From NCBI RefSeq assembly GCF_022968795.1, contig NZ_JALJRB010000003.1:1-64000 (forward strand): DNA of 64,000 nucleotides. The letters are read 5' to 3'. The DNA comes from Desulfatitalea alkaliphila (lineage in GTDB: Bacteria; Desulfobacterota; Desulfobacteria; Desulfobacterales; Desulfosarcinaceae). The notes beneath the pieces were generated by a model. It made no database searches. It was not told where the DNA came from and saw only the letters and a list, made by a program, of their open reading frames with translations. Of this stretch, positions 1-64,000 are shown one piece after another. The translations under genes were made by a program, and so were the position numbers. Position 1 is the first letter of the stretch. Each line of letters opens with the position of its first letter.

Positions 1-9
1 AAATGAATT

Positions 10-53
10 CGCATTTCAGGCGCCCTGATCCGAAAGGGTTGGCCTGAAATGCG
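10..53 (-). terminator. Hairpin downstream of the SPFH gene
   Basis: Perfect 12-bp inverted arms (positions 10-21 and 42-53) enclose a 20-nt loop just after the stop of the minus-strand SPFH gene. On that strand the stem is followed by a short T-containing stretch rather than a clean T-run, so it is a weak intrinsic terminator or an RNA 3'-end stabiliser. Confidence 0.5.
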
Positions 54-64
54 TTCAGCCGGAA

Positions 65-1003
65 TCAATCCGACACCTCTGTCTGAGGGGCCACTTTCTG
101 CAGGGCGGTCATGGCCGTGGTCACCATGGCACTGAGGTCCGCCACGTTGCCGGGAATGATCAGCGTGTTGGACGTTTTGGCCAGTTTGCCGAACTCCTGA
201 ACGTACTGCTCGGCCACCCGCAGGTTGGCCGCCTGAGGCCCGCCGGGCATCTGGAACTGTTTGGCGATGGTGCTCAACCCCTCGGCCGTGGCCCGGGCAA
301 CGGCCAGAATCTCCTGGGCCTGCCCTTCCGCTTCATTGATCCGCCGCTGTTTCTCGCCTTCGGAGCGCAGGATGGCATCCTGGCGCTCGCCCTCGGCCCG
401 GTTGATCGTCGACTGGCGATCCCCCTCGGACCGGGCGATGGCGGCGCGCTTTTCCCGCTCGGCGGTCATCTGGGCTTCCATTGCTTTTTTGACCGACTCC
501 GGCGGCAAAATGTCCTTGACCTCATAGCGCAGCACCTTGATGCCCCAGGCCTGGGCCGCCTGATCGATGGATTCCACCACCTGGCCGTTGATGGTTTCGC
601 GCTCTTCAAACGTCTTGTCCAGATCGATCCGGCCGATGCACGAACGCAGTGTGGTCTGGGCCAATTGGGAGGAGGCCATGCGATAATCGTTGATGCCGTA
701 GGCCGCCAGCTTGCTGTCCACCACTTGCAGGTAGATCAGTCCGTCCACCTCCACGGTTACGTTGTCCTTGGTGATGCAGGTCTGGCTCGGGATGTCGAAC
801 ACCTCCTCCTTGAGCACGTAACGGTAGGCCACGCGATCGAGAAAAGGCACCAGGATATGAAACCCGGCGCCCAGGGTCCGGCTGTATTTGCCGAGCCGCT
901 CGACCACATATTCGCTCCGCTGCGGTACGATCACCGCGGTTTTGACCAGAACGACGATGATGAAAATCGCCAATACAACGACTGCAATCAGGGTTGCATT
1001 CAT
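65..1003 (-). CDS. SPFH/Band 7 (stomatin/QmcA-like) membrane protein
   Basis: A 312-residue protein with an N-terminal hydrophobic anchor (about residues 2-24), then an SPFH/Band 7 domain (about 25-190) and a helical region rich in repeated SEG/AEG-type units (RSEGDRQ, RAEGERQ, RSEGEKQ), typical of QmcA/paraslipin oligomers. Family members form membrane scaffolds or regulate membrane proteases such as FtsH. I start at the ATG at 1003, since AGGAG lies 6 nt upstream; a TTG one codon earlier is also open. It lies 30 nt after the NfeD gene on the same strand. NfeD-SPFH pairs are a classic conserved couple, so the two products probably work together in membrane-domain organisation. Confidence 0.93.
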   Translation of the reverse strand: MNATLIAVVVLAIFIIVVLVKTAVIVPQRSEYVVERLGKYSRTLGAGFHILVPFLDRVAYRYVLKEEVFDIPSQTCITKDNVTVEVDGLIYLQVVDSKLAAYGINDYRMASSQLAQTTLRSCIGRIDLDKTFEERETINGQVVESIDQAAQAWGIKVLRYEVKDILPPESVKKAMEAQMTAEREKRAAIARSEGDRQSTINRAEGERQDAILRSEGEKQRRINEAEGQAQEILAVARATAEGLSTIAKQFQMPGGPQAANLRVAEQYVQEFGKLAKTSNTLIIPGNVADLSAMVTTAMTALQKVAPQTEVSD

Positions 1004-1033
1004 CAAACACTCCTTTATTGAAGGTTAAGCCTT

Positions 1034-1504
1034 TTATGACGGATGGGTTTTACGAACGAAGAAGATCTGGCGGGATTGGTCGGCAAAGCGCAGGATTTCC
1101 ACCGTCCGGCCGGCCTCGATGGTCTCATCGGCCGCCGCATACCAGGTGGTGCCGCGGTATTGAATGCGACCGTGCGCGACGGGCGTAATGGTTTTCACCA
1201 CGGGCACGAACTGCCCACGGGGAAAGTCATCGAAGGCCGTTGTCTGCCGATCCGCCGATACGCCCAAAAAAACCTTTTGCAACCATTTGCGCAGCAACAA
1301 CAGGGCGACAACTGAACTGACAATGAACAACAGCACCTGCTGGGCAAGACTCAAGTCCCATGCGAGCAGTGCGCCGGCCACAACCACGCAACCCATTCCG
1401 AAGAAGAGAATAATGAAGCCGGGCAAAAAAAGCTCCAGAAAGGCCAGGCCGATGCCCACCAGGAACCAAATCAGCCAGGGCGGAAGCAATGTCGTCAAAT
1501 CCAT
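1034..1504 (-). CDS. NfeD-like membrane protein with C-terminal OB domain
   Basis: A 156-residue short-form NfeD (no serine-protease domain). It has two or three hydrophobic segments in the first 75 residues (PPWLIWFLVGIGLAFLELF, then the GFIILFFG region and the LLFIVSSVVALLLL region), followed by a soluble beta-rich domain ending in an Arg/Lys-rich tail. I chose the ATG at 1504 over the ATG at 1513: GGAGG lies 9 nt upstream of the former but directly abuts the latter. It is the upstream partner of the SPFH gene. The promoter region overlaps the 5' side of the divergent PAS gene, so the two transcription units probably share a control region. Confidence 0.88.
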   Translation of the reverse strand: MDLTTLLPPWLIWFLVGIGLAFLELFLPGFIILFFGMGCVVVAGALLAWDLSLAQQVLLFIVSSVVALLLLRKWLQKVFLGVSADRQTTAFDDFPRGQFVPVVKTITPVAHGRIQYRGTTWYAAADETIEAGRTVEILRFADQSRQIFFVRKTHPS

Positions 1505-1674
1505 GGGAATCATCCTCCGGGAGCCGTATCGCACATTTGCCCCTCTCCTGGCAACCCCATCCGCAGCTGTACAGCCAGGCGTGCTGCCGCCCGCCTGAAT
1601 TTGTGGACCCAATGGGCCGAATCGGCTATACTGATCAGGACATTATCGACCCATCGACCACTGCAGGAAACGGT

Positions 1675-3177
1675 ATGCACAACACACACGACCAGGCCGC
1701 ATCAACAGCCAATCCGATCCCCTTCCGCCACATCCTGTCCCAACTCACCGAGGGGGTGGCGGTGCTCACCATGGGGCGAGTGATCTATGCCAACGGCGCG
1801 CTGTGCGAAATGTCGGGCAAAAACCGCGGCGAAATCGTCGGCTGCTCCTTCATGGACCTGGTGGGCCCGGCCGACCAGGCCAGGGTGGCGGAATATCTCC
1901 GTCATCTGGAAGTGGCCGCCACCGACACCATCAGCTTTCAATTGCAACGCTCGACCAGCGCCGGACGCCAAGTGCACCTGAAAGCTTTCCCCTTGCAGGT
2001 GCGCGGCATCTACGCCAACACACCGGGCATTTGCTGTTGTATCACCGACGTGACCGAATTTCAGGATCAGCTTGTTGAATTGCGGCGTGAAAACCGCCGC
2101 CTGCGCAGCCACCTGGATGACACCGAAAGCGTAATGATGTCCTTTGCGCCTTATGACAGCAATGACATCCTGATGGTCAATCGGTATGTCGAAGCCTTGC
2201 TGGGTTGTTCGACCAAGGATATTGTCAGCGGTCGACGCCATCTGTTCGATTTTGTCCATCGGGACCACCTGACCAAGGTGATCGCCTTCTACCAGGGCTT
2301 CCCCGACACCCACGAAAGCGCCGAGATGGAGTACCGGATCATCCGGGACGACCATAATATCCGCTGGGTACGTGACATGGGCCACACATTGTATGTCGAA
2401 GGCGGCCGCGGCATGCCGCGGCGCATCGATCACACCATCGTGGATATCACCGAGCAAAAAAACAAAGAGCTCGAGTTGCAGGAAGAGCGCCGCAAGCTGT
2501 CCAGCATCATCCGCAACAGCAGCGAAATGATCTACCGCGTCAATAAAGCGGGCCGCTTCCTGGACCTCAACCCGGCCGGTCAGCAACTGATCGGCGCCGA
2601 GAAGGATTGGCTGCACCGCAACATCCTGGACCTTTACGTGGATCACCGGCAGCGCGACCTGCTGCTACGCCAGTTGGAAGAGAAAGGTCAGGCGCAGCAA
2701 CTGGTGAAGTGGAAGGTGGCCGACGGCGCGGTGATCGACGTGGTGATCAATGCCGTACCCGAAAGAATCGATCAAAAGGAGATCCGCACCTACCAGGGCA
2801 TCGTCCACAATGTCACCCGCACCCTCGAAATGCAGAAGGTGGATACCATCAAAAAGATGGCCGGCGGCTTGAGCGACAAGATCAACACGCCGCTGATGAC
2901 CCTCTCCATCAACATGCAGATGATGCGCGACACCCTGCGCACCGGCACGGATAGTGATGAAAAAGCCACGCTGTTGCAGTATCTGGATGAAATGGAAGAG
3001 GCCTACCGCAAAATCGTCAGTCCCATGGCGGTGGTGCGCGACAAGATCTGGGAAATCAAAGAGGTCCCCGACGGCAGCGGCGGCACGATTTACGAAATCC
3101 ATGACAAGACCGACCAGGCCGGATCCGCTGCACAAGGTCAACTCCCGAAGGGGCAGGACAGTTCGCCGACATCATAA
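1675..3177 (+). CDS. Triple-PAS protein with degenerate histidine-kinase dimerisation region
   Basis: A cytoplasmic signalling protein of about 500 residues. Three PAS-like segments can be followed. The first begins near HILSQLTEGVAVL. The second lies around YDSNDILMVNRYVEALLG and ends in a PAC-like IVDITEQKNKELE. The third is around IIRNSSEMIYRVN. A coiled helical tail follows in which the H-box position reads GGLSDKINTPLMTL; kinases of this type have GLAHEINNPL there. The phospho-accepting His is absent (Asp at that place) and the protein ends without a HATPase domain. It is therefore probably a sensor or scaffold that pairs with another protein, not an active kinase. I start at 1675 (AGGAAA upstream); in-frame extension to 1489 is open but lacks a ribosome site. 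Its 3' end overlaps the last 40 nt of the convergent small gene. Confidence 0.8.
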   Translation: MHNTHDQAASTANPIPFRHILSQLTEGVAVLTMGRVIYANGALCEMSGKNRGEIVGCSFMDLVGPADQARVAEYLRHLEVAATDTISFQLQRSTSAGRQVHLKAFPLQVRGIYANTPGICCCITDVTEFQDQLVELRRENRRLRSHLDDTESVMMSFAPYDSNDILMVNRYVEALLGCSTKDIVSGRRHLFDFVHRDHLTKVIAFYQGFPDTHESAEMEYRIIRDDHNIRWVRDMGHTLYVEGGRGMPRRIDHTIVDITEQKNKELELQEERRKLSSIIRNSSEMIYRVNKAGRFLDLNPAGQQLIGAEKDWLHRNILDLYVDHRQRDLLLRQLEEKGQAQQLVKWKVADGAVIDVVINAVPERIDQKEIRTYQGIVHNVTRTLEMQKVDTIKKMAGGLSDKINTPLMTLSINMQMMRDTLRTGTDSDEKATLLQYLDEMEEAYRKIVSPMAVVRDKIWEIKEVPDGSGGTIYEIHDKTDQAGSAAQGQLPKGQDSSPTS

Positions 3178-3341
3178 CGGTGTATCCGGCCGCAAGACGG
3201 GCAAGGTGTTGTCAGCAGCACCGCGGCATCCATGTACTTGCGTCCCTGGGGGTCGGTTCGGATTCCATTGTTGTCCATGATCGCATAATCGGCACTGTTG
3301 AAAACCGCATTGGTTTCCGGGCAAACGAACACCAGTTCCAT
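3138..3341 (-). CDS. Small Cys-rich protein (67 aa), unknown function
   Basis: A short protein with a CPET motif near the N-terminus, a CPSCGRIHRY knuckle at about residues 47-56 and a final CPFGS. The Cys arrangement suggests a small zinc-ribbon-like fold. It lies 15 nt after the activase gene on the same strand, preceded by an AAAGGGGAC purine-rich ribosome site, and is the last gene of the long minus-strand array. It overlaps the 3' end of the convergent PAS gene by 40 nt. I do not recognise a named family. Co-directionality and spacing are the main support for it being real. Confidence 0.6.
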   Translation of the reverse strand: MELVFVCPETNAVFNSADYAIMDNNGIRTDPQGRKYMDAAVLLTTPCPSCGRIHRYDVGELSCPFGS

Positions 3342-3356
3342 TGAAAGTCCCCTTTC

Positions 3357-4112
3357 TTATGGCGCCGCTTCAACGGCCAGCAGTGCCGCACCCAGGGCGC
3401 CGGTGAATTGGGGTGCTTCCGGAACCAAGATCTCGCGTCCCAACTGCCTTTCCAGCAGCACCCGCATGCACGGGTTGCAGGCCACCCCGCCGGTGAACAC
3501 AACGGCGCCATCGGCCGACACCCTTTGCAACATGCCGGCGGCCCTGCGAACAACGCTCAGGTGAAGCCCGCGGGCGATCTCGCGCCGATCCCGACCCTTG
3601 GCGATCAGGGAAGTGACTTCCGATTCGGCGAAGACCGTGCACATGCTGGAGATGGTCAGGTCCCGCTCGGTCGCCAGCGCCTCGCGACCGAAGGCCGCGA
3701 CCCCGAACCCGAGGGTGCGCGCCATGATCTCCAGGAATTTGCCGGTGCCGGCCGCGCAGCGGTCGTTCATTTCGAATTTCTTCACCCTGCCGTCCGCTTG
3801 CAAGGCGATGGCCTTGCTGTCCTGCCCCCCGATGTCCAGCACGGTGCGCGCCTCGGGAAACGCCTGCCGCACTCCCCGGGCGTGGGCCTTGATTTCCGTA
3901 ACCGTGGGCGCTTCAAAGGAAAGCTCAAAAAGACTGCGACCATAACCGGTGGCCATGATCCGATCGAAGCGCATGGCGGCCAGCAAACGTTTGGCTTCGG
4001 CCATGGGATCGAATCCGGTGTCGGTCTGGGCCCGGTTCACAATGGCGCCCGCGGCGTCCACCACCACTACTTCAATGGAGCGGGAACCGATATCGATGCC
4101 TGCAAATCGCAT
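3357..4112 (-). CDS. BcrA/BadF/HgdC-family ATP-dependent activase (archerase)
   Basis: A 251-residue ASKHA-fold ATPase. Visible signatures are the N-terminal phosphate loop GIDIGSRSIE, a DIGGQDSK motif at 93-100, and the two cluster-ligand cysteines in the usual settings, C119 (DRCAAGTGKF) and C158 (SSMCTVFAESEV). Homodimers of this family hold one [4Fe-4S] cluster between subunits and use ATP hydrolysis to push low-potential electrons into 2-hydroxyacyl-CoA dehydratases, benzoyl-CoA reductases or double-cubane-cluster proteins. It is the only activase in the array, so it is the natural partner of the two YjiM/HgdB-type proteins encoded upstream in the same array. It could also help reduce the corrinoid of the neighbouring fusion protein. 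A 54-nt gap follows the MetH-activation-like gene. Confidence 0.92.
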   Translation of the reverse strand: MRFAGIDIGSRSIEVVVVDAAGAIVNRAQTDTGFDPMAEAKRLLAAMRFDRIMATGYGRSLFELSFEAPTVTEIKAHARGVRQAFPEARTVLDIGGQDSKAIALQADGRVKKFEMNDRCAAGTGKFLEIMARTLGFGVAAFGREALATERDLTISSMCTVFAESEVTSLIAKGRDRREIARGLHLSVVRRAAGMLQRVSADGAVVFTGGVACNPCMRVLLERQLGREILVPEAPQFTGALGAALLAVEAAP

Positions 4113-4166
4113 CCTTGCATCCTTTCTGCACCTTGTATTTACTTTGGTAAAATGCGCAAATCCAAA

Positions 4167-4748
4167 TCAGCAACTTCCAGCCCCCGGCCACACCCCCACT
4201 ACAGCGGTGATGGTTTTCTCCGGCAGCAGAAGGCCGCCGGAGGTGATGTGCAACCCGGGCCATCGCCCCCCGATCAGTTCCACGAAGGGTTTTTGGGCCT
4301 CCAAGCTGAAATCGTGATACCCGGGACTGAAGCGCCGGGTCGTCCGGCCACCGGCGGCGCGGTGGGATCCGCTCGCTTGGCGATCCAGGCTGCGCATGGC
4401 GGTTTCGGCCCAGAAACTGCCCATGCGATCCATCAGGTAGCCTTCCAGACAACGGTTGGCGGCCATGTATTGCCGGACCCGATCACTCAATGGCTGCCCC
4501 AGGGTAACGGCCAGCAGCAGTACCCGCGGACAATCGGCCAAGAGCGCCTGCAGCGCATGACTGTTACCGCTGCAGGGTGCGAAGCGGGTCTCGAAGAACG
4601 CCCGGGTCACCTCCGACTGCCAGCTCAGCAATCCGGCAAGGCCTTCGGCCTCCACCCGGATCTCTTCGGCGCGCGTGAGCAAAATCGGATGGGTGCCGAG
4701 TTTCAAATAGCGACGCAATCCGCCGCCGTTTTCGGTCGTGAAGGTCAT
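4167..4748 (-). CDS. MetH reactivation-domain-like protein
   Basis: A 193-residue protein whose C-terminal part contains RRFSPGYHDFSLEAQKPF followed by a segment containing LHITSGGLLLPEKTITAVVG. This matches the signature of the cobalamin-dependent methionine synthase activation domain (R...PGY, then a hydrophobic strand, then P.K). That domain binds S-adenosylmethionine and re-methylates an inactivated cob(II)alamin. Stand-alone copies usually accompany corrinoid methyltransferase systems. The start codon overlaps the stop of the UroD-corrinoid gene (ATGA), which suggests translational coupling and a role in reactivating that corrinoid protein. The S-adenosylmethionine-binding role is inferred from the family. 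Confidence 0.78.
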   Translation of the reverse strand: MTFTTENGGGLRRYLKLGTHPILLTRAEEIRVEAEGLAGLLSWQSEVTRAFFETRFAPCSGNSHALQALLADCPRVLLLAVTLGQPLSDRVRQYMAANRCLEGYLMDRMGSFWAETAMRSLDRQASGSHRAAGGRTTRRFSPGYHDFSLEAQKPFVELIGGRWPGLHITSGGLLLPEKTITAVVGVWPGAGSC

Positions 4749-6385
4749 CTGCTTGCGCCCTCCCCGGCCCGTAGGTCGGTAATGAGGCCACGAATCAGTT
4801 TCACCGCGGCCACGGCATCGCGGGCATAGCCATCTGCTCCCACCTCGGTGGCGATAACGGCGTTGACCGCAGCGCCGCCCACCACCACCTTCAGATTTTC
4901 GTTGCCGCTGCTTCGCAGCGAGCCGATCAAGGCGGGCAACTGCCGGCGGGCGGCGGTCAAAAAGGCCGACAACCCGATGATCGCGGGTCGGTACCGGGCC
5001 ATCGCCGCAACGAACCGGTCCTTGGACACATCCACTCCCAAATCGATCACCCCGACACCGTTGGCCTCCAGCAGGATCCGCACTAGATCTTTGCCGATCG
5101 CGTGCAAGTCGCCCTGTACGGTGCCGAGCAACACCCGCGGGCCGGCATCGGCACTACCCGGCAGCCTTGTTTTCAGCCGGGCGAACCCCTCATAAAATGC
5201 ATCCACGCTCATCAGGAGCTCAGGCAGATGGCACTGTTTGGCTTCGTAACGGGCACCGGCCTGCCGCATCGCGCGCACCAAACCGCCATCGAGCAGCCGC
5301 AGGGAATCCCGGCCGCCTGCAAGGGCCCGGCCAACCGTTTGCACAGTCGCCGTCGCGTCGCCCCGCGTGACCGCATCGACCAGCGGAGCAAGGTAGGCGG
5401 CGTGGCGACGAATATCCGCCACTGCCTCGCGGCCGCTGTGGATAAAGGCCCTTACATTCTCTATTGGCGTGCCGGGGGGCAAGGCGCAACCGGTGCTCAG
5501 AATGAAATTGGAACGAATGCCCATGGTGGCGGCCAGCTCCCGCGTGGCCGCGCAAACAGTGTGCAATGGGGCCATGGTGACGACCTCAACGGGGTCCAGG
5601 TTGCCGATCATAGCCACCTGCCGGGGAACTTGCGCTTCGACGGTCGGCAACGCCATGCACTGATCGAAACTGATACCGCCGGCGCCGGTCGCCACCATGG
5701 GCGCGAGCAGATCCGAAGTTTCGCCGCAAATGTGCAAGATGGTCTGTCCATCGGACATCAACCCGAACAATTGGCGCAAATAGCGCCCGGCAAACCCGTC
5801 GAAATCCGGAGGCGGCAATAGAGCCGCCAACGGATCGGATATCCAAAGCAAATCGGCGCCGGCGTCCAGCAGTAACCGAGCGTAGTCTTCGGCCATGGCC
5901 GTCGCCTCCACCAGCAGTGCCGAAAGGGCCGCAGGGGCTTCGCGCACCCGGCGCAACGCATTCTGCTCGCCTGTCAATTGGCCGACCACCGTGAAAGGCC
6001 CATACACCAGCGCTGCTATGCGTCGGCGGGGATAAGCGGTACGCATTCGCCGCACCACTTGGCCGTTGAGGGCCATGCGGGGCGCCTTACAGGCGCGCGG
6101 GACACGCACTATACCAGCGGGTGCACAAACGGCGGGCATTTCATCGCTTGCATAACGCACCGGGGCGCCCATGGCTTCGGCTTGTAGGGCAATGTCGCTG
6201 AAACAAAAGAGCAGATCGGCATCCACCATATCGTAATAGCGGCGCATCGCCTCGAACTTAACCGCCTCCTCGTGACACAGTGTGTCGATGCCCTCCGGCA
6301 CCAGTCCGGCGGCGGGCAGGGCATTTATCGGAAACACATGAATACCGGCAAGCCGGTGGGTTACATCTTCTTCGGTAAAAAGCAT
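4745..6385 (-). CDS. UroD-family methyltransferase fused to a corrinoid-binding domain
   Basis: A 546-residue two-part protein. Residues about 1-335 are a UroD/MtaA-type barrel with the likely Zn ligands H218-I-C220 (LHICGETS) and C300 (STGCALPPGTP), as in MtaA/MtbA methylcobamide:thiol methyltransferases. After a helical cap (about 340-410), residues 415-535 form a B12-binding domain with the base-off motif D426-L-H428-A-I-G431, in which His is the lower cobalt ligand, and a GLSAFLTAA strand. Methyltransferase and corrinoid protein are normally separate chains. No substrate-specific first methyltransferase (MtaB, MttB or MtgB type) is visible nearby, so the methyl donor is unknown. It overlaps the reactivation-domain gene by 4 nt and follows the TauE-like gene by 52 nt. 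Confidence 0.88.
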   Translation of the reverse strand: MLFTEEDVTHRLAGIHVFPINALPAAGLVPEGIDTLCHEEAVKFEAMRRYYDMVDADLLFCFSDIALQAEAMGAPVRYASDEMPAVCAPAGIVRVPRACKAPRMALNGQVVRRMRTAYPRRRIAALVYGPFTVVGQLTGEQNALRRVREAPAALSALLVEATAMAEDYARLLLDAGADLLWISDPLAALLPPPDFDGFAGRYLRQLFGLMSDGQTILHICGETSDLLAPMVATGAGGISFDQCMALPTVEAQVPRQVAMIGNLDPVEVVTMAPLHTVCAATRELAATMGIRSNFILSTGCALPPGTPIENVRAFIHSGREAVADIRRHAAYLAPLVDAVTRGDATATVQTVGRALAGGRDSLRLLDGGLVRAMRQAGARYEAKQCHLPELLMSVDAFYEGFARLKTRLPGSADAGPRVLLGTVQGDLHAIGKDLVRILLEANGVGVIDLGVDVSKDRFVAAMARYRPAIIGLSAFLTAARRQLPALIGSLRSSGNENLKVVVGGAAVNAVIATEVGADGYARDAVAAVKLIRGLITDLRAGEGASR

Positions 6386-6437
6386 GCTCGCCGTCCTTCA
6401 GGGCTCGCGGCGAACCCTCAGAGGCCTTTCAACTCCC

Positions 6438-7166
6438 TCAGGTTGCCAGCTCCCGCCAAACCAGAATGATGCCCATGACCATTAACAGAAGATGGGCCAA
6501 GCCCTGGAAGCGTTGGTTGGATATGCGCCTGCAGATCAAGCTCCCGGCGGCAACGCCGGCCAGCATCAGGGGCGCGAGATATATATTCAGGCGGAACAAA
6601 GACCAGGAGAAAAGCCCCATTGACCCATAGGCAACGGCCAGATAGAGGTTGGACAACAGAAAAAACGCTTGCAGGTCGGCCTTGAATGCGAACCGATCCA
6701 TGTGGGTCAAGGCGTTGAGTACGATGATCGGCGGCCCTGCCATGTAAATCGCGCCGCCGAGCAGCCCTGACACCACGCCGGCCGATCCGTTCCACGCCCA
6801 GTGCAATTCGCCGCGCACGCCGTCGGTACGTGCCAGAGACCAGAGAGCGAACCCCATGAGGGTGATGCCGATCACCAATTTCAGAAGCGTGTCCGGCAGT
6901 TGGATGAGCGCATAAAGCCCCAACAGGGCACCGGGCACGAAACCGGCCATTTGCACCGCGATGCGGCGTGGATGCACATGATTGCGCAACTGCGCCAGCA
7001 ACACCAGGTTGATCACCACATTGTAGACGAACAAGAAGGGCACGATCTGCCGCACCGGCCACACAAAGGAGATCAAGGAAACGGCCACGATGGCGAAGCC
7101 GAACCCTGTCAGGCCCATCAGCAGGCTGGCGAGCACAAGGGCTCCCGCCACCACGATCAGTTCCAT
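6438..7166 (-). CDS. TauE/SafE-family membrane transporter
   Basis: A 242-residue hydrophobic protein with about eight predicted membrane segments and the repeated glycine-rich layout of the sulfite exporter TauE/SafE family (N-terminal ELIVVAGALVLASLLMG and a second half containing GVVSGLLGGAIYMAGPPIIV). The family exports sulfite, sulfoacetate or other small organic anions; substrate assignment by family is poor. I start at the ATG at 7166, which overlaps the end of the ABC ATPase gene by 10 nt, so translation is probably coupled. Its position behind a TauABC-type importer suggests it removes a product or by-product of the imported compound. Confidence 0.82.
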   Translation of the reverse strand: MELIVVAGALVLASLLMGLTGFGFAIVAVSLISFVWPVRQIVPFLFVYNVVINLVLLAQLRNHVHPRRIAVQMAGFVPGALLGLYALIQLPDTLLKLVIGITLMGFALWSLARTDGVRGELHWAWNGSAGVVSGLLGGAIYMAGPPIIVLNALTHMDRFAFKADLQAFFLLSNLYLAVAYGSMGLFSWSLFRLNIYLAPLMLAGVAAGSLICRRISNQRFQGLAHLLLMVMGIILVWRELAT

Positions 7167-7912
7167 CCATTCACCACTTCGAGCATTGTATGAATCCGAT
7201 CGCAAAGCGCCAGAAAGGCAGGCGCCCCCTTGTCCCTGGGACGTGGCAGGTCGCAGTTCAGGATGGCCTGGATGCGTCCCGGCGGGCCTTGCATCACCAC
7301 CACCCGGTCGGCGAGCAGGGCGGCCTCCTGGATATCGTGGGTTACGAAAACGATGGTTTTGCGATCCTCCTGCCAGATGCGGATCAATTCCTGCTGCAGC
7401 ACCGTGCGGGTTTGGGCGTCCAGGGCGCCGAAGGGCTCATCCATCAGTAACACTTGGGGATCGGTGGCCAAGGCGCGCGCCACGGCCACCCGCTGTTGCA
7501 TGCCGCCGGACAACTGGGCGGGAAAAGCATGGACCTGCTCGGCAAGACCGACCAAGGCCAGGTAGTGCCGGGCGATGGCGTGCCGTTTGGATTTGGGAAC
7601 CCCCTGGATTTCCAGGCCGAAGGCCACGTTGCGCAACACCGAGCGCCACGGGAAGAGGGTGTAGCGCTGAAACACCACGCAGCGCTGAGCCGATGGCCCT
7701 TCGACCGGTACGCCGTTGAGCAGAATCCGGCCGTGGGTGGCGCGCTCCAGACCGGCGATCAGGCGCAAGGTGGTGGTCTTACCGCACCCCGAGCGGCCCA
7801 CCAGGCAGACCATTTCGTGACGCGCGATGGTCAACGACACATCGGACAAGGCGGTGACTGCCCGGCCGTCGGCGCCGTTGAAACGTTTCGTTACGCGATC
7901 CAGTTCGAGCAT
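7157..7912 (-). CDS. ABC transporter ATPase, TauB/SsuB/NrtD type
   Basis: A 251-residue nucleotide-binding subunit with Walker A GRSGCGKTT, Q-loop (VFQRYTLFPW), ABC signature LSGGMQQR, Walker B VLLMDEPFGALD and the H-loop (FVTHDIQEA). Length and sequence match ATPases of the nitrate/sulfonate/taurine importer class. It is encoded with the permease (55 nt upstream) and the periplasmic binding protein. The family cannot tell nitrate, sulfonates, taurine, thiamine precursors and aromatic sulfonates apart, so the substrate is left open. Confidence 0.93.
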   Translation of the reverse strand: MLELDRVTKRFNGADGRAVTALSDVSLTIARHEMVCLVGRSGCGKTTTLRLIAGLERATHGRILLNGVPVEGPSAQRCVVFQRYTLFPWRSVLRNVAFGLEIQGVPKSKRHAIARHYLALVGLAEQVHAFPAQLSGGMQQRVAVARALATDPQVLLMDEPFGALDAQTRTVLQQELIRIWQEDRKTIVFVTHDIQEAALLADRVVVMQGPPGRIQAILNCDLPRPRDKGAPAFLALCDRIHTMLEVVNGWN

Positions 7913-7967
7913 ATCTCATTCCGTTTTACGATACGCATCAGGCCGCAGATCAGGGTTGCTTGAGCCG

Positions 7968-8801
7968 TTATCCGCTGCTTTCCCAAACCAGGCGGGCTTC
8001 CAGGCGCCGGAACCCTTTGTCCATACCAAATCCGATGAGGCCGATGGCGATCATGCCGGCAACGATAATGTCGGCGCGCAGCAGTTCATAAGCATACCAG
8101 ATCAGATACCCCAGCCCGGCAGTGCTGCCCGGCATCATCTCGGCAGCCACCAGGCACATCCAACCGATACCCAGCCCGATCCGCAATCCAGTGACCACCA
8201 TGGGCAGGCTGGCCGGAATGAGCACCTTGTGCAACAGCGCCCAACCGCGCGCGCCCAAGGTACGGGCCGACTCGATATACTCCCGCGGAATACGCCGCAC
8301 GCCTTGAATCGTATTGAGCAATACCGGGAAAAAGGCGCCGATGAAAATGATCACAACGGTTGTGAACTGAATACTGGCGCCGATGAGGCTGGTCTGTAGA
8401 AAGGGGAACCAATCCGCCAGGCTGCGGATGCCGAGCCAAGCCAGGATCAGCGGCACCCAGGCAAGGGGCGGTATGGGCCGCAGGATTTCAACGGATGAAT
8501 CCACCCATCGCTCCACCCGTTGGAAATAGCCCATGGCCAGCCCCAGCGGGATGGCCGTACCGGCAGCCAGAAGGAAGCCGAGTACAACCCGGATCAAGCT
8601 CACGGCCATGTTTTCGATCAAGCTGCCGGTGATCAGGATCTTGGCGGTCGGTTGCATCAACACGCTTGCCACGGCATCCAGACGCGGCAGGATGGTGGGT
8701 TTGTCCAGCCACAAGGCCGTTGCCTGCCACCCAGCGAGCAGCAGAAGCGGCAGCGTCAGCCGATCCAGCCATCCCTTCAAGATAGGGAAACCACGGCTCA
8801 T
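7968..8801 (-). CDS. ABC transporter permease, SsuC/TauC type
   Basis: A 277-residue inner-membrane protein with about six hydrophobic helices and the EAA-loop coupling motif in the stretch ESARTLGARGWALLHKVLIPASLP (typical EAA...G.........I.LP). It belongs to the BPD_transp_1 permeases of sulfonate/nitrate/taurine importers. Its start codon overlaps the stop of the binding-protein gene by 4 nt (ATGA), so the two are translationally coupled. It presumably works as a homodimer with the ATPase encoded next. Confidence 0.92.
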   Translation of the reverse strand: MSRGFPILKGWLDRLTLPLLLLAGWQATALWLDKPTILPRLDAVASVLMQPTAKILITGSLIENMAVSLIRVVLGFLLAAGTAIPLGLAMGYFQRVERWVDSSVEILRPIPPLAWVPLILAWLGIRSLADWFPFLQTSLIGASIQFTTVVIIFIGAFFPVLLNTIQGVRRIPREYIESARTLGARGWALLHKVLIPASLPMVVTGLRIGLGIGWMCLVAAEMMPGSTAGLGYLIWYAYELLRADIIVAGMIAIGLIGFGMDKGFRRLEARLVWESSG

Positions 8802-9967
8802 GCGACAAGACCCCTGGCCTGCAACCGCTGTTGCGCCTTTTTCGAATGCTGAAAATCGAATACGCGATCCCCCAACTCCGATTCCTGAATGCCGTTCAAG
8901 GCACCGTCAAACAGTCCCATATTTTCCATCACACAGGCATAGGCCGCCACGCTTTTGCGCCACGAGTCGCCAGCCACCGTCGTGTAGCGCAGGCTCTGCA
9001 TGGCCACTTCTTCCACGCCGATCGGAATGCCCAGCCATTCCGAACAGGCCCGGGCGGCCAAATCCTTGCGCTTTTGACACACCTCGGCCCCCAGGGTCAG
9101 CAGCATCAACATCTGGGTGACCAGTTCGGGTTCCTGTTGAATGAAGGCCGCGCCGGCTTCAACGGAGCAGCAGGCGTGGTCGTGCCAGCGTCCGGGCGGC
9201 ATGTCCTGCAAGTTGAGGATAAAGCGCCCCACGCCCTGATCGATGGTGACGGCCGGGAAAGGCTGAGCGCCGATGATGCCGTCGGCGATGCGGTTGTTCA
9301 ACGCCGCCACCAAGTTGCCGTGGCCCTTCATGTTGATGAAGCGTATGTCGGCGTCCCTGTTGGAGAGATCTTCGGTGAAAGAGAGTCCTTCATGGGCCAA
9401 GGCCCCGCTGAAAATGATGGACGCCACCGTATCCGGTCCGGGAATTCCAATGGTGAACGGGCGATCCTTCTGTTTGACCGTATCGACGAAACCTTCCCAG
9501 GAGTCGATGGGCTGATCCTTGTGCACCACAAAAACATTGCCGGCGGTTTGCACCGGGCTTACCAATCGCACATCGATACCCCGGTCCACCGACATCAGGA
9601 TGGCCTGGGTACCGCTGATGCCCATGTCGATGCTGCCCTGGGCCATCAATTTCTCCACGTCGGGCCCCTTTTTGGTCGGTATCAACTGCACTGCGGCAGC
9701 GCGAGCGCCATCGACATGGAGTTCATAGCGCCTTCCCTCGATGACGGGTTTTAGAAAAATATTGAACCGCTCCTGAAACAGATCACCATGCTTGGCCGCT
9801 ACGATCAGGGGGGCGTGATGGTCGGATAGGATATAGGCCATACGGATGGTCGGCACCGACCCGCGGGCCACCGGGGGCATCATAAATCCGGCGGCGCCGC
9901 AGGCCGCAGCCCCCAATGCGAACTTACCAGTGGTTTTAAAGAACGTACGTCGACTGATCTTTTTCAT
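8798..9967 (-). CDS. Tat-exported NMT1/NrtA-like ABC substrate-binding protein
   Basis: A 389-residue periplasmic binding protein. The N-terminus holds a twin-arginine signal (SRRTFFK followed by a Gly/Ala-rich hydrophobic stretch ending near PPVARGS). This is unusual for this class and implies folding, possibly with a ligand or cofactor, before export. The mature part has the NMT1/SsuA layout (IRMAYILSDHHAPLIVAAK, then GSIDMGISGTQAIL, then a NMKGHGNLVAALNNRIADG segment). I start at the ATG at 9967 (AAGGAG 5 nt upstream) rather than the longer open frame. It lies 13 nt after the first HgdB/YjiM-like gene, which ties import of its ligand directly to that reductase. Confidence 0.9.
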   Translation of the reverse strand: MKKISRRTFFKTTGKFALGAAACGAAGFMMPPVARGSVPTIRMAYILSDHHAPLIVAAKHGDLFQERFNIFLKPVIEGRRYELHVDGARAAAVQLIPTKKGPDVEKLMAQGSIDMGISGTQAILMSVDRGIDVRLVSPVQTAGNVFVVHKDQPIDSWEGFVDTVKQKDRPFTIGIPGPDTVASIIFSGALAHEGLSFTEDLSNRDADIRFINMKGHGNLVAALNNRIADGIIGAQPFPAVTIDQGVGRFILNLQDMPPGRWHDHACCSVEAGAAFIQQEPELVTQMLMLLTLGAEVCQKRKDLAARACSEWLGIPIGVEEVAMQSLRYTTVAGDSWRKSVAAYACVMENMGLFDGALNGIQESELGDRVFDFQHSKKAQQRLQARGLVA

Positions 9968-9980
9968 CTTGGCTCCTTGA

Positions 9981-11168
9981 TCATTCCTCTTTTCCATCAT
10001 GAAAATCGGGTTGCAACATTTCCAGAAAGGCCTCGATACGCGTGCGCAGCGCCCCCAGATCGTTCTGCCCGTAATCGGTGCACAGGTGCAGCAAGGGGAT
10101 CGGGCCGGTCCGTTCCAAGTGCTTCGCGACAGCGGCGTCCTCGACCATATAGGTGTGGCAGGCGTGCCACGTCAGGTCGACGATCCCGTCGACCCGGTAC
10201 TCGGTCACCAATTCGCTCAGCAGCGCCATGCGCCCCTCATTGGGTGTCATGCAGCTGCAGGGCAATGCCCGATAGCGCCTTGCGATGGCCTGCAGCGGTT
10301 CAGGATCCTCTTCATCCACCAGGGACCAGGCGGATTTCAAGCTGGTGCAATTTTCCATGCCCACGACCACACCGCCAACCGCTTCAATGAGGCGCAGCAC
10401 CTTGTCCGAACCTTTCCCCAGAGGTGTGCCGGTCAATAGAATGCGCGGACGGCCGTTATAAGAGGCGGCTGTCCGAGGCACTTCGCGCAGGGCTTGCACC
10501 AATGCCGCCAGACGTTCGGCATAGGCGTCGGCATCGGGCCAAAAGTTGCGCAGCTCCAGTACCGGCAGCAGATCCCAGCCGGAGACCCGCACAGCGTCAT
10601 CTGCGACATTGACCTTGTGCAGTTGCCGCAAAAGGCGGCGGATGTGATTCTGCACCCGGATCTCGACGGCCAGGGCTTCCCGGGTAATACGGTTGCCTGT
10701 CATCTCCTCCACAAAGGCTGCCAGCCGCACAACCTCGGTGTCCCAGTAATCCTGCGCCCCCTGCAGATTCGGCGCATAGGGCAGCTGCATCACATGCAAC
10801 GGTTTGAGCCGCCGCATCAATTCGTACATCTTTTTCTTGCCGTCGCAGGTAGTCTCTCCGACCACTGCGTGGGAAACGGCGAAAAACGGGCAGGTGCCTG
10901 TGATGGCATAGCCGTAACTGGACTTGATCAGCGGGCAAAGGTTGGCCGGCAAGTCGGCCTCGGCGGCGGCAATGGGATCGTCCCGCTTACCGCAGAGCCC
11001 CACCGGCAGGGCGCCGGCGGCGCGAATGACCTCCGCCGGCGCGAACACGCAGTACACCCCGATGATCTTGCGCCCTCTTTCGCGCGCCTCTTCCAGTTCC
11101 AGCAAACTCTTTTCGGCCATGGCGCTGAATTGGTCCAACAAGCGCCGCACCGCGGCCATGGCCGTCAT
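9981..11168 (-). CDS. Double-cubane-cluster-type protein (YjiM/HgdB family), subunit 1
   Basis: A 395-residue member of the 2-hydroxyacyl-CoA dehydratase D family. Its closest recognisable pattern is the E. coli YjiM/double-cubane-cluster type. Characteristic blocks are GVYCVFAPAEV (C40), ANLCPLIKSSYGY (C78), TCPFF (C93), VGETTCDGKKKMYE (C108), MENCTSLKS (C274), PCSCMTPNEGR (C304, C306), WHACHTY (C337) and LCTDYGQND (C363). Proteins of this group carry Fe-S cubanes (an [Fe8S9] double cubane in the characterised case) and, with an ATP-driven activase, reduce small molecules. There is no acyl-CoA-pathway gene nearby, so I do not call it a dehydratase. Its ATG overlaps the stop of the second paralogue by 4 nt. 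Confidence 0.88.
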   Translation of the reverse strand: MTAMAAVRRLLDQFSAMAEKSLLELEEARERGRKIIGVYCVFAPAEVIRAAGALPVGLCGKRDDPIAAAEADLPANLCPLIKSSYGYAITGTCPFFAVSHAVVGETTCDGKKKMYELMRRLKPLHVMQLPYAPNLQGAQDYWDTEVVRLAAFVEEMTGNRITREALAVEIRVQNHIRRLLRQLHKVNVADDAVRVSGWDLLPVLELRNFWPDADAYAERLAALVQALREVPRTAASYNGRPRILLTGTPLGKGSDKVLRLIEAVGGVVVGMENCTSLKSAWSLVDEEDPEPLQAIARRYRALPCSCMTPNEGRMALLSELVTEYRVDGIVDLTWHACHTYMVEDAAVAKHLERTGPIPLLHLCTDYGQNDLGALRTRIEAFLEMLQPDFHDGKEE

Positions 11169-12445
11169 GGTTTGAGCAGCTCGACGAAGGCCTCCACGCG
11201 CGTCTTGAGCTGACCGGCGTCTTCCATGCCGTAATCGGTCTCGATGCGCAGGCAGGGAATGTTTTCGTCCTCAAGGGCCTTTTCCACCGGAATGGCTTCC
11301 ATCAGGTAGGGCTGGCAGAACTGCAGGCCGTAGTGAATCACGCCGTCGGCGTGATAAGCGCCCACCATTTCCTTGATGTGCATCAAGCGATCCGGATTGG
11401 GGGTGAAGATGGCGCAATCCACCTGAAAGTAGCGATCCACTATGGCCGCCATCAGCTCATCCACGGTGCGGCCCGTGTCGTCGGTCAGATGGCGGGTGCC
11501 CCGCTCGCCTACGCACGACTCCTCGCCGACGATCACCGCGCCGGCGCTCTCGATGATCCAGGGCAGCTTCCAGTTGGGAACGGCCTGGGGACAGCCTGAA
11601 ATCAGAATACGCGGCGTTCCGGCCGCAAACACCCCTTGCTGTTGCGCCACCCGTTTTTCCAACTCGTCGCAGATGGCGTTCACCGATGCCGTGAAGCGCG
11701 CCGGGTTGTCATAAAAGAACACCTGGTTTGCCAAAAGCGCATCCAGGCCGGAGATGGGCGTCGGATCGGCGGCGCGCAGGGAAAGCAGGCGATGCAGGGC
11801 GGCGCGCTTGGCGTTGACCGTGCGGATGGCCTCCTTGAGCGCATCTGCGGTGATGGTCACGCCGGTCAGTACTTCCATGGCCGCCTTGAAGCGATCATAC
11901 TCGGCCTTGAGCAGGGCGCGCCCCTGATCGGACTTCATCTGCGGCAGGTCCATCACATAGAGATTCTCGATCATGTGACCCAAGGATTCATAAGCCTTCT
12001 TCTTGCCGTCGCAGGTGTTTTCGCCCACGACCATGTCGGCGCTCTCCAAGTAGGGACACACTTTTCCGATCTTGAAGCCGAAAGCCGATTTGATCAGGGC
12101 GCAGGTGTTGCGCGGCAGCAGCATTTCCACCTCTTCCATGGCGAAGTCGGCGCCGGAGCACAACCCCACCAGGGTGGCGTTGGCGGCCAGCACGATCTCT
12201 TCGGGCACGAAAACGCAGTAGGAACCGACGATCTTGCGGCCGGCGGCCTTCTCGTCGAGCAACTCCTTGATGCGCAGGCCGTGCACTTCGCTCATGACGA
12301 AATCGAAATAGCCCATCCCTTCGGGCCGGTCCTGCTGGGCCAGATAAATTTCCCGGTAGGCATTGCCCAACACCCCCAACAGGGCATCGTGCGCTTCCAG
12401 GTCAAGACCCAAATCTGTCCACATGGAACGGTAATCGTCACTCAT
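11165..12445 (-). CDS. Double-cubane-cluster-type protein (YjiM/HgdB family), subunit 2
   Basis: A 426-residue paralogue of the next gene, with a 30-40-residue N-terminal extension. Shared blocks are GSYCVFVPEEIVLAANA (C77), GLC (C96), RNTCALIKSAFGFKIG (C115), VCPYLES (C130), VGENTCDGKKKAYE (C145), EESCVGERG (C311) and ETDYGMEDAGQL. It differs at informative places: an extra Cys in ISGCPQAVP (C285), only one Cys in VDCAIFTPNPDR where subunit 1 has CSC, and QFCQPY instead of HACHTY. The two chains are therefore not interchangeable copies, and a heterodimer is likely. AAAGGAG lies 6 nt before the ATG. It follows the IscA-like gene by 17 nt. Confidence 0.88.
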   Translation of the reverse strand: MSDDYRSMWTDLGLDLEAHDALLGVLGNAYREIYLAQQDRPEGMGYFDFVMSEVHGLRIKELLDEKAAGRKIVGSYCVFVPEEIVLAANATLVGLCSGADFAMEEVEMLLPRNTCALIKSAFGFKIGKVCPYLESADMVVGENTCDGKKKAYESLGHMIENLYVMDLPQMKSDQGRALLKAEYDRFKAAMEVLTGVTITADALKEAIRTVNAKRAALHRLLSLRAADPTPISGLDALLANQVFFYDNPARFTASVNAICDELEKRVAQQQGVFAAGTPRILISGCPQAVPNWKLPWIIESAGAVIVGEESCVGERGTRHLTDDTGRTVDELMAAIVDRYFQVDCAIFTPNPDRLMHIKEMVGAYHADGVIHYGLQFCQPYLMEAIPVEKALEDENIPCLRIETDYGMEDAGQLKTRVEAFVELLKP

Positions 12446-12462
12446 TTCAGTCTCCTTTCATG

Positions 12463-12774
12463 TCAAGAACAGCAGCTCTCCGAAGAACCACAGCCGCCGC
12501 AGCCGCCATTGGAAGGCAGCGCCGTGGTAACCTTGAAGCCTTCCCCGGCAAAATCAATCTCGATGGGCTGCGCCAGCTCGAGGAACACTTTGTCCACCAC
12601 ATATTGGATGCCAGCGAACTCGAAGGTGGCATCGTCGGGGTGAATCGAATCCAGCGCCAGCGCCATTTGGGATCCGCCGCAGCGGCTGGCCATGAACACG
12701 CGAATGGGTTTGATTTCATTGTCATCGAAAAAGCGCGCGATCCGCTCCTGGGCCGCATCCGTCACATTCAGCAT
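12463..12774 (-). CDS. IscA/HesB-like Fe-S carrier protein
   Basis: A 103-residue A-type carrier-like protein. The N-terminal Cys sits in SRCGGSQMAL (C32), and the C-terminal tail is a Cys-rich cluster GGCGGCGSSESCCS, an expanded version of the usual CGCG tail. The start is the ATG at 12774 with AAGGAG 9 nt upstream; a longer open frame to 12870 has no support. Placement directly before the two cluster proteins suggests it inserts or shuttles iron-sulfur clusters for them. The role is inferred from the family and the location. Confidence 0.8.
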   Translation of the reverse strand: MLNVTDAAQERIARFFDDNEIKPIRVFMASRCGGSQMALALDSIHPDDATFEFAGIQYVVDKVFLELAQPIEIDFAGEGFKVTTALPSNGGCGGCGSSESCCS

Positions 12775-12970
12775 GATTGCTACTCCTTGCAGTACTCCCC
12801 GAATGCAGTGGGGATTAATCAACATTGATACTTCACTGATACAGAACAGCGGGGTCTGCACCCAGGGCACAACAAGCCCCGCATCTCAGGCAATTGGATT
12901 CGAAGCCGCGTCGTTGATAATGGCTTCAATCAGAGGTGCATGAAATGAAATGGCGGTATCGGTTCGATAC

Positions 12971-13459
12971 CTATGCCTGTTCGCCAACCAACCCGCTGAA
13001 GATCACTCGCAAATCCCTTTCTCTTACAGATGACAAGGGGTCGTAATCATCTTCCTTGAAATCCGGTGCGACATCCGCCATGGCTGCATTGAGCGCCTTG
13101 CCTTCCAAGGCCAGTGCGGTGCAGCGCTCTTTGACTTGCGCCGCGCTCAATTCCCGGTTGTTTTCGATCCAGCGGTGGCAATCGTCATGACTTCCCACGT
13201 AGAGCAAATAGAGCTGTCGGCGGTGCTTGTAGGTCACCAGGCGGTAGCCGCTGCCCAGGTCGTACTTCATCACCCCCTTGATGCGCAGCTCGCCGTGCTT
13301 GGTGGTGGTGCCGACGCGATCCGGCACGATTTCGCCCGATCGCATGCGCGCTACAATATCCTCGGCCCGGGCCGCGGCAAGGGCCGCTTTTTTGCCTGAA
13401 CGCTGCAGTTGCTGCAACCCTTTGAAAAACTTTCGATCGAGGTATACCTTTTCAATCAT
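12971..13459 (-). CDS. RelE/ParE-superfamily-like protein
   Basis: A 162-residue protein. The middle part (GTTTKHGELRIKGVMKYDLGSG, then YRLVTYKHRRQLYLLYVGSHDDCHRWIENN) resembles the RelE fold of mRNA-interferase toxins: beta-strands with a basic YR...K.R pattern and a conserved HDDCHRW block. The N-terminal helix region EKVYLDRKFFKGLQQLQRSGKK fits too. A C-terminal extension of about 50 acidic/polar residues is not part of the usual fold. No antitoxin-like gene lies next to it. The start at 13459 has a GGGG-containing site upstream. It sits inside the Hdr/double-cubane array with a 196-nt gap after it, so it may be an insertion rather than a functional part. Confidence 0.55.
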   Translation of the reverse strand: MIEKVYLDRKFFKGLQQLQRSGKKAALAAARAEDIVARMRSGEIVPDRVGTTTKHGELRIKGVMKYDLGSGYRLVTYKHRRQLYLLYVGSHDDCHRWIENNRELSAAQVKERCTALALEGKALNAAMADVAPDFKEDDYDPLSSVRERDLRVIFSGLVGEQA

Positions 13460-13493
13460 GGTCCCCTTCCATGCCGGAAATTCCGGCGTACCG

Positions 13494-13901
13494 TTACATG
13501 GTCGTAATCGATTCCGCAATTTCGTCCTGTGCGCTGATGACCGGGCAGGCATCCACGCAGGCCCGGCAACCGGTGCACCGATCCATATCTATGGAACGGG
13601 CGCGCTTGCGCACCTGCACGCGAAAACGCCCTGCCCGACCGGCAACGCGCTCCACATCGGCGCAGGTCACCAATTCGATATTGGGATGCCGCCCGGTGGC
13701 CACCAGCTGCGGGGAGAGGATGCACATGGAGCAGTCGATGGTGGGAAAAGTTTTGTCCAACTGCCCCATGGCACCGCCGATGGCCGGTGTCTTCTCGACC
13801 AAGTAAACGAGAAAACCGGAATCGGCCAAATCCAAGGCGGCCTGTATGCCGGCGACACCACCGCCCACGATCATGACGGCACCCGTTGTTTTTATCTCCA
13901 T
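13494..13901 (-). pseudogene. Truncated HdrA-like protein (HdrA stub)
   Basis: A 135-residue piece matching the interior of HdrA. It has the Rossmann start VMIVGGGVAGIQAALDLAD, the LVEKTPAIGGAMGQLDKTFPT block, DCSMCILSPQLV, and the first ferredoxin-like motif CTGCRACVDACPV, after which it ends (ESITTM). Full HdrA proteins are several hundred residues and continue with the rest of the FAD domain and more ferredoxin motifs; neither follows here. GGGAG precedes the start, and the frame has no internal stop. It is either a decayed remnant or a minimised electron-transfer stub. Neighbouring MvhD- and HdrD-like genes show it belongs with this module. Confidence 0.72.
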
Positions 13902-13995
13902 CCTTTTCTCCCTCTCTTTCCTTCACCTCTGAGCGCCTCCTTGCGCTGATTCTTTGCGCTCGGCGGCGATCGCATTCCCCGGCGACGCCACCGGG

Positions 13996-14439
13996 CTAGC
14001 CGCCGGCGGCCGCAAGATCCGCCGGCGGTGCCTTGACCATTCGTCTGGCCGGACCCAACGCTTGGACCGCCTCGGTGACCCGAATGGCGGTGGCGGCAAA
14101 CTTGGTGGATTCGGCCGATGAGATCCACGAAAAGTGAAGCCGAGCGGGCTCAACCCACGTGTACTCCAGGAAATTGGCCAGCAAAGCGAACTTGCGCCGG
14201 GCGTAGAAGTTGCCTTCGATATAGTGGCAATCGCCCGGATGACACCCCGACACCCAGATGCCGTCAGCGCCTTCCCGCAGGGCGGCCAGGATGAACTTGG
14301 GGCTGATGCGGCCGCTGCAGGGAACACGGATCACGCGGATGTTGGGCGGATATTGCAGCCGGCTCACACCGGCCAGGTCCGCGGCACCATAGGTACACCA
14401 GTTGCAGAAAAAGGCGATAATTGTGGGCTGCCATTCCAT
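13996..14439 (-). CDS. MvhD-like [2Fe-2S] protein, copy 2
   Basis: A 147-residue MvhD/FlpD-family protein with the conserved Cys set FFCNWCTYGAADLAG, VPCSGRI and SGCHPGDCHY. These proteins pass electrons between a hydrogenase or other donor and HdrA. The start at 14439 has GGGAG about 10 nt upstream and is separated by only 4 nt from the stop of copy 1, so the two are certainly co-transcribed. The C-terminal 20 residues are Ala/Pro-rich and variable. The following gene is the HdrA stub, 94 nt away. Confidence 0.88.
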   Translation of the reverse strand: MEWQPTIIAFFCNWCTYGAADLAGVSRLQYPPNIRVIRVPCSGRISPKFILAALREGADGIWVSGCHPGDCHYIEGNFYARRKFALLANFLEYTWVEPARLHFSWISSAESTKFAATAIRVTEAVQALGPARRMVKAPPADLAAAGG

Positions 14440-14443
14440 GGGA

Positions 14444-14902
14444 TCAATTGCTCCCTTCCGCCTGCAGGTCTGTCTCGCAGACATTTGCGGCACGCAGGGG
14501 ACTGGGGCCCAACCGCCGGATCGTTTCGGTCATCTCGGTGGCGATTTCGGCAAAGCGCGGGCCCATGGCCGAACTGAGGTTGAACATGCGCACCCGATCT
14601 TCTTCCATGCCCATCTCGGCCAACTGTTTGCGCACGGCCATGACCCGCCTTTTGGCTTTGAGGTTACCCTCCAGGAAGTGGCACTCGCCTTCTAGGCAGC
14701 CGGCCACATACACGCCGTCGGCGCCGTCCTCGATAGCCCTGAGCAGGTGCAGCATATCCACGCGACCGGTGCAGGGTATCTGGATGATTTTTACGTTGGC
14801 CGGGTAGTTCAGGCGCATGCTGCCCGCCAGGTCTCCGGCGGCGTATGCGCAATATTTGCAGCAGAAGGCCAGGATTCGGGGTTCGAAAAGGTCATCCGTC
14901 AT
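14444..14902 (-). CDS. MvhD-like [2Fe-2S] protein, copy 1
   Basis: A 152-residue MvhD-family protein with ILAFCCKYCAYAAGDLAG (C14, C15, C18), IPCTGRVDMLHLL (C44) and AGCLEGECHFLEGN (C69, C74). It resembles copy 2 in the Cys core but differs clearly in sequence and tail, so the pair is an old duplication. I start at 14902 (AGGAG 8 nt upstream). It lies 31 nt after the HdrD-like gene. By family it links an electron donor to an Hdr-type complex. Confidence 0.9.
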   Translation of the reverse strand: MTDDLFEPRILAFCCKYCAYAAGDLAGSMRLNYPANVKIIQIPCTGRVDMLHLLRAIEDGADGVYVAGCLEGECHFLEGNLKAKRRVMAVRKQLAEMGMEEDRVRMFNLSSAMGPRFAEIATEMTETIRRLGPSPLRAANVCETDLQAEGSN

Positions 14903-14933
14903 GTGGTCGTCTCCTGTATGATTCATTTCGGTT

Positions 14934-16268
14934 TCAGCGGCCTGCAAAAGGATCCGGGGTGCCCGGCTCGCCCGGCAGCCAGACCTCTTTCAGGTTGTCG
15001 CCGAGATACTCGCGTTCGTTCTCGGCCAGGATGCCCAGGGACAATGCGATGATGCTCCACAGGTGGGTGACGTGATAGACCCCTTCGTAGTGTTCGGCCA
15101 ATTCATGGATCTGGGCGTGGCAGTTGTGGCAAGGGGTCAGGCAGTAGTCGGCGCCGGTGGCGATGATCTGATCGAACTTGATTTTGCCGTATTTGAAACG
15201 GGCCTCGGTGTAACCGGATTGCAAGTAGCCGCCCCCGCCGCCGCAACAGAAGTTGTTGGATTTGTTGGGCACCATGTCGATGAAGTTTTCTTCGCCCACG
15301 CAAGCCTTGACCACATAGCGCATCTTGTCCGCCTGGACATCGCCGTAGCTCTTGCGGATCTGGTTGCAGGGGTCCTGGACGGTGAACTTGATCTTCAGAT
15401 CTTTGTTCCAGTCACTGCTGACCTTGAGTTTGCCCGACCGGATCCACTCATAGTAATAGGCCACCATGGGGGCGATCTCCAGCGGGGAGTTGATGCCGAA
15501 TTTTTTGTCGGCCGCCCACACCGAGTAAGTGGAATGACCACATTCCGTATTCAGATATACTTTGCATCCCAATTCTTCGGCCCGCCGCAGGGAGCTTTCG
15601 GCGATCTTTTTCCAATTTTCGTCATCGGCCAAAAACATGCAGTAATTTTCGCCGCCCCAACCGGTGCAGCTATATGTCCAGTCGGCGCCTGCCAGGTGGA
15701 GGATTTTCCACAGCGGCACCATTTCATCGGGCTCGGTGACCGGCTCGCGGGAGTTCTGGCTGAGAAAGAAATGGGCCCCCTGCTTCTCCAGGGGCGCTTG
15801 CAGGTTCTCCCACCCCGGCTGGGTTTCGCGAACCTCCTCGAGCACGTCCTCCACCACGAAGCGGAAATCCTCCGGCGGGGTGCCCATGGCGCTGCAACTT
15901 TCGTTGCGCAAGGCCATGTCGCAGGAACCGAGAATGCCCTTGGGGCGCTCCTCCCGCGGCCACAGCTTGCGCGCCTCGAACACCAGGCCGGCGATGTTGA
16001 TCTCCATGGGACACACATACGTGCAACGGGTGCACATGGAACACATCCACACCCAGGGGTGCTTGGTGATCTCCTTGTCCATGCCCAGGACCACCATGCG
16101 CAGGAATTTTCGAGGATCCATGTTTTCCAGGCCGGTGGCGGGACACCCGGAGGCGCAGGCGCCGCAGGTGAGGCAAAGGCTCAGGTTGCCGCCGTTGGGC
16201 AGCAGGGATTTGACCTTGTCGAGAAAACAATCGGTATCACATCGGGCAACGGGTTGGGCGGTGGTCAT
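14934..16268 (-). CDS. HdrD/HdrCB-like Fe-S oxidoreductase subunit
   Basis: A 444-residue soluble protein. The N-terminal part (HdrC-like) has two [4Fe-4S] motifs: C32-C35-C38-C42 (CLTCGACASGCP) and C76-C79-C82-C86 (CSMCTRCTYVCP). The C-terminal part has a CCG-domain pattern typical of HdrB: DPCNQIRKSYG, NNFCCGGGGGYLQ and PCHNCHAQI. An upstream region (YSCTGWGGENYC) may be the second CCG domain. Such proteins hold the unusual cluster that reduces disulfides, or act as modified electron-transfer subunits in sulfate reducers. The ATG at 16268 has AAGGAG 7 nt upstream; the TTG two codons earlier is not needed. It is the first gene of the long minus-strand array. Confidence 0.9.
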   Translation of the reverse strand: MTTAQPVARCDTDCFLDKVKSLLPNGGNLSLCLTCGACASGCPATGLENMDPRKFLRMVVLGMDKEITKHPWVWMCSMCTRCTYVCPMEINIAGLVFEARKLWPREERPKGILGSCDMALRNESCSAMGTPPEDFRFVVEDVLEEVRETQPGWENLQAPLEKQGAHFFLSQNSREPVTEPDEMVPLWKILHLAGADWTYSCTGWGGENYCMFLADDENWKKIAESSLRRAEELGCKVYLNTECGHSTYSVWAADKKFGINSPLEIAPMVAYYYEWIRSGKLKVSSDWNKDLKIKFTVQDPCNQIRKSYGDVQADKMRYVVKACVGEENFIDMVPNKSNNFCCGGGGGYLQSGYTEARFKYGKIKFDQIIATGADYCLTPCHNCHAQIHELAEHYEGVYHVTHLWSIIALSLGILAENEREYLGDNLKEVWLPGEPGTPDPFAGR

Positions 16269-16746
16269 GCGCAAGCTCCTTATCCGCAGTTGGCTGTCCT
16301 GTAATGAAATTGTTATCGCCGTGACGCCCGGAACCGCGCCTTGCGACAGGATGCGTTCAACAAGCGTCCGGTCGTTCGGTGGGTCGGCACAGGTGAAGCG
16401 TGCGTATGGATGCTTACGGGAATAGGATAGGAAATACCGATCCGTCGTCCATACCTGCGCAAGCCAACCCGGGCTGCGAGCAGCGGCTCACTCAGGTGAA
16501 ACCTCGGAATCTTCGGAATCGGTGGTGGGGCAAGGGCATTTCGATTTTCTGACTGTGTAATCGTTTTTGTTCTGTGTTGCACATCAACCGCAAGAAGGAG
16601 CGACTATAGGAAGGTGTTGCAGAGAAGTCAAAATGTTATTATCGATGGATGGCGTGTTATACCATAGAAATTATCGATGACAAGAGGTCGAATTCGGGGG
16701 CTCGCAATACGCCAGCCCCCGGTTGTGGCGGGACAATCGATCCGGA
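16269..16746. other. Gene-free interval upstream of the Hdr/double-cubane array
   Basis: About 480 bases with no convincing gene on either strand. It must carry the promoter of the long minus-strand array. I found no clean sigma-54 or sigma-70 pair. The right edge holds a stem-loop listed separately. Confidence 0.6.
16696..16720 (-). terminator. Stem-loop downstream of the flavoprotein gene
   Basis: Inverted arms GGGGGCT and AGCCCCC (7 bp, 11-nt loop) lie 26 nt after the stop of the minus-strand flavoprotein gene. No T-run follows, so it is a weak or Rho-assisted terminator that would separate this gene from the array downstream. Confidence 0.4.
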
Positions 16747-18456
16747 TCAGAAATCCGGATTGGTGCGGCTGAGCATGCCGTAGCCGCCCTGGATGTTTTT
16801 GGTGGTCGCGATGCCGTTGGCCTGCAGGATCCGCTGGGCTTCGTAGGAACGGGGGCCGGTGTCGCAAATCAGGCAGACCGGCTGATCCTTGGGCACCTCG
16901 GCGATGCGGCCGGCCAGTTCGTTCTGGGGAATGTTGATCCAGCGATCCTCGCCGTACTTCTCGCGGAACTTTTTGGATTCCGGCGCGCCGCGAACATCCA
17001 CGACCTTGGTTTGCCCCTCTTTGAAACGTTCCACGAACTCCGTCACATCGATGGGGTCGTTGTAGCCCATCAGGATGTTGTCCAGGACATTGGCGGCGTT
17101 GTTGACGATATCCATGGCCGAGGCAAAGGGCGGTGCGTAGGCCACCTCGAGGTTGCAGACGGCGGCCACATCGGCCCGATACGGCAGCAGGGCCGCCACG
17201 GCATCCACGCGGGCTTTGACCGCATCGCCGTTGGGGCCCAGCGCTTCGATCCCCAGCACACGGCGGGTGGCGCGGTCGGCGATCAACTTAACGTACATGA
17301 TGGCGTGGGAGGGATAGAAATGAGCGCGGTCGGCTTGAGCGACCACCGAATAAACCGGGTCGAAACCGGCCTCGGCCGCCTGCCGGGCCGTCAGACCGGC
17401 CTTGGCGATCCCCATGTCGAACACCTTGATGCAGAAGCTGCCCACCGTACCGTCGAAGCGGGCCTGGCCGCCGGCGATATTGGTGCCGATCACCCGCCCC
17501 TGACGGTTGGCCAGAGAGCCAAGGGGCATGGGCACCCGCTCGCCACTGACCAAATGGGGCATCTCGATGCAGTCGCCCCCGGCGTAGATATCGGGGTCCG
17601 AAGTGCGCAAACGTTGGTCGACGATCACCCCGCCATGGCGACCAACGGCCAGGCCCGCCTCGGCGGCCAGGCGGCCGTTGGGGCGCACCCCCACGGCCAG
17701 GATCACCATGTCGCAGGGAATTCGGGTGGTTCGGGTTTCCACGGCGGTGACGCCGGTTTCCGGGTCGCCGATAATGCGCGTGACCACGTCGGACAACCGC
17801 ACAGCGATCCCCTTGGCCGTCATGTGGTGTTGCACGATCAGGGACATGTCGGGACCGATGGCCTGGGGCAGCAGTTGATCAGCCATCTCCACCAGGGTGG
17901 TTTCCACCTCCCACATGTCGGCCAGTGCCTCGGCCATCTCCAATCCGATGGCGCCGGCGCCGATGACCACGGCGCGATTCACATCGCCGCGGGCGATCTT
18001 TTCCTTGATGTAGGCGGCATGTTCCAGATTGGACACCACGCTGACCCCCGGCAGGTCGGCGCCCGGAATGGGCGGCACCATGGGTTCGGCGCCGGTGGCC
18101 AGGACCAGTTTGTCATAGGGCAGTTCGGTGGTGTCGCTGCCGTTGCGCAGGTCGCGCACCGTCACCGTCTTGGCTTTGCGGTTGATGGCCACCGCCTCGG
18201 TCCGGGGCCGGATGGCGACCCCCTTGGCCGTCTCGAAAAACAGCTCGTCGCGCAGGGTGTGGGCGCTGGTGGAGCAGAGCCCCTCGATGTTCTGCACGTC
18301 ACCGCTGACAAAATAAGGAATGCCGCAACCGCCGTAACTGAAACGGCAATCCTTTTCAATCATCGTGATTTGCGCCGAAGGCAGCAGGCGCTTCACGCGG
18401 CAGGCCACCTTGGGTCCGAGGGCCACGGCCCCCACCACCAGTACATTGAGTCCCAT
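16747..18456 (-). CDS. CoA-disulfide/polysulfide reductase-like flavoprotein with C-terminal rhodanese domain
   Basis: A 569-residue pyridine-nucleotide-disulfide oxidoreductase. The FAD-binding start is atypical (LVVGAVALGPKVA). The single redox-active Cys C44 lies in FSYGGCGIPYF, the position used in CoA-disulfide reductases and NADH-dependent persulfide reductases. An NAD(P) site (VVIGAGAIGLEMAEAL) and a second FAD strand (DPDIYAGGDC) follow. The last roughly 100 residues are a rhodanese module with the likely active Cys in VCLICDTGPRS. This architecture reduces CoA-disulfide, CoA-persulfide or polysulfide, with the rhodanese domain handling sulfane sulfur. It lies 25 nt after a sigma-54 activator gene, so the two form an operon. 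Confidence 0.88.
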   Translation of the reverse strand: MGLNVLVVGAVALGPKVACRVKRLLPSAQITMIEKDCRFSYGGCGIPYFVSGDVQNIEGLCSTSAHTLRDELFFETAKGVAIRPRTEAVAINRKAKTVTVRDLRNGSDTTELPYDKLVLATGAEPMVPPIPGADLPGVSVVSNLEHAAYIKEKIARGDVNRAVVIGAGAIGLEMAEALADMWEVETTLVEMADQLLPQAIGPDMSLIVQHHMTAKGIAVRLSDVVTRIIGDPETGVTAVETRTTRIPCDMVILAVGVRPNGRLAAEAGLAVGRHGGVIVDQRLRTSDPDIYAGGDCIEMPHLVSGERVPMPLGSLANRQGRVIGTNIAGGQARFDGTVGSFCIKVFDMGIAKAGLTARQAAEAGFDPVYSVVAQADRAHFYPSHAIMYVKLIADRATRRVLGIEALGPNGDAVKARVDAVAALLPYRADVAAVCNLEVAYAPPFASAMDIVNNAANVLDNILMGYNDPIDVTEFVERFKEGQTKVVDVRGAPESKKFREKYGEDRWINIPQNELAGRIAEVPKDQPVCLICDTGPRSYEAQRILQANGIATTKNIQGGYGMLSRTNPDF

Positions 18457-18481
18457 GATCTGTGTTCCTTTCTTTATAAGT

Positions 18482-19879
18482 TCAACTCAAACCGTGCTTC
18501 TTGATCTTGTTGTATAGGGTACCGCGGCTGACCCCCAATATGGCGGCGGCGTGACTACGGTTGTTGCCTGTTGATTGGAGCGTCTTCTCCAGCAACAAGC
18601 GTTCGGCTTCTTCGAATGAGGTGCCCACCGGCAGAAACACCTTGCGCCGGGTGCCGCTGCCCGGCTTGATGCGGGCGGAAATGTCTCGCGGCGTGATCAC
18701 CTCTCCGGTGCAGACGACAACGGCCCGATGAATCACATTTTTCAGTTCGCGCACATTGCCGGGCCATTCATAGGTTTCCAGCATGGACATGGCCTCGGGC
18801 GACAATCCCTGGATCTCCTTGTCGTAGTCCCGATTGTAGCGGCGCAAAAACTCCTGGATCAGCAAGGAGATGTCGCCGGGCCGCTCGCGCAACGGGGGAA
18901 TGTGGATGTGGAATACTTCCAAACGGTAGTATAGATCCTCCCTGAACCGCCCCTCCTCCACCGCCTCTTCCAATGCTTCGTTGGTGGCCGCAATCAGGCG
19001 CACATCTACCTTGATCGTGCGGTTGCCGCCGATACGGTGAAAGGAGTGGGTCTCGATCAGACGCAACAAACTGATCTGAACCCGATCATCGATGGTGCCG
19101 ATTTCGTCCAGAAAGACGGTGCCGCCGTAGGCCTGTTCAAAGGCGCCTGCCGATGCGCTGTTGGCACCTGTGAAAGCGCCCTTGACGTGCCCGAACAGCT
19201 CACCGGGAGCCAGATCCCGCGGCAGGGCGCCCAAATGCACCGGCAAAAACCGCTTTTCGGAGCGGCTGCTGAGCTGATGGATGGCGTGGGCCACCAGATC
19301 CTTGCCCACTCCGGTTTCACCGGTCAGCAAAACCGGGATGTCGGTGGCGGCGGCCTGCCGGATGGTGCGGAAAACGCTTTTCATGACGGCCGTACCGCCC
19401 ACCATATCTTCGAAGCGCCCCTTCTGGCCGCCCAGCAGCGCCCGGGAAGCCGGATCCACGTTGGGTCGGTTGGCCAGGGCCGCCTCGATGAGCAATTTGA
19501 GCTCTTCGTTGCCGACCGGCAATTTGGCATAGTGGTAGGAGCCGGCTTTCAAGGCCTTGGAGGCCAGGGCCACCTCCCGCGGTTTGATCAGAAACAGAAT
19601 CTGGGTCCACGGACTCTTGGCGGTCAGCAGTTCCACAAACTCCAGCCAATCCATCCGTCCGTCGCGCACCGCGGCGCTGGAGGCCAACAACACATCGCAC
19701 ACCTCCTGCTCCACCCGATCGAGCACCTTTTCAAGGCTCATTTCAAAGGCTACCGCCACCTTGCGTTGCCCGCTAAAAATCGCATCGACCTGCGCGCACA
19801 GGCCGCTTCGGCCGTCGAGGCAAACAATTCGGATGGGAGGGGTTTCGTTTCGCGAACGTTTAACGGAAGGGGTAGTCAT
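18482..19879 (-). CDS. Sigma-54-dependent transcriptional activator with degenerate receiver domain
   Basis: A 465-residue NtrC-family protein. The AAA+ domain has Walker A GETGVGKD, the sigma-54 contact loop GAFTGA, Walker B GGTVFLDEIG and an arginine-finger region (REDLYYRLEVF). The C-terminal Fis-type helix-turn-helix reads RSHAAAILGVSRGTLYNKIKKHGL. The N-terminal 130 residues look like a receiver, but the acidic pocket is gone: the beta-1 end reads VCLDG, and the phosphorylation-site strand reads CDVLLASS with no Asp at the active position. Activity is therefore probably controlled by a ligand or partner instead of phosphorylation. GGAG lies 8 nt before the ATG. Two sigma-54 promoters elsewhere in the window are possible targets, the metK one only about 0.5 kb away. 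Confidence 0.92.
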   Translation of the reverse strand: MTTPSVKRSRNETPPIRIVCLDGRSGLCAQVDAIFSGQRKVAVAFEMSLEKVLDRVEQEVCDVLLASSAAVRDGRMDWLEFVELLTAKSPWTQILFLIKPREVALASKALKAGSYHYAKLPVGNEELKLLIEAALANRPNVDPASRALLGGQKGRFEDMVGGTAVMKSVFRTIRQAAATDIPVLLTGETGVGKDLVAHAIHQLSSRSEKRFLPVHLGALPRDLAPGELFGHVKGAFTGANSASAGAFEQAYGGTVFLDEIGTIDDRVQISLLRLIETHSFHRIGGNRTIKVDVRLIAATNEALEEAVEEGRFREDLYYRLEVFHIHIPPLRERPGDISLLIQEFLRRYNRDYDKEIQGLSPEAMSMLETYEWPGNVRELKNVIHRAVVVCTGEVITPRDISARIKPGSGTRRKVFLPVGTSFEEAERLLLEKTLQSTGNNRSHAAAILGVSRGTLYNKIKKHGLS

Positions 19880-20140
19880 CGTGCGCGCTCCATGCGGATC
19901 GAAATCCGGTGAACCTATTCGGAAAAGGCATTATGCAGCGCCGGCGGGTGCGCTTGATGCGGCGCTGCGGCCTCAATCCGAAACATGGCCCACCTTTTTC
20001 AGGCAAAGCCGGTAAAAAAGAGAGAACATACCATCGATGACGGCTTCTGCAAAGGGTTATTGTGCAATTATTAAACATTGGACGACACCAAGATGTTCCA
20101 CCTCATCGAACACGCCTTGCTCTCATCGACCATGGCAAAT

Positions 20141-20158
20141 TCCATTAATACTAATGGA
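20141..20158. promoter_or_regulatory. Inverted repeat, candidate enhancer/operator
   Basis: Perfect 7-bp arms TCCATTA and TAATGGA around a 4-bp centre. It lies about 230 bp upstream of the sigma-54 promoter of metK, a normal distance for an activator enhancer site. Binding by the divergently encoded activator is an inference. Confidence 0.4.
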
Positions 20159-20340
20159 TTACAGAATATTATTGCAAAAAAGGGGCGGCACTCGATAGCC
20201 TTTGCGCAAATTCAAGATCCATAGCGCATCCGGAAAAATCTGTACACTTTTCCAGCCGAACGACAAAGAGTGTTCAATAATCGTACACATGTCCCCGTCA
20301 TGACCATCCCCTGCCGGTACACGATGTCAGGTCTGAATCT

Positions 20341-20358
20341 GATATTATCTTCAATATC
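20341..20358. promoter_or_regulatory. Inverted repeat just upstream of the metK sigma-54 promoter
   Basis: Arms GATATT and AATATC around a 6-bp AT-rich centre end 26 bp before the -24 element. This is a possible regulator or IHF-type bending site; it could also be chance in an AT-rich stretch. Confidence 0.3.
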
Positions 20359-20384
20359 AACAGCTTTCAAACATCACCGCCTCA

Positions 20385-20401
20385 TTGGCACGTACTCTGC
20401 A
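20385..20401 (+). promoter_or_regulatory. Sigma-54 (-24/-12) promoter of the metK operon
   Basis: The element reads TTGGCACGTACTCTGCA. It has the consensus TTGGCACG at -24, GG and GC separated by exactly 10 bp, and CTGCA at -12 (consensus TTGCA). Transcription would start near 20412, about 105 nt before the metK ATG. A sigma-54 activator gene lies divergently next to it. Confidence 0.8.
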
Positions 20402-20515
20402 TATATATTCAAACCTTATGCGTTATCGCCTCGACCTTCCGCCTTAAAGGACATCGGCGTCCGTCGGTGGTCCATTATGTTTAAAACATTGAAATCACAA
20501 CAAAGGAGTGACCAG

Positions 20516-21721
20516 ATGAGCAAAATCAACGCTGAACATGTTTTTACTTCCGAATCCGTCGGTCGGGGCCATCCCGATAAGGTGTGCGACCAAATTTCGG
20601 ACGCTGTCCTGGACGCCTGCCTACAGGCCGATCCCAAGAGCCGCGTGGCCTGCGAAACGGTGGTCGGACACAACCTGGTGGCCAACGTGGGCGAGGTGAC
20701 CTGCAAGGGTTGGCAAAGCATCGACGCCGAAAAAATCGCCCGCCAAGTGGTCAAGGACATCGGATATGATCGCGCGGAACTGAAGTTCTGGCACGATGGT
20801 TTTGAATATTTCAACCGCATCCACGGCCAATCCCCGGACATCAGCCAGGGCGTGACCGAGGGTGAAGGGCTTTACGAGGAACAGGGCGCCGGAGACCAGG
20901 GGATGATGTTCGGCTACGCCACCAATGAAACCCCGGAACGGATGCCCTGCCCGGTGGCCTACAGTCACCGCCTGCTTTTGGAACTGGAGCAGTTGCGCAA
21001 AAGCAATGCAATCCCATATCTGCGCCCCGATGCCAAAAGCCAGGTGTCCGTGCGCTATAAAAAAGGACGCCCCCATGCCATCACCGGCGTGGTGATCAGC
21101 CACCAGACCGACGATGTGCCGTTGGAAAAGATCCGCGAGGACCTCGTGGACGCAGCGAAAACAGTGCTGGAGCCCACCGGCCTGTTGACCGCCGACACCC
21201 GGTTCTACATCAACCCCACCGGGGCTTTCGTGCTGGGCGGTCCCTATGCCGATGCGGGCTTGACAGGCCGCAAAATCATCGTCGATACGTACGGCGGTGT
21301 GGGCAGTCATGGCGGGGGCGCTTTCTCCGGCAAGGACCCGTCCAAGGTGGACCGCAGTGCCGCCTATTACGCCCGTTACGCGGCCAAGAACATCGTCGCC
21401 GCGGGGCTGGCCGACAAGTGTGAAATCCAGGTCTCCTATGCCATCGGCGTGGCCCACCCCTTGAGCATCAATGTGGACACCTACGGCACCGCCAAGCTCG
21501 ATGAAGCGCTGCTGCAATCCCTGCTGGAAGACAAACACCTGTTCGATTTCCGGCCGGCGGCGATTATCGACCAGCTCGATCTGCTTCACCCCGCCGGCTG
21601 GTCCTACCAGGCATCGGCGGCTTATGGCCATTTCGGCCGTGATATCTTCCCCTGGGAAAAAGCCAACAAGGTCGAAGCGCTGCAACGCGCAGCCAAACGC
21701 CTGGCCCGGGAGGCCGCATGA
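20516..21721 (+). CDS. metK: S-adenosylmethionine synthetase
   Basis: A 401-residue enzyme that makes S-adenosylmethionine from methionine and ATP. Signatures include [16 protein letters not shown] (ATP/methionine site near the N-terminus), [15 protein letters not shown], and the Gly-rich P-loop-like [19 protein letters not shown]. It is slightly longer than the usual 380-395 residues. I start at the ATG at 20516, with AAGGAG 7 nt upstream; the open frame back to 20270 lies in promoter DNA and is not coding. The stop overlaps the ATG of the adenosine kinase gene (ATGA), and ahcY follows, so the operon both makes S-adenosylmethionine and recycles its by-product. Confidence 0.96.
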
Positions 21722-22719
21722 ACACAGCAGCGCGCATCATCGGTGTCGGCTCACCCATTGTAGATCGCCTGGCGCTGGTGGAAGAGGCCTTCGTGGCCGG
21801 CGTGGGCGGCCACAAAGGCGGCATGCAGCTGGTGGATACACCCGCCATGGAGGCACTGTTGGCCGAAGTGCCTGGAGAAACCCTGGTGGCGCCCGGCGGA
21901 TCGGCCGCCAACACCGTTTTCGCCTTGGCACGCCTCAACATGCAGGCCGCCCTGCTGGGCAAAATCGGTGACGACGCGGAGGGCCGATATTATCGCCGCA
22001 CCTTCGAGCAGCTCGGTGGCGACGGCTCCCGCCTTAAAACCTGCGGCGTATCGGCCACCGCCCGGTGCCTCAGCCTGGTCACCCCCGATTCGGAGCGGAC
22101 CATGCGCACCGATTTGGGGGCCGCCGCATCCTTCGCCCCCGAAGAAGTCAGTGTCGATGACTTCCGGGGCTGCCGCCATGCCCATGTCGAGGGCTACCTG
22201 CTCTTCAACCCGGACCTGGCCCGGACAGTGCTGGAAGCGGCCAAAACCGCCGGTTGCACCATCAGCCTCGACCTGGGGGCCTTCGAAGTGGTCAACGGTG
22301 CCGCCGAAACCCTGCCGTCCCTTCTGGACCGCTATGTGGACGTGGTACTGGCCAACGAGGATGAAGCAGCCGCCTTTTGCGGGCGGCGGGACCCGCGGAC
22401 AGGGCTCGATGCACTGCACGCGCATTGTGAAACCGCCGTGGTCAAGTGCGGTGCCGAAGGTGCCTTGATCCGGGCCAACGGCAACATCCATGAAATACCC
22501 GCCCGCAATGTGGACACGGTCAAAGACACCACCGGGGCCGGCGATTTTTGGGCCGCCGGCTTCTTGTACGGTCACTTGAACAGTTGCGAACCGGATACAA
22601 GTGGTCACCTGGGATCGATCCTTGCAGCGGAGGTGGTGCGCCACTTGGGCGCCAATCTGCCGCCTGCCGCATGGGAACGGATCACCGAAGCATTCAACCG
22701 TTACTTGGAAGAAAGGTAA
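21718..22719 (+). CDS. PfkB-family sugar kinase, probable adenosine kinase
   Basis: A 333-residue ribokinase-fold kinase. PfkB features visible are the N-terminal [13 protein letters not shown], the substrate-loop [14 protein letters not shown], the [16 protein letters not shown] region, and the C-terminal anion-hole/catalytic motif [13 protein letters not shown] with the catalytic Asp. Adenosine kinase is the most economical reading. It sits between metK and the adenosylhomocysteinase gene, with the 5' end overlapping metK by 4 nt, so it would remove adenosine released by SAH hydrolysis and pull that reversible reaction forward. PfkB members cannot be assigned a sugar with certainty from motifs alone. 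Confidence 0.82.
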
Positions 22720-22730
22720 GCAAGAACAAT

Positions 22731-24170
22731 ATGGATATGGCAAACGCCGCAAAAAAAATGGACAACGGACAGAAGGACTATAAAGTCAAGGACATCGGAC
22801 TGGCCGAGTGGGGCCGGCGCGAAATCGAAATCGCCGAACACGAAATGCCCGGCTTGATGGCCACCCGCGAAAAATACGGCCCCGACAAACCCCTGGCCGG
22901 CGCCCGCATCAGCGGCAGCCTGCACATGACCGTGCAAACCGCCGTGTTGATCGAAACCCTGCGGGAACTGGGCGCCGACGTACGCTGGGCCTCCTGCAAC
23001 ATCTTCTCCACCCAGGACCACGCCGCCGCGGCCATTGCCGCCGCCGGTGTTCCGGTGTTCGCCTGGAAGGGCGAAACCCTGGAAGAGTACTGGTGGTGCA
23101 CGAAAATGGCCTTGACATGGCCCGACGGCAGCGGCCCCAACCTGGTGGTGGATGACGGCGGCGATGCCACCCTGCTGATCCACCGGGGGTACCAGGCCGA
23201 GGACGATCCGTCCATCCTGGATGTGTTGACCGACAACAAGGAACTGCGCCTCGTCAACGACCTGCTCAAGCGGACCCTCAAAGAGACGCCCGATTTCTGG
23301 CACAAGGTGGTCGCGGAATGGCGCGGGGTCTCCGAAGAGACCACCACCGGCGTCAATCGGCTTTACCAGATGGCGGAAAAGGGGGAGCTCCTGGTGTCGG
23401 CCATCAATGTCAACGACTCGGTTACCAAGAGCAAGTTCGACAATGTGTACGGCTGTCGCGAATCCCTGGTGGACGGCATCAAGCGGGCCACCGACGTCAT
23501 GATCGCCGGCAAGACCGCCGTGGTGTGCGGCTTCGGCGACGTGGGCAAGGGATCGGCCGAGGCCCTGTCGGCCCACAAGGCCAACGTGGTGGTCACGGAA
23601 ATCGACCCCATCTGCGCCCTGCAGGCCCTGATGGCCGGCTACAAGGTGATGACCGTGGAGCAGGCACTGCCCATCGGCGATATCTATGTCACCTGCACCG
23701 GAAACAAGGATGTGATCACCGCCGACCACATGGCCCGCATGAAAGACCAGGCCATCGTCTGCAACATCGGCCACTTCGATAACGAAATTCAGGTCGACCC
23801 CTTGAATGAAATGGAAGGCGTGGAGAGGGTCACCATCAAAGACCAGGTGGATCGCTACACCTTCCCCGACGGCCACTCCATCTACATGCTGGCCGAAGGC
23901 CGGCTGGTGAACCTGGGTTGTGCCACGGGCCATCCCAGCTTCGTGATGTCCAACTCCTTCACCAACCAGACCCTGGCGCAAATCGACTTGTGGCAAAAAC
24001 AGGATCGGCCGGTGGGGGTGTACCTATTGTCCAAGGCGCTGGACGAAGAGGTGGCCCGGCTGCACCTGGCAAAACTGGGCGCCACCCTGACCCAATTGAG
24101 CAAGGAGCAGGCCGACTACATCAGCGTTCCGGTTACCGGTCCGTTCAAGTCCGAGCACTACCGCTACTAA
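22731..24170 (+). CDS. ahcY: Adenosylhomocysteinase (SAH hydrolase)
   Basis: A 479-residue NAD-dependent enzyme that splits S-adenosylhomocysteine into adenosine and homocysteine. It has the NAD motif [13 protein letters not shown], substrate-domain blocks such as [27 protein letters not shown] (23000-23080), and the conserved C-terminus PFKSEHYRY. Length matches the longer bacterial form with the extra insert. The ATG at 22731 is preceded by a weak AAGGTAAG site 12 nt after the kinase stop; an alternative ATG (MANAAKK) lies two codons in. It closes the metK-kinase-ahcY operon and is followed by a strong terminator. Confidence 0.96.
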
Positions 24171-24205
24171 TTTCGACCGCGTTCGATTCTGAAGCGTAAA
24201 AAGAA

Positions 24206-24261
24206 CTCCCGCAGTACGACGGCGATAATGCCCGAGCCGCCGGCACTGCGGGAGATTTTTC
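24206..24261 (+). terminator. Bidirectional intrinsic terminator
   Basis: Perfect 10-bp arms CTCCCGCAGT and ACTGCGGGAG are followed by ATTTTTC on the plus strand. On the minus strand the same stem is followed by TTCTTTTTAC. The loop is long (29 nt) but contains further pairing. It ends both the ahcY operon and the convergent OpuB-type transporter operon. Confidence 0.85.
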
Positions 24262-24321
24262 TTTGCTACAGCCGAAAAAAAATACAGCCGGCCGGCGCCA
24301 AAGCGAAGAAGGTAAGGCGGA

Positions 24322-25236
24322 TTACAACAAGCCGACTTCTTTCAGCCATTCTTCGACCGCGCGACTCACGTCCTTGTGTTCCACATCCACTTCCGCGTTC
24401 AGCCGCTGCATGGTGTCGGTGTCCAACTTCTCGGCCAATGGTTTGAGCACTTCACGGATCTCCGGATACTGATCCAACACCGCCTTGCGAATCACCGGCG
24501 CGGGATTGTACACCGGAAAGAAGTTTTTATCGTCTTCCAGGTTCACCAGGTCGAAGCCGGAAATGCGACCGTCGGTGGCGAAACCCGTGGCGGCGGTCAC
24601 CTGACCGTTGCGCAACGCCAGATAGGTCAGCCCCATGTCCATGCGCTTGACGCCGCGCACCGGCATCCGAAATTGGTAAAGCGCCATCAAGGCCCGGAAT
24701 CCGTCGGGCCGCTCCCAGAACTCGGCTTCCAAGGCAAAGGTGACCTCCTTGGGGTTCTGATCCACATAGTTGCCGAAATCACTGATGGTTTTGATGCCCA
24801 TCTTTGCGGCATCCTCCCGGCGCATCATGATGGTGTAGGTGTTGTTGAACCGCACCGCTTCCAGCCACACCAGCCCCTTTTGCGCATCCCGCCGGCGGAC
24901 CCAATCGTACACCTTAACGGGGTCGGTCATCACCGCCGGATCTTCTTCCTGGTAGAAAACCGTATAGGCGGTGCCGGTGTATTCGTAATACATGTCGATC
25001 TGGTCCGCCTCCAACGATTGGCGGGCGATGGCCGTGCCCACGCCGGTGCGGGCGGTGACCTTGAAGCCCTCTTTTTCGAGCAGTCGTTTGGCCAGCTCGA
25101 CCAAAAGATACTGTTCGGTGAAATTCTTGCCGCCGATGGTGATGGCTTTCTCCTGCGCCAGGGCGCCGCCCGCCCATATCGTGAAGAAGACCAAAACCAT
25201 CACTGTCGCCAGGGCCATGAGCAAATGTCTTTTCAT
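24322..25236 (-). CDS. Glycine betaine/choline-type ABC substrate-binding protein (OpuBC/OsmF-like)
   Basis: A 304-residue exported binding protein with a Sec signal (MKRHLL..., hydrophobic core, cleavage after GALA). The start of the mature chain, ITIGGKNFTEQYLLVELAKRL, is the hallmark of the OpuAC/ProX-type domain. The region DMYYEYTGTAYTVFY contains the aromatic residues that form a cation-pi ligand box in this family. The likely ligand is a quaternary-ammonium compatible solute. I start at 25236, where AAAGGAG lies 7 nt upstream. It is the last of four genes (ATPase, permease, permease, binding protein) ordered as in OpuB/OpuC operons. Confidence 0.92.
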   Translation of the reverse strand: MKRHLLMALATVMVLVFFTIWAGGALAQEKAITIGGKNFTEQYLLVELAKRLLEKEGFKVTARTGVGTAIARQSLEADQIDMYYEYTGTAYTVFYQEEDPAVMTDPVKVYDWVRRRDAQKGLVWLEAVRFNNTYTIMMRREDAAKMGIKTISDFGNYVDQNPKEVTFALEAEFWERPDGFRALMALYQFRMPVRGVKRMDMGLTYLALRNGQVTAATGFATDGRISGFDLVNLEDDKNFFPVYNPAPVIRKAVLDQYPEIREVLKPLAEKLDTDTMQRLNAEVDVEHKDVSRAVEEWLKEVGLL

Positions 25237-25270
25237 ACGATACTCCTTTATTTTTTCTTTGCAGGCACTT

Positions 25271-26002
25271 TCACTCAGCCAAGCGAATGCCTTTGGGAAT
25301 AACGATGATGCCGAAAAGCTCCACCAGGAAATCACCGACCAGCGCCATCACGATCACCGGCAAGGCCCCGGCCAGCAGCTTGTCCGTCTGCATCAAATTG
25401 ATGCCGGTGAAGATCAAATCGCCCAACCCGCCGGCCCCGATGAGGTATCCCAGGGCGGCGGTGCCGATGTTGATCACCAGGGCCACCCGAACACCGGCCA
25501 GAATGACATGCAGCGCATTGGGCAACTCCACCTGCCAGAGGATGCGCATCGGGTTCATGCCGATCCCCCGGGCCGCATCGATGATGGCCGGCGAAACGGC
25601 CAATATGCCTGCCAGGGTATTGCGGGCAATGGGCAGCGTGGAATAGATGAACAGGGCGAAGATGGCCGGTCGGGACCCGATGCCCAAAAAACTCATCACC
25701 AGGGCCAGCACCGCCAGGGAAGGGATGGTTTGGCCCAGCCCGATCACGTACATGACCACGCCGGCGTACTTGCGAAAACGCTTGCGCGATACCAGAATGC
25801 CGGCGGTCAGGCCGGCCGCCAGGGCCAGGGCCATGCTGATGGACACCAGAAACAGATGCTGGCGCACCAAGAACAGGATGTACTCCTGTTCCCACGGGTC
25901 CGACATGTAGGCCACCAGCCCGATGCGCTCGGCGCCGATGCCCATCACGAAAAGCAGGGCCAGGAGTACAAAGCGATAGCCTTTGGTCACGGTCGCCTGC
26001 AT
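25271..26002 (-). CDS. OpuB-type ABC transporter permease (second permease)
   Basis: A 243-residue inner-membrane subunit with about six hydrophobic segments and the permease coupling region (ARGIGMNPMRILWQVELPNAL, the EAA-loop position). It pairs with the permease encoded immediately upstream; OpuB/OsmU systems use two different permeases. AGGAGG precedes its ATG by about 8 nt. Role: uptake of osmoprotectants together with the ATPase and binding protein. Confidence 0.9.
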   Translation of the reverse strand: MQATVTKGYRFVLLALLFVMGIGAERIGLVAYMSDPWEQEYILFLVRQHLFLVSISMALALAAGLTAGILVSRKRFRKYAGVVMYVIGLGQTIPSLAVLALVMSFLGIGSRPAIFALFIYSTLPIARNTLAGILAVSPAIIDAARGIGMNPMRILWQVELPNALHVILAGVRVALVINIGTAALGYLIGAGGLGDLIFTGINLMQTDKLLAGALPVIVMALVGDFLVELFGIIVIPKGIRLAE

Positions 26003-26018
26003 GGCAGGACCTCCTGTT

Positions 26019-26669
26019 TCATATCTTGAGTCCTTTGGGCGTGACCCACCGCTCCAGCAGACTCATGGCCAGATCCACAACGATCGCCAGCAAGGACACT
26101 GCCAACGCGCCGGTCAAGATCATGGTTTCATGGGAGCGCGCGATCCCCTGCTGGATGAACACCCCCAGACCGCCGGCGCCGACGTAGGCGGCGATGGCGG
26201 CGATGCCGATGTTCATCACCGCCGCGGTTTTGAGCCCTGCCAGAATCACCGGCACCGCCAGGGGAATTTCCACCTCCCGCAACAGGCGCCACTTGCCCAT
26301 GCCCATGCCGCGTCCCGCATCGACCAGGGCCGGATCCACATTCTTGATGGCGATGAAGGTGTTGCGGATGATCGGCAAAAGGGAGTAGAGCACCAGGGCG
26401 ATCACCGCCGGCACCTTGCCCAGGCCGTGACCCACTATCGCTAGAATGGGCAGCATCAGGCCGAACAGGGCGATGGAGGGAACGGTCATGATCACATTGG
26501 CACCGGCGAGCACCTTCTGCGCCAAATCCTTGCTGCGGGTGATGGCGATGCCGATGGGAATGCCGGTGCACATGGCGATCAGCAAGGAAAGGCCCACCAA
26601 CCAGACATGCTCCCAAGCCAGAAACAACGTGCGGGCCAGATTGTCCTGTAAAAAGGCAAACAGCGTCAT
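26019..26669 (-). CDS. OpuB-type ABC transporter permease (first permease)
   Basis: A 216-residue membrane protein with about five hydrophobic helices, the EAA-type loop GRGMGMGKWRLLREVEIPLAV and the start MTLFAFLQDNLARTLFLAWEH that is characteristic of OpuBB/YehW-like subunits. It is 12 nt after the ATPase gene and 16 nt before the second permease. It forms a heterodimeric membrane channel with that protein. Confidence 0.9.
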   Translation of the reverse strand: MTLFAFLQDNLARTLFLAWEHVWLVGLSLLIAMCTGIPIGIAITRSKDLAQKVLAGANVIMTVPSIALFGLMLPILAIVGHGLGKVPAVIALVLYSLLPIIRNTFIAIKNVDPALVDAGRGMGMGKWRLLREVEIPLAVPVILAGLKTAAVMNIGIAAIAAYVGAGGLGVFIQQGIARSHETMILTGALAVSLLAIVVDLAMSLLERWVTPKGLKI

Positions 26670-26681
26670 GGCAACCGTCCT

Positions 26682-27821
26682 TTATTCGATTTTGGACTCC
26701 TCGTGATCATCGGCATACAGATCCAGGATCGATTTCTGGATCTGCCGGTAGCTGATGGTGCCGGCCAGATTGCCGTTGTCGTCCACCACCGGAAAAGCGG
26801 TGATGTCATGCATCAACATAGCCGACAGTGCATCGCGCACCGGTTCCCGGGCACCCAGGGTTTCCGGGAACTTCTCGGCCAGCTCCCCCACCCGGCCCTG
26901 CTCATATTTGAGCAATTTCGGATGCACGTAACCCACCGGCCGATTGTCTTTGATCACAAAGGCCAAGGGCAAGTTTTGCGCTTCCATCATTTTAAGCACC
27001 CCGGGCGCATCCTCACCGGCTTGGACCAGGTTGCGGGGTTCAGGATTCATGGCATCCCGGATGCGCAGCAGCCCCAGCACCTTCAAGGCCCGGTCCGCGC
27101 CCACGAAGTCGGACACGAACTTGTTGGCCGGTCGCATCAGGATGGCTTCGGGGGTGTCGAACTGCACCAGACGGCCATCCTTGAAAATGGCGATCTTGTC
27201 TGCCATCTTGATCGCCTCGTGGATGTCGTGGGAAACAAAGGCGATGGTTTTTTTCAGCTTGCCCTGCAGCCGCAGAAATTCATCCTGGATCTGATCCCGG
27301 TTGATGGGATCGATGGCGCCGAAAGGCTCGTCCATCAGCAGGATGTCCGGATTGGCCGCCAGGCCGCGGGCCACCCCGACGCGTTGTTGCTGCCCGCCGG
27401 ACAGCTCGGCCGGATAACGGTCGCGGTAGATTTCCGGATCGAGGTTGACCATGCCCAACAGCTCATCCACCCGGGACCTGATCTCGCCCCTGTCCCAGCC
27501 GAGCATGCGCGGCACGACGGCGATGTTGCCGGCGATGGTCTTGTTGGGGAACAGGCCGATCTGCTGAATCACATATCCCATGCTGAGCCGCAGCTTCTGA
27601 GCGTCCATCTCCATGGTGTCCCGCCCCATGACCCGAATGGTCCCCCGAGTGACCGCCTCCAAGCGATTGGTCATACGCAGCAAAGTGGTTTTACCGCATC
27701 CCGAAGGACCCAGGAAAACCGCTGTTTCGCCGTCCGCGATGGTAAAGGTGACATTGTCGGTGGCGGTCACCGCCTTCTTGCCGATGCCGAAGATTTTGGT
27801 GACGGAATCATATTCGATCAT
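26682..27821 (-). CDS. OpuB-type ABC transporter ATPase with tandem CBS domains
   Basis: A 379-residue ATPase with Walker A GPSGCGKTT, signature LSGGQQQRVGVARGL, Walker B ILLMDEPFGAIDP, an H-loop (FVSHDIHEA), and a C-terminal CBS pair (about residues 250-370, including the DALSAMLMHDITAFPVVDDNG block). CBS domains in OpuA-type importers sense ionic strength or bind cyclic di-AMP, so transport is probably osmotically gated. I start at 27821, with a strong AAAGGGGGAG site 8 nt upstream. It is the first gene of the operon; the promoter must lie in the roughly 520-base interval upstream. Confidence 0.93.
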   Translation of the reverse strand: MIEYDSVTKIFGIGKKAVTATDNVTFTIADGETAVFLGPSGCGKTTLLRMTNRLEAVTRGTIRVMGRDTMEMDAQKLRLSMGYVIQQIGLFPNKTIAGNIAVVPRMLGWDRGEIRSRVDELLGMVNLDPEIYRDRYPAELSGGQQQRVGVARGLAANPDILLMDEPFGAIDPINRDQIQDEFLRLQGKLKKTIAFVSHDIHEAIKMADKIAIFKDGRLVQFDTPEAILMRPANKFVSDFVGADRALKVLGLLRIRDAMNPEPRNLVQAGEDAPGVLKMMEAQNLPLAFVIKDNRPVGYVHPKLLKYEQGRVGELAEKFPETLGAREPVRDALSAMLMHDITAFPVVDDNGNLAGTISYRQIQKSILDLYADDHEESKIE

Positions 27822-28344
27822 GGAGGGCTCCCCCTTTGGCCTTTGGACCCACCGTTGCATTGACCGACAGGCAAGGCCGGAGGGACCCACCGGTCACACC
27901 TGACCATGAAAGGATCGCACCTGCCGGGAGGCGCAATGGCTGCCGGTTCCATTGGAGACAGGATGGTACACAGAATGGATACGCTGAATCACGGTGTAGA
28001 CAGTAACCGTTGAACCGCCAGCGCCGAGAATGTAATTATAATTGCAGCATAGCGCTCCGCCCAAAAGATGGCAACCCCCAATTCTACGACACCATTCCTG
28101 ATAGAACACAGGGCACCATCAGCGATTTGCAAAATCGAAATCGGAATCGAGAGCGGGATCGGGATCGAGATTGGAATACACAGATAACGAGACATTGGAT
28201 GGACTTGAAGAAATCGATTTCGATAGCGAATCACAATGCTTTGACGAATTCGCCCCACATGTGTATATTGCCGCCGTTAAAAACCCCATGAACAGGTTTA
28301 AAAATTCGGCGAAGCATAAGTCGACGGAAGATAAGTGAAATCTC
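27822..28344. other. Gene-free divergent interval between opuB-type operon and MscS gene
   Basis: About 520 bases without a supportable gene. It lies between two osmotic-stress units transcribed outwards (a compatible-solute importer and a mechanosensitive channel), so shared osmotic control is possible. It contains a degenerate hexamer repeat, listed separately. Confidence 0.6.
28130..28178. repeat. Degenerate hexanucleotide tandem repeat
   Basis: About seven to eight consecutive 6-bp units varying around GGGATC / GGAATC / GAGATT. This is a slippage-prone microsatellite between the two divergent osmotic-stress units; no function is visible. Confidence 0.65.
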
Positions 28345-29619
28345 ATGACCCCCTTTGAAACACTGCAATCCTGGATCGAGCAGCTGCCCATCGAAGCCGC
28401 CAGCGCCTCCGCCATTACTGCCGTAATCGCCACCACGGTGGTGATACTGCTGAGTATCGTCGCCTACCTAATCAGTCGGCGTATAGCCAACCGCACCATC
28501 CCGCGCATCGTACAACGCACCAGCAACACCTGGGACGATGTGCTGGCGGAAAAGAATGTCTTTCGCCACTGTGCCCTGCTGGTACCGGCTTTGACGGCCC
28601 AGTTGTTCATTCCCGTCGCGCTGGACGCCTATCCCGCCTTTGCAGCGGTCATCACGCGCATCATCAACATCTATCTGATCCTGGCGGCCGTCATGGTGGT
28701 CGACGCGCTGGTCAATGCGCTGCACGCCATTTATCAGCGACTCAAGGTGTCGCGGGACATCCCGCTGACCGGCTTCACCCAGGTGGTTAAGATCATCCTC
28801 TATTTCCTGGCCATCCTGCTGTTGCTGGCCACATTGCTCGACCGTACCCCCTTCTATTTGTTCAGCGGCCTGGGGGCCATGACCGCCGTGCTCATGCTGG
28901 TCTTCAAAGACCCCATTCTGGGCTTCGTGGCCGGTATCCAGCTGATCTCCAACCGCATGCTCAAGCAAGGCGACTGGATCGAAATGCCCAAATACGGCGC
29001 CGACGGCGACGTGATGGACATCACGCTCACCACGGTCAAGGTTCGCAACTTCGACCGCACCATCACCACCATCCCGACCTATGCCCTGATCAGCGACTCC
29101 TTCAAGAATTGGCGCGGCATGCAGGAATCGGGCGGTCGACGTATCAAGCGGTCGATCAACATCGATATGCGCACCATTCGTTTCTGCACGCCTTCCATGT
29201 TGCAGCGGTTCGCCAAAATCAGGCACATCTCCGACTACATAAATAGAAAGAATCAAGAGATCGCGACCCACAACGCCGCATTGGGACCGGATGCCCGAGA
29301 TACGGCCAATTGCCGGCGTTTAACCAACATCGGTACGTTTCGCGCTTACGTGGACGCCTATCTGCGCCACCACCCGATGATCAACACCGACATGACCTTC
29401 CTGGTCCGCCAGTTGCCCCCCACGGAACACGGTTTGCCCTTGGAGATATACGTCTTTTGCCGCGACAAGGTGTGGGCCAACTACGAAGCCGTGCAGTCCG
29501 ATATCTTCGATCACCTGCTGGCCATCCTGCCGGAGTTTGATCTGCGGGTGTTTCAATATCCGTCCGGTTACGATGTGACCTCCCTCGGCGAACGTCTGAT
29601 CGATGCTCCGAAGCAATGA
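28345..29619 (+). CDS. MscS-family mechanosensitive channel (YbdG-like)
   Basis: A 424-residue membrane protein with about five hydrophobic segments in the first 190 residues. The pore-lining TM3-type segment runs LFSGLGAMTAVLMLVFKDPI, followed by the MscS beta-domain entry LGFVAGIQLISNRMLKQGDWIEMP and the conserved NFDRTITTIPTYALISDSFKNW. The long cytoplasmic tail and absence of the periplasmic extension fit YbdG/YnaI-like members, which release solutes on hypo-osmotic shock. A GGAAGATAAG site precedes the ATG. It is divergent from the osmoprotectant importer operon, a functionally opposite pair. Confidence 0.92.
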   Translation: MTPFETLQSWIEQLPIEAASASAITAVIATTVVILLSIVAYLISRRIANRTIPRIVQRTSNTWDDVLAEKNVFRHCALLVPALTAQLFIPVALDAYPAFAAVITRIINIYLILAAVMVVDALVNALHAIYQRLKVSRDIPLTGFTQVVKIILYFLAILLLLATLLDRTPFYLFSGLGAMTAVLMLVFKDPILGFVAGIQLISNRMLKQGDWIEMPKYGADGDVMDITLTTVKVRNFDRTITTIPTYALISDSFKNWRGMQESGGRRIKRSINIDMRTIRFCTPSMLQRFAKIRHISDYINRKNQEIATHNAALGPDARDTANCRRLTNIGTFRAYVDAYLRHHPMINTDMTFLVRQLPPTEHGLPLEIYVFCRDKVWANYEAVQSDIFDHLLAILPEFDLRVFQYPSGYDVTSLGERLIDAPKQ

Positions 29620-29620
29620 G

Positions 29621-29636
29621 GGGCGTAATAACGCCC
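29621..29636 (+). terminator. Short hairpin after the MscS gene
   Basis: GGGCGT and ACGCCC with a 4-nt AATA loop directly follow the stop codon. The downstream tract TTACCTTT is only moderately T-rich, so termination is uncertain. Confidence 0.4.
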
Positions 29637-30037
29637 TTACCTTTGGCAACGGTATCAACAATAGCGCTCCCACCTGCCCTCCTATCCGGATAAATGCCAA
29701 ATCGCACATCGCTGTGGCGCCCGGGTAAGTTCCGTCCGTTTCCGTCGGATGAGCCATAATTTTCGACCCCTTGGATGGGCATCGTTTTGTGAATTTTGTT
29801 CAGCGACAAGAAGGCTATTTTGTTGTATTTTCCTTGCGTTATATCGTTCAATCCGCTATACGGTCTACTTGGGTCATTTTCGGTTATTGACATGCTGACG
29901 ACACACTTACAGTAGGTGTTCCATTTGCATGCAATCAATTTCCACAGCTTGTTCATCAAGGATCGACGGAGGCATTCGCCTGCTGCCACACTGCAACCCA
30001 TCAACTTCACTATACCCATCCTTTTTCGGAGGCGCTT
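29637..30037. promoter_or_regulatory. Upstream region of the alcohol dehydrogenase-AOR operon
   Basis: About 400 bases with no gene. A possible sigma-54-like element lies at 29913-29930 (AGG, 10 bp, then GC in TTTGCA). The -12 half is good but the -24 half is poor. A 10-bp palindrome TTGCATGCAA overlaps it at 29925-29934. Confidence 0.35.
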
Positions 30038-31207
30038 ATGAACTTTGTATTCACCCTCACCAAAATCATTTTCGGCGACGGCACGTCCACCCAAACCGGC
30101 CAGGTGATGCTGAGCCTGGGATGCAAAAAGGTGCTGTGCATCTATGACCCCGGCGTCAAGGATGCAGGCCTTGTGGACCCCATCATCGAAAACATGCAAA
30201 CCGCCGGCATTCAGGTGATTGAATACGGCAACGCCCAGGTGTCGGTGCCCTTGTCCAGCGTGCGCGAAGCCACGGCCATGGCCAAGGATGCCGGCATCGA
30301 CGGTATTTTGGCCATCGGCGGCGGCAGCGCCATGGACACCGGCAAGGCGGTCAACGTGTGCCTGACCCAACCGGGCGACCTGGACCAATATGTGGGCACC
30401 CTGGATGCGGGCCTGGTGATCGGGCCGCTGCTCAAACCCTATGTGTGCATTCCCACCACCGCCGGCACCGGCAGCGAAGTGTCTCCCGTCGCAGTGGTCT
30501 ATGACGAACAGGCGGGCGTCAAAAAGGTGCTGCCGCAGCATGAGAACGTGCCCAAGGTGGCTATCGTGGACCCCTTGCTGCACGTGAAGATGCCCCCCTC
30601 ACTGACGGCTTCCACCGGCATGGATGCCCTGGCCCACGCCATCGAAGGCATGGGCGGCGCGGCGCGCAACCCCATGCTGACCGCCTGGGGCTTGACCATT
30701 GTCGACATGATTTTCAACTACCTGCCCAAGGCCATCGCCAACGGCAACGATTTGGAAGCCCGTGAAAAGATGGCCCTGGCGGCCACCTTCGGCATCCTGG
30801 TGGGCTGCTACGGCGCCTTCCATCTGCCCCACGCCCTGGGCCACTCCATCGAAGCGGTCACCCACTGCCCCCATGGCACGGCCTGCGCCTTCGCCATGCC
30901 CGAAGTGTGCGAATTCTACGCCGACCTGATTCCCGACGAGACGCGCAAAATGGCCGCCATGCTGGGCGTGGAAAGCAACAACGGCCGCCCCATCGCGGAA
31001 GTGGGTCGGGAATTCAAGGATGCGCTGCGGGACTTCTACCTGAAGATCGGCGGTCCGCGATCGGACAAAGTGATTCCCAATCCGGCCGACATCGACCCAA
31101 TCATCACCCTGTCCCTGGGCGAATACACCTACATGACGGCCGCCAAGCGGCCCTCGCGCCAGGAACTGACCCAAATGCTGCAATCGGCCCACAAGAGCCT
31201 GAGCTGA
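30038..31207 (+). CDS. Iron-containing (type III) alcohol dehydrogenase
   Basis: A 389-residue NAD(P)-dependent Fe-ADH. Signatures are the GGGSAMDTGKAV nucleotide-binding loop (near residue 90), PTTAGTGSEVSPVAV, and the metal-binding region TGMDALAHAIEGMGG with the later HALGHSIEAVTHCPHGTACA block, which together supply the Asp and His ligands. GGAGGC lies before the ATG. It is followed 39 nt later by an aldehyde:ferredoxin oxidoreductase gene, suggesting that alcohols are oxidised to aldehydes here and then to acids (or the reverse), with electrons partly going to ferredoxin. Confidence 0.95.
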   Translation: MNFVFTLTKIIFGDGTSTQTGQVMLSLGCKKVLCIYDPGVKDAGLVDPIIENMQTAGIQVIEYGNAQVSVPLSSVREATAMAKDAGIDGILAIGGGSAMDTGKAVNVCLTQPGDLDQYVGTLDAGLVIGPLLKPYVCIPTTAGTGSEVSPVAVVYDEQAGVKKVLPQHENVPKVAIVDPLLHVKMPPSLTASTGMDALAHAIEGMGGAARNPMLTAWGLTIVDMIFNYLPKAIANGNDLEAREKMALAATFGILVGCYGAFHLPHALGHSIEAVTHCPHGTACAFAMPEVCEFYADLIPDETRKMAAMLGVESNNGRPIAEVGREFKDALRDFYLKIGGPRSDKVIPNPADIDPIITLSLGEYTYMTAAKRPSRQELTQMLQSAHKSLS

Positions 31208-31246
31208 TACAACCGGTTTGATTGTTTAGCCAAAGGAGAGTTGTTC

Positions 31247-32962
31247 ATGGAAAATATCATTCGTATCGATATGGAACGCGGCACGGTCACCGTCGAACCC
31301 CTGCCCGAAAATTATCGCACCCTGGGCAATCGGGGGCTGGTGGCCAAAGTGTTGAACGAAGAGGTCGATCCCACCTGTGATCCCCTGGGGCCGGAAAACA
31401 AACTGGTGTTCACCCTGGGATTGCTGGCCGGCACCGGTTTCCCCACGGGCAACCGGCTTTCGGTGGGCGCCAAAAGCCCCCTGACCGGCGGCATCAAAGA
31501 GGCCAACTCGGGCGGTAACATCGGCTCCGTGCTGGCCCGTCACGCCATCAAGATGATCATCGTCGAAAAACAGCCCATGGACAAAGGGGCCTACGTGCTG
31601 ACCATCGATGCCGAGGGTCAACCCTCATTGACCAAGGAAGACGGCTTCGCCGGCATGGGCACCTACGATCTGGTGACCCGGCTCAAAGAGACCCATGGGG
31701 AGAAAATCGCCGTGGCCTGCATCGGGGCCGCCGGCGAACGGCAGTATTTGAACAGCACCATCCAGACCACCGACCACTCCACCGGCCATCCCTGCCGCGC
31801 CCTGGCGCGGGGCGGCATCGGCGCGGTGATGGGCAGCAAGGGACTCAAGGCCATCGTGGTCCATCCGGCGGCCAAGCGGGCCGAAATCGAGTACGCCGAC
31901 AAGGCGCGATTCTCCAACGCCCTGAAGGCCTATGCGGATGTGCTCAACCGCAACGCGGTCACCTCCCGGGCCCTGCGCTTTTTCGGCACCATGGTGGGCA
32001 TGGCCGTCACCGGCAAGTCCGGCGCCCTGCCGGTCAAGAACTTCAGCGGTGAACGTTCCCCCATCCTCAACGATATCGGCGCCCACAAGTTCCATCAGAA
32101 CGTCTACCAGCGCGGCGGTAAGACCGGTCTGGCCTGCCAGCCGGGATGCCCCATCCGCTGCTCCAACCTTTACAACGACAAAGACGGCAACTACCTCACC
32201 TCGGGCTTTGAATACGAAACCGTGGCCATGATCGGCTCCAACTGCATGATCGCCGATCTGGACATCATCGCCCGCATCGAGCGCATGTGCGACGATTTCG
32301 GCATCGACACCATCGAGCTGGGTACCACCCTGGGCGTGTGCATGGAAGGCGGCAAACTGGCTTTCGGCGACGGCGAAAAGGCCAAGGCGCTGGTCCAGGA
32401 GATGATCGACGGCACCGAGTTCGGCAAGCTCATGGGCCAGGGCACCGAAGCCGTCGGCAAGCACCTTGGCGTCAAGCGCATTCCCACCGTGAAAAAGCAG
32501 GGCATGCCCGGCTACGACCCGCGCAACAGCAAAGGCACCGGCCTGGGTTACGCCACCTCGCCCATGGGCGCGGACCACACCGTCGGCACCACCAGCGGTT
32601 CGGCCGGCGACATGAACAAGACCGGCCGCGTACAGATGTCCCAGAAAGTGCAGGTGGCCTACGCCGCCGTGGACAACTTCATGTGCCACTTCGCTTCCTT
32701 CCCGCTCACCTCGACCCACAAGTACGCCGTGGCGCACATTGCCGAGGCCATGGCCGGAAAATTGGGCGGCGAATGGAACAGCGACCGCGTCTTCGGCCTG
32801 GGTCTGGAAACCCTCATGCTGGAAAAGGCTTTCAACCGCACCGCCGGCTTCACGGCCAAGGACGACCGCTTGCCCCAGTTCTTCTACGACGAAGCGTCAC
32901 CCATGACAGGCGCCAAGTTCGATTTCACCGACGAAGAGCTCGCCCAGGTGCTGCCGTTCTAA
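31247..32962 (+). CDS. Aldehyde:ferredoxin oxidoreductase (tungsten-bis-pterin enzyme)
   Basis: A 571-residue AOR-family enzyme. The N-terminal cofactor-binding domain has a GGIKEANSGGNIGSVLARH block and SKGLKAIVVHPAAK. The [4Fe-4S] cysteines start with CQPGCPIRC, and a further Cys in NFMCHFASFP is the probable fourth ligand. The tail contains LGLETLMLEKAFN. The family oxidises aldehydes to carboxylic acids with ferredoxin, or reduces acids when ferredoxin is very reduced. The ATG at 31247 has AGGAG 8 nt upstream; the TTG six bases earlier is not needed. The enzyme is encoded with an Fe-alcohol dehydrogenase and ends at a very strong terminator. Confidence 0.94.
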   Translation: MENIIRIDMERGTVTVEPLPENYRTLGNRGLVAKVLNEEVDPTCDPLGPENKLVFTLGLLAGTGFPTGNRLSVGAKSPLTGGIKEANSGGNIGSVLARHAIKMIIVEKQPMDKGAYVLTIDAEGQPSLTKEDGFAGMGTYDLVTRLKETHGEKIAVACIGAAGERQYLNSTIQTTDHSTGHPCRALARGGIGAVMGSKGLKAIVVHPAAKRAEIEYADKARFSNALKAYADVLNRNAVTSRALRFFGTMVGMAVTGKSGALPVKNFSGERSPILNDIGAHKFHQNVYQRGGKTGLACQPGCPIRCSNLYNDKDGNYLTSGFEYETVAMIGSNCMIADLDIIARIERMCDDFGIDTIELGTTLGVCMEGGKLAFGDGEKAKALVQEMIDGTEFGKLMGQGTEAVGKHLGVKRIPTVKKQGMPGYDPRNSKGTGLGYATSPMGADHTVGTTSGSAGDMNKTGRVQMSQKVQVAYAAVDNFMCHFASFPLTSTHKYAVAHIAEAMAGKLGGEWNSDRVFGLGLETLMLEKAFNRTAGFTAKDDRLPQFFYDEASPMTGAKFDFTDEELAQVLPF

Positions 32963-33007
32963 GGGCGTGTCCGGTATCGAACAGCGCCTGAAACAGTAGA
33001 CAACAAA

Positions 33008-33049
33008 ACGGGGTTGCGGCAGCACATCAGCCGCAACCCCGTTTTTTCT
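33008..33049 (+). terminator. Strong intrinsic terminator of the adh-aor operon
   Basis: A perfect 13-bp GC-rich stem (arms 33008-33020 and 33030-33042, loop 9 nt) is followed by TTTTT. On the opposite strand the stem is followed by TTTTGTTG, so it may also stop the convergent hip operon. Confidence 0.93.
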
Positions 33050-33161
33050 TCCCCTTGCCGCACAACGATTCCTTCCGACCCTATCCGGCGAATCGCCACG
33101 CCGGCGATCCCGTCTTTTGCCTGTTGAGATTGGCCGCGGATGGCCAATGCGGATTTGCGAC

Positions 33162-34085
33162 TCAACCCAACAACCGTTTTCGTCGCGTTTCCACCAGCAA
33201 TCGATATTCGCTTTTCAATTCATCCGGCAAAAAACTCACGCCGATAAGGTGATCCCATCCAGACGCCGATCCTTTAAGATCGTCCAACACCAAGGAAATG
33301 ATTTTCCGGTTCAACCCCAGCCGAAACCGGCCGAAATAATCAATCAAAATTTCCGGCGTCAGCTTGCGCTTTTTGCCTTTAATCGGCAGGGCGATCTCCT
33401 CTTGTACTTCCGACAGCACGATGGAGGTGTTCAAAATATCATAGGCGGGTGTCAGTTCCACCCTGCCCTCCCGGGTTATCAGTGAAAAGTTTTTCACGTG
33501 CATGTCTTCGTTGCCGATCAGATAATTCACCAGCGTCAGCTTGAACAGTTTTATTTTTTCGACTGAAGGAAAGGTGCAATACCGGTCAATCACCTGTGCT
33601 ACTTTTTCCATCGAAGCGTCGTATTTGGTGTCCCGGCTCAGCCCCAATAGCTGCGCGAAGTCCTCCACGGCAAACTTTTTCGTGCCGGCCCGGTCAAATC
33701 GCCTGATGAAATAGGTCATGGAGCCGTCTTTTGAATAGACCAACCCGTGAAGCGGTACAGAAATGCCGGATGTGGCTGCCAGGCGCATGGACAAGTCCTC
33801 GTTTTCCGGCAGATGTCTGTACTGGGGGTTTTGAGGCTTTAAAATATAACGGCCACCTTTATCCACAAACCTGAACCCGTTCTTGCGTGTATTCAAGACG
33901 GCACTGAGCTTGGGCTGCACACCCTGGATGGACATTCTAGGTGCACGGGCTGCGGCCTCAAAAACCTGATCTGCAGCAGAATAGGGTAGATCCTGGAGCT
34001 GTTTGAGGCTTCGGGACAGTTTCTGCAGGCCCCGCAGCGAATATTTTCCCTCGCACGCCTCATAGGTAATGGGGCAGATGCTCAT
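33162..34085 (-). CDS. hipT: HipT-like serine/threonine kinase toxin (short HipA)
   Basis: A 307-residue HipA-fold kinase that lacks the N-terminal subdomain-1, which is encoded separately upstream. The Gly-rich loop with the autophosphorylation site is MSIQGVQPKLSAVL (S52-I53-Q54). Other landmarks are the ATP-Lys in RYILKPQ (K83), catalytic NYLIGNEDMHVKN (D194) and the Mg-binding YDILNT (D216). In characterised HipBST loci the toxin HipT phosphorylates tryptophanyl-tRNA synthetase; the target here is not known. The start overlaps the stop of the preceding hipS-like gene by 4 nt. Confidence 0.85.
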   Translation of the reverse strand: MSICPITYEACEGKYSLRGLQKLSRSLKQLQDLPYSAADQVFEAAARAPRMSIQGVQPKLSAVLNTRKNGFRFVDKGGRYILKPQNPQYRHLPENEDLSMRLAATSGISVPLHGLVYSKDGSMTYFIRRFDRAGTKKFAVEDFAQLLGLSRDTKYDASMEKVAQVIDRYCTFPSVEKIKLFKLTLVNYLIGNEDMHVKNFSLITREGRVELTPAYDILNTSIVLSEVQEEIALPIKGKKRKLTPEILIDYFGRFRLGLNRKIISLVLDDLKGSASGWDHLIGVSFLPDELKSEYRLLVETRRKRLLG

Positions 34086-34393
34086 TCCGCCTCCCGCACC
34101 GTTACCGCACCAACCATATCTTTCCCCACTGCCAGCAGCTGACTGAAAAGATCCCGCCGGTCGATTTTCAAAGCACGCAGCAGGGCCTCCAGGTTGTACC
34201 CTTCGGGCAGCAAACCCTCCAGGAACGGAGGAAAAACCTCGAACTCGTAGGGCTCGGGTCTGACCGGAGCCGTCAAAGAAACCGGTGACCCTTCATAGAC
34301 CGGATCATAGGTGAACCGATAGCGCGTTCCCGGCGAAAGCTCCTCCAGGATGCCGGCGTGAACCTCATGCATGAACACATCAGCTTTGCGCAT
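34082..34393 (-). CDS. hipS: HipS-like antitoxin (HipA N-terminal subdomain encoded alone)
   Basis: A 103-residue protein equal to the N-subdomain-1 of HipA: FMHEVHAGILEELSPGTRYRFTYDP, EGSPVSLTAPVR, and FPPFLEGLLPEGYNLEALLRALKIDRRDLFSQLLAVGKDMVGAV (34100-34230). In HipBST systems this free domain is the antitoxin that neutralises HipT. It overlaps hipB by 14 nt and hipT by 4 nt, so the three genes are tightly coupled. Confidence 0.83.
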   Translation of the reverse strand: MRKADVFMHEVHAGILEELSPGTRYRFTYDPVYEGSPVSLTAPVRPEPYEFEVFPPFLEGLLPEGYNLEALLRALKIDRRDLFSQLLAVGKDMVGAVTVREAE

Positions 34394-34640
34394 CGTCCTC
34401 CGCCTTGTAACGATCCATTAAAGGACTTTCCAGGGATATGGAGATATTGAGGGCTTCCAGAACCTTGCACAAGGTATTCAAGCGAACCGTCTCCTTGCCG
34501 TTTTCGATGTCATAGACAACCGTTTTGCCCACACCGGCAATGTTGGATAGATCCACCCGCGACAGCTTTGCCAGTTTGCGGTGGAAATGAACGATAGGCC
34601 CAATTTGCAGGATTTTGTCTTTGCTTATTTTTACCGCCAT
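34380..34640 (-). CDS. hipB: HipB-like helix-turn-helix regulator
   Basis: An 86-residue Xre-type DNA-binding protein with the HTH region HFHRKLAKLSRVDLSNIAGVG followed by KTVVYDIENGKETVRLNTLCKVLEALNI. It is the first gene of the three-gene hipB-hipS-hipT unit and would repress the operon, augmenting neutralisation by HipS. I start at the ATG at 34640 rather than the longer frame because similarity begins there; no strong ribosome site is visible. Candidate operator DNA lies 31-64 bp upstream. Confidence 0.82.
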   Translation of the reverse strand: MAVKISKDKILQIGPIVHFHRKLAKLSRVDLSNIAGVGKTVVYDIENGKETVRLNTLCKVLEALNISISLESPLMDRYKAEDDAQS

Positions 34641-34670
34641 GGCAGCAACTTCAACAAGTTTAAGTTTCGG

Positions 34671-34703
34671 ATTTGTCGAATTAAAAATATTCGATCCAAA
34701 TTT
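34671..34703. promoter_or_regulatory. Candidate HipB operator
   Basis: Inverted repeat with perfect TCGAAT / ATTCGA arms around a 7-bp AT-rich centre, extended imperfectly by ATTTG and CAAAT. It lies just upstream of hipB in the expected promoter position. The assignment is by position and symmetry only. Confidence 0.45.
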
Positions 34704-35153
34704 GCTGCTACAGCGGCAATTTGTCAATGATTATTTGGATAATGTTTTCAGAAGCGCTTAAAACCGCATTTTTTAACCGCCTTAACGGTAAACCTTCGAT
34801 CAAAGATTGACCGAGGTTTCAGGTAGCACCTTTCGACCGTCCATGTTCGGACCGTCCGTGAGGACATTGAGGATGTAATCGCGCCTGCCATGGTCGCATC
34901 GGAGGGTGAACGCCGTAAGCGCGCATGCAGGGACGGGGGATGGAACGGCGCTGTCGCTTGCGGGATGTTCAGTGGGGCCGGCCGAATGGCGCGTGAACCG
35001 GGCGACCGCTTCAGGCGTTTTGAACGGATCGGGCGGCGGGTCGTATCAACAGAGAGGACAGAAGAAGGGAGCGAAGCCGGGCACGCAACTTGTGCGCGTT
35101 TTTGTAGACGGTTTGCCGCAGGTTGTCAATATGCAGCAATTACAATTGCAGGA

Positions 35154-35207
35154 CAATCGCATGTAGATATCAAGTGGAAAGGATTTGGATCAGGTAGCCA
35201 TTGTCCC
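35154..35207. repeat. 54-bp dispersed repeat, copy A
   Basis: Matches 50059-50112 over 54 bp without gaps at about 46 positions. The shared core includes ATCAAGTGGAAAGGATTT and CCATTGTCCC. Both copies lie in gene-free DNA, near GGGCACGGC palindromes. Confidence 0.75.
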
Positions 35208-35365
35208 GCGGAGCCCGCCGTTGGCGGGCAGTCTTAATTTTATTGTTTGTGCATCTGGAGTGACCGCTATCAGCCTTGCCGGTGGCGGGTGAGATGCTCA
35301 TGACCTCTTGTTGCTGCGCAACACTGGCAACCAGTTGTCAGTGCCACCCGCCCCACATCCAACCC

Positions 35366-35467
35366 GTAGGGGCACGGCACGCCGTGCCCAATAAGACCCG
35401 ATCCTCTATGATGCCGTGCCCGGTTCCCCCCAACATCCATCAAGGGCACGGCATGCCGTGCCCCTAC
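35366..35467. repeat. Pair of GGGCACGGC palindromes in opposite orientation
   Basis: GTAGGGGCACGGCACGCCGT starts the left palindrome (35366-35389). GGGCACGGCATGCCGTGCCC starts the right one (35444-35467), which ends in CCTAC. Each is a self-complementary REP-like hairpin, and together they form a larger inverted pair around a 54-bp spacer that contains another half-copy. The same family occurs at 50209-50232 and 54769-54843. Confidence 0.8.
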
Positions 35468-35593
35468 AGCACCTACAATGGCCATCGGTATCCATTTCGA
35501 CCTGCTCCCTGTTATAGGGTGAATGCTTATCGATTGGATCGGTTTCAATTGAAGAGAGGGATTCTTCCAACCGTAAAAGGGACGTCGCCGGTT

Positions 35594-35631
35594 CTCCCCC
35601 GGCCCACCCGCCGGCGGTCGCTCAACGCTCC
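35594..35631. repeat. Relic of the 192-bp inverted-repeat element
   Basis: About 34 of 38 bases match 55112-55149, including CCCACCCGCCGGCGGTCG. That site is the right terminal repeat plus flank of the intact element at 54939-55130. The left end is not present here, so this looks like a decayed or partial copy. Confidence 0.6.
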
Positions 35632-35660
35632 CTGCCATCTATTCGCTCCATACTCACCAC

Positions 35661-35732
35661 TCGTACAATTCGGGGCATTCGCAGCATTCGTGCAATTCGC
35701 GGCATTACCATTCACGGCATTCGCACCATACA
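35661..35732. repeat. Degenerate GCATTCG short repeats
   Basis: A stretch in which the words GGCATTCGC, AGCATTCGTG, AATTCGCGGCATT and CGGCATTCGC recur irregularly. Likely slippage-generated low-complexity DNA. Confidence 0.5.
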
Positions 35733-35896
35733 ACAACCATCGGATTATAAATCATTTCATTTCATTCGCGAAGAAGTAGGCCGCCGAGGTTGCACCTGCG
35801 AAAAAGCCGCCTTATGGTTTTATCACTATTGCACTCTTTGCCGTTCGGCGCTGCCCATGGCAGCAGTCATCAGGCAAGAAACGCGGGAGGCAGCCA

Positions 35897-36304
35897 ATGA
35901 AACAACTCGCATTTATCATGGCGATCACCGCCATTCTGTTGATATTCGGTCACCCGGGACACGCCATGGAGATCGCCGGGGCTTGGACCAAAACGACCCA
36001 TCCCGACCCGCACAACGTCATTCTCATCTTCAGCGAATCCAATAGCGTCAAGGCGATCGGCTATGAAGCCGTGGCCGACAGGCCCGCCAATTGGCATGGG
36101 GAAGGCACCGTTGAGAACGGCGCGCTCCAATTGCACTATCGCTACTCCGCCGATGCCACGCCCTTCGGATGGGAACCCCGGGGCCGCATGGATTTGCAGC
36201 TGTCCGAAGATGGGCAAAGACTGGTCGGCACGGCCCGGTCCCGTTCGGGAGCATGGTCGGACCGCATCGAACTGGTGCGCGTGACGATCCTTCTACAGCC
36301 CTGA
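35897..36304 (+). CDS. Small secreted protein (135 aa), unknown function
   Basis: A Sec signal peptide (MKQLAFIMAITAILLIFG, cleavage likely after GHA) precedes a mature domain of about 110 residues rich in alternating hydrophobic/polar residues. The pattern GAWTKTTHPDPHNVILIFSE, GYEAVADRPANWHGEGTVENG and LQLSEDGQRLVGTARSRSG suggests a lipocalin- or avidin-like beta-barrel, but I recognise no family. GGAGG lies 7 nt before the ATG. It stands alone between the repeat-rich interval and an aldehyde dehydrogenase gene. Confidence 0.72.
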   Translation: MKQLAFIMAITAILLIFGHPGHAMEIAGAWTKTTHPDPHNVILIFSESNSVKAIGYEAVADRPANWHGEGTVENGALQLHYRYSADATPFGWEPRGRMDLQLSEDGQRLVGTARSRSGAWSDRIELVRVTILLQP

Positions 36305-36479
36305 TCGGCGGCCCTAACCGAGCGCAAGGCGAGGCGGACCGCGAACAATCCGATACCACACCACTGGACGCACCCCCTGTCCATGTTGCGGTGGAGCGCT
36401 GACGGTCCGGCCGGGGCGGTGAAACTGCAACACTCCATGCCCCGTCGCGTGGGAGCATGAAGAACAAGGAGATTGCGCG

Positions 36480-37898
36480 ATGAAAATCTACGACAAACTG
36501 TTCATCGATGGCCGGTGGGAAACCCCGACGGCTAAGGCAACCATAGACGTGATCGATCCGTTCAGCGAAATAGCCTGTGGACGGGTGCCGGCCGGAACGG
36601 ATGCGGATGTGGACCGTGCGGTGACGGCCGCGCGCCGGGCCTTTGCGGTCTGGTCCGCCGTGCCGCCGGTGGAACGGGCGGCGGTGATCGGCCGGATCGC
36701 GGAGGCGGTGACGGCCCGCCGGGACGAGATCGGGCAAACCATCAGCCGCGAACTGGGCATGCCGATCAAGTGGGCCACCCGCATCCAAGCCACCGTACCG
36801 GCCATGACCATGGCCGCCTACGCCGAAATCGGCGCCCGACCACCGCAGGAGGACCACTTCGACAATGTGCGGGTGGTGCGTGAACCGGTGGGGGTCTGCG
36901 CGTTCATCACCCCCTGGAACTATCCCTTGCACCAGATCGCCGGCAAGGTGGCACCGGCTTTGGCGGCCGGCTGCACCATGGTGGTGAAACCGAGCAGCGA
37001 AGCCCCCTTGAATGCTTTCCTACTGGCCGAAATCATGGCCGATGCGGGGTTGCCACCGGGGGTCTTCAACCTGGTGACCGGTGCCGGGCAGGTGGTGGGC
37101 GAGGCCTTGTGCCGCCATCCCGAAGTGGACCTGATCTCTTTTACCGGCTCAACCGCCGCGGGGCGGCGCATCGGTGAGTTGGCCGCCCGTTCGATCAAAC
37201 GTGTCACGCTGGAGCTTGGCGGCAAATCGGCCAACCTCCTTCTGGACGACGCCGATCTGGAAAAAGCCGTTCCCCACGGCATCAAGGACATCTTTTTGAA
37301 TTCCGGCCAGACGTGCAGCGCCCTTTCGCGCATGCTGGTGCCCGCCAATCGGCAACAGGAGATCATCGCCCTGGCCCGCGCATCGGCCGCCCGGGTGAAG
37401 GTGGGTGATCCATCCGATACGGCCAACTATATGGGGCCTCTGATCAGTGACAGGCAGCGGGACAAGGTGCGCGCCTATATTCGCAAGGGGTTGGCCGAGG
37501 GCGCCACCCTGGTGTGCGGCGGCGAAACGCCGCCGGAGGGACTGGCGCAAGGCTATTTCGTGGCGCCGACCATCTTCGCCGATGTCACCCCGGAAATGAC
37601 CATTGCCCGCGAGGAGATCTTCGGGCCGGTGCTCTCCATCATGCCATACAAGGACGAAACGGAGGCGGTTAAGATCGCCAACGACTCCATCTACGGTTTG
37701 GCCGGTGCCGTCTGGTCAGGCGACCCGGAACGCGCCCTGCGGGTGGCCCGCCGCCTGCGCACGGGCCAGGTGGCGATCAACGGCGGCGCCTTTCACCCGC
37801 AGGCCCCCTTCGGCGGCTACAAACAGTCCGGTCACGGCCGTGAGTTCGGCCCTTACGGCCTGCAGGAATTTCTGGAAATCAAGGCTCTGCTGACGTAA
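36480..37898 (+). CDS. NAD(P)-dependent aldehyde dehydrogenase
   Basis: A 472-residue ALDH-superfamily enzyme. Visible signatures are the substrate-tunnel [20 protein letters not shown], the Rossmann loop [15 protein letters not shown], the general-base region [17 protein letters not shown] and the catalytic Cys in [13 protein letters not shown]. The C-terminal [22 protein letters not shown] is typical of group X-type ALDHs with broad aldehyde specificity. AAGGAG lies 7 nt before the ATG. No immediate partner genes point to a specific substrate. Confidence 0.94.
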
Positions 37899-37928
37899 CG
37901 AGGAGACGCCGCGGGCCTCGCAGGGGGG

Positions 37929-38183
37929 TCATCCTTCATCCCGCAGCAACGCCTTGGCCAGATTCAGGTCGTAGGCCTTGCGGGGATCGAAGGCGCCCCC
38001 TTTGTACATGGCTTGGGCCTGGACAATGGCATCCCAGGGAACCCAACCGTGTTTTTCCCACAACTCGGGATCGTCCTGGTTCCACATGCGGAAGGCGACG
38101 CCCTCGGCGTTCTCGCGCACATACATGCGCACCCGTTTGTTCTGCGGAAAGGGGTAGTAGTACAACCCGCGGTCGTCTTTCAT
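37929..38183 (-). CDS. Conserved-looking small protein (84 aa), unknown function
   Basis: Starts MKDDRGLYYYPFPQNKRVRM and is rich in aromatic and charged residues (RMWNQDDPELWEKHGWVPWDA). There are no membrane segments or Cys motifs. It lies 14 nt downstream of cutA on the same strand, with an AAGGA site upstream, so the two are probably co-transcribed. No recognised domain. Confidence 0.65.
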   Translation of the reverse strand: MKDDRGLYYYPFPQNKRVRMYVRENAEGVAFRMWNQDDPELWEKHGWVPWDAIVQAQAMYKGGAFDPRKAYDLNLAKALLRDEG

Positions 38184-38197
38184 CGCTGTCGCAATCC

Positions 38198-38518
38198 TTA
38201 TTGAACTTGAGTGGTGTCGGCGATCCACTGGAGAAAGGCGGGGTTGCCGCCGGTCACAGGCAGCGTCACGATACAGGGGCACTCGTAGCTGTGGCGTTCC
38301 TGAATCGCCGCCACCACATCGGGCACGCGTGCCTCGGTGGTCTTGGCGATGAGCACCGCCTCCTGGTCGTCCTGCACCTGGTCCTCCCACAGATAGAGGC
38401 TGTTCATGCCATCGAAAATATTGACGCAAGCCACCAAACGGGCCTGCACCAGCGCGCGACCGATGGCCCGCGCCTCGGCCTTGTCCTTGGTGGTCACATA
38501 GAGCAGAACGGTTCCCAT
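38198..38518 (-). CDS. cutA: CutA1-family divalent-cation tolerance protein
   Basis: A 106-residue PII-like trimeric protein. Typical blocks are VLLYVTTKDKAEARAIGRALV at the N-terminus, ARLVACVNIFDGMNSLYLWEDQ (with the conserved Cys-Val-Asn and a Trp), EAVLIAKTTEARVPDVV, and HSYECPCIVTLPVTGGNPAFLQWI. The exact physiological role of CutA is unsettled (metal tolerance in E. coli). GGGAGG lies 5 nt before the ATG. The 84-residue gene follows it. Confidence 0.93.
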   Translation of the reverse strand: MGTVLLYVTTKDKAEARAIGRALVQARLVACVNIFDGMNSLYLWEDQVQDDQEAVLIAKTTEARVPDVVAAIQERHSYECPCIVTLPVTGGNPAFLQWIADTTQVQ

Positions 38519-38582
38519 TGCACACCTCCCTCGGGGTCTGTAGCCCGGCGTCAAAGCACAGGGCCGTAAAAACGAGGCCGCC

Positions 38583-38942
38583 TTAGGACATCAACCCCTC
38601 ATCCATCAAATGGGTCATGGCCCGCTGACTGATGCGATTGACCTGGGAAAGGGCCTGGGTGAAGTGAAAGTCGGCCTCCTGGCCGATCCCCGAATCGACC
38701 ATGACCCGCGCGTTGTTGAGGTGCTTGTCCACTTCCAACCAAACCGCATCACCGGACACTTGGCGCGCCACCTGGGCCTCGTTGGCGATCATGGCGATCA
38801 GGCCCTGCAACACCCGTTGCGCGCCCTGCTGCTCCGGCATGGGCAGGTTCTGCATGATCTGAACGCAGTGGGAGCACCAGATCAATCCACTCTTGACCTT
38901 TTCGCCTTGGGAAAAGGAGATGATGGCCTCTCGGGTTTTCAT
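38583..38942 (-). CDS. Hypothetical helical protein (119 aa)
   Basis: Starts MKTREAIISFSQGEKVKSGL. It has a WCSHC motif near residue 22 and is otherwise predicted helical with many Ala, Gln and Met (QGLIAMIANEAQVARQVSGD, HFTQALSQVNRISQRAMTHL). AAGGAG precedes the ATG. It is encoded just upstream of cutA on the same strand (64-nt gap) and may share its transcript. I do not recognise a family. Confidence 0.65.
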   Translation of the reverse strand: MKTREAIISFSQGEKVKSGLIWCSHCVQIMQNLPMPEQQGAQRVLQGLIAMIANEAQVARQVSGDAVWLEVDKHLNNARVMVDSGIGQEADFHFTQALSQVNRISQRAMTHLMDEGLMS

Positions 38943-39197
38943 AGCAAAGGCTCCTTTGCAATGTCGGGTCGAAAAGTGAGCCGGCCGCCACGGCTTGCCC
39001 GCAATCGATCATTTCGGAGCGGTGATTTCCGGCGGATCACAAATTGGCACAAATCATCGGTTAAGTAAAGCCGCAGCGGCAAGCGATTTTTTCCTTTTCT
39101 TTCAGCCCTGTTCGTGGCACATTAGGGGGCGTTTTTTTCCCGCAAGTATCTGAACTTGTTCGTTGTGCACCGGCCGGTGCTCGGAGCGCAAGGCCGG

Positions 39198-40883
39198 ATG
39201 CAGAGAGTGTTTATGCAGGTTGACACCGATATGCCGCCATCCAGTCCCTGGGAGCGTTTGCAGACGTTACTGCGTCATGGCCCCGCCGACGACCTGCTTG
39301 AAATCGACCCGGAACAATTGGGCGCCATTCTCGAAGAAAACGACCGTCTGTTCAAGGCCATGGTGGACGCCTTCGAGGGCCTGATTTACATCTGTTCGGC
39401 CGACTATCGCATCGAATTCCTCAACGACCGCATGATTCGGCACCTGGGCCATGATGCCACCGGCGAACTGTGCTACGAGGCCTTCGGTCGCCGCAGCGTG
39501 TGCCCCTGGTGTATCAACCATCGCATTACCAAGGGCGAAACGGTCACCTGGGAGCTGATCAGCCCCCGTGATATGCGCTGGTACTATGTGCTCAACGCGC
39601 CGATCCGTCACCTGGACGGCACGGTGTCCAAGTATGCGATGATGATGGACATTCACGAGCGCAAAAAGAACGAAGAGGAGTTGCGCAACCACCGCGGCCG
39701 CCTGGAGGAGCGGATCAAGGCCCGCACGGCCGAGCTGACCGAAGCCAATGAGCAGTTGCGACAAGAGATCGAGGAGCGCAAACAGGCCGAAGAGGCCATG
39801 CGCCGCAGCGAGGCCAAGTATCGCGAGCTGGTGCAGAACGCCAACAGCATCATCATCCGGTTCGACACCCGCGGGGTCATCCGTTTTTTCAACGAGTATG
39901 CTCAGCAGTTCTTCGGTTACACGGAGCAGGAGATCCTGGGACGCACCCTGTGGGAGACCATTCTGCCCACAGTGGACAGCACGGGACGCCGCATCACTTC
40001 CATGGTCGACGCCTTCCTCACCCGCCCCGAGCAGTTCAAGACCGACGAGCTGGAAAACCGGCGCCGCAACGGTGAACGGGTCTGGGTGGCCTGGACCAAT
40101 CGGCCCATCCTGGACGCCGACGGTAAAATCGCCGAATTTCTATGTGTCGGGGTGGACGTCACCGAACGGCGGCAGAACCGCCGCCGGATCCGCACCTTGA
40201 CCTATGCCCTGCTCAAGGCCCAGGAAAACGAACGGGCACGGATCGCAAGGGACCTGCACGACCACATCGCCCAGGACCTCTCCTCGCTCAAAATCCGACT
40301 GCAAACATTGTTCGCCAACGAATCGGCCGCCGGCAATGACGCTCAGCGCCAGACGGAGGAGACGCTGCAGATCCTGCAACGGTCCATCTCCGAAGTGCGC
40401 AATCTGGCCTACGACTTGCGCCCGCCCGGTCTGGATCAGTTCGGCCTGGTGCGCACCCTCTTTCTCTATTGCGAGGATTTCGCCCAGCAAAACGGCTTGA
40501 AGATCGATTTCATCGCCGCCGGGCTGGATGACCTTGCGCTGGGAGAAGATATCCAGATCAACATCTACCGTCTGATTCAGGAAGCGTTGCACAATGTCAA
40601 AAAGCACGCCGCCGCCAAAGGCGTCACCATCCGCCTGGTGGCCTCCTCGCCCAATCTGATCCTGCGCATCGTCGATGACGGCAAGGGTTTCGATATCGAC
40701 CATTGGCGCGACCACGCCTACCAGGAAAAACGCATGGGCCTGCAAAGCATGGTCGAGCGCGTGGGGTTGCTGGATGGCACCATCGATATCCGTTCGCGGC
40801 CCGGCAAAGGGGCCGGCATTTTCATCACCATTCCGATCAAGGAGCAGCTCAGTGGCGGCGAAACGGCGCATTCTGATCATTGA
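39198..40883 (+). CDS. PAS-PAS histidine kinase of the NarX/DegS (HisKA_3) class
   Basis: A 561-residue cytoplasmic sensor. PAS1 (about residues 45-150) carries CYEAFGRRSVCPWC, a Cys motif common in anaerobe PAS domains and possibly redox- or metal-sensing. A long coiled coil (KNEEELRNHRGRLEERIKAR...) leads to PAS2 (about 210-330). The kinase part has the HisKA_3 H-box ARIARDLHDHIAQDLSSLKI and an HATPase with N-box EALHNVKKHA and G-box VDDGKGFD. There is no transmembrane segment. The start is uncertain (ATG at 39198 or 39213). The response-regulator gene overlaps its 3' end by 32 nt. Confidence 0.9.
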   Translation: MQRVFMQVDTDMPPSSPWERLQTLLRHGPADDLLEIDPEQLGAILEENDRLFKAMVDAFEGLIYICSADYRIEFLNDRMIRHLGHDATGELCYEAFGRRSVCPWCINHRITKGETVTWELISPRDMRWYYVLNAPIRHLDGTVSKYAMMMDIHERKKNEEELRNHRGRLEERIKARTAELTEANEQLRQEIEERKQAEEAMRRSEAKYRELVQNANSIIIRFDTRGVIRFFNEYAQQFFGYTEQEILGRTLWETILPTVDSTGRRITSMVDAFLTRPEQFKTDELENRRRNGERVWVAWTNRPILDADGKIAEFLCVGVDVTERRQNRRRIRTLTYALLKAQENERARIARDLHDHIAQDLSSLKIRLQTLFANESAAGNDAQRQTEETLQILQRSISEVRNLAYDLRPPGLDQFGLVRTLFLYCEDFAQQNGLKIDFIAAGLDDLALGEDIQINIYRLIQEALHNVKKHAAAKGVTIRLVASSPNLILRIVDDGKGFDIDHWRDHAYQEKRMGLQSMVERVGLLDGTIDIRSRPGKGAGIFITIPIKEQLSGGETAHSDH

Positions 40884-41529
40884 CGACCACCCCCTGTTCC
40901 GGGAGGGCATCAAAACCATCATCGCGCGTCACAACCGCTTCGAGGTGGTGGATGAAGCCGGCACCGGCCGCGAGGGACTGGAAAAGGCCGAAAAGCTAAA
41001 ACCCGATGTGGTGCTGCTCGATATTTCGCTGCCCGACGCGTCCGGCATGTCGCTGGCCCGCCAGATCCGCCACCAGCTCCCGCGCACCCGCATCATGATC
41101 CTGAGCATGCACGCCAAGATCGACTACATCGTGGAGGCCTTTCAATCGGGCGCCACGGGCTACGTGGTCAAGGAGTCCGCTTCGGAACGCCTGGCCCAAG
41201 CCCTGGACGCGGTGGCCTCGGGGGAATATTTCCTCGACAGCTCCATCTCCCACGAGGTGGTGGCCAAGCTGATGCAGTCACCGGTCAAAGAGGCCAAGGT
41301 CAGCGACGCCGGTTACGGCAAGTTGACGCCGCGGGAGCAGGAGATCATGCGCATGCTGGCCGAAGGCGCTTCCAAAGGGGACATCGCCGATCAATTGCAC
41401 ATCAGCATCAAGACGGTGGAAAACCACCGCGCCAACATCATGCGCAAGCTGGACATCCACAGCGCCATGGAGCTGGTGCGTTATGCCGCCCGCCTGGGCC
41501 TGATCGATGTCGACCTGTGGAAAGAATAA
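40852..41529 (+). CDS. NarL/LuxR-family response regulator
   Basis: A 225-residue two-domain regulator. The receiver has the acidic pair in ILIIDDHPLFREG, the phospho-acceptor Asp in PDVVLLDISLPDASG and the conserved Lys in GYVVKESAS. The C-terminal LuxR-type HTH reads LTPREQEIMRMLAEG, then IADQLHISIKTVENHRANIMRKL. I chose a GTG start at 40852 because AAGGAG lies 7 nt upstream and homology begins exactly there. It overlaps and is coupled to the preceding kinase gene. Likely targets include the two small Cys-rich genes downstream, but this is only positional. Confidence 0.93.
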   Translation: MAAKRRILIIDDHPLFREGIKTIIARHNRFEVVDEAGTGREGLEKAEKLKPDVVLLDISLPDASGMSLARQIRHQLPRTRIMILSMHAKIDYIVEAFQSGATGYVVKESASERLAQALDAVASGEYFLDSSISHEVVAKLMQSPVKEAKVSDAGYGKLTPREQEIMRMLAEGASKGDIADQLHISIKTVENHRANIMRKLDIHSAMELVRYAARLGLIDVDLWKE

Positions 41530-41753
41530 CCGCCCGGCCCCGGCTTCAGCAGTGATGAACCGCAAGATGCCGTTTCCGGATGGACACTAGGCCGATTCCC
41601 CGACCTGGGATGAACACCCCATAAAAATGAATCCCCCGCCTCATGGACACCCCCTGCGGCGCTCTGTATAGTCGTTCCAGAATCCATGGTTGAGATATTA
41701 ATACATCATGGTTTCGAGAAGTTAGAACCTCATTTCGACGAAAGGAGCCCCGT

Positions 41754-41954
41754 ATGATCTCGTCTCCGTGCAAAGACTGCCCGAATCGCTACATGCCCAA
41801 AGATGAGTGCCTCAAAACCTGCACTATGCTGCAGAACATTCAAAGCATGCAACTGTCCCGCAGAGAGAGCAACGTCTACATGGCGGTGGATTTTTCCGAG
41901 GAGAGTCGTTTTCAGATTGCATCCCCCTTTGCCAGCGCTTTGAATGTATGCTGA
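41754..41954 (+). CDS. Small Cys-rich protein (66 aa)
   Basis: Begins MISSPCKDCPNRYMPKDECL and continues KTCTMLQNIQSM, giving four Cys (C6, C9, C19, C23) spaced like a small metal-binding knuckle, then a polar tail ending in Cys. A clear AAAGGAG site precedes the ATG. It lies 225 nt downstream of the two-component genes. I recognise no named family. Confidence 0.65.
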   Translation: MISSPCKDCPNRYMPKDECLKTCTMLQNIQSMQLSRRESNVYMAVDFSEESRFQIASPFASALNVC

Positions 41955-42006
41955 GCGGTCAGCGGCACGGGGCTCCCTGACGGATTTTGGGGGTATTCGT
42001 AAAAAT

Positions 42007-42023
42007 TTGGCTACCGGCCTGCT
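42007..42023 (+). promoter_or_regulatory. Candidate sigma-54 promoter upstream of a small Cys-rich gene
   Basis: TTTGGCTACCGGCCTGCTAA has GG and GC exactly 10 bp apart with TTGGC at -24 and CTGCT at -12. It lacks the CACG half of the -24 consensus, so it is a weaker match than those before metK and the PII gene. Confidence 0.4.
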
Positions 42024-42182
42024 AAAGTGTCTGGGGGTAATTCCCGATCTGCTCGGGATTTATTCCCGGATACCGTGGCAGGCCCCATCAACATGAACCC
42101 GCGAGCCAGCGATCAAAAGAAAGGACACCCCATCGGCTTGCCATTGCAATTGACATTCAGCACGACAGATTGGATCTCTGAC

Positions 42183-42452
42183 ATGACCGACCAATTCAAA
42201 ATGGACTCGGGAACCCAGGGGGACAAAACCGGATCTTCGCCGGCCGCGCCATGCATGGCCGGCATGACGGAAACCTGCAACCACAACCGCCGCTATGTGG
42301 ACATCACCGCCATGATCCGCAGCTTGCAACGCACCGAAGGGCTCACCGACTGCTTTCGGCGCGGCAATGCAGATTGCGATCAAACGGAGTGCGCCTGGCG
42401 GCAATATTGCCTGGGCAATGCAAAGGATGTCTTGATGGACACCAATGCGTAG
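42183..42452 (+). CDS. Small Cys-rich protein (89 aa)
   Basis: The C-terminal half has a dense pattern, TCNHNRRYVDITAMIRSLQR then TDCFRRGNADCDQTECAWRQYC, with six Cys in about 50 residues, suggesting a metal- or Fe-S-binding small protein. The start is uncertain: an ATG at 42183 gives 89 residues and ATGs further upstream (42093) are open, but none has a strong ribosome site. It may be controlled by the sigma-54-like element at 42007. Function unknown. Confidence 0.55.
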   Translation: MTDQFKMDSGTQGDKTGSSPAAPCMAGMTETCNHNRRYVDITAMIRSLQRTEGLTDCFRRGNADCDQTECAWRQYCLGNAKDVLMDTNA

Positions 42453-42625
42453 CGGAAGGCCCTCCTCCCGCAGGACAAGGCTTCTTTAGTATATCGGACA
42501 ATTGAATCGGAATGTGAGGCGGATTGCGCCCGCCCCGGCCGTTTTTTGCGCAGGCGCGCCGATGCCCGGAAAACCAGGCACTTGGGTCCCGTCCGTCCTG
42601 TGCCCGAAAATCGCCTGCACAATCC

Positions 42626-45007
42626 TCATCCGCGCCAGAAATCGGCCAAGGCACCGCCCAGGGCGGCAGCATCCGCCACCTGCTGGACGTGCCAGGTGGA
42701 CGGCAACAAGGACCGGTAGCGCGGCGTCAAAAAACGCTGGTCCACCAACAGCACCGCGCCGCGGTCGCTTTCCGAACGGATCACCCGTCCCGCGGCCTGC
42801 AACACGCGGTTGATCCCGGGGTATTGGTAGGCAAAGGCGAAACCGCTGCCCCGGGTGCGGTCGAAGTGTTCCCGGATCAGCTCCCGCTCGGTGCCGATGC
42901 CGGGCAGCCCGACACCGACGATGGCCGCCCCGGAGAGCCGCTCGCCCTTCAAATCGATCCCTTCGCCGAAAATCCCGCCCATGACGGCAAAACCCACCAG
43001 GGTCGCCTCCCCCGAATCGTCGAATCGGGACAGGAAATCCTCCCGTTGCACTTCAGCCATGCCGCTGGTCTGCACCAATGTGGCCATTTGGGGAAAGCAC
43101 TCGCAGAAGCAATGGTGCACCATGGCCAGGTAGTCGTAGGAAGGAAAGAACAGCAGATAGTTGCCCGGCCGGGCGCACACCATGGCCCCGATGGTCCGGG
43201 TCACGGCGGCGCAGGAATCGGCCCGCTGCCGGTAAAGGGTGGAGATTCGCGGCGTCACGAAGACCGCCAGGTTGTCCCGCGGAAAAGGGGACGCCAGGGC
43301 GAGCCGCACCGTCTCGCTTTGCAGCCCCAGGGTGGTGCAAAAATAGTCGGCGGGCGTCAAGGTCGCGGAAAAGAGCGCCGCGCCGCCGCAGCGCCGCCAG
43401 CACGCTTGCAGGGCGAAGGAAGGATCCAGACAGTACAGCTTGATCTCGAAGTCGCGGCCCTCGCACCGAGCGATGGCGGCGTAGGCATCGGCATCCTGGG
43501 CGGCGGCGCTCACGAACCGGTGGCATTGGAAGAAAAAGTCCAGCACCTCCATTCGCAGCGGATCGGCCGGATTGCGCCGCAACCAGCGATCGGCCTTGCC
43601 CATGAAGGTCCAAAGCCTGTCCACCAGGGTACCGGGCATGCAGCGCTCGACGCATGTACCGCCGGCGGCCCGGCAATCGTCGCGCCGCGCCCGCATCCAG
43701 GATTGGATGGGGCCCAGGGCCCGATGGAGACCGGGCGCCCCATCCTTCACGCGGCGCCGCAAGGCCATCGGCGCCGCCAGGTCCAGGCGGGCCGAAAACA
43801 TCTCCCGGGCGCGATCCACCAGATTGTGCGCTTCATCCACCAAAACCGCCGGCCGCACCCCTTCGTCCCCGAAAAGGCGCCGCAGGACGACGTGGGGATC
43901 GAAGGCATAGTTGTAGTCCCCCACCATGCAATCGACCCAATCGAGCAGTTCCAGGGAGAAGGCGAAGGGGCACACGCGATGCTCCCGCGCGAGGGTTTCG
44001 ATGGCTTCGCGGTGCAGTGCGTCCTGCGCCAGGGCGGCGGCCAAGGCGTCGTTGAGCCGATCATAATACCCTTGGGCGAAGGGGCAGGCCTCCGGATCGC
44101 AATTGAAGGTCTCCGACAGACAGATCTTCTCCTTGGCGGTCAGCACCACCCACTTGAGCCGCATGCCGCCCTCGGCCAAGGTGCGCAGGGCGTCACGGGC
44201 CGCCATGCAGCCCGTCGTGCGGGCCGTGAGGAAAGCCACCTTGCTGGCATGGCCTTCACCCAGGGCTTTGATGGCGGGAAACAGGGCGGCCATGGTCTTG
44301 CCGATGCCGGTGGCCGCCTGGATCATCGCGTGTCCCGCATCCCGCACGGCGCGATATACCGCCACGGCCATCTCCCGCTGCCCGGTGCGATAAGCGCCGA
44401 AGGGAAACGCAAGCCCTTTGAGGCTCTGGTCCCGCGTCCGCAACCATTGGGCGTGCCGCTCCAACCAGGGCAGGTAACGCGCCATCAATCCCTCGAAAAA
44501 GAGGGTCAAATCGGCCATGGCCATGGACCGCGCCAGCACCCGCTCCTTGCCGCTTTCGGCATGCACATAGGTCAGGTGCACCTCCACCGTCGCCAATCCT
44601 TCCTGCATTCCCCATAAATAGGCATAGCACTGGGCTTGTCCCCAATGCACGGGCGACGGCGCCGCCGCCACCTCCTTCAGGGGGCGCCGGGTGGTTTTGA
44701 TCTCCTCGACCACCGCTCCGTTATCATGCTGCAGCACACCATCGATGCGCCCGCCGATGCTCAGATCGAACGATGGGTGGTGGATGGTGTGCTGGACCGG
44801 CACCTCCGCTTGGTAATGGTCCGGGCGCCGTTGCTGGACGCGCTGGTGGGCCCGAATGCCCTCGAGGGCGCCGGCGCCGGCCATGTCGTTCAAGCGCAGG
44901 TCGCCGCAGCGCAGCAGGAAATCAACCAGGGTGCGCACGGCCACTTGAAAGGTCGGCTTGTCGCCGGCCGTGACCGGTTGTCGCGCTTTGGCGGCGGAAC
45001 GGGTCAA
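42626..45007 (-). CDS. PD-(D/E)XK nuclease domain fused to Fe-S superfamily-2 helicase (DinG/XPD-like)
   Basis: About 790 residues. The N-terminal 150 residues contain GGRIDGVLQHDNGAVVEEIK followed by GQAQCYAYLWG, the D...E.K and Q...Y pattern of a PD-(D/E)XK nuclease. The rest is a helicase: Walker A QAATGIGKT, Fe-S cluster cysteines beginning with CDPEACPFA and ending with the later CPFAFSLE, DEAH box VLVDEAHNL, and a C-terminal motor ending in GRVIRSESDRGAV and QRFLTPRY. Family members unwind damaged or looped DNA. I propose a TTG start that overlaps the stop of the preceding lipoprotein gene (TTGA); a GTG near 44944 is an alternative. Confidence 0.85.
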   Translation of the reverse strand: MTRSAAKARQPVTAGDKPTFQVAVRTLVDFLLRCGDLRLNDMAGAGALEGIRAHQRVQQRRPDHYQAEVPVQHTIHHPSFDLSIGGRIDGVLQHDNGAVVEEIKTTRRPLKEVAAAPSPVHWGQAQCYAYLWGMQEGLATVEVHLTYVHAESGKERVLARSMAMADLTLFFEGLMARYLPWLERHAQWLRTRDQSLKGLAFPFGAYRTGQREMAVAVYRAVRDAGHAMIQAATGIGKTMAALFPAIKALGEGHASKVAFLTARTTGCMAARDALRTLAEGGMRLKWVVLTAKEKICLSETFNCDPEACPFAQGYYDRLNDALAAALAQDALHREAIETLAREHRVCPFAFSLELLDWVDCMVGDYNYAFDPHVVLRRLFGDEGVRPAVLVDEAHNLVDRAREMFSARLDLAAPMALRRRVKDGAPGLHRALGPIQSWMRARRDDCRAAGGTCVERCMPGTLVDRLWTFMGKADRWLRRNPADPLRMEVLDFFFQCHRFVSAAAQDADAYAAIARCEGRDFEIKLYCLDPSFALQACWRRCGGAALFSATLTPADYFCTTLGLQSETVRLALASPFPRDNLAVFVTPRISTLYRQRADSCAAVTRTIGAMVCARPGNYLLFFPSYDYLAMVHHCFCECFPQMATLVQTSGMAEVQREDFLSRFDDSGEATLVGFAVMGGIFGEGIDLKGERLSGAAIVGVGLPGIGTERELIREHFDRTRGSGFAFAYQYPGINRVLQAAGRVIRSESDRGAVLLVDQRFLTPRYRSLLPSTWHVQQVADAAALGGALADFWRG

Positions 45008-45306
45008 GGGGAGCAATGATAGGCTTGGGCGGCCGCGGAGTTGTCGGTTCGATGCAGCCACACCAGGTGGGTGGCGCCCAGTTGCGCGGCGCGGTTGGTC
45101 ACGGCCCGCAGCATGGACCGGCGCGCCCAGAAAACCGACACTTGCCCGGCATCGGCGGTTTCCGTCACCATCCCCAGAAAGCGGCACTCGGCCACCATGG
45201 CGGGGGAACTGTCGACCAGTCCCGTTCCGCGGACGGCGGCACAGCCCGCCGGCAGCAGCAAGGCGATGATGAACAACAGGAAGGTCAGTCTTTCACGGGT
45301 GCGCAT
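45004..45306 (-). CDS. Small outer-membrane-type lipoprotein (DUF4156-like)
   Basis: A 100-residue lipoprotein with signal MRTRERLTFLLFIIALLLPA and lipobox LPAGC (modified Cys 22). The mature domain (VAECRFLGMVTETADAG, then NRAAQLGATHLVWLHRTDNS, ending AAAQAYHCSP) fits the RcsF/DUF4156-like fold with a conserved N-A-A-..-GAT-H pattern and two Cys. GGGAG precedes the ATG. Its stop codon overlaps the proposed start of the helicase gene, though the functional link is unclear. Confidence 0.75.
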   Translation of the reverse strand: MRTRERLTFLLFIIALLLPAGCAAVRGTGLVDSSPAMVAECRFLGMVTETADAGQVSVFWARRSMLRAVTNRAAQLGATHLVWLHRTDNSAAAQAYHCSP

Positions 45307-45400
45307 ACCGGGTTGACTCCCATGGGGAAATGCACAGTTTAGGATGCTTTTGATATACAATTGTGTTAAAAAGAATGTCAATCATCATCGGGAGGCGAGG

Positions 45401-46357
45401 ATGCAGCACAGACGGTTGGGAAGCACCGACATTCAACTTTCGACCATCATCATGGGCACTTGGCAAGCCGGCAAGGCGATGTGGACCGGCATCGACGACA
45501 ACCAGACGCGACGGGCCATGCGCGCGGCACTGGATGCCGGCATCACCACCTTCGATACGGCCGAAGTATATGGCAACGGCCATTCCGAGAGAATCGTCGC
45601 CCAGGCGCTTTCCGACGTGCGCGACCAGGTGGTGCTGGCCACCAAGGTGTTTTCCAACCACCTCAAATACGACCAGGTGATCGCCGCCTGCGAGCGCTCG
45701 CTGAAAAACCTGGCCACCGACCACATCGATCTTTACCAAATCCACTGGCCGCCGGGTTCCTTCGGTCACCCCAAGGTGCCGCTGGAAGAGACCATGCGGG
45801 CCATGGTGGATCTGAAAAAACAGGGTAAAATCCGCGCCATCGGGGTTTCCAATTTCAATCGGGAGCAGATGACCGAAGCGGCAAGCTACGGCCCCATCGA
45901 AAGCCTCCAACCGCCCTACTCCCTCTTCTGGCGCGGCATGGAAAAGGAAGCGGCGCCCTATTGCCAGGCGCAGGGCATGACGGTGCTGGCCTACTCTCCC
46001 ATGGCCCAGGGGCTGCTCACGGGAAAATTCGGTCCCGACCATCAATTCGAAAAAGGGGACCACCGATCGGGCAACCGCCTGTTCCAACCCGACCATTTCC
46101 AACGTGTGCAGGCGGCCCTGGAACAATTGCGCCCCATCGCCGCCAAACATGAAATCACCTTGGGGCAACTGGCCCTGGCCTGGGTGATCGCCCAGCCCGA
46201 CACATGTGCCATCGCCGGCGCACGCAATCCTGAACAGGCCGTCCAGAATGCCGCCGCGGGCGATGTCCGCCTATCCCCGGAGGACCTGGCCGCCATGGAC
46301 CGGATCGGCCGTACCGTCACCGACCATTTGGACGACAATCCGGTGCTGTGGGGTTGA
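45401..46357 (+). CDS. Aldo/keto reductase
   Basis: A 318-residue NADPH-dependent oxidoreductase of the AKR fold. The catalytic tetrad can be placed: Asp and Tyr in FDTAEVYGNGHSE, Lys in VLATKVFSNH and His in YQIHWPPG. The phosphate-binding end region PDTCAIAGARNPEQAVQN is present. It is similar in length and sequence to YajO/Tas/YghZ-like general-stress AKRs. GGGAGGCGAGG precedes the ATG. Substrate unknown. Confidence 0.92.
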   Translation: MQHRRLGSTDIQLSTIIMGTWQAGKAMWTGIDDNQTRRAMRAALDAGITTFDTAEVYGNGHSERIVAQALSDVRDQVVLATKVFSNHLKYDQVIAACERSLKNLATDHIDLYQIHWPPGSFGHPKVPLEETMRAMVDLKKQGKIRAIGVSNFNREQMTEAASYGPIESLQPPYSLFWRGMEKEAAPYCQAQGMTVLAYSPMAQGLLTGKFGPDHQFEKGDHRSGNRLFQPDHFQRVQAALEQLRPIAAKHEITLGQLALAWVIAQPDTCAIAGARNPEQAVQNAAAGDVRLSPEDLAAMDRIGRTVTDHLDDNPVLWG

Positions 46358-46456
46358 GCGCGTGCGCTTCCTTTGCAACCACGGCAAGGGGCCGGCTGCA
46401 ACGCCGGCGGCGGGGTTTGCCTGCATAAACCATGAACACCGCAACCGAAAGTCGTT

Positions 46457-47302
46457 ATGAACAACCGTCCCGTGCGCAACTCGATTCTGTGCCCCAACTG
46501 CCGCAAGCTGGTCAGCAGCGATGAAGCCCGTTGTCCCCATTGCGGCATTCCTTCGCCCGGCTCGCGCCTGAAGAACAACGCCCTGACCCGGGGGTGGGGA
46601 TCGGGAGAGTCGTTGGTGCTCATCGTCATCTACGTCAACATCGGCATGTACTTGATAAGCCTGCTGCTCAATCCGCGCATGATGGGCATGGGCCTCAACC
46701 CCTTCGGCCTGCTAGCGCCGGACCACCGCAGCCTGGCGGTCCTGGGCGCCACCGGCACCCTTTTAATGAACCAATCGGCCGGCTGGTGGACCCTGCTGAC
46801 GGCCAACTATCTGCACGGCTCCGTGCTGCACATCTTCTTCAACATGATGGCGCTGTACCACATCAGTCCCCTGATCACCCAGCTCTTCGGCCCCTACCGA
46901 TATTTCGCCATCTACACCCTCAGCGGCATGGGCGGTTTCTGGATCTCCTACATGGCCGGCATCCCCCTGACCATCGGCGCCTCGGCGGCCCTTTGCGGCC
47001 TGATCGGCGCGGCCCTGTACTACGGCCGCAGCCGCGGCGGCATTTTCGGACAGACCATCTACAAGCAGGTCGGCATTTGGGCCCTGTTCATCCTGGTGTT
47101 CGGCCTCCTGGTGCAGGGCATCAACAATTGGGCCCACATCGGCGGCATGGCCACCGGCGCCCTGATGGCCTTGGCCCTGGGGTATCACGAGAGAATCCGC
47201 GAAAAGCTGGCTCACCGGCTGCTGGCCGCCGGCTGCATGCTGGCGACCGCCCTGGCGCTTCTGTGGGCGCTCTTCCGGGGCGTGATGTACTGGTTTTCAT
47301 AA
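46457..47302 (+). CDS. Rhomboid intramembrane protease with N-terminal zinc ribbon
   Basis: A 281-residue membrane protein. Residues 1-35 form a zinc ribbon (ILCPNCRKLVSSDEARCPHCG), followed by about six membrane helices. Rhomboid features are LTANYLHGSVLHIFFNMMAL (HxxxxHxxxN), the nucleophile Ser in TIGASAALCGLIGA (GxSx) and the catalytic His in NNWAHIGGMATG. The cytosolic zinc ribbon is an extra module that may bind substrate or a regulator. No strong ribosome site is visible. It lies 29 nt before the GcvT-SHMT gene, on the same strand. Confidence 0.92.
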   Translation: MNNRPVRNSILCPNCRKLVSSDEARCPHCGIPSPGSRLKNNALTRGWGSGESLVLIVIYVNIGMYLISLLLNPRMMGMGLNPFGLLAPDHRSLAVLGATGTLLMNQSAGWWTLLTANYLHGSVLHIFFNMMALYHISPLITQLFGPYRYFAIYTLSGMGGFWISYMAGIPLTIGASAALCGLIGAALYYGRSRGGIFGQTIYKQVGIWALFILVFGLLVQGINNWAHIGGMATGALMALALGYHERIREKLAHRLLAAGCMLATALALLWALFRGVMYWFS

Positions 47303-47331
47303 GCAAACCATAGAAGAAAGGATTCCCGCCC

Positions 47332-49995
47332 ATGGCATCCTTGCTGCGCACGCCGCTATTCGCCCGGCATCAGGCGCTGAACGGCCAAATGGTGCCCTTC
47401 GGCGGCTGGGAAATGCCGCTGCACTACAGCGCCGGCATCCTCCAGGAGCATCTGGCCACCCGGCGCGCCGCCGGTTTGTTCGATGTCTCCCACATGGGCC
47501 GTTTCACCATCACGGGCAAGGAAGCACTGCCTTTCCTGCAGCATGTGCTGACCAACAACGCCGGCGCCCTGGAGCTCAACGAAAGCCAGTACACCCTGCT
47601 GGCCACCCCCGACGGCGGCGCCCTGGACGATGCCTATCTCTACCGCTTCTTCGAAGACCGTTACCTGCTGGTGGTCAACGCCGCCAATCGCCCGGCCGAC
47701 TGGGATCACTTACAACAGGTGCGGGCACATTTCCAGGATGTGCGTCTAACAGACGTCACCATGGACATGGCCATGCTCAGCCTCCAGGGGCCGCGTTCCA
47801 AAAAGATGCTTGCGGCATTGCTGGAAGACGGCGCCTTGCCCGAGCCCCGGCGCAACGCCTTGAGCATCGCCCGTTGCGCCGGCGTTGAAGTATGGATCGG
47901 ACGCACCGGTTACACCGGCGAGCCCCTCTGCTTCGAGCTGTTTCTGCCGGCCACCGCCGTCACCGATCTCTGGAATCGCCTGCTGGACCAGGGCGCCCAT
48001 CCCGTGGGTCTCGGCGCGCGGGACACGTTGCGCCTGGAAGCGGGGCTCCCTTTGTACGGCCACGAACTGGGCGCCGATCCGGCGGGCGACACCATCCCCG
48101 TCTTTGCTTCGCCACTGGCGCGGCATGCCGTGAGCTTCTCTCCGTTGAAGGGCGATTTCATCGGCCAGAACCCGCTCCATCGCCAATTCATGGCCCAGCG
48201 GGCTTTCCTGGAGGGCAACTTCCACCGGTTGCCCGATCTGCCCCGCATGCTGCGCACCGTGGAAGTGATCGACAAAGGGATCGCCCGCGCCGGTGCGGCG
48301 GTCTTCCAAGGGAAGCAACAAATCGGATGGGTCACCAGCGGTACCATGGTGCCCCACTGGGTGTTCGAAGGGCAAGGGCTCTCGGCGGTAATGACCGAGC
48401 GCACCGAGCGCCGCGCCATCGCCTTGGTGCTGATCGACAGCCAAGTGGCGGAAGGAGAGATCGTCACCATCGACGTACGCGGCAAACCCCTGCGGGCCGG
48501 CGTCATGCCCTACCTGCTGCGCAGCGAAGCGCCCCCCTTCGCCCGACCCATCACATGGGCCCTTTATCGTCGGCAGCAACAGGCCGCTGCGATAGAACGC
48601 AACCGCGAGGAGGCCGCCAACCGGGTGCGCCACTGGGTACAGCGAGCCGTCGAAAACCACCGCTGGCGCCAGGAGCAGTGCATCAACCTGATTCCGTCGG
48701 AACAGACCCCCTCGCGCCTGGTGCGCCTGCTCTCCATCACCGACCCGGCGGGCCGCTACGCGGAACACAAAAAGGTGAAGGCCTTTGCCGACGCCGAGGT
48801 GTTCTACTACCAGGGCACCGACTTCATCGCGGCGGTGGAAGCCGCCCTGGCCCGGGAGATGGCCCTTTTTCTCGGCTGCCGCCAAGTGGAAACCCGCCCC
48901 GTTTCCGGCCAGATGGCCAACATGGTCGTTTTCAGCGCCATGGTGGACCACATCAATCGCGCCGATCGCAAGAGCGAACAACGCCGCCTGCGCCATGTGA
49001 TGAACCACCACATCATCAAGGGCGGTCATTTGAGCGCCCAGCCCATGGGGGCCTTGCGCGACTACATCATGCGCGATCCGGTCACCGAGCGCCCGGCGGT
49101 GATCAACTTTCCCGTGCTGCCCAACAACCCCTACACCATCGATGTGGCCGCCTGCCGCCCGCTGCTGGAACGCTACCAACCCGAGCTGGTGATTCTGGGC
49201 AAAAGCATGACCCTGCACCGGGAACCCGTTGCCGACCTGCGCCGCATGATCGACAAACTGCAGCTCGACACGGTGTTGATGGTGGACATGGCCCACGTAC
49301 TGGGCCTGTACGGTCCCCACTTCCAGGCCCCCTTCGCCGAAGGGGCCGACCTGTTGACCGGCTCGACCCACAAGACCTTTTTCGGCACCCAGCGCGGCAT
49401 TGTGGCCGGCAACGGCCATCCGGACCGGCCGGAAGAGGCGGCGCTGTGGGAGGCCGTGCAGCGACGCGCCTTCCCCGGGGCGGTCAGCAACCACCATCTG
49501 GGCACCCTGCTGGGGCTGCTTGCGGCCGCCATCGAAATGAACGCCTTCAAAGAGCGCTACCAGCCGCAGGTGATCGCCAATGCCAAGGCCTTCGCCCGCT
49601 CCCTGCACGCATGCGGCCTGAAGGTGGCCGGCGACCCGAACATGGACTTCACCGAGACCCACCAGGTGATCGTGCAGGTGGGCTACGGCCAAGGACCTGA
49701 CATCGCCCGCCAGCTGGAAGAGAACCACATCATCTGCAACTACCAGGCGGGTCCCGATGAGGAAGGGTTCACCGCATCGGGCGCCCTGCGCCTGGGCGTC
49801 GCCGAAATGACCCGCTTCGGCATGCAACCCGAGGATTTCCAAACCTTGGCCCAGCTCATGGCGGACGTCATCCTGCACGCCAAAACCGTCAAGGACCCGG
49901 TCCGCCGTCTGCGGGAAGGCTTCCTGCGGATGCGGTTCTGTTTCGACGACGACGCGACCGACCAACTGCTGGAGCAGCTCCATCGGCTGCTTTAG
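47332..49995 (+). CDS. GcvT-SHMT fusion (aminomethyltransferase + serine hydroxymethyltransferase-like)
   Basis: An 887-residue fusion. Residues about 1-370 are a glycine-cleavage T protein (folate-binding region with GLFDVSHMGRF, GRTGYTGEP and RDTLRLEAGLPLYGHEL). Residues about 410-880 resemble serine hydroxymethyltransferase (INLIPSEQTPSRLV; PLP Lys K681 in GSTHKTFFGTQRG), though with more divergence than a housekeeping GlyA. Both halves exchange one-carbon units via tetrahydrofolate: T protein takes the methylene from aminomethyl-lipoyl-H protein, and SHMT joins it to glycine to make serine. A fusion would channel methylene-THF. No H or P protein gene is nearby. Whether the SHMT half is active is not certain. 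Confidence 0.88.
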   Translation: MASLLRTPLFARHQALNGQMVPFGGWEMPLHYSAGILQEHLATRRAAGLFDVSHMGRFTITGKEALPFLQHVLTNNAGALELNESQYTLLATPDGGALDDAYLYRFFEDRYLLVVNAANRPADWDHLQQVRAHFQDVRLTDVTMDMAMLSLQGPRSKKMLAALLEDGALPEPRRNALSIARCAGVEVWIGRTGYTGEPLCFELFLPATAVTDLWNRLLDQGAHPVGLGARDTLRLEAGLPLYGHELGADPAGDTIPVFASPLARHAVSFSPLKGDFIGQNPLHRQFMAQRAFLEGNFHRLPDLPRMLRTVEVIDKGIARAGAAVFQGKQQIGWVTSGTMVPHWVFEGQGLSAVMTERTERRAIALVLIDSQVAEGEIVTIDVRGKPLRAGVMPYLLRSEAPPFARPITWALYRRQQQAAAIERNREEAANRVRHWVQRAVENHRWRQEQCINLIPSEQTPSRLVRLLSITDPAGRYAEHKKVKAFADAEVFYYQGTDFIAAVEAALAREMALFLGCRQVETRPVSGQMANMVVFSAMVDHINRADRKSEQRRLRHVMNHHIIKGGHLSAQPMGALRDYIMRDPVTERPAVINFPVLPNNPYTIDVAACRPLLERYQPELVILGKSMTLHREPVADLRRMIDKLQLDTVLMVDMAHVLGLYGPHFQAPFAEGADLLTGSTHKTFFGTQRGIVAGNGHPDRPEEAALWEAVQRRAFPGAVSNHHLGTLLGLLAAAIEMNAFKERYQPQVIANAKAFARSLHACGLKVAGDPNMDFTETHQVIVQVGYGQGPDIARQLEENHIICNYQAGPDEEGFTASGALRLGVAEMTRFGMQPEDFQTLAQLMADVILHAKTVKDPVRRLREGFLRMRFCFDDDATDQLLEQLHRLL

Positions 49996-50058
49996 GTTAT
50001 CTCAGAGGCGGGGCGCCCTATCGTCCTGCTTGCAAAGTGACACGGAAGGGATGCAGAG

Positions 50059-50112
50059 CAATCGAATGTAGAAATCAAGTGGAAAGGATTTTGAAAAGGT
50101 CGCCATTGTCCC
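50059..50112. repeat. 54-bp dispersed repeat, copy B
   Basis: Gap-free partner of 35154-35207, differing at roughly eight positions. Both share the order 54-bp unit then GGGCACGGC palindrome, at different spacing. Confidence 0.75.
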
Positions 50113-50208
50113 ACGCCCCCGAGCAAAGAGTGGAGATATAATGTGTTTTGGAGGTGTCGGGGGTGACACCCGCAGTGGCACCAAACACAATATGGACGCG
50201 TCTCCCCC

Positions 50209-50232
50209 GTAGGGGCACGGCACGACGTGCCC
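50209..50232. repeat. GGGCACGGC palindrome (single copy)
   Basis: Begins GTAGGGGCACGGCACGACGT and ends in GCCC. It is the same REP-like element as at 35366, with one base change that weakens the hairpin. Confidence 0.7.
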
Positions 50233-50348
50233 TTGCCCCGGGATGCACCGTCGCCATGCGATTCGGTCCCACGGACAGAATCATTCGCAAGGGCCCTGGA
50301 ACGGGCCATCAAACAACCCAACAATCGAGGCGTAAAGGAGGTCCGACC

Positions 50349-50882
50349 ATGCGTTTATCAGGAAGCACCGTCGCCGTACTATTGGCCGAAGGGGTGGAGG
50401 ACCTGGAATTCTATGTACCGTTCATGCGACTGCAGGAAGAAGGCGCCCGGGTGATCGGCGCCGGCCTCGCCCTGACCCCCGTTCGCGGTAAAAACGGGTT
50501 GGTCATCACCCCCACCGCCACCATCGACACCCTGGATCCCGCCAAGCTGCTGGGCCTGGTGATACCGGGCGGCTGGGCGCCGGACAAACTGCGCCGCGAC
50601 CCGGTGGTCATCGATCTGGTCAAGGACCTGGACAGCGAGGAAAAGCCCATCGGCATCATCTGCCACGGCGGGTCGGTGGCGGTATCGGCCGACATTGTCC
50701 GGGGCCGGCGCGCCACCGGCTCCAAGGGCATCAAGGATGACCTGGTCAACGCCGGCGCCATTTGGGTGAACGAACCCGCCTTCCGCGACGGTCATCTGGT
50801 GTGGGGTCGCGTGGTGGCCGATATCCCCGACTTCTGCCGCTTGCTGGTGGCAGCGCTAGTGGAGCGTCACGTGGAAGGCTGA
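50349..50882 (+). CDS. DJ-1/PfpI-family protein
   Basis: A 177-residue protein of the PfpI/YhbO type. It has the family start VAVLLAEGVEDLEFYVPFMRLQEEG and the nucleophile elbow IGIICHGGSVAVSA with the catalytic Cys followed by His. The region GGWAPDKLRRDPVVIDLV supplies the usual oligomer contact. Members act as deglycases, chaperones or amidases; the specific activity is debated. A strong AAAGGAGG site lies just before the ATG. It is followed by a cytochrome b gene on the same strand. Confidence 0.93.
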   Translation: MRLSGSTVAVLLAEGVEDLEFYVPFMRLQEEGARVIGAGLALTPVRGKNGLVITPTATIDTLDPAKLLGLVIPGGWAPDKLRRDPVVIDLVKDLDSEEKPIGIICHGGSVAVSADIVRGRRATGSKGIKDDLVNAGAIWVNEPAFRDGHLVWGRVVADIPDFCRLLVAALVERHVEG

Positions 50883-50966
50883 GCGCCGCAACGCGAATTG
50901 AATAAGGAGGCCCTGCCTTCCGGTACTGAAACAAGATCGGTTCAGCAATAGATCGGGGAGAAAAGC

Positions 50967-51671
50967 ATGCGCAAGAAGGATTCGACGTCGGCAACTGATA
51001 GCGCTTCCGTGCAACCGGTCAAGGTGTGGGATTTGCCCGTGCGGCTCTTTCACTGGCTGTTGGTCGCCCTGGTGGTCACTTCCTTCGTGACCGGCAACAT
51101 GGGCGGCAATGCCATGCAGAACCACATGCGCAGCGGCTATGCCATCCTGGCCTTGCTGCTGTTTCGCATCATCTGGGGGCTGGTGGGCAGCCGCACCGCA
51201 CGCTTCAGTGATTTCATCCACGGCCCGGTATCCGCCTGGCGTTATGCCAAAGGTTTGTTCAGCAAAAACGGAAAGCGGCATCTGGGCCACAACCCTTTGG
51301 GCGGTTGGTCGATCCTGGCCATGCTGCTGGCGCTGCTGCTCCAGGCGGGCACCGGCATGTTCGCCGATGACGCCATTCTCACACGGGGACCGCTCGCCTT
51401 GTGGGTCGGCAGCGATACCAGCAGCGCGCTGACCATCGTGCACCTGCTCAACAAGTACCTGATCGTCGGCCTGGTGGCGCTGCACCTGCTGGCGGTGCTC
51501 TTCTACCTGGTGGTCAAAAGGGAGAACCTGATCACCCCAATGATCACCGGCATAAAGCAGTGGCACGGTCCGCTGCCGCGAACCGTGCCCATGGCCCCTG
51601 TCTGGCTGGCGGGCATCCTGGCCGCCCTGGCCGCCCTGGCGGTCTATATGCTGGTGCAAGCAGGCGGCTGA
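50967..51671 (+). CDS. Cytochrome b561/Ni-Fe-hydrogenase-type membrane cytochrome b
   Basis: A 234-residue membrane protein with about five hydrophobic helices and the motif VWDLPVRLFHWLLVALVV, which opens the bacterial cytochrome b561/HyaC-like family. Further likely haem-binding His lie in HLLNKYLIVGLVALHLLAVL (second pair). It would carry electrons between quinone and a periplasmic partner, often a c-type cytochrome. No such partner is encoded next to it; the monohaem cytochrome c' gene lies about 2 kb away on the other strand. GGGGAG precedes the ATG. Confidence 0.88.
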   Translation: MRKKDSTSATDSASVQPVKVWDLPVRLFHWLLVALVVTSFVTGNMGGNAMQNHMRSGYAILALLLFRIIWGLVGSRTARFSDFIHGPVSAWRYAKGLFSKNGKRHLGHNPLGGWSILAMLLALLLQAGTGMFADDAILTRGPLALWVGSDTSSALTIVHLLNKYLIVGLVALHLLAVLFYLVVKRENLITPMITGIKQWHGPLPRTVPMAPVWLAGILAALAALAVYMLVQAGG

Positions 51672-51691
51672 ACCCCCGCGGCGAATGGTTT

Positions 51692-52996
51692 TCAGACCGC
51701 CGCCAGGCGACGACCGACAAAGTGATCCGATGAAGAAGAATGCTTGGGCCGGGAGCGCGGATGCCGGGCGCCGGTGCGGCCGCCTTTTGCCTGGGCGGTC
51801 CCGGCACCTCTCCGCGGGCGGCTGTTACGGGACGCCGGATCGGGCATGGTCGCGGGGCGCGGCCGCGCTTCCGGCGCGAGGGCCGCGACGTTCTGCATCT
51901 CGCCATTGACACAGCGAGACCCCAGCAAGCGGCGGATGGCCTGCATCGTACCGGCGTCGTCACTGTCCACGAAGGTGTAGGCGTCACCGCTGCGCAGGGC
52001 GCGGCCGGTGCGGCCGGTGCGATGGGTATAAGCATCGGTGGTGCCGGGCATATCGTAATTGATCACATGGGCGATCTTCTGCACGTCGATGCCCCGGGCC
52101 GCCACATCGGTGGCCACCAACACCCTGAAGGCACCACTGCGAAAACCGTCCATGGCCTGCTGTCGCCGGTTCTGGCTCAGGTTGCCGTGCAGCGCCGTGG
52201 CCGAAAAACCCCACGCGGCCAGACTGCGCGCCAAGTTCTTGGAACGATGCTTGGTGCGGGTAAAAACCAGCACCGATTCGCCCTCGGTGCGGGACAGCAG
52301 GTGGTTGAGCATGGCGTTTTTGCTGTGGGGTCCCACGCGAAAGAAGGTGTGGGAAACCGTCGCGGCCGGAGCAATCCGGTCCACCTGGATTTTTTCGGGA
52401 TTCTTGAGCAATTGCCGGGTCAAGGACAGGATATCGGGCGGCATGGTGGCGGAAAATAGCATGCGCTGCCGCAGCTGCGTCAATTGACTGAGAATTTTGC
52501 GAATATCCGGCAGAAAACCCATGTCGAACATCTGGTCCGCTTCGTCCAGCACCAGGTACCGGACCGTGGACAGATCGATGGTGCGCTGCCGAACATGGTC
52601 CAGCAGCCGCCCCGGACAGGCCACCACGATGTCCACGCCGCGACGCAGGGTTTTGATCTGGGTGTTGATGTTGACACCCCCGTAAATCGTGGTGCTGCTA
52701 AGGCCGGTGCGGCCGGCCAAATCTCCGATGGCCTCGTGGGTCTGCTCGGACAGCTCCCGGGTCGGGGAAAGAATCAGGGCACGGATCCCGCGGCCGGTGT
52801 CCGCCGCCAAGTGGTGCAGCAGGGGCAGCACGAAGGCGGCGGTCTTGCCGGTGCCGGTCTGGGCCAGGCCCATCACATCGCGGCCCGCCAGCAGATGCGG
52901 AATGGTTTCCCGCTGAATGGGGGTCGGTTCGGTAAAGCCCATGCGGGATACCGCGGTGAGCAGTTGGGGGTTGAGTTGTAATTGTGCGAATGACAT
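51692..52996 (-). CDS. DEAD-box RNA helicase (RhlE-like)
   Basis: A 434-residue ATP-dependent RNA helicase. Motifs appear in order: Q motif FTEPTPIQRETI, Walker A AQTGTGKTAA, Ia PTRELSEQ, DEAD-type VLDEADQMFDMGF, SAT in LFSATMPPDI, and HRTGRTGRALRSGDAYTF. The C-terminal tail is basic and Arg/Pro-rich (RPATMPDPASRNSRPRRGAG), typical of RhlE. It unwinds RNA in ribosome assembly or decay. I start at the ATG at 52996 (AGAGGAG 6 nt upstream) rather than 53155, because the intervening DNA forms a hairpin leader. The 3' end is convergent with the cytochrome gene. Confidence 0.94.
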   Translation of the reverse strand: MSFAQLQLNPQLLTAVSRMGFTEPTPIQRETIPHLLAGRDVMGLAQTGTGKTAAFVLPLLHHLAADTGRGIRALILSPTRELSEQTHEAIGDLAGRTGLSSTTIYGGVNINTQIKTLRRGVDIVVACPGRLLDHVRQRTIDLSTVRYLVLDEADQMFDMGFLPDIRKILSQLTQLRQRMLFSATMPPDILSLTRQLLKNPEKIQVDRIAPAATVSHTFFRVGPHSKNAMLNHLLSRTEGESVLVFTRTKHRSKNLARSLAAWGFSATALHGNLSQNRRQQAMDGFRSGAFRVLVATDVAARGIDVQKIAHVINYDMPGTTDAYTHRTGRTGRALRSGDAYTFVDSDDAGTMQAIRRLLGSRCVNGEMQNVAALAPEARPRPATMPDPASRNSRPRRGAGTAQAKGGRTGARHPRSRPKHSSSSDHFVGRRLAAV

Positions 52997-53020
52997 TAAT
53001 GCTCCTCTGAACGTAAATGA

Positions 53021-53067
53021 AAAAGCCCGTTGGGATTTTACTGAAAAAATCCCGGCGGGCTTTATTG
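53021..53067 (-). promoter_or_regulatory. Terminator-like hairpin in the leader of the DEAD-box helicase gene
   Basis: On the minus strand the arms AAAGCCCG..GGGATTTT and AAAATCCC..CGGGCTTT form a 16-bp, once-bulged stem followed by TTTTTC, about 20 nt before the ribosome site. As an intrinsic terminator in the 5' UTR it could act as an attenuator or anti-terminated control point for the helicase. Confidence 0.6.
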
Positions 53068-53158
53068 GTAGGTCCTGGATTTTCGCTGAAAAATGGAACG
53101 GATCGGCCATCAGGACCGACCACGTTGAAGCGCACTCTATGCCATCGACGGCCACAAG

Positions 53159-53581
53159 TCAATGGTCATTTAGGTTCACCTTCTGCCGCAGATTTTTGAT
53201 ACGACCACGACGGGTCTTGCTGTCCGTCCGTTTACGACGGGCACTGCGGGTGGGCCGGGTGGGGGTGCGACGACGGGCGGTGACGGTGACGCCGCGAATC
53301 AAGGCCCGCAACCGCTCCAGGGCATCGGCCCGGTTCTGCTCCTGGGTGCGGTGCCGCTGGGCCTTGATGATGACGACGCCGTCCTTGGTGATGCGCTGAT
53401 CGGACATCCCGAGCAGCCGCTCCTTGAGGTGGGGCGGCAGGGACGAGGCCTGAATGTCGAAGCGCAGATGCACGGCGCTGGCGACCTTGTTCACATTCTG
53501 GCCGCCGGCGCCCTGGGAACGCACGGCACTGATGTCGATTTCAGCCAGCGGTATGGCCAGGTTGGACGTGATAGGCAACAT
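53159..53581 (-). CDS. arfB: Alternative ribosome-rescue factor ArfB (YaeJ)
   Basis: A 140-residue peptidyl-tRNA hydrolase of the release-factor class. It has the catalytic GGQ motif in QGAGGQNVNKVASAVHLRFD and a long basic C-terminal tail (RRRTPTRPTRSARRKRTDSK) that enters the empty mRNA channel of stalled ribosomes. Length and tail are exactly as in ArfB. No strong ribosome site is seen. The gene lies 162 nt upstream of the DEAD-box helicase gene on the same strand. Confidence 0.95.
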   Translation of the reverse strand: MLPITSNLAIPLAEIDISAVRSQGAGGQNVNKVASAVHLRFDIQASSLPPHLKERLLGMSDQRITKDGVVIIKAQRHRTQEQNRADALERLRALIRGVTVTARRRTPTRPTRSARRKRTDSKTRRGRIKNLRQKVNLNDH

Positions 53582-53604
53582 GGGAAAAAATCACCGTTGG
53601 CCGA

Positions 53605-54060
53605 TCATCGGCCGCGGTACTTGTCGTGGCACGCCTTGCAGCTCTGCCCCACCACCCCGAATTGGGCCCGGATGGGATCCAGCTCGCCGGCCGCTGCCAC
53701 CTGCGCCAGCTTGGCGATCTCGGCGCCGGAATTTTCGGCGGCGGCTTTGAACCCCTCGTGGTCGCTGAATGCCGTGGCACGCAACCCTGTGCCGCTGTCG
53801 GTGCCCGGCACCATGAAGGCTTCCCAGGGCAATTGGGCGAAGGTGGCCACCAGCTCCGCATTGCGGGCCACCGCTTGCGGCTCATAGGTCTCCCGCCCCT
53901 GCACCACCGCGGCGATGCGGCCGAAATGTTGACCGATCAGAAACATGATGGATTGCCGATAGCGCACGGCATCCTCGGGGCGGGCGAACTGCGCCGTGGC
54001 GACGCCCAACATCCCCACCAGACACACACCACACACACCAATGATCAACCAGCGTTTCAT
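53605..54060 (-). CDS. Cytochrome c' (class II c-type cytochrome)
   Basis: A 151-residue periplasmic protein. The signal peptide MKRWLIIGVCGVCLVGMLG is cleaved near ATAQ. The mature four-helix protein ends with the haem-attachment motif CKACH, placed close to the C-terminus as is typical for cytochromes c'. These bind NO or carry electrons, and often protect against nitrosative stress. It is 23 nt upstream of arfB on the same strand, probably coincidental. AGGAGG lies before the ATG. Confidence 0.93.
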   Translation of the reverse strand: MKRWLIIGVCGVCLVGMLGVATAQFARPEDAVRYRQSIMFLIGQHFGRIAAVVQGRETYEPQAVARNAELVATFAQLPWEAFMVPGTDSGTGLRATAFSDHEGFKAAAENSGAEIAKLAQVAAAGELDPIRAQFGVVGQSCKACHDKYRGR

Positions 54061-54201
54061 GAGACCTCCTTCCGTCGACGGTACGGGTTAAGGTTATACA
54101 GGCAGCATCCTTCCAACCACCGCCGCTTGTCAACAGTGAATACGGTGGAACCGCAATTGCCGCCCAACGGCGTTGACCGCAGCCCGCATCGCACCAGCGC
54201 A

Positions 54202-54297
54202 CTACCACCAGAGCAGGCAGACCGTCGCCGCGCTCAAGGCCACCCAGATCGCCATGGCCACGCAATCGACGGCGCCGTTGATCAACCGCGCACCCAT
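54202..54297 (-). CDS. Candidate 31-residue single-helix membrane microprotein
   Basis: A short frame starting MGARLINGAVDCVAMAIWVA and ending in LWW, i.e. one hydrophobic segment with a basic N-terminus. Its ATG overlaps the stop codon of the preceding 59-residue gene (TGATG), the arrangement of a coupled microprotein. Evidence is limited to hydrophobicity and coupling, so it may be chance. Confidence 0.4.
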   Translation of the reverse strand: MGARLINGAVDCVAMAIWVALSAATVCLLWW

Positions 54298-54476
54298 CAG
54301 GCGGCCTCCATGCAGGCGCGATACTCATAAAAATAGTCGGCCGCCTCCTCGGCCGAATCGAAAAAGAGCCAATCACGTCGTACGACCCCGTTGCGGCGCC
54401 GCACCCGCTCGATGGCGGTGCTGCCGTGATATTCCAGATCTTCACAACCGGCTGACAAAATAGCATAACGGGACAT
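54297..54476 (-). CDS. Small acidic protein (59 aa), unknown function
   Basis: Starts MSRYAILSAGCEDLEYHGST and continues with a mixed charged segment (RVRRRNGVVRRDWLFFDSAE). A very strong AAGGAGG site 6 nt before the ATG supports translation. No domain is recognised. Its stop overlaps the start of a predicted 31-residue hydrophobic peptide. Confidence 0.6.
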   Translation of the reverse strand: MSRYAILSAGCEDLEYHGSTAIERVRRRNGVVRRDWLFFDSAEEAADYFYEYRACMEAA

Positions 54477-54768
54477 ATTCGCCTCCTTGGTCGGGGTTAT
54501 CAATGATCGTTCTTGATATCCAACCTAACAGGCGGGTGTGACAGATCCGGTCACAAGGTATGGAAAAAAACGGGCCGCCGAAAAAAAAATCTCCCATTTC
54601 TCCAATGACGCCGTGTCACCGTTTGGCAGGGTTGGTTGAGTTTAAGCCCTGGCGGGCAGTTTTAAGTTTTATGTGTTAAGTTTTAAGTTAATGTATTCTA
54701 TCGATTATATGTAGTTGGGAATAAACGAGCGGATGGGTCCTTGCGCGCATCGTGCCTTCCACCCCCCG

Positions 54769-54843
54769 ATAGGGGCACGGCATGCCGTGCCCTGGAAGCC
54801 CCCCAGCATCTCGCAAGGGCACGGCATGCCGTGCCCCTACAGG
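54769..54843. repeat. Pair of GGGCACGGC palindromes in opposite orientation
   Basis: Two perfect 20-bp self-complementary cores, GGGCACGGCATGCCGTGCCC, separated by about 24 bp and oriented so the outer ends read (A)TAGG and CCTACAGG. It matches the arrangement at 35366-35467. Confidence 0.85.
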
Positions 54844-54938
54844 AGCATTAACCATCGGTCACCGGTCCCTGGTTCGTCCGGCACCCTGTAATCGAATGCG
54901 TGTATCCGCAATAGCGACATCGCCCGTTCTCGCACGGA

Positions 54939-55130
54939 GGCGGGTGGGTCGGGGGAGCGCTGGGTGCTGCAATGCGTGCAGGCGTGTAGGGGCCGTTATG
55001 GGGTGGGCGCAGGGCGTTCGGCCCGCACTTGTTTGAGCGCAGCGAGTTTGCGGGCCGCCCGGAGCCCACCCCATTACGGCCCCTTGGCGCCAAAACGCGC
55101 AGCACCCAGCGCTCCCCCGACCCACCCGCC
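54939..55130. mobile_element. 192-bp element with perfect 32-bp terminal inverted repeats (MITE-like)
   Basis: Left end 54939-54970 and right end 55099-55130 are exact reverse complements over 32 bp (left begins GGCGGGTGGGTCGGGGGAGC). Inside is a second imperfect pair (54982-55008 with 55064-55090) and a central GGCCCGCA / TGCGGGCC pair, so the whole element can fold into one long hairpin. It encodes nothing. I see no clear target-site duplication. Confidence 0.7.
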
Positions 55131-55190
55131 GGCGGTCGTTCAATGCACCACAGCTATCGCTCCATAACCAGTGCTTTCAGAAAACCTTTT

Positions 55191-55247
55191 TCAAACAGAT
55201 GCTTTCAAACAGATGCTTTCAAACAACCACTTCCAAACCAACCGCTT
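55191..55247. repeat. 14-bp tandem repeat
   Basis: Units TCAAACAGATGCTT at 55191-55204 and 55205-55218 are identical, followed by two degenerate units (TCAAACAACCACTT and a 15-bp variant). It lies directly beside the 192-bp element, as short repeats do beside its relic near 35.66 kb. Confidence 0.75.
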
Positions 55248-55356
55248 CCAGCAACAAATGCTGATAAGGCGGCCATTTTTGACAACGCACCCAACGACGG
55301 CTTATATAACGCCATATATTCAGGTAGGCCGCATCCATCATCCAACAGAGGTGTTC

Positions 55357-56397
55357 ATGGCCCGAGGAGATCAACTCACCCGCCAGTGGCGCATCATCCA
55401 TGCCTTGATTGCATCCCCCCACGGCAAATCGGCCGCCGAACTTTCCGACGCCCTGGACTGTCACTCGCGCACGGTCTATCGCGACCTGGAGGCGCTGCAA
55501 ATGGCCGGCTTTCCGCTCTACACCGAGCAGGAAGGCGGCAAGACCCGCTGGTCCCTGATCGATGCCCAGCGGCACCAGATGCCCCTGCCCCTGGATTTGA
55601 CGGAGCTGATGGCCCTCTATTTCAGCCGCAACATGCTCAAGGTGCTCGAAGGCACCGCCCTGTTCGACGCCCTCTCCTCCCTCTTCGACAAGGTCAAGGC
55701 CACCCTGCCGCCGGCCTATATCGACTATCTGGAGGCCCTCTCACGACGCCTGGCGGTGGGACCGCGGGCCCACAAGCCCTATCGCCGGTTCAAGGAGACC
55801 CTGGAGCAGGTGCAGGCGGCGGTCCAGTCCCAGCACCATCTGCAGCTGTCCTACTGGAGCATGCACCGCCAAAGCATGACCCAGCGGCGGGTGGCGCCCT
55901 ACACGGTGTGGTTCCACGACGACACTTTCTATCTGATCGGCCATTGCGACCTGCGCCGAACGGTGCGGCTCTTCGCCGTGGACCGCATCGAACGGTTGGA
56001 GGTGTTGCAAAGCCGCTTCGAACCGCCCGCCGATTTCGACGCCCAAGCCTTCATGCAGGGCAGCTTCGGCGTGTTCCAAGGCGACCCGGTGCGGGTGCGC
56101 ATCCGTTTCGAGCCGTCCGTGGCAGGCTATATCCGCGAAAGAATCTGGCACCCCACCCAAACCTTGACGCCCGCGCCGGACGGCGGGCTGATCTTCGACG
56201 CCGAGGTGGCGGGCCTGGACGAAATCAAATTCTGGGTGCTGCGCTGGGGCGCCGCGGCCACAGTGCTCGCACCCGAGACCCTGCGGGCCGCCGTGCGCCG
56301 CGAAGCGCAACAGATGCTGGAACGCTATGCGGCGACCGCGCCCCCGGCGTCGCAAACGGCCATCACCGACCGACCGCCACCCCACGACCGCCCATGA
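55357..56397 (+). CDS. WYL-domain transcriptional regulator
   Basis: A 346-residue HTH-WYL regulator. The N-terminal DeoR/HTH_11-type winged helix reads IIHALIASPHGKSAAELSDA then HSRTVYRDLEALQMAGFPLY. The WYL domain centres on LQLSYWSMHRQSMTQRRVAPY followed by TVWFHDDTFYLIGHCD and DRIERLEVL, with a C-terminal WCX extension. WYL domains sense nucleic-acid or nucleotide ligands in DNA-damage and defence regulons. It is immediately followed (ATGA overlap) by the DnaE-like polymerase gene, which it probably controls. Confidence 0.9.
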   Translation: MARGDQLTRQWRIIHALIASPHGKSAAELSDALDCHSRTVYRDLEALQMAGFPLYTEQEGGKTRWSLIDAQRHQMPLPLDLTELMALYFSRNMLKVLEGTALFDALSSLFDKVKATLPPAYIDYLEALSRRLAVGPRAHKPYRRFKETLEQVQAAVQSQHHLQLSYWSMHRQSMTQRRVAPYTVWFHDDTFYLIGHCDLRRTVRLFAVDRIERLEVLQSRFEPPADFDAQAFMQGSFGVFQGDPVRVRIRFEPSVAGYIRERIWHPTQTLTPAPDGGLIFDAEVAGLDEIKFWVLRWGAAATVLAPETLRAAVRREAQQMLERYAATAPPASQTAITDRPPPHDRP

Positions 56398-59384
56398 TCC
56401 CCCTGACCCTCCGATCGCACCACTCCCTTGGATGGGGCACCACCCCGGTAACGCAGTTGTGCCGCCGGGCCCGCCGCCTGGGATACACCCGCCTGGCCCT
56501 CACGGATACGGACAACCTGTATGGGCTGTGGCCCTTTTTGGCCGCTTGCCGCCAGGAGGGGCTGACCCCCATCGTGGGCGCCGAACTCACCGACCCCCGC
56601 CGTCCCCACCGGGCCGTCTGCCTGGTGGCCGACGCCCAAGGCTACCCCCGGCTGTGCCGCCTGCTCACCCGGCGCCACACCGCCGTCGACTTCGATTTGG
56701 CCGCCGAATTGCCCGCCCATGCCGACGGATTGGTGGTGCTCACCAGCGATCCGCAACTGCTGCTGCGCTGGCACGCCGCCGGCGTCACGGTGGCCGCCGC
56801 CATGCCCCGCGCACCCCTGGCCCCCACCCATCCCCTGCGCCGGACCGCCCGTGAGTCGGGGACGCCCCTGGTGGCCACGCCGGGCACCTTTTTCCTGGAT
56901 CCGGAGGGCCATGCCGACCACCGCCTGCTGCGGGCCATCGCCCTCAACACCACCCTGGAAAGGCTGCCCCCGGACCAGGTGGCGCCGCCCAACGCCTGGC
57001 TGGACAGTCCCCAAGGTTATGCGGCGCGTTTTGCCGCCTGCACCGAAGCCATCGCCAACACCCATACCATCGCCGAACGCATCGCTTTCAGCGGTCCTGA
57101 TTTCGGGCTGGTGATGCCCCCCTGGGCGGACGCCGACGATCAGGCGGCCGAACAGGCCCTGCGCCGGGCCGCCTACGCCGGCGCCCGCCGGCGTTACGGC
57201 CGCGATTTGACCGAACCGGTGGTGGACCGCCTGGAGCATGAATTGGCCATCATCGGCCGCATGCGCTTCGCCGCCTACTTCCTGGTGGTCCGCGACATCG
57301 TGCGCCGCAGCCCGCGCACCTGCGGCCGGGGATCGGGGGCCGCCTCCCTGGTGGCCTACAGTCTGGGCATCACCAACGTGTGCCCGGTCAAGCACAACCT
57401 CTATTTCGGCCGTTTTCTCAATCCCGGCCGCAAAGACCCGCCCGACATCGACGTGGACTTCGCCTGGGACGAACGGGACGGCGTGATCCAGGGCGTTCTG
57501 GACCAATTCGGCACGCGGGCCGCCATGGTCTCCAGCCACATCCTGTTCCAGCCGCGCATGGCAGTGCGGGAAACCGCCAAGGTGTTCGGCCTGACCGAGG
57601 CCGAAATCGGCCGGGTCACCCGCCGCCTGCCATGGTTCTGGCGCCTGCAGGACGGCACGGGCGACCTGCTGGCCGACCTGCGCCGGCGCCCCGAGGCCAA
57701 GGCCCTGGAGTTCGATCCGCCCTGGCCGCAAATTTTGTCCCTGGCTCAACGCTTGATCGGCACACCGCGCCATTTGGCCGTCCACCCCGGCGGCATCGTG
57801 ATCACGCCCCGACCGATCCACGACTACGTGCCGGTGGAGACCGCCCCCAAGGGGGTGCCCATGATCCAGTGGGACAAGGACGATACGGAAACCGCCGGCC
57901 TGGTGAAGATCGACCTTTTGGGCAACCGCAGCCTCGCCGTGATCCGCGACGCCATCCACAACCTGCACCGTGACGGCACCCCCTTCGATGAGACCCGCTG
58001 GGAACCCGAAGCGGATCCGGCCACCCGGGCGCTGGTGGCCCACGGCCGCACCATGGGTTGTTTTTACATCGAAAGCCCCGCCATGCGGCTGTTGCAGCAA
58101 AAAGCGGGCAAGGGCGATTTCGAACACCTGGTGATCCACTCCAGCATCATCCGCCCGGCGGCCAACGACTGCATCCAGGAGTACATCCGGCGCCTGCACG
58201 GCGGCGGTTGGGAACCGCTTCACCCCTTGCTGGACGATGTGCTCAACGAAACCCTGGGCATCATGGTCTACCAGGAGGATGTGTCCCGAGCCGCCGTGGC
58301 CCTGGCCGGTTTCAGCGATGTGGATGCCGACGGCCTGCGCAAGGTGATGGCCAAAAAAGACCGCCACCGCCGCCTGGAAGACTACCGGCAGCAATTCGCC
58401 GAAGGCGCCCGGCGCCGCGGCGTGCCGCCGGAATGTGTCGAACAGGTGTGGCAGATGATGATGAGCTTCTCGGGCTACTCTTTCTGCAAGCCCCACAGCG
58501 CCTCCTACGCCCGGGTCTCCTTCCAGGCCGCCTATCTCAAGGCCCACTTTCCCGCCGCCTTCATGGCGGCGGTGATCAGCAACCAGGGCGGCTTCTACAG
58601 CACCTTCGCCTATGTCTCCGAGGCCCGGCGCCTGGGCGTCACCCTCCAAGGACCCGATGCCGCCCGCAGCCGTATCCGCTGGACCGGCGGCCGCGACTGC
58701 CTGCAAGTGGGCCTGATGGCCGTCAAAGGTCTGGCCCGCGAGACGGCCCGCCGCATCGTGGCCCAGCGGGAGCGGCGACCGTTTCGCGATCCCGCCGACT
58801 TTCTCGAACGGGTGCGCCCCGACGAAGCCGAGGCCCGCGCCTTGATCCTCTGCGGCGCCCTGGACGCCCTGGCACCGGGCTGGACACGCCCCCAACTGAT
58901 CTGGGCCCTGGCCCGATGGCAGGCCGGCCGCCGCACGGCCGGCGGCACCCTGCCCCTGTTCGCCGAGGCGCCCACGACCCTCGCGCCCCCCGACCTGCCC
59001 CCCGATCCGCCCCTGGAACGCCTGCGCCGGGAATTCAAGGTGCTCGGTTTTCTGCGCGATTGTCACCCCATGACCCTTTACGCCGACGCGGCCCGCCGGG
59101 CCGGCGCCGTCTCCGCCCGGGATCTGCCGCAACAGGTGGGGCGCCGGGTGGCCTTCGCCGGGTGGTTGATCACCGGCAAAGTGGTGCACACCAAGCGGGG
59201 CGACCCCATGGAGTTCCTCACCTTCGAGGACGACACCGGCATCGTGGAAACCACCTTCTTTCCACGGGCCTACGAGCGCTTCTGCCACCTGCTCGACCAC
59301 GGCCGCCCCTACCTGCTGCAAGGTCTGGTGGAAGACAACTGGGGCGCGGCCACCCTCACCGTCTCGGCCGCCCGTCCGCTGTGA
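56394..59384 (+). CDS. DnaE-like (C-family) DNA polymerase III alpha subunit, short form
   Basis: A 996-residue C-family polymerase, shorter than replicative DnaE (about 1160) and close to DnaE2/ImuC. The PHP domain is atypical: the usual HLH..HS block reads TLRSHHSLGWG, so metal binding and proofreading are doubtful. The palm carries the catalytic acidic cluster PDIDVDF (about 351-356). Helix-hairpin-helix and OB (tRNA_anti) domains follow, with GWLITGKVVHTKRGDPMEFL in the latter. It is probably an error-prone or damage-tolerant polymerase, coupled to a WYL regulator. No imuA or imuB gene accompanies it. Confidence 0.9.
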   Translation: MIPLTLRSHHSLGWGTTPVTQLCRRARRLGYTRLALTDTDNLYGLWPFLAACRQEGLTPIVGAELTDPRRPHRAVCLVADAQGYPRLCRLLTRRHTAVDFDLAAELPAHADGLVVLTSDPQLLLRWHAAGVTVAAAMPRAPLAPTHPLRRTARESGTPLVATPGTFFLDPEGHADHRLLRAIALNTTLERLPPDQVAPPNAWLDSPQGYAARFAACTEAIANTHTIAERIAFSGPDFGLVMPPWADADDQAAEQALRRAAYAGARRRYGRDLTEPVVDRLEHELAIIGRMRFAAYFLVVRDIVRRSPRTCGRGSGAASLVAYSLGITNVCPVKHNLYFGRFLNPGRKDPPDIDVDFAWDERDGVIQGVLDQFGTRAAMVSSHILFQPRMAVRETAKVFGLTEAEIGRVTRRLPWFWRLQDGTGDLLADLRRRPEAKALEFDPPWPQILSLAQRLIGTPRHLAVHPGGIVITPRPIHDYVPVETAPKGVPMIQWDKDDTETAGLVKIDLLGNRSLAVIRDAIHNLHRDGTPFDETRWEPEADPATRALVAHGRTMGCFYIESPAMRLLQQKAGKGDFEHLVIHSSIIRPAANDCIQEYIRRLHGGGWEPLHPLLDDVLNETLGIMVYQEDVSRAAVALAGFSDVDADGLRKVMAKKDRHRRLEDYRQQFAEGARRRGVPPECVEQVWQMMMSFSGYSFCKPHSASYARVSFQAAYLKAHFPAAFMAAVISNQGGFYSTFAYVSEARRLGVTLQGPDAARSRIRWTGGRDCLQVGLMAVKGLARETARRIVAQRERRPFRDPADFLERVRPDEAEARALILCGALDALAPGWTRPQLIWALARWQAGRRTAGGTLPLFAEAPTTLAPPDLPPDPPLERLRREFKVLGFLRDCHPMTLYADAARRAGAVSARDLPQQVGRRVAFAGWLITGKVVHTKRGDPMEFLTFEDDTGIVETTFFPRAYERFCHLLDHGRPYLLQGLVEDNWGAATLTVSAARPL

Positions 59385-59532
59385 CGCCCTACCATGGCCG
59401 CTGCGCAGCACCGTCGTCGTTTGCCGCCGCAAAGCGCGCGGCGCGCCGACAGCTCTTGATTTCAATCCCATTCCGGCCCATAGTGAACGGGACATTCAAC
59501 GCCCGACCCCGCCAAGGAGGCACAACGGCATC

Positions 59533-61305
59533 ATGATCCCTTTCAAAGCGATTGAAACCTTCTATGAAACATGGCTGCCCGAAGCACGCCGCAAAGGCCA
59601 CCACCTGGTCGCCCCCTGCCCCCTCTGCCGGCGATCCCAACAAGCCAAACCCGGCCAGATGACGGTCCTGCTGAATCCTGAAAGTTATTTGCGGGGCTAC
59701 TTTCGTTGCAGCGCCCATTGCGTTCCCGGCGGTTTCCATGCCCACTTCGCGCGCCTCATGGGCATCGACGGCGCGCAGGTGCCGGGATTCGACCCGGATG
59801 CCGACACCTACGCCCTGGGGATGCAGTTCCCGGCCCGGCACTTGGGCGCCGAACTGGATCAATTCACTTCTCTCCTGGGCGATGCCCAAAAAGAGTACTT
59901 TACCCGCCTGGGCATCTCCGCCGAAGTCCTCCAGCAGATGCGCATCGGGTTCAACGGCCGCTATATGGTGTTTCCCTATATCCAGGAGAACGGTTTCGCC
60001 TACGCGGCCCACTGCCTGCTGCCCGGCCGGGAGCAGGACCATTTCTGGCACGGCAACGAACTTTTTTTCAAAGGGGAGGCGGCCGTATACAACGCCGGCG
60101 AAATCGAGCGCGCGGAACACGGCGCTTTGTTCATCACCGACGGCGAAGTGAATCTGCTGATTCTCAAATCGTTGGGTTATCCGGCCATTGCGGTGCCCGA
60201 CGGCGCTGACCTGGACATCCTGAAAGCCGAACGCCTGGCCCGCATCGAACACATTTTTCTGCTGGTTTCCAACACCCCCGAAGCCCGTCAGTCCGCCCGG
60301 GAACTGGCCGTGCGCCTGGGATTCAAGGCGCGCATCCTCGCCTGGCCGCCCACCTTCAAGCGAGGCGCCCATCTGTCCAAGGTGGCCGCCTATCCGGCCA
60401 TGGACACCGCCAAGACCGTTCAACGCATGATCCAGCAATCCAAAGCCTTTTCGCCCTTCAGCTCACCCGAAAAAGAGCAGCGCCAATTCATTGAGTTCCT
60501 GGAAAAGGAAAAGGGCAAAGCGTTGATGGGCATTCAGACCGGATTCGAAAAGATGGACCGTCATTTGGAAGGATTGCGGGGCATCAACATCCTGGGGGGA
60601 CCGCCCAAAGCAGGCAAATCCTGCTTTTTCATGCAGATCTCTTCCGAGGTGGCGCGACGCAAGGTGCCGGTGATTTACTACGACTTTGAAAACGGCCGCC
60701 AGAAGATCTACCTGCGCACCCTGGTCCGCCTCAGCGATGTCAGCGAAAAGCAGATCCGCAGCGGCGCCATGGATCCACCGGAGCAGGAGCGGCTGCGGCA
60801 GGCACGGGAGCAGTTCGCATCCCTGCTGACCCGTTTCCGGGTGGTCAATGATCGCCGCCTGACCCCGGACACCATGCGCCGCCACATCGACTTCATCAAG
60901 CACGAAACCCGCGCGGACGACATACTGGTGGTTGTAGACAGCCTGCACAAACTGCCCTTCAAGGATTTGACCGAACGGCGCACCGGGATCGACTCCTGGC
61001 TGCGCCAGCTGGAGGCCATCCGCGACGAGCAGCAGGTCTGCTTTCTGGTGATCAGCGAACTGTCCCGCGGCAAGGGCGGCGGCTACGGCGAAACCCCCGA
61101 CCTGAGCTCTTTCAAGGAGTCGGGGGACATCGAATACAGTGCCGACAACGCCATGGTCCTCATGCCCGATTGGGATCCGCTGGCCCCCGTGGCCGACAAC
61201 CAACGCAAAAGCACCTTGTGGGTGGTGGCCAGTCGCGAAGCCAGTCCCGGCCGGATAACCGATTATGTGCTCGATTACCCCTACTGGCGTTTCCGCGAGC
61301 AATAG
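59533..61305 (+). CDS. Primase-helicase (zinc finger-TOPRIM-RecA/DnaB-like, Twinkle/T7 gp4 type)
   Basis: A 590-residue protein. The N-terminal zinc site uses C29, C32, C59 and C63 (PCPLC ... RCSAHC). A TOPRIM region (about 195-260) contains FITDGEVNLLILKSLGYPAI and VPDGADLD. The C-terminal RecA/DnaB-like motor has Walker A GGPPKAGKSC (near residue 355), VIYYDFENGR and Walker B ILVVVDSLHK. This order is that of T7 gp4/Twinkle helicases; the chromosomal setting suggests an integrated or domesticated replication module. AAGGAGG precedes the ATG. It lies 149 nt after the polymerase gene, so the three genes may act together. Confidence 0.85.
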   Translation: MIPFKAIETFYETWLPEARRKGHHLVAPCPLCRRSQQAKPGQMTVLLNPESYLRGYFRCSAHCVPGGFHAHFARLMGIDGAQVPGFDPDADTYALGMQFPARHLGAELDQFTSLLGDAQKEYFTRLGISAEVLQQMRIGFNGRYMVFPYIQENGFAYAAHCLLPGREQDHFWHGNELFFKGEAAVYNAGEIERAEHGALFITDGEVNLLILKSLGYPAIAVPDGADLDILKAERLARIEHIFLLVSNTPEARQSARELAVRLGFKARILAWPPTFKRGAHLSKVAAYPAMDTAKTVQRMIQQSKAFSPFSSPEKEQRQFIEFLEKEKGKALMGIQTGFEKMDRHLEGLRGINILGGPPKAGKSCFFMQISSEVARRKVPVIYYDFENGRQKIYLRTLVRLSDVSEKQIRSGAMDPPEQERLRQAREQFASLLTRFRVVNDRRLTPDTMRRHIDFIKHETRADDILVVVDSLHKLPFKDLTERRTGIDSWLRQLEAIRDEQQVCFLVISELSRGKGGGYGETPDLSSFKESGDIEYSADNAMVLMPDWDPLAPVADNQRKSTLWVVASREASPGRITDYVLDYPYWRFREQ

Positions 61306-61420
61306 CCCCTGGCACACCATTGCGGATTAAAGATTCGGCCCGCGCGTCCGATAAGAGTGTGGGGTGCAACAGGTGCGCCCCCGACAAGGTCTTCAATCGA
61401 CGGCGACGGACGCGTGCGGC

Positions 61421-61591
61421 ATGAGCCCCAAACTGTTTGCATTTTTAACGTGGATCTTCTATCTGGCCGAACGCCGTACGGCGGATGAACTGTGGCTTAT
61501 CTGCATGATCTACAGCGCCATCCTGGCGGTCTGCGCGCTGTTTTACCGGCGGGAGAACAAGGTGGCCACGGCCAAAAAGAAAAAAAAGTGA
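61421..61591 (+). CDS. Small membrane protein (56 aa), candidate
   Basis: Starts MSPKLFAFLTWIFYLAERRT, has a second hydrophobic helix (LWLICMIYSAILAVCALFY) and ends in a Lys-rich tail. The two-helix hairpin plus basic tail is plausible for a small membrane protein. No strong ribosome site is seen, so I rate it as a candidate only. It lies 115 nt after the primase-helicase gene. Confidence 0.45.
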   Translation: MSPKLFAFLTWIFYLAERRTADELWLICMIYSAILAVCALFYRRENKVATAKKKKK

Positions 61592-61610
61592 CCCCCGCGA
61601 ACCCTTCCTC

Positions 61611-62411
61611 CTAAACGCGCCGCAAACACTCCAGCACCGATGCCGTATTGGCTGGGGCAGTCATCATCACCGGCTCATCGATCTTCTGCCCGTCGATATA
61701 GTCCCCCAGGAAAAACGGTGACCCGTCGATCTTGAACAACTTGCCACCGGCCGACTCCACGATGACGCGCACGGCCGCCAAATCCTGAAACGACTCATGG
61801 GCCATGAAGGCCACATCCGCCCTGCCCATGGCCACGTAACAGGCATGGGCCCCGGTACTTCCCATCCCTCTGATTTTGCCTGGAAAGCGAACCTGGTAAT
61901 TCTGGTGAAAGCGGGAATAGGTGAGCACCAGACTCTCCTGGTCCAAATCGCCCCGATCGGCAATTCGAATGGGGCTGTCGTTCCAGAAGGCCTGCTGCCC
62001 CGCCACCCCCCGGAACAGATCCCCGGTGGCCGGCATGTAAAACATCCCCAGCACCGGCCAGTGGTTTTCGTACAAGGCAAGGGACATGCCCCAGATGGGG
62101 ATGCCGGTCTGGAAATTGTCCACCCCGTCCAACGGATCGAAAATCCACAGATAGCGTTTGCCCTCGTGGCTGTAGCCTTCGTCCACGATGTCCTGACCGA
62201 AGATTTGGTGACCCGCGAAACGATCCACAACGCAATCCTGAAAGGCCCCGGCAAGTTGCAATTCGGCCTGCGTGACCAAATCCTGGTCGAAGGGGGGCCG
62301 TTTGCGTCCCTTGCCGTAAAACCGCAAAGCCTGGTCGCCCATGGCCTTGATCGTATTCAGTGCAAAGGTGTTCAATTCCTCGATGTCCGGCACGGGGGCT
62401 GAAGGTGCCAT
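61611..62411 (-). CDS. Inositol monophosphatase-family phosphatase
   Basis: A 266-residue Mg-dependent phosphatase of the IMPase/CysQ/FBPase superfamily. The diagnostic metal site is WIFDPLDGVDNFQTGIP (DPLDGVDN instead of the commonest DPIDGT.N). Further blocks are the glycine-rich MGSTGAHACYVAMGRADVAF and the C-terminal AAVRVIVESAGGK. Substrates in this family include inositol phosphates, fructose-1,6-bisphosphate, NADP and adenosine 3',5'-bisphosphate; I cannot choose. GGGAGG lies just before the ATG. Confidence 0.9.
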   Translation of the reverse strand: MAPSAPVPDIEELNTFALNTIKAMGDQALRFYGKGRKRPPFDQDLVTQAELQLAGAFQDCVVDRFAGHQIFGQDIVDEGYSHEGKRYLWIFDPLDGVDNFQTGIPIWGMSLALYENHWPVLGMFYMPATGDLFRGVAGQQAFWNDSPIRIADRGDLDQESLVLTYSRFHQNYQVRFPGKIRGMGSTGAHACYVAMGRADVAFMAHESFQDLAAVRVIVESAGGKLFKIDGSPFFLGDYIDGQKIDEPVMMTAPANTASVLECLRRV

Positions 62412-62596
62412 GAATCCTCCCTGTTATGTGGGTGATGGGGACGGGAACAACAAAAAAGGACGGGCAGCAAACAAAGGCAAAAATGGGGCGGCGTATACAC
62501 GGATAGCCCATGGGCGCGAATGGGAACGAGCATGCGCCCGTGGGCTTTCATGGGTGTTCATAAACGGCAAAAGCGGCCGAGGAATGGGCGAGCCCC

Positions 62597-62782
62597 CTAT
62601 TTCCTGGTGGACGCATAACCATCGGCGTACCATCCACCCCCTTTGAGCTCGAAGGTGCAGGTACTCATGATTTTTTTCGCCTTTTTGCCCTTGCAGACAG
62701 GGCATGGATGGTTTTCGGTGCCCATGGGCACCAAATCTTCGAAAACGTGACCGCATTTGCACTCGAATTCATATACCGGCAT
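62597..62782 (-). CDS. FmdB-family zinc-ribbon protein
   Basis: A 61-residue regulatory-protein-type zinc ribbon: MPVYEFECKCGHVFEDLVPMG followed by HPCPVCKGKKAKKIMS, with four Cys in CxC...CPxC arrangement. FmdB-like proteins are widespread small putative regulators of unknown target. AGGAG lies about 9 nt before the ATG. Confidence 0.9.
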   Translation of the reverse strand: MPVYEFECKCGHVFEDLVPMGTENHPCPVCKGKKAKKIMSTCTFELKGGGWYADGYASTRK

Positions 62783-63422
62783 GATCGGATACTCCTGAAA
62801 TAGATCAATAAGTTGGCGCTTACAGCTGCGCTAATTTAGAGCGTGACGGGCCGTCTGTCAACATCAATTCGGTCCGACAATCGCTCTGTCGCCCACATTT
62901 GATTTCCGACACCGCCGATGCATCGGTGGTGAAGCCGTTTATTAAGCGCGCCCTCCTGTATCCCCGGCGCCAAAGGGGACGTCGACCCGGCCTCCCTGCG
63001 ATGGCAACCACTGTGCAAAACCGCAGCATACGATAATACATATATGTAATTTTTAATAGATCGTGTTCCATTTCCGTGATTTTTTCCTTCGCGCCTTCTT
63101 TTCCGCGCCTGCACACCCCTGGAACACTGCCGCTGCCACCCGGTATGGGGCTCAAGTTTTTGCTTTTCGGACAAGGTCACCGATACCCCGCCGAGCCCCC
63201 GGCCCTGATCCGTCGGTTGCGACGCCACAAATTTGTCCGGAGTGGATGTCACCGGCGCCGGTCCCGCCGGTCGTCAAACAGGGTGCGATTTTTCACTATA
63301 CATTGCAATTTCAGTTGCTTTCCAAAGAGCTACGCCGGGGTACAGACCGTTGGCACAGCCGTTGCTTTCTTGGCAGGAAACTTTATTGCCTAATGAACAA
63401 ACATATTTAAGGAGCGTGGGAG
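62783..63422. promoter_or_regulatory. Intergenic region upstream of the PII gene
   Basis: About 640 bases with no gene. It contains the sigma-54 promoter listed separately and a 12-bp AT palindrome TACATATATGTA at 63037-63048 that could be a regulator site. Confidence 0.55.
63350..63366 (+). promoter_or_regulatory. Sigma-54 (-24/-12) promoter of the PII-ammonium transporter unit
   Basis: TTGGCACAGCCGTTGCT contains TTGGCAC at -24, TTGCT at -12, and GG and GC exactly 10 bp apart, all matching consensus. The start would lie near 63377, about 46 nt before the PII ATG. Nitrogen-regulated PII genes are classic sigma-54 targets. Confidence 0.88.
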
Positions 63423-63761
63423 ATGAAAAAAATCGAAGCCATTATCAAACCCTTCAAGATCGAGGAGATCAAGAACGCCCTCGACGCCATCGGCGTCAAG
63501 GGCATGACCATCAATGAGGTCAGAGGTTATGGCCGCCAGAGAGGCCATAAGGAAATCTACCGCGGGACGGAATACAATGTGGAATTCATCCCCAAAGTCA
63601 AAATCGACCTCGTTGTTGAAGACGCCATGCTGGAGCGGACGCTGGAGACGATCACCGAGGTGGCCCGCACCGGCAAGGTGGGCGACGGCAAGCTGTTCGT
63701 CCTGCCCATCGAAAACGCCGTGCGTGTCCGCACAGGGGAATCCGGGCCGAGCGCCCTCTAA
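63423..63761 (+). CDS. glnK: Nitrogen regulatory protein PII (GlnB/GlnK)
   Basis: A 112-residue PII trimer subunit. It has MKKIEAIIKPFKIEEIKNAL, the T-loop IYRGTEYNVEFIPK with the uridylylation site Tyr51, and GKVGDGKLFVLPIENAVRVRTGE carrying the ATP/2-oxoglutarate site. AAGGAGCGTGGGAG precedes the ATG. It is expressed from a sigma-54 promoter and followed by the start of what appears to be an ammonium transporter gene, the usual glnK-amtB pairing. I use glnK on that basis; glnB cannot be excluded. Confidence 0.95.
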   Translation: MKKIEAIIKPFKIEEIKNALDAIGVKGMTINEVRGYGRQRGHKEIYRGTEYNVEFIPKVKIDLVVEDAMLERTLETITEVARTGKVGDGKLFVLPIENAVRVRTGESGPSAL

Positions 63762-63823
63762 CCGACGGTGTTCGCCCATGGACACCATGCTGATGACCAC
63801 TGGTCGCACAAAGGAGATGAGCT

Positions 63824-64000
63824 GTGAAGATGCGTTGGAAAGCCTTGCATGAATCGTTACACGGGTTCGGCGCCCCTTGTCTTTTACTGTTTTGCGTGAT
63901 CCTCGCCCTGGCCGGGCCGGCCATGGCCGCCGATCCGGCCCTGGAAAAAGCCCTTGAATCCATGGACCCGTCGCTGTTGCGCGGCAAGACCCAGGCGCAG
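63824..64000 (+). CDS. Start of a probable ammonium transporter (partial, runs off the window)
   Basis: Only the first 59 codons are present. They encode a signal peptide (MKMRWKALHESLHGFGAPCL, hydrophobic core, cleavage after AMA) and the start of a polar region ADPALEKALESMDPSLLRGK. A GTG start 7 nt after AAGGAG is preferred over the ATG two codons later. Amt identity rests on position behind the PII gene and the presence of a signal peptide, as in AmtB; the diagnostic transmembrane part lies outside the window. Confidence 0.5.
   Translation, partial: MKMRWKALHESLHGFGAPCLLLFCVILALAGPAMAADPALEKALESMDPSLLRGKTQAQ

Follow-up and report, generated by a model that had tools for sequence, protein, structure and literature searches.

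Two overlapping genes on the minus strand of the 64,000-nucleotide stretch of DNA analysed here (the window) encode double-cubane-cluster proteins (DCCPs), A and B. The reading that we favour, with somewhat better than even confidence, is that these are two complete double-cubane reductases of ancient types, probably co-transcribed and sharing one ATP-driven activase, with B the reductase of a gene cassette and A the resident enzyme. The pair is real and recurs in other genomes, and A and B are probably functionally coupled; most likely they do not make up a heteromer but are two complete reductases, and each DCCP most probably forms its own homodimer.

The overlapping genes and their cysteines

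Gene A (11165..12445, minus strand; 426 aa) encodes a type I protein of the lineage of the Carboxydothermus hydrogenoformans DCCP (DCCPch), assigned by the NF040772 double_cubane model, phmmer, trees and cysteine columns, and gene B (9981..11168, minus strand; 395 aa) a type II protein of the YjiM lineage, assigned by NF040772, an AlphaFold2 model, its fold match and trees. The genes overlap by the 4 nt ATGA, in which the stop codon of A lies over the start of B, and the products are 38.5 % identical across 374 aa. Both are well above the NF040772 cut-off of 350 bits (466.2 for A and 459.3 for B) and match PF06050, so their resemblance is not a matter of chance; A also matches the DCCP structure 7yyl by phmmer (450.1 bits, residues 4–425). 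An earlier note, made from the sequence alone, had described tandem paralogues with a 4-nt overlap and the shared blocks YCVF, CALIK/CPLIK, CPY/CPF and TCDGKKK, and this description holds: the ORFs are real, both belong to the double-cubane family and the blocks are found in the pair as quoted. When A and B were compared by tblastn with 185 stretches (part of the window included), no internal stop indicative of selenocysteine was seen in the DCCPs outside the last 12 alignment columns, which were excluded.

FastTree phylogenies of 199 and 232 rows place A in the group of DCCPch (type I) and B in that of YjiM (type II), and so does an IQ-TREE phylogeny of 71 rows. In the latter, a quick search without bootstrap that carried a long-branch warning for rows including the type II proteins of loci L054 and L202, the SH-aLRT values are 98 for the type I clade and 100 for the type II clade. 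The 199-row tree gives a support of 0.169 to the node of DCCPch and A, 0.97 to the next node and 0.96 to YjiM with B, while in the 232-row tree the two clades have supports of 1.0 and 0.999 and the node uniting types I and II 0.419. A local gene duplication giving rise to two subunits is rejected, since A and B lie in separate clades holding DCCPch and YjiM respectively; judged by these phylogenies, the tandem brings together two old types and does not stem from a fresh duplication. The AlphaFold2 model of B (pLDDT 92.8) has its best fold match in the DCCP chain 7yzm_A (Z 51.2, rmsd 1.5, 376 residues aligned), ahead of BzdN (Z 45.0), HadC (44.2), BzdO (33.8) and HadB (32.9), the BzdO and HadB chains (the presumed catalytic subunits) having been assigned by length and chain letter. 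The predicted model of A, made with 5 sequences only, reached a pLDDT of 46.7 and was left unused.

Six cysteines of A (C77, C115, C145, C311, C344 and C377) and six of B (C40, C78, C108, C274, C304 and C337) fall in alignment columns that are common to A, B, DCCPch, YjiM and BzdN and hold Cys in 197 to 199 of the 199 rows; HadC is without Cys in two of these columns in the same alignment. The accessible text of PMC11971306 describes six Cys ligands and an [8Fe-9S] cluster in BzdN, and three Cys and a single [4Fe-4S] cluster in BzdO. The conservation of the six columns and their retention in BzdN, rather than coordinates, suggest that they supply the ligands of an [8Fe-9S] cluster. In a larger alignment, loci that hold both types contribute 33 rows of type I and 34 of type II, and each of these retains the six-Cys set; the exceptions are gaps where rows are partial and a single V in the fragment L252.

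A division of labour between subunits had been proposed in the earlier note from the Cys differences between the chains (CSC in B versus one Cys in A, HACHTY in B versus QFCQPY in A, and ISGCP in A). These differences are present as quoted but none is among the six conserved Cys, and with both chains of all paired rows keeping the full set, apart from the gaps and the V just mentioned, the proposed division does not follow from the cysteines. In HACHTY and QFCQPY the Cys itself is conserved; the differences either mark the lineage (Q-P for type I, H-T for type II) or fall at variable positions beyond the six, and their frequencies are broadly alike whether or not the rows are paired. Loss of a cluster ligand from A, which has a single Cys where B and DCCPch have CxC, was considered and rejected, the first Cys of CxC being conserved in 199 of 199 rows and the second in 92 of 199. 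The idea that ISGCP supplies a ligand peculiar to pairs was likewise rejected: type I rows carry Cys at the position of C285 whether they are paired (28 of 33) or unpaired (35 of 37), and so do 98 of 149 type II rows. We note that C285 of A aligns with BzdN Ser239, and that Ser239 lines the channel to the cluster in the account given by the accessible text of PMC11971306, the residue numbering being inferred from the start of the alignment printed there. The differing Cys are not among the six and are also seen in unpaired relatives, so nothing points to a ligand loss in one subunit of the kind seen in BzdNO and HadBC, and the Cys pattern of the two sequences likewise gives no sign of two unequal cluster sites in A and B.

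The operon, its cassette and their distribution

The genes around the pair all lie on the minus strand in the order HdrCB-MvhD-MvhD-HdrA-fragment, HesB-like, A, B, substrate-binding protein, permease, ATPase, TauE, UroD/B12, MetH-activation-like and activase, and A and B are presumably transcribed together. Just upstream of A is a gene for an IscA/HesB-like Fe-S assembly protein (12463..12870; NF038090, 84.7 bits against a cut-off of 85), and a HesB-like gene is also upstream of type I in three loci of the same genus (L084, L086 and L087). Downstream of B are the genes of an ABC importer, namely an NMT1/SsuA-like substrate-binding protein (8798..10000; PF13379, 79 bits; SsuA_fam, 50.9 bits, below cut-off) that weakly matches SsuA 3uif (E-value, 0.0014), a permease (7968..8801; PF00528; NF040733 SaoP, 173.1 bits, and TauC, 144 bits, both below cut-off) and an ATPase of the taurine/nitrate type (7157..7912; PF00005; taurine ABC ATPase model, 254.8 bits, below cut-off). 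The N-terminus of the substrate-binding protein has, by eye, a twin-arginine look. There follow a TauE/SafE-family membrane protein (6438..7205; PF01925, 95.8 bits) and a fusion of a UroD methyltransferase domain with corrinoid-binding domains (4745..6385; PF01208, PF02607 and PF02310), which matches the corrinoid proteins 1y80 and 2i2x and MtaA 4ay7, so that it resembles MtaA joined to a corrinoid protein such as MtaC; against the mtaA_cmuA model it scores 114.9 bits (cut-off 235.4), and its architecture is one that we take to be CmuA-like. The next gene (4167..4748) encodes a protein of 193 aa resembling the MetH reactivation domain, a profile of three homologues finding methionine synthase 1j6r_A with an E-value of 8.5e-18; the protein has no Pfam or NCBIfam match. 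The last is an HgdC/YjiL-type ATP-dependent activase, or DCCP reductase (3357..4112; TIGR00241, 210.9 bits against 125.4; PF01869), the only activase recognised at this locus. The ABC and methyltransferase genes all score below the cut-offs of the named NCBI families, and no scanned gene of the operon is named Ram or RACE in the family tables.

A survey of the order, covering 389 genomes, detected type I in 120 of them and type II in 81; 49 hold both, 71 type I alone, 32 type II alone and 237 neither. The single counts are lower bounds, since at most four candidates were scored per genome, the type I matches include some fragments and not every genome is complete. The types co-occur with an odds ratio of 5.1 (Fisher p 7e-10, with genome kinship ignored), and they are at most 12 kb apart in 27 of the 49 genomes holding both. 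In 35 named type II genomes, our own choice from 80 loci, a full-length type I match of at least 45 % is present in 12 and absent in 23. Gene neighbourhoods were compared in 193 stretches, the window included, a biased set picked for DCCP hits; four of these duplicate others and counts therefore refer to 189 distinct stretches, of which 33 hold both types, 36 only type I, 112 only type II and 8 neither. Gene orders in the two-type loci vary (I-activase-II, I-II, II-I, II-activase-I and divergent). Exactly one recognised activase gene is present in 29 of the 33, while two loci have two activase genes (those of L237 look like fragments of a single gene) and the fetched stretches of L059 and L061 contain none. 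Adjacent I-II pairs are found in L054, L061 and L227, and also, in the order of the window, in L220 of genome G229. On the tree the linkage state of type II changes 19 times (34 linked and 61 unlinked rows; shuffled mean 28), a pattern that points to a repeated, independent joining of the types. With the varied orders, these changes argue for a shared function and, as likely, a shared activase, and make no case for obligate subunits.

The position of B is best seen by comparison with related genomes. In three of the same genus (G002, G005 and G009; L069, L084 and L086) type I is followed directly by the activase, and in G274, a congener of G229, A is directly before the activase with yedF and selD nearby. 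In G229 itself, a member of another family, the order is YedF-A-B-substrate-binding protein-permease-ATPase-UroD/B12-MetH-activation-like-activase. Set against the joined type I and activase genes of their congeners, the window and G229 thus carry the same cassette, B-substrate-binding protein-permease-ATPase-(TauE)-UroD/B12-MetH-activation-like, at the same point, the gap between type I and the activase, in two families. From these present-day gene orders the cassette appears to have been inserted between A and its activase; homologous recombination via the A and activase flanks may be an alternative route to the same placement. Because a cassette with one DCCP sits between the other DCCP and its activase, A and B probably share that activator. 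In Desulfatibacillum alkenivorans and Desulfatibacillum MAG7 the cassette (L089/L140 and L139/L238) occurs by itself: the fetched stretches gave no activase match, and these genomes carry type I at another place, B and A being on different contigs. TauE is part of the D. alkenivorans cassette, and the cassettes of L139 and L220 gave no TauE match. Of the 389 genomes, four were found to have the UroD/B12 fusion (at an E-value of 1e-70, with at most three candidates scored per genome), and each of the four has a copy in a type II cassette and also carries type I; a second fusion, in G095, has no DCCP match within the 19 kb fetched around it.

Proposed function and competing explanations

In the arrangement that we propose, the activase (3357..4112) would spend ATP to pass electrons to the [8Fe-9S] cluster of each DCCP. 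A would be the resident reductase, whose operon supplies the activase and has the Hdr/MvhD electron module and HesB-like protein upstream, and B the reductase of the inserted cassette. The SsuA/NMT1-type ABC transporter would import a small organo-sulfur or organo-selenium anion to be reduced by B, while the UroD/corrinoid fusion would move a methyl group, the MetH-activation-like protein would keep the fusion active and the TauE-type protein would be the exporter of the cassette. The electron route is a proposal and the substrate a guess, the binding protein matching sulfonate binders weakly; our best guess for the process is that a small sulfur or selenium compound is imported and undergoes corrinoid-dependent methyl transfer.

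The earlier note saw in the tandem a dedicated pair forming a heteromeric enzyme. What survives of this is a recurrent functional pair, linked in 27 of 49 genomes, with one activase in 29 of 33 two-type loci and the same order in G229; what does not is an obligate heteromer, which is unlikely as a rule on the sequence evidence, since 71 genomes hold only type I and 32 only type II, and against which there also stand the 23 of 35 type II genomes that have no full-length type I match and the clades of DCCPch and YjiM. An A:B heterodimer of this particular pair, in which each chain has a complete [8Fe-9S] cluster, one side storing electrons while the other hosts the reaction, and both are served by one activase, we consider unlikely. 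Slightly more so is its fuller version, in which a true heterodimer of two complete subunits of different lineages, with one activase, would act in concert with the corrinoid methyltransferase to reduce a methylated compound of selenium or sulfur that the cell has imported. The 4-nt overlap and the adjacent pairs (in the same order in L220, and in L054, L061 and L227) speak for a heterodimer, as does the linkage of the types; repeated clustering with one activase is expected equally from a heterodimer and counts in that measure against two separate reductases. So do the presence of type I in all four genomes with the UroD/B12 fusion, which fits a dependence of B on A, and the lack of an activase match in the 19.5 kb of L061, an adjacent I-II pair. 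HadBC is a known heteromer of this superfamily. The earlier note's premise, that the double-cubane proteins characterised so far are homodimers, is correct for DCCP but not for BzdNO, a heterodimer with one double-cubane subunit according to the accessible text of PMC11971306, and thus a precedent for a double-cubane chain inside a heterodimer. Yet each type is alone in many genomes, both chains have all six Cys, unlike HadC or BzdO (with three Cys in the same source), the type II partners are drawn from several far-apart branches of that type, linkage having changed state 19 times, and B and A are on different contigs in both Desulfatibacillum genomes. Were it true, an A:B heterodimer would be a missing link from homodimeric DCCP to BzdNO, with both chains holding [8Fe-9S].

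The genes next to the pair suggest two further readings, both of which we regard as improbable. By one, types I and II serve selenium metabolism generally, for example in making or recovering selenide for SelD, and the operon of the window is a selenium-salvage variant. DCCP has been provisionally linked to selenium metabolism (PMC10418091), and such genes are placed in selenium gene clusters in the accessible parts of PMC10418091 and PMC5322559; Table 1 of the latter gives, for Slackia, two '2-hydroxyglutaryl-CoA dehydratase subunit' genes and one activase as functional partners of selenium genes, which may be the same pattern of two DCCPs and one activase, printed but undiscussed as such in what is accessible of that paper. 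In our set a yedF-like gene (blastp E-value of at most 1e-10 to the YedF of L220, in stretches of unequal length) accompanies 26 of 181 distinct DCCP loci, namely 10 of the 33 with both types, 7 of the 36 with type I alone and 9 of the 112 with type II alone; selD is near 11 of the 181, and neither gene is near the 8 other loci. YedF is right before A-B in L220, the one locus to which the YedF model was applied (215.6 bits against 110), NF040772 and selD match in the same 2 of 14 control genomes, and the genome of the window has selB, selD and yedF. But the 64-kb window has no yedF, selD, selA or selB match, 155 of the 181 DCCP loci have no yedF match in fetched stretches of varying length, and selD is present in 337 of the 389 genomes of the order, so that its co-occurrence at genome level says little. 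Matches to selB near DCCP loci, at 26–30 % identity, were not trusted and are left out of the argument. By the other reading, which we rate a shade lower still, only type I and the activase work as a DCCP system, and B is chiefly a reductive activator of the UroD/B12 corrinoid in place of Ram/RACE. The absence of a scanned operon gene with either name would fit, and so would the low-potential cluster set of B and the travelling of UroD/B12 with B, accompanied by a MetH-activation-like protein in the window and L220. That protein, however, already offers a route of reactivation, and type II is found with an ABC importer but no UroD/B12 match in L152, L161, L202 and L230, and with neither in L146 and L148, so the corrinoid is not the general target of type II.

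Two complete reductases served by one activase thus remain the reading that we prefer. Its wider interest is that DCCPs of two old types have come together at a single locus again and again, mostly with a single activase, and that in two families the cassette stands between type I and the activase; these findings give rise to the hypothesis of activase sharing. The accessible text of PMC11971306 states that the biological function of DCCPs is unknown, and the cassette provides candidates for their physiological substrates, namely methylated sulfur or selenium compounds. D. alkenivorans DSM 16219 is a named strain that carries it, and the yedF and selD genes near part of the DCCP loci make the suggested selenium role testable. 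Our impression from the open-licence literature searched is that the pattern of two DCCPs and one activase is not discussed there.

Comparison with known systems

The closest characterised system is the DCCP and DCCP-R of C. hydrogenoformans (PDB 6ENO, 7YYL and 7YZM), which is like the window in family, in fold (as modelled for B), in the six Cys and in an HgdC-type activase, A lying in the DCCP clade. It differs in that this DCCP is a homodimer, as described in the accessible text of PMC11971306, whereas the operon of the window combines two types with a single activase and an importer/corrinoid cassette. E. coli YjiM is in the clade of B and has all six Cys, but in strain MG1655 one YjiM adjoins one YjiL and no second DCCP is annotated in the 20-kb stretch, where the window has two. 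BzdNO and HadBC are heterodimers of paralogues from the superfamily of A and B, and BzdN carries a double cubane; BzdO, however, keeps only three cluster Cys (PMC11971306, accessible text), as against six in both A and B, and A and B score far below the family cut-offs of HadC (104.2 and 90.6 bits, respectively, against 700) and BzdN (73 and 86.9 against 453.8). The Type 1 MGC, as far as the accessible sources describe it, resembles the window in its corrinoid methyltransferase genes, in the presence of DCCP in many cases and in its link to selenium, but it has several separate Mlps, a corrinoid protein and Ram/RACE within one cluster where the window has a single UroD/B12 fusion and no gene named Ram/RACE, and the window is further distinguished by its ABC importer and TauE.

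Neighbours of the type I DCCP gene

Two genomes belonging to genus g46 have yedF immediately ahead of, or divergent from, the gene for the type I double-cubane-cluster protein (DCCP), the DCCPch-lineage protein encoded at 11165-12445 (-) in the window (yedF at 7133-7729 of stretch L220 and 2324-2911 of L269), and in one of these two genomes selD also lies nearby. Two separate ORFs make up the type I DCCP gene of a same-genus genome, G007 (L106, 8944-10240), and this split reflects either a frameshift or an assembly error.

Related genes at other loci

The genome of D. alkaliphila itself carries another pair of HGD-D genes in tandem, with an activase after them, on contig C12 (L035, 7672-10169). 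The second chain is nearest to HadB (289.2 bits, below the cut-off), which suggests that this pair is a genuinely heteromeric CoA dehydratase or reductase. A second fusion of UroD methyltransferase and corrinoid-binding domains (46 %) is present on contig C35 of genome G095 (L268, 8679-10253), and no DCCP match was found near it in the 19 kb fetched.

HesB-like and HdrA genes

The HesB-like protein (12463-12870, -) has a Gly/Cys-rich C-terminus and scores 0.3 bit below the cut-off of the IscA_HesB_Se model. Its neighbour (12971-13552, -), a protein of 160-190 aa with a sub-threshold ParE_like match (21.5 versus 24.4 bits), is found in several genomes of the window's genus. HdrA (13494-13901, -) is a short form of 135 aa, comprising the FAD-binding start and one Fer4 motif, and is present too in D. 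alkenivorans (L049), whereas HdrA at the corresponding place in the same-genus genomes G005 and G009 is 1010 aa long.
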